Shown here: positions 1-8,669 of the stretch, in pieces
Position numbering within the stretch: the first letter of the stretch is position 1
Layout of the letters: every line of letters starts with the position of its first letter
Source of the DNA: a bacterium
GTDB taxonomy: Bacteria; ARS69
Assembly (NCBI GenBank): GCA_025774865.1
Contig: JALGZO010000482.1
Coordinates: forward strand, 1-8,669
Length of the DNA: 8,669 nucleotides
Reading direction: 5' to 3'
Program-made: the position numbers and the translations under genes
Notes under the pieces: model-generated
What the model was told of the DNA's origin: nothing
What the model saw: the letters and a program-made list of their open reading frames with translations, nothing else
Databases searched by the model: none

Positions 1-2
1 TC

Positions 3-71
3 TCGAGGGTCGCGTCGGACCACCTGCCGCTCGTCGTGGATCTGAGTGTGCCGAAGGCGGAGCATCGGTAA
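3..71 (+). CDS. C-terminal end of an endonuclease/exonuclease/phosphatase-like protein (partial)
   Basis: Only the last 22 codons and a TAA stop (69-71) lie in the window; the gene begins upstream. The visible peptide contains SDHLPLVVDL. A Ser-Asp-His followed by Leu-Pro and a hydrophobic strand is the usual C-terminal motif of the endonuclease/exonuclease/phosphatase (DNase I-like) superfamily, where the Asp-His pair belongs to the active site and the strand closes the beta-sandwich. The substrate cannot be told from this fragment (DNA, phospholipid or another phosphoester are all possible). It converges on the YihY-family gene with an 11-base gap. The family call rests on one short motif, so it is moderate; the reading frame itself is more secure. 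Confidence 0.6.
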   Translation, partial: SRVASDHLPLVVDLSVPKAEHR

Positions 72-82
72 ACACCGGAACT

Positions 83-946
83 CTACGGGGCTCCGGCCCT
101 CGAACCACTTTCCCCGTCCTGGTTCTGGCGTACCGCGATCAGCTCGGCTCCGAGCAGCAGGACGTGGGCCGAGAAGTAGAACCAGAGAAGAAGCACGATG
201 ATCGAGGAGACGGATCCGTAGATCGCCTCGAGGTCGGCCGTGTGCTCCAGGTAGATCACGAACCCCGTCTTTCCCAGCTCGAACAGAAGCGCCGCGAGCA
301 GGGCACCAGGCAGAATGTCACGCCACGACGGACTCACGTAGGGCAGAAGCGAGTACAGCGACGCCAGATTGATGAACACGATCACGAAGCTCGCGGCGAG
401 GCCTTCGGCGAGAGGGCCCGATTCGCGCCCCGCGAGCAGCTCGAGCGACGTCGAAACGGCCAGCGACAGAAACAGCAGGATCGAGACGGCGCCCATCAGA
501 AGGACGTGCCGGAGCGGCTCCAGAAAGAACGAGTGGGTTCGCGTCTGGCCGAGCGCGTTGTTGATGCCGCGGCTCACCGCACCGAGCACCTTCCCGGCTG
601 CCCACAGCAGACCCAGGACGCTCACCAATCCGGCGGCACCCCGCAACCGAACGAGCGCCTCGAGATTGTCCTTCACGAGCGTCGCGCTCCCCGGATGCGC
701 GTCGGTGAGCACGGTGTCCAGGCGACTCTCGATCTCGGTCCAATCGAGGAAGAGGCTGGCGGCCGCCACGGCGCCGAGAAGCAGGGGGAACAGGGAAAAG
801 AAGCTGAAGTAAGCGATGCTGGCCGCCATGTCCCTGGCTTGATCGCGGTGACTCTTCAACGCCGCGCGCACGATCAGACCCACGACGGGAAGACGGCCGA
901 CCGACTCGAGCCAAGAATCCACGCGGTCGGTCTTCTCCTTGGCCAC
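83..946 (-). CDS. YihY/BrkB (UPF0761) family integral membrane protein
   Basis: A 287-aa inner-membrane protein with about six hydrophobic segments (roughly residues 41-67, 104-126, 145-172, 182-203, 211-232 and 244-273). Two stretches are typical of the YihY/BrkB family: AASIAYFSFFSLFPLLL near residues 41-57, and the C-terminal segment YGSVSSIIVLLLWFYFSAH followed by GAELIAV. The family was once annotated as ribonuclease BN by mistake; its true function is not settled, and transport or envelope roles have been proposed. The length is normal. The start is GTG at 946-944, chosen because a perfect AGGAGG (complement of 952-957) lies five bases upstream. It is divergent from the ABC exporter operon across 59 bases and convergent with the partial gene to its left. 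The hydrophilic N-terminus (about 20 residues) and C-terminal tail are probably cytoplasmic. Confidence 0.9.
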   Translation of the reverse strand: MAKEKTDRVDSWLESVGRLPVVGLIVRAALKSHRDQARDMAASIAYFSFFSLFPLLLGAVAAASLFLDWTEIESRLDTVLTDAHPGSATLVKDNLEALVRLRGAAGLVSVLGLLWAAGKVLGAVSRGINNALGQTRTHSFFLEPLRHVLLMGAVSILLFLSLAVSTSLELLAGRESGPLAEGLAASFVIVFINLASLYSLLPYVSPSWRDILPGALLAALLFELGKTGFVIYLEHTADLEAIYGSVSSIIVLLLWFYFSAHVLLLGAELIAVRQNQDGESGSRAGAP

Positions 947-951
947 GACTT

Positions 952-957
952 CCTCCT
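952..957 (-). promoter_or_regulatory. Strong Shine-Dalgarno of the YihY-family gene
   Basis: Read on the minus strand this is AGGAGG, a full match to the anti-Shine-Dalgarno core, five bases before the GTG at 946. It decides the start of the YihY-family gene. The surrounding 947-1005 gap must also carry promoters for both divergent genes, but I see no convincing -35/-10 pair there. Confidence 0.8.
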
Positions 958-1005
958 TCGGATAGGGTACACCTCATACGCCGGACCTTCGATCGGAACG
1001 GGCTC

Positions 1006-1783
1006 ATGATTCGCGTCGACGCGCTGAGGAAGCAGTACGGGGATCTCCTGGCGGTCGACGATGTGAGCTTCGTCGCGGAAGCGGGCTCGATCTTCGGATT
1101 GCTCGGACCGAATGGCGCCGGGAAGACGACGACCATCGGGTGCATCTCGGGCTTGCTCCCGCCCAGCGCCGGCCACGTGTCGATCGCCGGCCACGACGTG
1201 GTCACGGACGGTCCCGCCTCCCGCGAAAAGCTCGGGGTCGTTCCGCAGGAGCTCGCGCTCTACGAAGATCTCTCGGCCCGCGACAACCTCTCGTACTGGG
1301 GCTCCGCGTACGGGATGGGCGGCGCCCCGCTCAAGTTGCGCGTGCAGGAGGTGCTCGAGGTCGTCGGCCTCGCCGATCGTGCGACTGCTCGACGAACCGA
1401 CCGTCGGGGTCGACCCGCAGAGCCGCGTGCGGATCCTCGATCTCGTGCGGGAGCAAGTGAAGGGCGGCACGTGCGTCATCTACACGACGCATTACATGGA
1501 GGAGGCGCAGAGCCTCTGTGACCGGCTCGCGATCATCGATCACGGGAAGATCATCGCGGAGGAAGCCACGGCGCTCCGAGCGCTCGCGCCCCTGGACGGC
1601 GTCGAGGTCGTGCAGGTGGAAGAGGGCTCGCTCACCCTCGCCGCCGCGGAGGCGTCCGCGCGACTCTCCACGATCTTCCAGGCGCTCGACGCGGCCGGCG
1701 CCGAAGTCCGGGAGACGACTCTCACTCAGCCGAACCTCGAAACGCTGTTCATGAAGCTCACCGGCAAGGAGCTCCGCGAGTGA
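1006..1783 (+). pseudogene. ABC-2 exporter ATP-binding protein, disrupted by internal deletion and frameshift
   Basis: This is the ATPase of a DrrA/CcmA-like ABC-2 export system, whose product would sit on the cytoplasmic face of the two permeases that follow. From ATG 1006 the frame gives Walker A (GPNGAGKTTT, residues 34-43) and a Q-loop (GVVPQE, Gln81), and runs in register to VVGLADR (residue 125, base 1380). It then becomes nonsense and stops at TGA 1519-1521. The correct continuation resumes in the +1 frame at about 1382 with RLLDEPTVGVDP (Walker B and D-loop) and IYTTHYMEEA (H-loop), ending at TGA 1781-1783. Missing between the halves are about 25 residues that should hold the signature motif (an SGGM-type sequence); the missing length must be 3n+2 bases, about 70-80 bp. 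The two halves total about 260 codons, which would become about 285 if restored. Either the gene is truly inactivated or the assembly has lost a short segment. No good Shine-Dalgarno is visible before 1006. Confidence 0.85.
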
Positions 1784-3024
1784 GCTTCGTCTGGAGCACG
1801 GCCGCGAAAGACCTGCGCCGGCACGCCCACGATCCCATGGGGCTCATCTTCTGGATCGGCGTCCCGCTCGTCATCGGTCTGCTCATGACTTCAATGAGTG
1901 GCGGCGACGACGGCCCGCAACCCCAGGCCCACGTGCTCGTCGCGGACCTCGACGACAGCTTCTTGAGCGGTCTCCTCGTGGGAGCGCTCAGCCAGGACGC
2001 CGCGGGCGGACTCATCCAGGCGGAGGGGGTCGAGCTGGCGGACGGCCGCGCCCGGATGGACGACGGCGAGGCGTCGGCGCTGCTCGTCATCCCGGCCGAC
2101 TTCGCCCAGGCCGTGCTGGACGAGGAGCCGACCACGCTCGAGCTCGTGACGAACCCGTCGCAGCGGATCCTGCCGGGCATCGTGGAGGAGAGCCTGAGCA
2201 TCTTCGTCGACGGTACGTTCTACTTGCACCGCCTCATTGGCGAGGATCTCCAAGCGTTCTCCGCCGGTCCGGACAGCGGCAACACGTTTCCGGATCAGCA
2301 GATCGCGGAGTTCAGCGTCACGGTGAACCAGCTCGTGAACCGGATCAGCGAGGCTCTCTCGCCGCTCTTGATCGAGCTGGAGACAGTGGCCCTCGGCGAG
2401 GAGAAGACGGAAGGCCCATCGGTCAACGTGGCGCTCCTCTTTCTGCCGAGCATCCTCGTGATGTCTCTTCTCATGATGGCGCAGGGGATGAGCGGCGACC
2501 TCTGGAAGGAGCGGGAGCTGCGGACGCTCAGGCGTGTCGTGGTGTCGCCGCAGAGCATTGTCGGGTTCCTGGCCGGGAAGCTCCTGTCGGGGGCCGTGAT
2601 CATGTTCACGGTGTGTTTCGTCGTGCTGACGATCGGCTACTCGTACTTCTCGATCCCCTTGGTGACGCTGCCGTTCGCCGTTCTGTGGGCGGTGTTCTCC
2701 GGCGCGGCGCTCACGGCTCTCATGACGGTGCTCCAGCTCTGGGCTTCGAGTCGTCGTTCCGCGAACATCGTGACGATCGCGCTGATGTTTCCGCTGTTGA
2801 TGGTCGGCGGGAGTTTCTTCCCCTTCGAAGCGATGCCGGAGGAAATGGTGGCCATCGGGAAGCTGACGCCGAACGGGTGGGCCCTGACTCAGCTCAAGGC
2901 GATCCTCTTGCAGAGGGTCGTACCCGCCGAGCTCGCCGCCGCGTTCACGCAACTTCTCGCGGTCGGTGTCGTTCTCTTCGTGATCAACGCGCGCCGGCTC
3001 CGCGCCGGCTTCGCCCAGGGTTGA
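1780..3024 (+). CDS. ABC-2 type transporter permease (first of two)
   Basis: A 414-aa membrane subunit of an ABC-2 exporter. It has one N-terminal helix (about residues 21-38), a large extracytoplasmic domain (about 40-215), then a group of about five helices (roughly 218-240, 265-290, 296-320, 330-348 and 385-405). The segment KERELRTLRRVVVSP (near 245-260), between the second and third helices, is the cytoplasmic coupling region commonly seen in this family, and GGSFFPFEAMPE lies before the last helix. The start is GTG 1780, overlapping the ATPase stop by 4 nt (GTGA), which implies translational coupling to the upstream gene. Because the upstream frame as sequenced ends at 1521, coupled translation of this gene may be reduced. 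The exported substrate cannot be inferred; lipids, peptides and antibiotics are all known for related systems. The reading frame itself is intact. Confidence 0.88.
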   Translation: MSFVWSTAAKDLRRHAHDPMGLIFWIGVPLVIGLLMTSMSGGDDGPQPQAHVLVADLDDSFLSGLLVGALSQDAAGGLIQAEGVELADGRARMDDGEASALLVIPADFAQAVLDEEPTTLELVTNPSQRILPGIVEESLSIFVDGTFYLHRLIGEDLQAFSAGPDSGNTFPDQQIAEFSVTVNQLVNRISEALSPLLIELETVALGEEKTEGPSVNVALLFLPSILVMSLLMMAQGMSGDLWKERELRTLRRVVVSPQSIVGFLAGKLLSGAVIMFTVCFVVLTIGYSYFSIPLVTLPFAVLWAVFSGAALTALMTVLQLWASSRRSANIVTIALMFPLLMVGGSFFPFEAMPEEMVAIGKLTPNGWALTQLKAILLQRVVPAELAAAFTQLLAVGVVLFVINARRLRAGFAQG

Positions 3025-3026
3025 AC

Positions 3027-4172
3027 GTGCTGCGTGCCGCTCTCTTCATCGCCCGCAAAGATTTGCAGCTCATGCTGCGCGCCCGCGAGACGCTGCTCTG
3101 GGTGTTCGTGATGCCGCTCGTATTCTTCTACTTCATCGGAACGATCACGAGCGGGTTCGGCGGAATGCCCTCCTCTGATCGGAAAGATCCCCTCGCGCTC
3201 GTGGACGGTCAGGACGGCGGATTCCTCTTGGATCAGCTCGTCCGGCGCTTGGAGGAGCAAGACTACGCCGTCGCGAGGCCGGCGGCTGCAGAAGAGCTGG
3301 GGGCGCGAAGCCGACGCCTCATCGTGCCGCCCGCATTCACCGATTCCGTGCTGGCCGGCGTGCCCGTGAAGGTCCAGTTCGGCCACGACGCGGAGGGGAT
3401 GGCGAGCGAGTACGAGTCGATCCGGGCGGCGCGGGCGGTCTACACGCTGCTCGCCGACGTCGTGGTGAGCGGTGAAACCGGAGCGGGGCCGACCGAGGAG
3501 AGCATCGCCCGGCTCAACGAGATGCCGCGCGCCGTGACGTTGGACGTGAAGCCGGCCGGCCGCCGACGCCGGATCCCGAGCGGCTTCGAGCAGGCCATCC
3601 CGGGCATCATGGTGATGTTCGCTCTCCTCGTGATGACGTCGAGCGGGGCGGTGCTCCTCGTGATCGAGCGGAACCAGGGCCTTCTGCGTCGTCTCGCGTA
3701 CACGCCGATCCCGAGACGGGCGGTGGTGCTCGGGAAGTGGGGGGGGAAGCTCGCCGTGGGCGTCGTCCAGATCGCGTTCGCGATGCTGGCGGGGACGCTC
3801 ATCTTCAAGATGGATTGGGGACCGGATCTCGGCGCGGTGGTCGTCGTGCTGCTGGTTTACGGTGCGCTCACCGCGGCGCTCGGCGTGCTTCTGGGCAGCC
3901 TCGCTCGGACCGAGGGGCAGGCGGCGGGGATCGGGGTCATCTCGTCGATCGTGCTCGCGGCGCTCGGCGGCTGCTGGTGGCCCATCGAGATCACGCCGTC
4001 GTGGAACCAGACGCTTCAGCTCCTCCTGCCGACCGGATGGGCGATGAACGCGATGCACAAGCTCATCAGCTTCGGCGCCGGACCGGCGAGCGTTCTTCCG
4101 CACGTGGTCGGCATGACGATCGCGGTCGTCGTCCTGATGACGGTCTCGACGCGCGTGTTCCGGTTCGAGTAG
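3027..4172 (+). CDS. ABC-2 type transporter permease (second of two)
   Basis: The second permease subunit, 381 aa, with the same plan as its upstream partner and presumably forming a heterodimeric channel with it. It has an N-terminal helix (about residues 23-42), an extracytoplasmic domain (about 45-185), then helices near 190-213, 241-261, 268-290, 300-318 and 359-376. The cytoplasmic segment IERNQGLLRRLAYTPIPR (about 213-230) parallels the coupling stretch of the first permease, and the WWPIEITPSWNQ and LPTGWAMNA stretches are typical of ABC-2 permeases. I chose GTG 3027 because AGGG lies six bases before it; a TTG at 3021 overlapping the previous stop (TTGA) is an alternative two codons longer. 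The open frame extends much further upstream, but that part is antiparallel to family expectations and overlaps the first permease. It ends only six bases from the convergent BRCT-MerR-TPR gene. Confidence 0.88.
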   Translation: MLRAALFIARKDLQLMLRARETLLWVFVMPLVFFYFIGTITSGFGGMPSSDRKDPLALVDGQDGGFLLDQLVRRLEEQDYAVARPAAAEELGARSRRLIVPPAFTDSVLAGVPVKVQFGHDAEGMASEYESIRAARAVYTLLADVVVSGETGAGPTEESIARLNEMPRAVTLDVKPAGRRRRIPSGFEQAIPGIMVMFALLVMTSSGAVLLVIERNQGLLRRLAYTPIPRRAVVLGKWGGKLAVGVVQIAFAMLAGTLIFKMDWGPDLGAVVVVLLVYGALTAALGVLLGSLARTEGQAAGIGVISSIVLAALGGCWWPIEITPSWNQTLQLLLPTGWAMNAMHKLISFGAGPASVLPHVVGMTIAVVVLMTVSTRVFRFE

Positions 4173-4178
4173 GCCGCC

Positions 4179-5420
4179 TCAGGGGAGTCCCAGCTTCTCC
4201 CGTAGCCCCGCCGCCCACTCACTGTGCGGATCGAACTTCAGGTAGATGCGAGCGTGCCGCTTCGCCTCCTGGCGGCGACCGGCACCGTGGTAAGCCTCGG
4301 CCAGGTTGTAGTGCGCATCGGGGTAGTCGTAGTTGAGATCGGCGGCGCGACAACCGGACTCGATCGCCTTCGTCCAGTTCTCGAGCTCGGCGTGAACGCT
4401 CGCCAGGTTGTTCCACGCCTCCACGTACTTCGGATCGACCGCGAGCGCCTCCTCGAAGCGCTCGATCGCCTCCGGCTTGCGCCCGAGCGCGAACAGGACG
4501 TTGCCGAGGTTGAATGCGATCTCCGCGGACTCGCCACCGGCCTCCAGAGCGGTCGCGTAGGCCTCGGCCGCTTCCTCGAGGTTCCCCTCTTCCTCCAGCT
4601 CGACCGCGACCTCGAAGCGTTCCGCGGCGGACAGGTCGATCGCGGGCTCGTCGGCGACCGGCTCCAGCGAGATCTCCGCGTCGGCGATCGCGTCCTCGAC
4701 CGTCGCCGCGACCGTCGTCGGGTCCGCCGCGTCCGACTCGTCGAAGTCGAGCCGCAACTGACCCGAGGGCTCCGTGAGCTGCCCCTCGACGCGTACGAGA
4801 ATCTGCGGATCACCTTCCAACGTCGAAAGCCGCGCGAGGGAACGCTCGGCCTCCGGGAGCCAGCGCTTCAGTTGCTCGAGGCTCTTGCGGATTTCCTCGA
4901 CCGTGACGCCACCCTCCGTGAGCTCGCGCAGCATCTTGAGTTCCGTCATCTGACGGAAGTCGAAGTAGTCGAGACGGTGCACCGTGCGGACGGGTCGGAT
5001 CAGCCCGCGACGAACCCAGGAGCGGATCCGCCGACCGGGCACCTTCAGGATGCGGCTGAGCTGGGCGGTCGTGTAGAGGCGCTGGAAGTCGGCGCCGTCG
5101 CCTTGGTCGTCGAGCGGGAGCATCTCGAGGAATCGTCGCTCGCTGATGACTTCGACGGCGCAGCCTTCGTCTTGAAGCCGCTTCGCCTTTTCGAGCCCCT
5201 CGGGCACGCGGTCCTTGTCGCGGAAAGGCCAGGCTTCCTCGCCCACGACCACGATTGACGTCTTCTTGCTGGGAGCGCGCGCGAGGTCGCCGCCGAGCCG
5301 GCGGATCCAAACGCCGGCCTGGTCGCGCGTCATCGACGCGAGCCGCCCCGTGATCGCGACCTGCTTGCCGCGAAGCAACTGACGTGGGCGACCCCGCTTC
5401 TCGAGACCGGCTCGAACCAT
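4179..5420 (-). CDS. BRCT - MerR-type HTH - TPR fusion protein, last gene of the ku-ligase operon
   Basis: A 413-aa soluble protein with three recognisable parts. Residues about 14-101 form a BRCT domain: GKQVAITGRL, then LGGDL (Gly43/Gly44), TSIVVVGEE, and an end (VISERRFLEML) resembling the BRCT of NAD-dependent ligases. Residues about 115-187 resemble a MerR-type winged helix: YTTAQLSRILKVPGRRIRSW, RGLIRPVR, then FRQMTELKMLRELTEGGVT. After an acidic linker (about 200-262), residues 264-400 contain three to four TPR units, for example FNLGNVLFALGRKPEAIERF and AWNNLASVHAELENWTKAIE. The start is ATG 5420 with a purine-rich GGGGAAAGAGAA just before it. Only 16 bases separate it from the ligase stop, so it is very probably co-transcribed with ku and the ligase. 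BRCT domains usually bind phosphopeptides, DNA ends or other BRCTs; MerR-like domains bind DNA; TPRs bind proteins. A role as regulator or scaffold of end-joining is inference. I see no metal-binding cysteine set of classical MerR sensors. Confidence 0.88.
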   Translation of the reverse strand: MVRAGLEKRGRPRQLLRGKQVAITGRLASMTRDQAGVWIRRLGGDLARAPSKKTSIVVVGEEAWPFRDKDRVPEGLEKAKRLQDEGCAVEVISERRFLEMLPLDDQGDGADFQRLYTTAQLSRILKVPGRRIRSWVRRGLIRPVRTVHRLDYFDFRQMTELKMLRELTEGGVTVEEIRKSLEQLKRWLPEAERSLARLSTLEGDPQILVRVEGQLTEPSGQLRLDFDESDAADPTTVAATVEDAIADAEISLEPVADEPAIDLSAAERFEVAVELEEEGNLEEAAEAYATALEAGGESAEIAFNLGNVLFALGRKPEAIERFEEALAVDPKYVEAWNNLASVHAELENWTKAIESGCRAADLNYDYPDAHYNLAEAYHGAGRRQEAKRHARIYLKFDPHSEWAAGLREKLGLP

Positions 5421-5436
5421 TTCTCTTTCCCCGTCC

Positions 5437-6360
5437 CTATCCCCGCATCCACTCCACGAAGACCGGGGCTCTGAGCTCCCCGCTCTCGGTTCGTTCCAGG
5501 AAGTCTACCGTGCAATACAGGCCGGGCTCTACCCACAACGCTCGAAGACTACACGGAACGATCGGCTCGGGCCGTGTGATTTCGCGAAGCACTTGGTTCA
5601 GCTCGGGGCGCGTGACGACATCCAGCCCGCTCCCGACCTTGCCGGCGAAGGTCAGCTCCCCGTCGTCCTCCACCGCGATCACCAGACTCTTGATGTCGCG
5701 GTCCCCCTCCGGCAGAAAGCCGAGGATCGCACAATAGGTCCGCTGCCGTCGCTTGATCTTCAGCCAGGAGTCGGATCGCTTGCCGGGAATGTAGCGGCTC
5801 CCGAGCCGCTTCGCCATGACGCCCTCGAGCTCGCGGCTCACTGCTTCCCGGTAGAACGTGAGCCCGTCCCCCACGATCCCCTCCGAGAAGACGAGGTGCG
5901 CGTCGGGACAGGTTGCGAGAACCTCCTGGAGCGCCTCGCGCCGCTCGGTGAGCGACCAATCGACGACCGGCTCGCCGTCGCGGTACAGAAGATCGAAGAC
6001 GACGTACGTGGCCGGGAGCTGGCGCGCGAGCTCCCGGACCCGCCGCTCGCCGCTGGCTTGCTCGCGCCGGAGCATGCCCGAGACGACGGGCTTGCCGTCC
6101 TTCATGACGCAGATTTCGCCGTCCAGGACCGTCCCGGGCGGAAGCCTCCGCAGGAAATCGAGCTCCGGGTATCGTTCCTTGGCCGGCCGTCGCCTGCGGT
6201 TGAGCAGGCGGTAGTCGCCGTTCTCCGCGAGTGTGATCGCGCGGGTGCCATCCCACTTGATCTCGAAGAGGTGATCCTCGGAGGAGAAGGGCTCGCGTCC
6301 GATCTTCGCGAGCATGGGCGACACGAAGTCGGGGAGAGGCTTTGTCGGCCTTTCCGTCAC
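5437..6360 (-). CDS. Stand-alone ATP-dependent DNA ligase of the NHEJ (LigD ligase-domain) type
   Basis: A 307-aa ligase that should seal nicks and Ku-bound ends. The nucleotidyltransferase core (about residues 12-205) has all motifs. Motif I is FEIKWDGTR with catalytic Lys35, which would carry AMP. The acidic motif LDGEI supplies Glu82, and FDLLY supplies Phe122. Motif IV is ELEGVMAK with Glu179 and Lys184, and motif V is WLKIK with Lys201 and Lys203. An OB-fold follows (about 206-305; AILGFLPEG, LTFAGKVGSGLD, and LRAPVFVEW near the end). Length and order match the ligase module of LigD without polymerase or phosphoesterase domains. The start is GTG 6360, overlapping the ku stop by 4 nt (GTGA), so the two are translationally coupled. 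The neighbouring LigD-type protein (7366 onward) has a degraded ligase module, so this gene is likely to be the sealing enzyme of the locus. LigC-type naming is possible; I give no symbol. Confidence 0.94.
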   Translation of the reverse strand: MTERPTKPLPDFVSPMLAKIGREPFSSEDHLFEIKWDGTRAITLAENGDYRLLNRRRRPAKERYPELDFLRRLPPGTVLDGEICVMKDGKPVVSGMLRREQASGERRVRELARQLPATYVVFDLLYRDGEPVVDWSLTERREALQEVLATCPDAHLVFSEGIVGDGLTFYREAVSRELEGVMAKRLGSRYIPGKRSDSWLKIKRRQRTYCAILGFLPEGDRDIKSLVIAVEDDGELTFAGKVGSGLDVVTRPELNQVLREITRPEPIVPCSLRALWVEPGLYCTVDFLERTESGELRAPVFVEWMRG

Positions 6361-7256
6361 CCGCTCTTCTTCTTGCGCGCCGGCTTGGCCTTCGCGCTCG
6401 GCGCCATCTTCGTCTTGACCTTGGCCTTCTTCGCCGCGGCCTTCTTGGCGGCCGGCTTCGCCCCGCCGCCACCCGCGCGCGCGTTCTCGACGCTCGCCTT
6501 TAGAGCGTCCATGAGATTGATGATCTTCGGCTCCTCGGGTTCGGGCGCGGCGACGATCTCCTTGCCATCCACCTTCAGCTCGATGAGCTCCGTCATCTCC
6601 GCCACGTAGGGATCCTGAAACTCGGCGAAATTGAAGTCCTTGATGAGGGAAGCGTCGATCAGGGTCTTGGTCAACGCCGCTTCTTCCTTCGTGATCTTCG
6701 ACTCCTTGAGCTCGCTGTCGAACTCCGATGCCTGCTTCAGCTTCGCGTGGTAAATGAGGACCGTCATGCCGAGGAGATCGCCGACCGGGCGGACCACCAC
6801 GACCTGCTGCCGCCCGGAGAGAATCGCGGTGCCGACCGCGTACAGCTCTTCCTTCTCCATGGCGTCACGGAGGAGCTGGTAGGGCTTGTGACCCGCCGGT
6901 CCGTCCGGCACGAGGTAGTAAGTCTTGCCGGAGAAGTACATCGGATCGATGTCGTCGGGCGAGATGAAGCCGCGGACGTCGACCGACTTGTCGGACTCCT
7001 GGCGAATCTTCGCGATCTCGTCGGGGTCGATGACGACGTACTGGTCCTTCGCGAACTCGTAACCGGAGACGATCTCGTCGTTCGCGATCTCACCGTGGGT
7101 CGGGCAGATCTTCTGGTACTTGACGCGGCTGTTGCACTCCGAGTGGAGCTGGTTGAGCCGGATCTCCTTGCTCGTCTGCGTCGCCGTGAAGGCCTTGACC
7201 GGCACCGAAACCAGGCTGAGGCGCAGAAAGCCCTTGAAGCTCGATCTCGGGGGCAT
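6357..7256 (-). CDS. ku: Prokaryotic Ku, DNA double-strand-break end-binding protein
   Basis: A 299-aa bacterial Ku. Homodimeric Ku threads onto broken DNA ends, protects them and recruits LigD-type enzymes. The N-terminus (FKGFLRLSLVSVPVKAF) is the usual Ku opening, in place of the common W-G-x-I-x-F-G-L version. The core also shows VKYQKICPTHGE, GYEFAKDQYVVIDPDE, the ring-forming region with YYLVPDG, YQLLRDAMEK and VGTAILSGRQQVVVVRPV, and the helical end with ELIDASLIK-like and PEEPKIINLMDALKASVE segments. From about residue 262 the tail is rich in Lys, Ala and Pro, like the basic DNA-binding C-terminal extensions of some bacterial Ku proteins. The start is ATG 7256 with AAAGGAG six bases upstream. 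It is the first gene of the ku-ligase-BRCT/MerR/TPR operon and is divergent from the ligD-type gene. Confidence 0.96.
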   Translation of the reverse strand: MPPRSSFKGFLRLSLVSVPVKAFTATQTSKEIRLNQLHSECNSRVKYQKICPTHGEIANDEIVSGYEFAKDQYVVIDPDEIAKIRQESDKSVDVRGFISPDDIDPMYFSGKTYYLVPDGPAGHKPYQLLRDAMEKEELYAVGTAILSGRQQVVVVRPVGDLLGMTVLIYHAKLKQASEFDSELKESKITKEEAALTKTLIDASLIKDFNFAEFQDPYVAEMTELIELKVDGKEIVAAPEPEEPKIINLMDALKASVENARAGGGGAKPAAKKAAAKKAKVKTKMAPSAKAKPARKKKSG

Positions 7257-7365
7257 GACGGGCTCCTTTCGAAAGTCGGGCTATCGTATCATACCGAGAC
7301 AGCAAGCCTGCACTCCCCGACGATGACGGTCAAGCCAGGTAACTCGCCTCCGGATAAAGGGTTCG
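7257..7365. promoter_or_regulatory. Divergent intergenic region between ku operon and ligD-type gene
   Basis: This 109-bp gap must hold promoters for both halves of the NHEJ locus. It is the most AT-containing stretch nearby. At 7286-7294 lies GTATCATAC, a perfect 4-1-4 dyad that presents TATCAT on the plus strand and TATGAT on the minus strand, each one mismatch from a -10 hexamer. No good -35 lies at the right distance on either strand. GTCGGG (7275-7280) and CCCGAC (7316-7321) form a further six-base inverted repeat flanking it. These are candidate promoter or operator elements only; short dyads arise by chance. Confidence 0.4.
7263..7269 (-). promoter_or_regulatory. Shine-Dalgarno of ku, inside a perfect palindrome
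   Basis: Read on the minus strand this is AAAGGAG, six bases before the ku ATG, and it fixes the ku start. It partly overlaps the ten-base perfect palindrome CTTTCGAAAG at 7266-7275. A protein bound there, or base pairing in the leader, could affect ku translation or transcription, but the palindrome is short. Confidence 0.75.
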
Positions 7366-8669
7366 ATGGCCAAGAAGAGACTCTCGATCGACGAATACCG
7401 GGCGAAGCGCGACTTCGGCAAGACGCCGGAACCGGATGCAAAGAAGGCGACGCCGGCCGCGGACGAGACGCACGCCGGTCGCTTCGTCATTCACCGACAC
7501 GAAGCTCGCCGCCTCCACTACGACTTGCGCCTCGAGATGGAGGGCGTCTTGAAGTCCTTCGCCGTTCCGAAGGGCTTCTCGTGGGTTCCGGAAGACAAGC
7601 ACCTCGCGGTGCGCACCGAGGACCATCCGATCGAGTACCTCGAGTTCGACGGTGTCATTCCCAAGGGCGAATACGGCGCCGGCACCATGACGATCTGGGA
7701 CTCGGGCCGCTACGAGCTCCGCAACGGCGACGGACTCGTGGGGCTGGACGAAGGGAAGCTCGAGATCGTCCTGGCGGGTGGCCGGCTTCGCGGCCAGTGG
7801 GACATGGTGAAGACCTCGCAGGGCGAGAACGACTGGCTCATCTTCAAGGTCCGCGATCGCTACGCGCGGGCGGAGGGCGAGTCGGTCTTTCCTCTCGACT
7901 TGTCACGAGCAGCGACCTGTGAGCTGTCCGATCCGAGGGCGGTCATGCGCCCGGCGGAAACGGTCCCGCCGTTCTCGGACCCCGACTGGCTCTTCGAGCT
8001 GACGTTCGCCGGCAAGCGGCTCCGCCCCGCGGTTCGGGGTGACGACGTGCGCTTCTTCGATGCGACGGGGAAGGTGTTCCGCGCCGAGCTGCCGGAGATC
8101 GCCCGCGACCTGCGTCGCCTTCGCGCGGGGACTGCTCTCTTGGACGGCGTCGTAGTCGCGCACGACGCTCACGAGCGTCCCGACCGCGAGCTTCTCGAGA
8201 AGCGGCTCGCCACCAAGGACACGGCGGAGCTCGTCTACTACGCCTTCGACCTGCTGCACTTCGAGAACTGGGATCTCGCCGGCTTCCCGCTCCTGGATCG
8301 GAAGCGCTCGCTGCATTCGATCGTACCGACGCTGCCGTGCATTCTCTACGTGGACCATGTGGTGGGACGGGGCGAAGAGCTCTGCGAGATGGTGGAGCGC
8401 GGTGGCCTCCCGGGCGCCATCGCGAAGCGCGGCGGCTCCGTTTACACCGCGGGGCCGTCGGGCGACTGGCGTGAGATCCCGTCGGGCGGGGGCGGCGGGC
8501 GCAAGAAGAAGAGCGTGACCGAGAGTCTCGGTTCCGGGGGAGGGCGGCGGGCCGCCTCCAGGGTGAAGATCACGAATCGGAACAAGGTCTACTGGCCGAA
8601 GGAAGGGATCACGAAGGGCGAGCTTCTCGACTACTACGACCGCGTCGCGGAAGTGATCCTCCCGTACTT
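7366..8669 (+). CDS. ligD: LigD-type NHEJ protein: 3'-phosphoesterase, degenerate ligase domain, start of polymerase domain (partial)
   Basis: The first 434 codons of a gene running off the right edge. Residues about 38-165 are the LigD 3'-phosphoesterase domain, which trims 3' ends. His45, His51, Asp53, Arg55, His87 and Tyr91 reproduce, with the same spacing, the catalytic set I recall from Pseudomonas LigD (42, 48, 50, 52, 84, 88). Residues about 187-372 align with a ligase core, but motif I reads ELTFAGKR (Lys to Thr213, Asp to Ala215). The metal-site Glu is Val262 (LDGVVV), motif IV has Pro349 for Glu, and motif V reads WREIP instead of WLKIK. No OB-fold follows. A Gly/Lys/Ser-rich linker (about 373-399) leads straight to KITNRNKVYWPKEGITKGEL, the opening of the primase-polymerase domain. 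Domain order is thus PE-(pseudo)ligase-Pol, as in Pseudomonas. The start is ATG 7366 with AAAGGG just upstream; an in-frame stop at 7324-7326 excludes longer versions. It probably works with the Ku and ligase encoded divergently. Confidence 0.92.
   Translation, partial: MAKKRLSIDEYRAKRDFGKTPEPDAKKATPAADETHAGRFVIHRHEARRLHYDLRLEMEGVLKSFAVPKGFSWVPEDKHLAVRTEDHPIEYLEFDGVIPKGEYGAGTMTIWDSGRYELRNGDGLVGLDEGKLEIVLAGGRLRGQWDMVKTSQGENDWLIFKVRDRYARAEGESVFPLDLSRAATCELSDPRAVMRPAETVPPFSDPDWLFELTFAGKRLRPAVRGDDVRFFDATGKVFRAELPEIARDLRRLRAGTALLDGVVVAHDAHERPDRELLEKRLATKDTAELVYYAFDLLHFENWDLAGFPLLDRKRSLHSIVPTLPCILYVDHVVGRGEELCEMVERGGLPGAIAKRGGSVYTAGPSGDWREIPSGGGGGRKKKSVTESLGSGGGRRAASRVKITNRNKVYWPKEGITKGELLDYYDRVAEVILPY

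Follow-up and report, generated by a model that had tools for sequence, protein, structure and literature searches.

Textbook accounts of bacterial NHEJ present LigD as its one-protein tool. The window analyzed here, one whole contig of 8669 bases from a fragmented metagenome-assembled genome (MAG; 4.7 Mb, 785 contigs, 8.3% contamination), encodes a LigD-type protein whose central ligase domain had been predicted, from the DNA letters, to be catalytically dead while lying between intact phosphoesterase and polymerase modules. Such a protein raises the questions of whether the loss is a genuine trait, which protein would seal the break in its place and why the core of a dead ligase would be kept.

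Domain layout and active-site residues

The LigD-type gene (7366-8667, + strand) has an ATG start, a PE - pseudo-LIG - POL order and a reading frame that is open up to the contig edge, where its 3' end is cut. A search of the window's genome (G000) with PF21686 (POL) did not find the missing POL part elsewhere, indicating a gene simply truncated where the contig stops. Pfam recognized LigD_N (1.6e-38) and DNA_ligase_A_M (8e-11, residues 198-365) in the encoded protein. Its 3'-phosphoesterase (PE) domain (7390-7857, + strand; TIGR02777, residues 9-164) carries, by alignment, the catalytic set His45, His51, Asp53, Arg55, His87 and Tyr91, the counterparts in P. aeruginosa being the metal and phosphate residues His42, His48, Asp50, Arg52, His84 and Tyr88 (PMC8656161), and these are retained in every aligned member of the clade described below. 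The pseudo-ligase nucleotidyltransferase (NTase) domain (residues 186-375; 7921-8490, + strand), delimited by Pfam, predicted fold and alignment, is followed by a short linker in place of the ligase OB-fold domain (8491-8562, + strand), as judged from the motif V-to-POL spacing, and by the first ~35 residues of the POL domain (8563-8667, + strand; TIGR02778, residues 400-433). The expectation of intact flanking domains was thus borne out in the window for the residues of PE, whereas the contig ends after the start of POL and the intactness of this domain is visible in the relatives, with DxD present in 27/27 and the sxH region intact. Elsewhere in the window, an ABC transporter ATPase gene (1006-1783, + strand) is seemingly broken, its N-terminal half and Walker B half being out of frame with each other and lacking the intervening ABC signature motif, through a small deletion that is either real or an assembly error.

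Alignment placed Thr213 (8002-8004) at the position of the AMP-accepting lysine (Lys481 in the LigD of M. tuberculosis, Mtb), Ala215 (8008-8010) at the motif I Asp, Val262 (8149-8151) at the motif III Glu (Mtb Glu530), Pro349 (8410-8412) at the motif IV Glu (Mtb Glu613) and Glu370 and Pro372 (8473-8481) at the motif V lysines (Mtb Lys635 and Lys637), all on the + strand. These are the six substitutions originally predicted, each at the residue then named, and the corresponding columns hold K, D, E, E, K and K/R almost without exception in 64-66 intact LigDs. Column comparison added two active-site arginines to the original list, replaced in the window by Ala233 (8062-8064, + strand; motif Ia, Mtb Arg501) and Pro364 (8455-8457, + strand; Mtb Arg629) and gone in most clade members. 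Equivalence with Mtb residues was assigned by order and motif context, and a profile alignment to 1VS0 directly shows the Lys and Glu positions. The active site of Mtb LigD comprises Lys481 (the nucleophile), Arg501, Glu530, Glu613, Arg629, Lys635 and Lys637 (reviewed in PMC8656161), and either Glu613Ala or Lys637Ala abolishes sealing (PMC8656161). Because the lost columns match these residues, the loss, as read from the alignment, hits the active site, while the structural columns Trp208, Glu211, Gly216, Gly261, Tyr292, Asp295, Leu309, Arg312, Lys313, His331 and Gly336 remain. Across the clade (n = 28) no member has K213, E262, E349, K370 or K372 (0/28), so that, judged by sequence, the lysine nucleophile for adenylation is absent throughout.

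Relatives and the missing OB fold

Relatives were collected by a scan of genome contigs (21 members) and a whole-genome search (one, L003, of the same family), and a 392-genome Planctomycetota sample added five more (L164, L165, L170-L172), for a total of 28 members including the window. The 27 relatives are 44-59% identical to the window protein, and below the first 22 of them there is a steep fall in identity, ordinary LigDs reaching about 42% at most. The closest homologs do not have intact ligase motifs, all 27 sharing the losses seen in the window. Members occur in Planctomycetota, Acidobacteriota, Krumholzibacteriota, Eisenbacteria and Spirochaetia, and in the window's own phylum the gene was present in two of the five genomes sampled. 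In a tree restricted to PE and POL, the 22 full-length members then known formed one side of a branch with an SH-aLRT of 100; the dead domain is fixed in this monophyletic lineage, the kind of conserved clade for which the original prediction had suggested a test. The motif I lysine is universal in ATP ligases, which makes its loss derived, and a single loss suffices on the PE+POL tree. The pseudo-ligase LigD lineage is ancient and spans several phyla.

One part of the original prediction, that the central domain aligns end to end with ligase cores, did not stand, as only the NTase half is there and the OB fold is gone. The spacing between motif V and POL is 25-39 residues in the clade versus 136-183 in ordinary LigDs, and the OB fold was absent in 22/22 full-length relatives measured. 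In a ligase, holding nicked DNA and capping the ATP pocket are tasks of the OB domain (PMC8656161), so the pseudo-LigD would be doubly disabled as a ligase. Intermediates that had lost the OB fold and kept the Lys, or the reverse, were not found among 392 Planctomycetota and 396 Acidobacteriota genomes, in which matches were bimodal, being either full-length (634-763 bits) or partial and mostly POL-only (331 bits or less). One candidate intermediate (L181, genome G808) was rejected as an intact-type Acidobacteriota LigD with PE and LIG-POL split by a frameshift. A Planctomycetota relative (L173, genome G414), with its pseudo-ligase and POL parts split between two frames, is likely to be a clade member that is decaying or was misassembled.

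Ku, the linked ligase and a fourth gene

A 109-bp intergenic region (7257-7365) separates the LigD-type gene from a divergent gene for Ku with a Lys-rich C-terminal tail (6357-7256, - strand; TIGR02772, 1.5e-73). The end of the Ku gene overlaps a gene for a stand-alone ATP-dependent DNA ligase (NTase + OB; 5437-6360, - strand) in which the catalytic motifs are all intact. Ku was found in 22 of the 23 clade genomes searched whole and a separate ATP ligase in 23/23, directly after Ku and on the same strand in 21/23, and all 22 aligned separate ligases have KWDG, DGE, EGxxAK and the motif V lysines; an intact LigD fusion was not found in any of these 23 genomes. All 25 control genomes with an intact LigD also contain Ku, which lies beside a stand-alone ligase in at most two of them. 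This difference in adjacency corresponds to a Fisher p of about 4e-9, a value that overstates independence because the controls are mostly Bacteroidota and interrelated and both samples contain related genomes. The Ku-ligase pair was also near the pseudo-LigD in four of the five added genomes (L223-L226), and in G505 the contig ends. The arrangement fits the proposal that a separate ligase does the chemistry. The Ku, ligase and pseudo-LigD distances are mutually correlated (r 0.83-0.92), which may reflect just common descent.

A BRCT-MerR-TPR fusion gene (4179-5420, - strand) follows 16 bp after the ligase gene. Homologs occupy the same position after the ligase in 15 clade genomes including the window's, with the BRCT part matched in ten and the others being MerR-TPR or partial, and none was found in the Acidobacteria subclade (B). 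Remoter MerR-TPR genes (27-32% identity) also lie near some intact LigDs. A literature search for a described BRCT-MerR-TPR protein returned nothing relevant, and the protein is possibly an unrecognized NHEJ regulator or scaffold.

Possible roles of the retained core

An AlphaFold2 model of window residues 186-400, made with 23 clade rows, had a pLDDT of 88.9, and its best matches were mycobacterial LigD ligase domains (Foldseek E about 1e-13). In the superposition suggested with the original prediction, the NTase fold matched these domains (PDB 1VS0, 6NHX and 6NHZ) with Z 24 (24.3 for 6NHZ by VIA-align) and an rmsd of 2.0 Å over 186 residues. The matches stop near model residue 190, where the NTase domain ends, and the clade profile matches 1VS0 at 5e-23. 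The dead domain is predicted still to fold as a ligase NTase core, although it differs from the mycobacterial domains in its 24-25% identity, in having no equivalents of Lys481, Glu530, Glu613, Lys635 and Lys637 and in the absence of the OB domain. A full-length model of one member (L031) was weak, with a pTM of 0.50 and a poor PE region, and its domain packing is too uncertain to read.

Among close Acidobacteria members, the dead domain had pairwise dN/dS values (Nei-Gojobori) of 0.19-0.33 in 14/15 pairs and of 0.48 in the closest pair, for which dS is very low; the corresponding ranges were 0.03-0.07 in PE and 0.04-0.09 in POL. Purifying selection on the dead domain, for which a test had been suggested with the original prediction, is relaxed but real, about four-fold weaker than that on PE and POL. 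Conservation peculiar to the clade, and not shared by ordinary LigDs, includes Arg271 (28/28) and two stretches flanking motif III, LRAE ahead of it and RPS behind it. The domain combines the features of a pseudoenzyme, namely a predicted retained fold, lost catalytic residues and retention under selection.

We consider it fairly probable that the protein is a PE-POL end-processing enzyme with a pseudo-ligase docking or spacer domain, and that the Ku-linked ligase seals in trans. Ku would bind the double-strand break, PE would trim the 3' ends and POL would fill in or add nucleotides. The central domain, given the loss of the motif I Lys, the metal-site Glu, the motif V Lys and the OB fold, would be unable to seal, having neither adenylation chemistry nor an OB fold for nicked DNA. 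Its NTase core would serve as a folded docking or spacer module that positions PE and POL and is probably in contact with Ku or the partner ligase, and the intact ligase encoded directly after Ku would seal the nick. Docking on Ku is suggested by analogy with M. tuberculosis, in which Ku binds LigD LIG directly with a KD of 81 nM (53 nM for POL) through a contact called 'likely not associated with ligation' (PMC9638933); a core retained for a Ku contact of this type would resemble the pseudo-ligase core. A DNA-binding role is less likely in view of the lost OB fold and of an acidic shift of the domain, whose mean net charge is -7.3 versus about +2 in intact high-GC LigDs (p 1.5e-4, relatedness ignored). 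Most members have a strongly acidic domain (as low as -16). In the Acidobacteria subclade the NTase domain of the Ku-linked ligases is basic, which would allow a possible electrostatic complementarity with the acidic pseudo-ligase.

The relaxed selection would also fit a mere relic tether, a partnerless folded spacer kept since its removal would disturb PE or POL. We regard this as possible but rather unlikely: the roughly four-fold weaker selection on the domain speaks for it, as does the occurrence elsewhere of PE-POL proteins with just a ~70-residue linker, but Arg271, LRAE and RPS would be needless in a passive spacer and the fold is retained in every member over several phyla. The same PE-POL proteins, found in Acidobacteriota without a ligase domain (L210 and L213), indicate that PE and POL can do without such a spacer, which also counts against a docking or spacer function. 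Another counterpoint to docking is that the equivalents of the Mtb LigD adenine contacts Glu479 and Lys618 (PMC8656161) are kept as Glu211 (28/28) and Lys/Arg354 (28/28), so that some nucleotide binding could persist. A sensor with a pocket for non-covalently bound adenosine nucleotides, gating POL or PE, would account for these residues and for Arg218 (Mtb Arg486) in 20/28 members. We nevertheless find such a sensor improbable, as the phosphate and metal ligands are lost, subclade B has mostly Asn at Phe294 and lacks Arg218, and the kept Glu/Lys pair is possibly a structural salt bridge.

Some pseudoenzymes have migrated catalytic residues (PMC10211241), but ligation by this domain through a substitute lysine is very improbable. 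Lys313, the sole invariant Lys of the domain, belongs to none of the known motifs and is just as conserved in intact ligases, leaving no clade-specific invariant Lys for the role; the OB fold is absent, and no member retains either metal-site Glu or motif V. Sequencing error or pseudogene decay in one MAG, for which the fragmentation, contamination and second damaged-looking gene noted above might speak, is refuted, as the losses recur in 27 other, independent genomes with open frames and dN/dS well below 1, in keeping with the original argument against simple gene decay.

The preferred combination of a PE-POL enzyme, a pseudo-ligase docking domain and a trans-acting ligase departs from each of the known systems to which it can be compared. 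The P. aeruginosa-type LigD (PE-LIG-POL) has the same domain order and PE and POL active-site residues and is likewise encoded with Ku, but the clade proteins are shorter (about 650-720 versus about 800-860 aa), their LIG is devoid of catalytic residues and OB fold, and their Ku is paired with a separate ligase. The latter resembles LigC-type stand-alone ligases in its ~300-aa NTase+OB architecture and LigD-like motifs; mycobacterial LigC complexes act in base excision repair (PMC5663958), whereas the clade ligase sits directly after Ku and has a genomic link to it. Split systems with LIG, POL and PE on separate proteins ('nonconventional NHEJ', PMC7719229) also keep ligation apart from end processing, but here the dead ligase core stays inside the PE-POL protein. 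The ~560-aa Acidobacteriota proteins L210 (genome G551) and L213 (genome G902) are PE-POL fusions that share with the clade the absence of an active ligase but have the linker alone and no NTase fold. They represent a second route of ligation loss from LigD. A search of the open-access literature, with subscription papers mostly outside its scope, found no described LigD with a dead ligase domain.

In the window and in the remaining copies of subclade A the dead domain passes the Pfam ligase cut-off, and NHEJ surveys based on domain presence (e.g. PMC7719229) would score the less diverged members as ligase-positive and may misjudge which protein ligates. A bolder extension, which we regard as possible but rather unlikely, is that one cassette encodes a multi-subunit end-joining machine composed of Ku, the trans-acting ligase, the (BRCT-)MerR-TPR protein and PE-pseudoligase-POL, with the dead core as the docking platform that couples end processing to the ligase and the BRCT-MerR-TPR protein as a damage-responsive regulator or scaffold. 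If this were true, the four-part cassette would parallel the division of labor in eukaryotic NHEJ. The lineage allows a direct test of whether the ligase core has non-catalytic roles, such as Ku contact or domain spacing, that would be masked in catalytic LigDs.
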